A DNA stretch of 6,520 nt. It comes from Hyphomicrobiales bacterium. GTDB lineage: Bacteria > Pseudomonadota > Alphaproteobacteria > Rhizobiales > Afifellaceae. Every line of letters starts with the position of its first letter. Positions within the stretch are counted from its first letter, which is position 1. The stretch is taken from NCBI GenBank assembly GCA_013812985.1, contig JACCSN010000006.1, positions 1-6,520 on the forward strand, in the 5' to 3' direction. The notes below the pieces were generated by a model. It was given only the letters and a program-made list of their open reading frames with translations. It was not told where the DNA came from and ran no database searches. Shown here piece by piece: positions 1 to 6,520 of this stretch. The position numbers and the translations under genes were made by a program.

Positions 1-800
1 GCGAACGCCGCTTCATCGTGCTTCTCGTCGGTGGCGGCGTAAGGGCGGGTCCAGCGTTCCACGATCGGCGAAAGATCGGAGCGGAAATCGGTCTCCTCGC
101 CGGGCGCCTCCAGGTCCAGGAGATCGCGATCGCAGAACACGGCGCTCTCGCCGGTGTCGGCGAGGATGACGAACTCATGGCTGAGGTCGCCGCCGATCGG
201 GCCGGTATCGGCGCGCATCGGGATGGCTTTCAGCCCGAGACGCGCGAAGGTCCGCAGATAGGCGACGAACATGCGGTTATAGGAGTGGCGGGCGCCCTCC
301 GCGTCGAGGTCGAAGGAATATGCGTCCTTCATCAGGAATTCACGGCCGCGCATCACCCCGAAGCGGGGCCGTATCTCGTCGCGGAATTTCCACTGGATGT
401 GATAGAGATTGAGCGGCAAATCGCGATACGAGCGCACGGAGGCGCGGAAGATATCGGTGATCATCTCCTCGTTGGTCGGCCCGAAAAGCATGTCGCGCTC
501 ATGGCGGTCGGCGATGCGGAGCATCTCCTTGCCGTAATCGTCGTAGCGGCCGCTCTCGCGCCAGAGGTCAGCCGATTGAATGGTCGGCATCAGCACTTCC
601 AGCGCCCCCGCCCTGTCCTGCTCCTCCCGCACGATCCGTTCGATATTCTTCAGGACGCGAAGGCCGAGCGGCAGCCAGGAATAGATCCCGGCGGATTGCT
701 GGCGGATCATGCCGGCTCTCAGCATCAGCCGATGCGAAACAATCTCCGCCTCCTTTGGCGTTTCCTTGAGGATGGGCAAGAAGTATCGGGAAAGCTGCAT
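1..800 (-). CDS. proS: Prolyl-tRNA synthetase, N-terminal part (cut by window edge)
   Basis: This cytoplasmic class II aminoacyl-tRNA synthetase charges tRNA-Pro with proline using ATP. Reading the minus strand from the ATG at 800-798 gives 266 residues with no stop before the window edge; the rest of the gene is outside. The protein opens [15 protein letters not shown]. It shows the GPTNEE segment at residues 107-112, which holds the Thr and Glu of the proline pocket. The motif 2 region follows at about 139-163 ([10 protein letters not shown], then [11 protein letters not shown]), and then [11 protein letters not shown] at 200-210. Sequence near the edge ([11 protein letters not shown]) resembles the short alphaproteobacterial ProRS of about 440 residues, which lacks the inserted editing domain of the E. 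coli enzyme; the visible part shows no sign of that domain. The Shine-Dalgarno sequence is weak (CAGG a few bases upstream), so the start rests on the conserved N-terminus. It is separated from the upstream operon by 348 bp and probably has its own promoter, which I could not place. Confidence 0.96.
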
Positions 801-948
801 CGGGCCTGAATCGTCCAGTCTCGGGCGACATGAACGTATTGCAAAGGGCTTGGCAAGCGCCGACCCCAGCCTCCCGCGTGAGCAGGGACGCTGACTGCTT
901 GCGCAACGGGCAGTCGGCCAAAAATATCGGCAGACTCCTCAAAGGGGT
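801..948. other. Intergenic leader upstream of proS, no gene seen
   Basis: This is the proS-proximal part of the 348-bp gap between proS and the DUF1467 gene; the rest (949-1148) holds the predicted small RNA with its promoter and terminator. It should contain the minus-strand proS promoter. The best candidate is CTTGCC (minus strand, 857-852), then 17 bases and TTCATG, but the second box is a poor match and I do not call it. No tRNA, riboswitch or convincing small ORF was found. Confidence 0.5.
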
Positions 949-977
949 AGTGACACGCCAAAACTGATCGGCTATCG
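949..977 (+). promoter_or_regulatory. Sigma-70-like promoter for the predicted sRNA
   Basis: AGTGAC at 949-954 is followed by exactly 17 bases and CTATCG at 972-977. As I recall it, the alphaproteobacterial housekeeping consensus is CTTGAC-N17-CTATAT, so each box matches 4 of 6 positions with ideal spacing. The predicted start is near 984, about 140 nt before the end of the terminator. A weaker alternative lies upstream: TTGCGC at 899-904, 17 bases, then AAATAT at 922-927. It would give a transcript of about 190 nt. Confidence 0.5.
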
Positions 978-983
978 TGACGG

Positions 984-1122
984 CATCAAGACGGTGCGCT
1001 CGTACCGATACCTCGCGGTCCAAGTCTTGGGAGGACTTCGTCAGACAGCGTTCCATACGCTGAGATGATCATAAGGTAATCGCGAATCTCTGAGCAAGGC
1101 CCTGCCTTGCTCTTTTCTTTTT
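984..1122 (+). ncRNA. Predicted trans-encoded small RNA, alpha-r9 (Smr9C)-like
   Basis: A plus-strand transcript of about 140 nt is predicted from a promoter-like pair of boxes, consecutive hairpins and a strong intrinsic terminator. The hairpins are CGGTGC/GTACCG with loop GCTC (992-1007, one G-U pair), AAGTCTT/AGGACTT with loop GGG (1022-1038, one G-U pair), CAGCGT/ACGCTG with loop TCCAT (1046-1062), and the terminator stem at 1092-1112. Between the last two lies a less structured, A/T-richer stretch (1063-1091), which could be an Hfq site (inference). No credible ORF occupies it. It is divergent from proS and convergent with the DUF1467 end of the operon. From memory, the rhizobial alpha-r9 sRNA family (about 145-158 nt) sits in the intergenic region beside proS in Sinorhizobium and relatives, which matches position, size and promoter type. 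I assign the family by context, not by sequence comparison. The 5' end is uncertain by several bases. Confidence 0.62.
1092..1122 (+). terminator. Rho-independent terminator of the plus-strand sRNA
   Basis: A perfect 9-bp stem, GAGCAAGGC (1092-1100) with GCCTTGCTC (1104-1112), closes a CCT loop and is followed at once by TTTTCTTTTT (1113-1122). The T tract exists only on the plus strand. On the minus strand the stem is followed by AGAGATTCGCG, so it should not act as an efficient intrinsic terminator for the DUF1467 operon. No protein gene on the plus strand ends here, which is the main reason to propose an RNA gene. Confidence 0.9.
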
Positions 1123-1148
1123 GAGGCTCACGTCTTCGTGCCAACGCT

Positions 1149-1397
1149 TCAGGGCGCCAGGTTCTCAAGGGTCAAGTCCAACACCCCGAAGTAGAAATAA
1201 ACGCCCGCGAATATGATCGCGGCCAGCACTGTCGTCACGAACGCCTTCTTGAGAAGCAGCGGCTCAAGGGGCGCCCCGTGGTCCGTGCCGGGCAGGACAT
1301 CCGCCTCGTTCTGCGACTTGATGCCGAACGGCAGCACGACGAACAGCACGAGCCACCAGATCACGAAATAGACGGCGACGGAGCTCACCAGGCTCAT
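1149..1397 (-). CDS. DUF1467 family small inner-membrane protein
   Basis: This 82-residue protein of unknown function has two hydrophobic segments, at about residues 6-24 and 52-71. They are joined by a polar loop (roughly 26-50) containing PFGIKSQ and a GAPLEP segment. The layout and sequence match the DUF1467 (COG5454) family, short proteins widespread in alphaproteobacteria and, as I recall, often encoded next to proS. The ATG overlaps the mce stop codon as ATGA (1394-1397), and a GAGG ribosome-binding site lies inside mce (plus-strand 1406-1409), eight bases from the start, so translation is probably coupled to mce. It is the last gene of the tight cluster before the 348-bp gap. No biochemical role can be read from the sequence. 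Confidence 0.85.
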   Translation of the reverse strand: MSLVSSVAVYFVIWWLVLFVVLPFGIKSQNEADVLPGTDHGAPLEPLLLKKAFVTTVLAAIIFAGVYFYFGVLDLTLENLAP

Positions 1398-1810
1398 CGC
1401 GGCCGCCTCACCTCTTCCAGCTCGATCAACGTGCCCGCGAAGTCCTTCGGATGCAGGAAGAGGACCGGATTGCCGTGGGCGCCGATCTTCGGCTCGCCAT
1501 CGCCGAGAACGCGAGCGCCTTCATTTTTCAGCCTGTCGCGCGCTGCCCGGACGTCATCCACCTCGAAACAGAGATGGTGCATGCCGCCTTCAGGGTTGCG
1601 CGCCAGGAACCCGGCGATCGGCGAGGCGTCGCCTAGCGGCTCAAGCAACTCGATCCGGGCGTTCGAGACATCGACGAAGACCACCGTCACACCATGCTCG
1701 GGCAAGGCTACCGGACCCGACACCTGGGCGCTTAGCTGATCGCGATAGAGGTTCACCGCGGCCGCAAGGTCCGGGACCGCGAGCGCTATGTGATTCAAGC
1801 GCCCGAGCAT
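1394..1810 (-). CDS. mce: Methylmalonyl-CoA epimerase
   Basis: This cytoplasmic enzyme interconverts (S)- and (R)-methylmalonyl-CoA. It works between propionyl-CoA carboxylase and methylmalonyl-CoA mutase in the route from propionyl-CoA to succinyl-CoA. The 138 residues form two repeats of the vicinal-oxygen-chelate (glyoxalase/bleomycin resistance) fold. The first begins with LNHIALAVPDL (residues 5-15) and contains IELLEP (53-58); the second begins with GGMHHLCFEVDDV (75-87) and ends in GTLIELEE (126-133). Likely metal ligands are His7, Glu54, one His of the 78-79 pair, and Glu130, assigned by family pattern. Length is typical. A GAGG ribosome-binding site (plus-strand 1818-1821) overlaps the rnj stop and lies seven bases before the ATG, supporting this start. 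The gap to rnj is only nine bases. Other VOC enzymes are possible, but the HH-CFEV pattern and the gene context favour the epimerase. Confidence 0.92.
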   Translation of the reverse strand: MLGRLNHIALAVPDLAAAVNLYRDQLSAQVSGPVALPEHGVTVVFVDVSNARIELLEPLGDASPIAGFLARNPEGGMHHLCFEVDDVRAARDRLKNEGARVLGDGEPKIGAHGNPVLFLHPKDFAGTLIELEEVRRPR

Positions 1811-1819
1811 CTGCGCGCC

Positions 1820-3496
1820 TCAGTCGCTGACATGCGTGACATGGACAATGGCCGACGGCTTCTTGCCCCAGGCCTGATCGACTGCGCCGCGGACAGCGCG
1901 CCGGACTGATTCGCGAACCAGACCGGCGTCGCGCCGACGCGCCTTCGGCAGCGAATCGAGCGCTTCGTCCACGGCGTCCTCGACGAGCTTCAAGAGCTTC
2001 TCGCCCTCGGCGTCGGCGGAAGGGATCCCGGCGAGCATGATCGCCGGGTCTTCCAGAATGTCGCCCGAGTCCGACAGCACGATGGCGACGCTCACCAATC
2101 CGGCAAAGGCGAGACGCCGCCGCTCGCCGACGCCACTCTCCTCATGCGAGATGAGAAGCCGCCCGTCGCGGTAGAGCCGCCCGTGCTTGACGTTGTCGAG
2201 GCGCTCGGCCGGGCCGGGGGCAAGCCGGATCATCTGGCCGTTGCGGATTTCGATGACCTGCGGGACGCCCGCCGCGCGGGCTACCTTGGCTTGCTCGTGG
2301 AGGTGCAGCGCCTCCCCGTGCACCGGGACGACGATTTGCGGCTTCGTCCAGCCATAGAGCTGGCGGAGTTCGTCGCGGCGGGGATGGCCGGAAGTGTGGA
2401 CCAGCGCGTCGCGGTCGGTGATCACCTCGGCGCCCATGTTCACCAGAGCGTTGATGATGAAATTCACCGGACGCTCATTGCCGGGGATGGTGCGCGACGA
2501 GAAGATCACCCGATCGCCCGACGAGAGGGCCACCTCCCGATGATCCCCCGAGGCGATGCGGGACAAGGCGGCCCGAGGCTCGCCTTGGCTGCCGGTCATC
2601 AGAGCGACGACCTTGTTGCGGGGCAGATAACCAAAGGCGTCCTGATCCAGGAACGGCGGCAGGCCTTCCAGATATCCGAGCTCTTCGGCGACATCGACGG
2701 CGCGGCGGATGGAGCGGCCGACGATGACGATGTCGCGGCCGGCGCGCTGCGCGGCGGCGGCCACTGCCTTGAGGCGCGCCACGTTGGAGGCGAACGTGGT
2801 GACCGCGACGCGCTGCGGCGCCTCAGCGATGAGTCGTTCCAGCACCACGGCCACCTCGCCTTCGCTGGGGCTGATGCCTTCCCGGATCGCATTGGTGGAA
2901 TCGGAGACAAGCGCCAGCACGCCTTCCTGCCCGAGGGCGGCGAGGCGATCCTCGTCGGTCGCAAGCCCGAGGCCCGGGGCCGGATCGAGCTTCCAGTCGC
3001 CTGTATGGATCACCGTTCCGGCCGGCGTGCGGATGGCGAGGGCGTTTGATTCCGGGATCGAATGGGAGACCGGGATGTATTCCACGTCGAAGGGGCCCAC
3101 CACGATCCGGTCTCGCTGGCGCACGATATTGACGGGAATCTTCGGCGCGTTCGGCTCGCCGGCGAGCTTGGCCGCGAGCAGCCCGGCGGCGAATGGCGTC
3201 ATGTAGAGCGGCGCTTGAAGCAACGGCCAGAAATTCAGGAGCGCACCGTAATGATCCTCATGCGCATGGGTGATGACGATGCCGGCCAGCCGCCCCTTGC
3301 GTTCCAGGAGGAAGCCGATGTCGGGCAGGACCGCATCGACGCCGGGCAGATCGTCGTGCCCGAAGGCGACGCCCAAATCCACGGCGAGCCAGGTGCGGTT
3401 GCGCCCATGGCCGTAGCCGTAGAGGGCGAGGTTCATGCCAATCTCGCCGACGCCGCCGAGCGCCACAAATACCAGTTCGTCAACAGCCTCTATCAT
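1820..3496 (-). CDS. rnj: Ribonuclease J (metallo-beta-lactamase / beta-CASP RNase)
   Basis: This is a 558-residue zinc-dependent ribonuclease of the RNase J family, which has 5'-to-3' exonuclease and endonuclease activity in rRNA maturation and mRNA decay. The metallo-beta-lactamase core shows the HxHxDH motif as THAHEDHYGA (His77, His79, Asp81, His82), His145 in VSHSIPES, and HTGDWKLD with Asp167. The beta-CASP domain covers roughly residues 200-370, with DSTNA at 199-203, TGSQGEP at 301-307 and HTSGHPRRDEL at 367-377. PVHGE with His393 completes the active site, and a C-terminal domain follows to residue 558. All expected catalytic residues are present and the length is normal. The start overlaps the birA stop by one base (TGATG), and a GAGGA ribosome-binding site inside birA (plus-strand 3501-3505) lies four bases before the ATG, so translation is probably coupled. 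Many alphaproteobacteria have RNase J alongside RNase E. The family is certain; its activity in this organism is inferred. Confidence 0.96.
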   Translation of the reverse strand: MIEAVDELVFVALGGVGEIGMNLALYGYGHGRNRTWLAVDLGVAFGHDDLPGVDAVLPDIGFLLERKGRLAGIVITHAHEDHYGALLNFWPLLQAPLYMTPFAAGLLAAKLAGEPNAPKIPVNIVRQRDRIVVGPFDVEYIPVSHSIPESNALAIRTPAGTVIHTGDWKLDPAPGLGLATDEDRLAALGQEGVLALVSDSTNAIREGISPSEGEVAVVLERLIAEAPQRVAVTTFASNVARLKAVAAAAQRAGRDIVIVGRSIRRAVDVAEELGYLEGLPPFLDQDAFGYLPRNKVVALMTGSQGEPRAALSRIASGDHREVALSSGDRVIFSSRTIPGNERPVNFIINALVNMGAEVITDRDALVHTSGHPRRDELRQLYGWTKPQIVVPVHGEALHLHEQAKVARAAGVPQVIEIRNGQMIRLAPGPAERLDNVKHGRLYRDGRLLISHEESGVGERRRLAFAGLVSVAIVLSDSGDILEDPAIMLAGIPSADAEGEKLLKLVEDAVDEALDSLPKARRRDAGLVRESVRRAVRGAVDQAWGKKPSAIVHVTHVSD

Positions 3497-4497
3497 CAGT
3501 TCCTCATTGTCGCGGCAGCGCCGAAATGCACATCGCCGGCGGTGATCGGCTGCGCCGACCCGTCCGCCGCCCGCACGATCAGCCGGCCTTCCTCATCGAT
3601 CGTCTCGAACAGGCCTCGGAAGACTTGCTCACCCATATGGACCACGATCGGCGCGCCAAGACCTGCGGCCCGCTCAAGCCAGCGATTGCGAATTGCGGGA
3701 AAGCCCTGCCCGCCGTCCCAGAGCGCCTCCTGCTGGACCCAGGCCTCGGCAAGAGCTTCGAAGAGCGCCTCCGGCGTTACTTCTACGCCGCATCCGCACA
3801 ATGAAGTGGCCGGATAAGGCAGGTCTTTTGGCGCGTGGAGGACGTTGACGCCGATCCCGATCACCACGCGGCTCACCCCATCCGGCAAAGTAAGCGCCTC
3901 CAAGAGGATGCCGGCGATCTTCGCCCCGTCAACCAGCACATCGTTCGGCCACTTCAGGCGGAGCTGAAACGATCCGCGATGCTCCATGAGCTCGGCAGTT
4001 GTCTCCGCATGCGGGGAGCTCCCCCCTTCCCTCATGCTGAGGTGCGAGCCGAAGGCGAGCCTCGAAGCGCGAAGCGACGCGTTTCCAGCGCATTCTGGAC
4101 GCCCCTTCGAGGCGATTCCGACTGCGTCGGAACCGCGCCTCAGGATGAGCGGGTTGGACGACGATCGGTCCTCGATGGAAAAAGCAGAAGATCCCGACAG
4201 GAGGGCGCGGATAGCCTGATCGAGCGCCAGGCCGGCCGCAAAGCCGAGCTTGGCCGCATTCGGCTGGCCAAGCACCGAGCCAACAAGCAGGCTCGCCGCC
4301 AAGTTGCCGCTGGGCGTCTCCCAGGCGCGTCCGCGGCGGCCATGTCCAGCCGTCTGCGCCTTTGCAACCACCCAAAGCCGCCCCTCGTCCCCTGCCTTGG
4401 CGCGGTTCAGCGCCTCCGTGCTGGTGGAGCCGATGGTTTCGTAGGCTGCAAGCCGATAACTTCCGGCGGTCGCCTTCGGCCCAAGCGCGAACGGCAT
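3496..4497 (-). CDS. birA: Biotin-[acetyl-CoA-carboxylase] ligase carrying an in-frame repeat insertion
   Basis: This enzyme activates biotin to biotinyl-AMP and transfers it to a lysine of biotin-dependent carboxylases. These include acetyl-CoA carboxylase and probably propionyl-CoA carboxylase, whose product feeds the epimerase encoded two genes downstream. Conserved parts are ETIGSTSTEAL (20-30), the nucleotide/biotin loop GHGRRGRAW (51-59), KWPNDVLVDGAKIAGILLE (182-200) and IGIGVNV (193-bp downstream in codon terms, about 203-209). The N-terminal helix-turn-helix of E. coli BirA is absent, so this is a monofunctional ligase and probably not a repressor. At 333 residues it is longer than the roughly 250-270 I expect. 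The excess is a low-complexity segment, about residues 101-176, between ALDQAIRALL and LRLKWPND. Residues 117-156 of it are encoded by a palindromic repeat at 4031-4149. The frame stays open and conserved on both sides, so the gene is probably functional. The ATG directly follows the nuoN stop (TGAATG) with no clear ribosome-binding site, suggesting coupling. Confidence 0.93.
   Translation of the reverse strand: MPFALGPKATAGSYRLAAYETIGSTSTEALNRAKAGDEGRLWVVAKAQTAGHGRRGRAWETPSGNLAASLLVGSVLGQPNAAKLGFAAGLALDQAIRALLSGSSAFSIEDRSSSNPLILRRGSDAVGIASKGRPECAGNASLRASRLAFGSHLSMREGGSSPHAETTAELMEHRGSFQLRLKWPNDVLVDGAKIAGILLEALTLPDGVSRVVIGIGVNVLHAPKDLPYPATSLCGCGVEVTPEALFEALAEAWVQQEALWDGGQGFPAIRNRWLERAAGLGAPIVVHMGEQVFRGLFETIDEEGRLIVRAADGSAQPITAGDVHFGAAATMRN
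4031..4149. repeat. Palindromic interspersed repeat inside birA
   Basis: The ends form an imperfect 12-bp inverted repeat: CTCATGCTGAGG (4031-4042) and CCTCAGGATGAG (4138-4149), 11 of 12 complementary. Nested inside are CTCGAAG (4061-4067) with CTTCGAG (4105-4111), a CCAG/CTGG hairpin with its loop centred near 4091, and TTCCGAC (4116-4122) with GTCGGAA (4126-4132) around a TGC loop. An imperfect hairpin also spans about 4039-4063. Elements with CTCATxCTGAGG-type ends and this hairpin-rich layout are, from memory, common between genes in Hyphomicrobiales. Here the element lies within a coding sequence and encodes about 40 residues. No clear target-site duplication is visible. A perfect 12-bp palindrome, GGGGAGCTCCCC (4013-4024), sits just outside one end. 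That the element is dispersed in this genome cannot be shown from one copy. Confidence 0.82.
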
Positions 4498-5931
4498 TCA
4501 GAAGAGGCTTCGCGCGGCTGCGCCGGCCGCCTGCACCAGCGGCGCCGCGACCACGAGGAAGCCGAGCATCAGGACGCCGGAGACGGCGAGCACGGCCTGC
4601 AGCTCGCCGGGAACCGGCGTGAACGAGATCGCCGGCTCGTCGAAATACATCAGCTTGATGATGCGCAGGTAATAGAACGCGCCAACCACGGTGGCGATCA
4701 TGCCGATGACGGCGAGCATGTAGAGCTCGGACTGCATCGCGGCGAGGAACACGTAATATTTGGCGAAGAAGCCGGCGAGCGGCGGGATGCCGGCGAGTGA
4801 GAACAGGATGACGGCGAACAGGAAGGCCGCGCCGGGCTGGGTGCGCGACAGGCCGGCGAGGCTCTCGATGTCCTCGATGGCCACGCCGTCGCGCCGCATC
4901 GAGATAATCCAGGCAAAGCTGCCGAGCGTCATCACCATGTAGATGACGAGGTAGAGGATGACCCCTTGCACGCCGGCTTCCGTCCCTGCCGCCAGCCCGA
5001 CCAGCGCGAAGCCCATGTGGCCAATGGAGGAATAGGCCATCAGCCGCTTGATGTTGCGCTGTCCGATCGCGGCGAAGGAGCCGAGCAGCATCGAGGCGAT
5101 CGCGATGAAGGAGACGACCTGCTGCCAGTCGGCGGCGATCGGGGCGAAGGCGTCGATCACCACGCGGATCAACAGCGCCACGGCGGCGAGCTTCGGCGCA
5201 GAGGCGAAAAAAGCCGTGACGGGCGTGGGCGCGCCCTCGTAAACGTCCGGCGTCCACATATGGAACGGCACCGCGGAAATCTTGAAGGCGAGCCCGGCGA
5301 GCACGAAGACCAGCCCAATGACGAGGCCGGTGGAACGGCCGTCGACCAAAGCCGCGGCGATCGGCTCGAAGCCGGTATGGCCGGTGAAGCCGTAAACCAG
5401 CGACGCCCCGTAAAGAAGCATCCCGGAGGACAGGGCGCCGAGCACGAAATATTTAAGGCCCGCTTCGGAAGAGCGCGCATCGTCGCGGTTGATTGCCGCC
5501 ACGACATAAGCCGCCAGCGACTGCAGCTCCAGCCCGAGATAGAGGCTGATCAGGTCGTTGGCCGAGATCATGATCAGCATGCCGAGCGTGCCGAGCAGCA
5601 CCAGGACCGGGAATTCGAAGCGATCGAAGCGCTCGTCGCGGGCGAAGCGGATGGCGAGCAGGATGGCGACGGCGGAGCCAATCAGCGCGGCAATCTTCAT
5701 GAAGCGGGCGAATCGATCGACGACGAAAGCGCCGCCAAGCGTTGTTCCCGACCCATCCGCCGTCGCTACGGCCACGGCAGCGGCGAGGAGCAGCACGATC
5801 GCGGCGGCGCTGACAGTCGGCGCCGACCGCTCGCCCGAATAGACGCCAAACATCAGGAGCGCCATGGCGCCGACGGCGAGCAGAAGCTCGGGCAGAATCA
5901 TGGCGAGATCGGGCAGGATCATTTCGGTCAT
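4498..5931 (-). CDS. nuoN: NADH-quinone oxidoreductase subunit N
   Basis: This is one of the three antiporter-like inner-membrane subunits of respiratory complex I, contributing a proton channel driven by NADH oxidation and quinone reduction. The 477-residue protein is hydrophobic throughout, consistent with about 14 membrane helices. Conserved channel residues are visible: Glu135 in [13 protein letters not shown], Lys160 in EAGLKYF, Lys217 in [12 protein letters not shown], Lys247 in APKLAA and Lys391 in [27 protein letters not shown] (221-240) is a family signature. It follows nuoM, separated by a 199-bp gap filled mostly by a palindromic repeat, and abuts birA. The start is uncertain: ATGs occur at codons 1, 4 and 11, none with a strong ribosome-binding site, and codons 4-16 contain a near-repeat ([13 protein letters not shown]). 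The first ATG is used here. Length is normal for NuoN with any of these starts. Confidence 0.97.
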
Positions 5932-5970
5932 GCGGGCGTCGCGTCCGCAAGTTCGCCGAAACTCTCTTCT

Positions 5971-6112
5971 GTCATCCCGGTTTGGCCGTCAGGCCAAGAC
6001 CGGGATCCATACACGCCGTAGCAACCAGAAGAGGTCGCGGCTGTTGAGCACGTTTCTTCGCCGCCGGCGTCTATGGATCCCGGATTGGCGCTGTCGCGCC
6101 ATCCGGGATGAC
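5971..6112. repeat. Three-armed palindromic repeat between nuoM and nuoN
   Basis: A 142-bp element bounded by a perfect 10-bp inverted repeat: GTCATCCCGG (5971-5980) and CCGGGATGAC (6103-6112). One end forms a hairpin, CCCGGT-TTGGCC with GGCCAA-GACCGGG (5976-6004, loop GTCA). The other forms ATCCCGGATTGGCGC with GCGCCATCCGGGAT (6077-6109, loop TGTC, one bulge). A central pair of arms, 6003-6018 and 6065-6080, is complementary at 15 of 16 positions (GGATCCATA...). The result can fold as three arms or in alternative pairings. It differs in sequence from the element inside birA. Sequences with GTCATCCCGG/CCGGGATGAC ends are, from memory, common intergenic repeats in Hyphomicrobiales. Lying between two genes of one operon, it would be transcribed and form a strong RNA structure. 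I see no T tract after it on the minus strand, so I do not call it a terminator. Confidence 0.88.
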
Positions 6113-6130
6113 AAAGCAGAGGGATCGCAT

Positions 6131-6520
6131 TCATGGGGTGAACCGAAAAGCGGTGGAGCCAGCGTCTGAAACCGCCGCCTGATAGCTGCCGATCAGCTGA
6201 TCCACCGACGCAGCCGTGACGTCGAGGATCGGCTGCGGGTAGACGCCGAAGAGGATGGTCAGAGCGATCAGCGGGAGGAGGATGACCTTCTCCCGCAGGC
6301 TCATGTCGAGGATGCCGGCCAGCTGCGGCTTCTCGATCCGGCCGAAGATCATCCGGCGATAGAGCCAGAGCGCGTAGCACGCGGAGAGGATAACGCCGGT
6401 GGTGGCGAAAAGTGCGACCCAGGTGTTCACCTGGAACGCCCCAAGGAGCGTCAAAAACTCGCCGACGAAACCGGATGTGCCCGGCAGGCCGACATTGGCC
6501 ATGGTGAACACCATGAAGGT
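6131..6520 (-). CDS. nuoM: NADH-quinone oxidoreductase subunit M, C-terminal part (cut by window edge)
   Basis: The open frame enters at the right edge and ends at the TGA at 6133-6131, giving the last 129 residues of a protein normally near 500 residues. The segment [20 protein letters not shown] is a hallmark of NuoM, the antiporter-like membrane subunit of complex I that lies between NuoL and NuoN. It is followed by hydrophobic helices and the typical C-terminal [11 protein letters not shown] segment. The gene order nuoM-nuoN agrees with standard nuo operons. The internal ATG at 6514 is not the start, because coding sequence continues through it to the window edge. The last codons lie 18 bases from the palindromic repeat (6113-6130), so the repeat did not alter the C-terminus visibly. 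Confidence 0.96.

Follow-up and report, generated by a model that had tools for sequence, protein, structure and literature searches.

Known protein-coding palindromes

Palindromic elements lying in frame within protein genes have been described from Rickettsia (PMC10969869). According to one account of such elements, the biotin ligase genes of Rickettsia and Wolbachia carry palindromes in one region, with RPE-6 or RPE-4 located in the Rickettsia gene (PMC3767692). For RPE-4, RPE-6 and RPE-7 the same account, from 2013, preferred a common origin and left hotspots possible (PMC3767692). RPE-6 is also known as CGTC-1 and RPE-4 as CGTC-4 in a description of the CGTC REPs, which are found mostly in alphaproteobacteria, have intragenic copies in several species and bear a tag that may read CCTC (PMC3733652). 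As an example given there, the recB gene of two Xanthomonas species has different REPs at about one site (PMC3733652). In-frame fusions have also been reported for MITEs such as ERIC and Correia (PMC2229807). A search of openly accessible papers gave no report of such birA insertions in Hyphomicrobiales. In this search, nothing relevant beyond PMC3767692 was found on rhizobial, Methylobacterium or biotin-ligase palindromes, and nothing relevant, judging by titles, for the end sequence of the element described here.

A palindromic repeat in frame within birA

The window is the whole stretch of 6,520 nucleotides that was analysed. Its minus strand carries nuoN, birA, an RNase J-type gene, a VOC/epimerase-type gene, a gene for a small membrane protein and proS, all names other than birA being our own reading; on that reading, birA has nuoN on one side and the RNase J-type gene on the other. 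The birA gene (3496..4497, minus strand) encodes a biotin--[biotin carboxyl-carrier protein] ligase of 333 amino acids, as judged from the open reading frame list, the Pfam domains BPL_LplA_LipB and BPL_C, and its homologs. BPL_LplA_LipB is the catalytic domain, and its Pfam match is split over two stretches. In the gene lies a palindromic repeat of 119 bp (4031..4149, minus strand), which is translated as BirA residues 117-156 in what is here called the LILR frame. An earlier note on this DNA had placed such an element, with inverted ends matching at 11 of 12 positions, wholly inside birA, and coordinates, ends and open reading frame all agree with it. Read on the plus strand, the outer arms are CTCATGCTGAGGTGCG (4031..4046), distal to the gene start, and CGCGCCTCAGGATGAG (4134..4149), proximal to it; they are complementary at 11 of 12 positions in their outer part and at 14 of 16 overall. 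Further in, the arm GCCTCGAAG (4059..4067, plus strand) is complementary to CTTCGAGGC (4105..4113, plus strand) at nine of nine positions, a pairing that is seen in the fold, and a short side hairpin, GCGATTCCGAC/GTCGGAACCGC (4112..4136, plus strand, 91% complementary), appears in the folds of both strands.

The end motif CTCATSCTGAGG, with at most one mismatch allowed, is found at just two places in the window, 4031-4042 and 4138-4149, and is exact at each; the expectation is a mean of 0.12 occurrences, and two occurrences were seen in none of 200 shuffles. The fold of positions 4020-4160 has, relative to dinucleotide shuffles, a z of -4.0 for the plus strand and -2.8 for the gene strand. Against codon shuffles on the gene strand, the whole loop of the window BirA is unexceptional (z -0.54, 21 of 60 shuffles equally good), which marks the palindrome as decayed. 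On either strand of the element, both end repeats contain a TGA that closes one and the same frame, and the remaining two frames are open, in agreement with the earlier remark that an end-repeat TGA closes one of the three minus-strand frames. An Rfam search gave nothing at gathering score. The 20 bases flanking the element on each side show no direct duplication; an old copy could have lost a target-site duplication. The element belongs, in degenerate form, to a family of interspersed palindromic repeats, here called family A.

The window has a second palindromic element, at 5962-6121 between nuoN and nuoM, with arms of 57 nucleotides that are 75% complementary. Its TGTCATCCCGG..CCGGGATCCATA units resemble a head-to-head pair of CGTC-type REPs, by resemblance only.

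The insertion compared with other BirA proteins

Among the BirA relatives near the window protein are those of Propylenella (Hyphomicrobiales) and also Afifella, Aquibium, Kaistia and others. The homolog set consists of 120 listed proteins (window included) out of 6616 found. In these, the loop between the LGF motif and KWPND has 23-44 residues in 100 proteins and 68-98 in 11, with nine unparsed; in the window BirA it has 98. A first set of 110 birA loci, in which some genes were fetched twice, had a short gap between the two halves in 109 cases and a long one in a single locus, L111. The best-scoring other homolog among the matches listed, P0002, lacks the element and is 60 residues shorter than the window BirA, and the element is also absent from P0003 and P0010. 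Since about 40 of the 60 extra residues come from the 119-bp element and about 20 lie outside it, the insertion is larger than the element. The BirA sequence is conserved on both sides. The comparison with relatives proposed in the earlier note came out in its favour, and so did its reading that conserved BirA sequence flanks the element in one frame: the insertion lies in frame in a gene that relatives have without it.

The extended loop takes up approximately residues 98-176 (3970..4206, minus strand), between a helix at 78-101 and the KWPND strand. In the solved ligase 1wnl, a two-piece alignment puts window residues 96-175 between chain residues 89 and 94, where the solved protein has merely four residues. 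A structure prediction for the window BirA, made with a 78-row alignment (mean pLDDT 82, pTM 0.82), gives the ligase core with confidence, together with the helix at 78-101 and a strand at 179-182. In residues 101-180 the block means of confidence are 39-71, and residues 102-178 are mostly low. In the predicted fold, then, the insert resembles a loop of poor order that joins two intact elements, low confidence being no proof of disorder, and the earlier guess of a surface loop fits this model.

Repeat-like inserts at the same turn are also present in Propylenella-like metagenomic BirAs, where they were recognised at the protein level in 13 of 129 proteins (P0001-P0129, window included). No convincing DNA copy of these insert peptides was found in the 80 named loci, which amount to 1.28 Mb of relatives' DNA; at an E value of 0.01 the 13 real queries gave 27 matches and 65 shuffled ones gave 57, which makes this search uninformative. 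As a separate observation, contig C2 of an Afifella genome (G001) has biotin ligase matches near both 139852 and 273230; some members of the order may thus have a second birA.

Family A as a dispersed repeat

The earlier note had also proposed a search for the element in the rest of its genome; made in the genomes of other Hyphomicrobiales, that search gave dispersed relatives of the element. In the 11 genomes searched, partial matches to the window element number 19 in an Aquibium genome, 11 in a Bauldia MAG and one in a Kaistia genome; eight of the 11, Afifella included, have no match, and family A was found in none of three genomes from the family of G104, which together with Afifella is nearest by BirA among the genomes searched. 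With the element from the birA gene of Methylobacterium bullatum (L111), 82 strand-wise matches were obtained in the M. bullatum genome. Interspersion is accordingly seen in M. bullatum, Aquibium and Bauldia. Of 70 dispersed copies from other Hyphomicrobiales (40 from M. bullatum found with the L111 element, the other 30 preselected by similarity to the window element), 67 score higher in alignment with the window element than the top one among 500 shuffles; the leading four of these alignments span the whole element.

Copies of family A start with CCTCAT. Among 40 places examined in M. bullatum, three were recognised in genes, namely birA, urea carboxylase and cobN, and all three copies are read in one frame, PHPE/D...QDEV. 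The 36 M. bullatum copies with recognised ends (L171-L211) have, on average, approximately 2.0 of six frames open, compared with 2.56 in mononucleotide shuffles. With fewer open frames than these shuffles, the family is apparently not built for read-through. Near 1500-1620 in the M. bullatum locus L192, a family A end repeat, CAGGATGAGG, could supply an ATG start codon; the gene beginning there apparently encodes a periplasmic binding protein (MRFWVGGIMLFCLTPALA..., the name being our reading).

Comparison with described repeats

As a protein-coding palindromic repeat in the general sense, the window element has the hairpin, the inverted ends and the in-frame insertion. The RPE families share with family A, as far as they are described, that they are palindromic interspersed repeats of about 100-150 bp which lie in frame in conserved genes and in exposed parts. 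The comparison with Rickettsia palindromic elements made in the earlier note is therefore apt in kind, by analogy, and it extends to the biotin ligase gene itself (PMC3767692). The differences are that RPEs belong to an order other than Hyphomicrobiales, and the likeness is one of description; by its named BirA relatives, the window organism lies outside the Rickettsiaceae. In the present case, moreover, two unrelated families occupy one loop on the DNA level, and three of 40 M. bullatum places were recognised in genes. The Wolbachia elements (WPE) share with the Rickettsia element, according to PMC3767692, its region within the biotin ligase gene; their likeness to the window element is at the level of the gene. 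No Rickettsia or Wolbachia genome was recognised in a class sample of 385 genomes, which is no proof of absence; this search covered biotin ligase in 21 of the 385 (8 loci translated), ADP/ATP translocase in 80, and one order of 10.

Like family A, the CGTC/GTAG REPs are palindromic and dispersed and have intragenic copies, and the CCTCAT start of family A recalls their described tag. CGTC units are described as having a CGTC/TGTC/CCTC tag, an AT-led stem and a CCA tail, with stems of 8-9 bp and loops of 4-5 bases; set beside this description, the ends of family A pair across about 87 bases and enclose inner arms. MITEs of the ERIC and Correia kind are similar in being short, in having inverted ends and in forming in-frame fusions, but the ends of family A as delimited here are not TA, and no duplication was seen beside the window copy.

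Two repeat families at one turn in Methylobacterium

The birA gene of M. bullatum has family A at the same turn before KWPND, read in the PHPE frame, while the window copy is read in the LILR frame; the third frame of the window element is the one closed by TGA in its end repeats. A search of 111 genomes from the genus of M. bullatum yielded 110 birA loci (30 + 80), 104 of which could be parsed; loops of 58-98 residues are present in 17 of these 104. On our reading, four of the 17 carry family A, eight carry a second family, B, or a shortened form of it, and five have other inserts. Family B is a palindrome of about 190 bp with CCCTCTCCCCGC...GCGGGGAGAGGG at both ends when intact. Compared with codon shuffles, the long loops (n=18, window included) have a mean z of -5.2 and normal loops (n=17) one of -0.45; clear hairpins are seen in 14 of the 18, the four with z above -2 being the window, L256, L257 and L263. 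Of 32 Methylobacterium genomes tested, 28 contain matches to the family B insert of L244; counted strand-wise, there are up to 50 per genome where no more than 25 candidates were scored. In families A and B, inserts match other copies in their own genome at up to 89%.

With ten copies of each family, scores of A against B reach 42, which is also the maximum for shuffled A against B (means 30.3 and 25.9), while scores within families are at least 136 for A and at least 185 for B. The two families are unrelated, as judged by an alignment that does not rise above the shuffle maximum. End and hairpin motifs were counted in 29 loci, whose ranking by similarity to a family B BirA favours inserted loops: the 4,896 bp of loops contain 24 (in 12 of 29 loops) and the 99,906 bp of flanks none. 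As far as these comparisons of DNA reach, they speak for recurrent insertion into a permissive loop rather than for a common origin. That unrelated repeats enter this loop in other lineages had not been anticipated in the earlier note. Protein-coding palindromes are already known in kind; the new part is one loop used repeatedly by unrelated families.

CobN and other proteins

BirA is not the only protein in which two families have come to lie at one place. The cobN gene contains family A in M. bullatum (L182) and family B in two other Methylobacterium species (L355, L365), in the same position between DGAFRFxMV and FLQPDRGR, a loop of about 12 residues in the solved CobN 9uk9. By these alignments CobN would be a second gate, with two families at one homologous loop, like BirA. 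A codon-usage test was weak as a means of finding coding-like frames, and third-position G+C was used instead. It gave coding-like frames through two of 40 family A places and four of 26 family B places. The birA copies themselves were not flagged, so the test undercounts genes. The other two family B genes, an ATP-dependent DNA ligase (L357) and a glycosyltransferase-type gene (L382), have their copies in frame.

Gain, loss and probable decay of inserts

The history of the inserts was followed on a FastTree tree of 348 BirA rows with the loop left out, in which some genes occur twice and five rows are unsplit. Of these rows, 278 were scored by hand as without insert, short remnants included. 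On this tree the presence of an insert changes at least 33 times and its type at least 40 times, gains and losses pooled. Some close pairs differ in insert presence, such as P0208 and P0209, which are 0.017 apart, or P0130 and L291, at 0.05. In the DNA alignment, the short loops of L281, L278 and L291 have a single CCTCAGGATGAGG-like end of a repeat, and in L246 and L247 the central part of family B is missing; the apparent losses are always in frame. This apparent deletion series suggests in-frame decay, with the short forms probably being remnants rather than precursors.

Explanations

For the observed family membership, insertion, frame and recurrence at one turn, the best explanation is very probably that the element is a copy of a non-autonomous interspersed palindromic repeat which inserted into birA and is tolerated at a turn of the catalytic domain. 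Points against it are that the window copy folds no better than codon shuffles, that the 119-bp element leaves about 20 extra residues unaccounted for, that no duplication flanks it, and that Afifella and the family of G104 gave no match. The relatives without the segment and the dispersed copies of family A support the earlier interpretation of a selfish repeat within birA. A family A copy would have entered the gene such that an open frame of the element joined the gene frame and the total inserted length kept it, at a turn that would tolerate extra residues. Mobilisation was presumably in trans, by a putative transposase. The clustering at this turn may come from selection removing insertions elsewhere rather than from a site preference of the element. 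Site preference is an alternative, in that hairpin remnants of the loop could draw in further copies or recombine with these. Later in-frame deletions would shrink the inserts to short remnants, and much of the loop sequence may be the residue of such insertion and decay, for which the insert would not need any function.

The inserts could also go back to one ancient insertion in the alphaproteobacterial BirA loop that diverged into those of today. The same gene and region are affected in Rickettsia and Wolbachia as described in PMC3767692, and some inserts are plainly inherited in clades (P0004, P0014, P0017, and family B in the Methylobacterium/Methylorubrum group). Common descent is nevertheless unlikely, given that A and B do not align above the shuffle maximum, that inserts are closer to repeat copies of their own genome than to the inserts of orthologous genes, as seen in DNA from families A and B only, that the reading frame of family A differs between the window and Methylobacterium, and that presence differs between close rows with so many changes on the tree. 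Quite unlikely, too, is a domesticated insert, either a translated repeat or an RNA hairpin kept for a function such as birA regulation or an altered ligase: inserts differ between close species and apparently shrink by in-frame deletion, and the same repeats are found in unrelated proteins (CobN, urea carboxylase, DNA ligase), even if inserts persist in several species and the three in-gene family A copies of M. bullatum use one frame.

It would be very improbable for the segment to be an ordinary lineage-specific linker, that is, low-complexity protein in a G+C-rich gene with a palindrome arising by chance. Loop length is indeed variable among homologs and the window copy is no better than codon shuffles, but the end motif is found twice, exactly at both ends, where 0.12 occurrences are expected, the element matches dispersed repeats from end to end, and most long loops (14 of 18) have clear hairpins. 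A chance palindrome as such was ruled out by the end-motif statistics together with the alignment with dispersed repeats. For repeat reads misjoined inside birA in a metagenome contig speaks the P0001 cluster, which stands for a single contig of 6520 bases, as long as the window; yet the frame is kept on both sides and the same arrangement is found in a 4.79-Mb contig of M. bullatum, which makes an assembly artefact hardly credible.

Extending the preferred explanation, that of a tolerated repeat copy, we lean towards the reading that turns in BirA, and in CobN, are standing entry gates, filled independently by unrelated repeats, read in different frames and worn by deletion, in which case many of the short alphaproteobacterial BirA loops would be remnants.

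Implications

The best descriptions of protein-coding palindromes come from Rickettsia and Wolbachia; the data from Hyphomicrobiales extend them to two DNA families, two frames and a second protein. If the insertions of Rickettsia and Wolbachia are at the same turn, selfish DNA would have rewritten one position of a protein in two orders or more. Since filled sites, short sites and apparent remnants are found among close species, the question of one old insertion or a hotspot becomes testable on the DNA of Methylobacterium, a genus that is grown in the laboratory. The data also give insight into the way in which non-coding repeats turn into new stretches of protein, and into how these then erode. 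Stray DNA seems, from the sequences compared here, to have rewritten one spot in a protein repeatedly, and the places where this happens would map, by natural experiment, the positions at which conserved enzymes can accept 40-60 additional residues.
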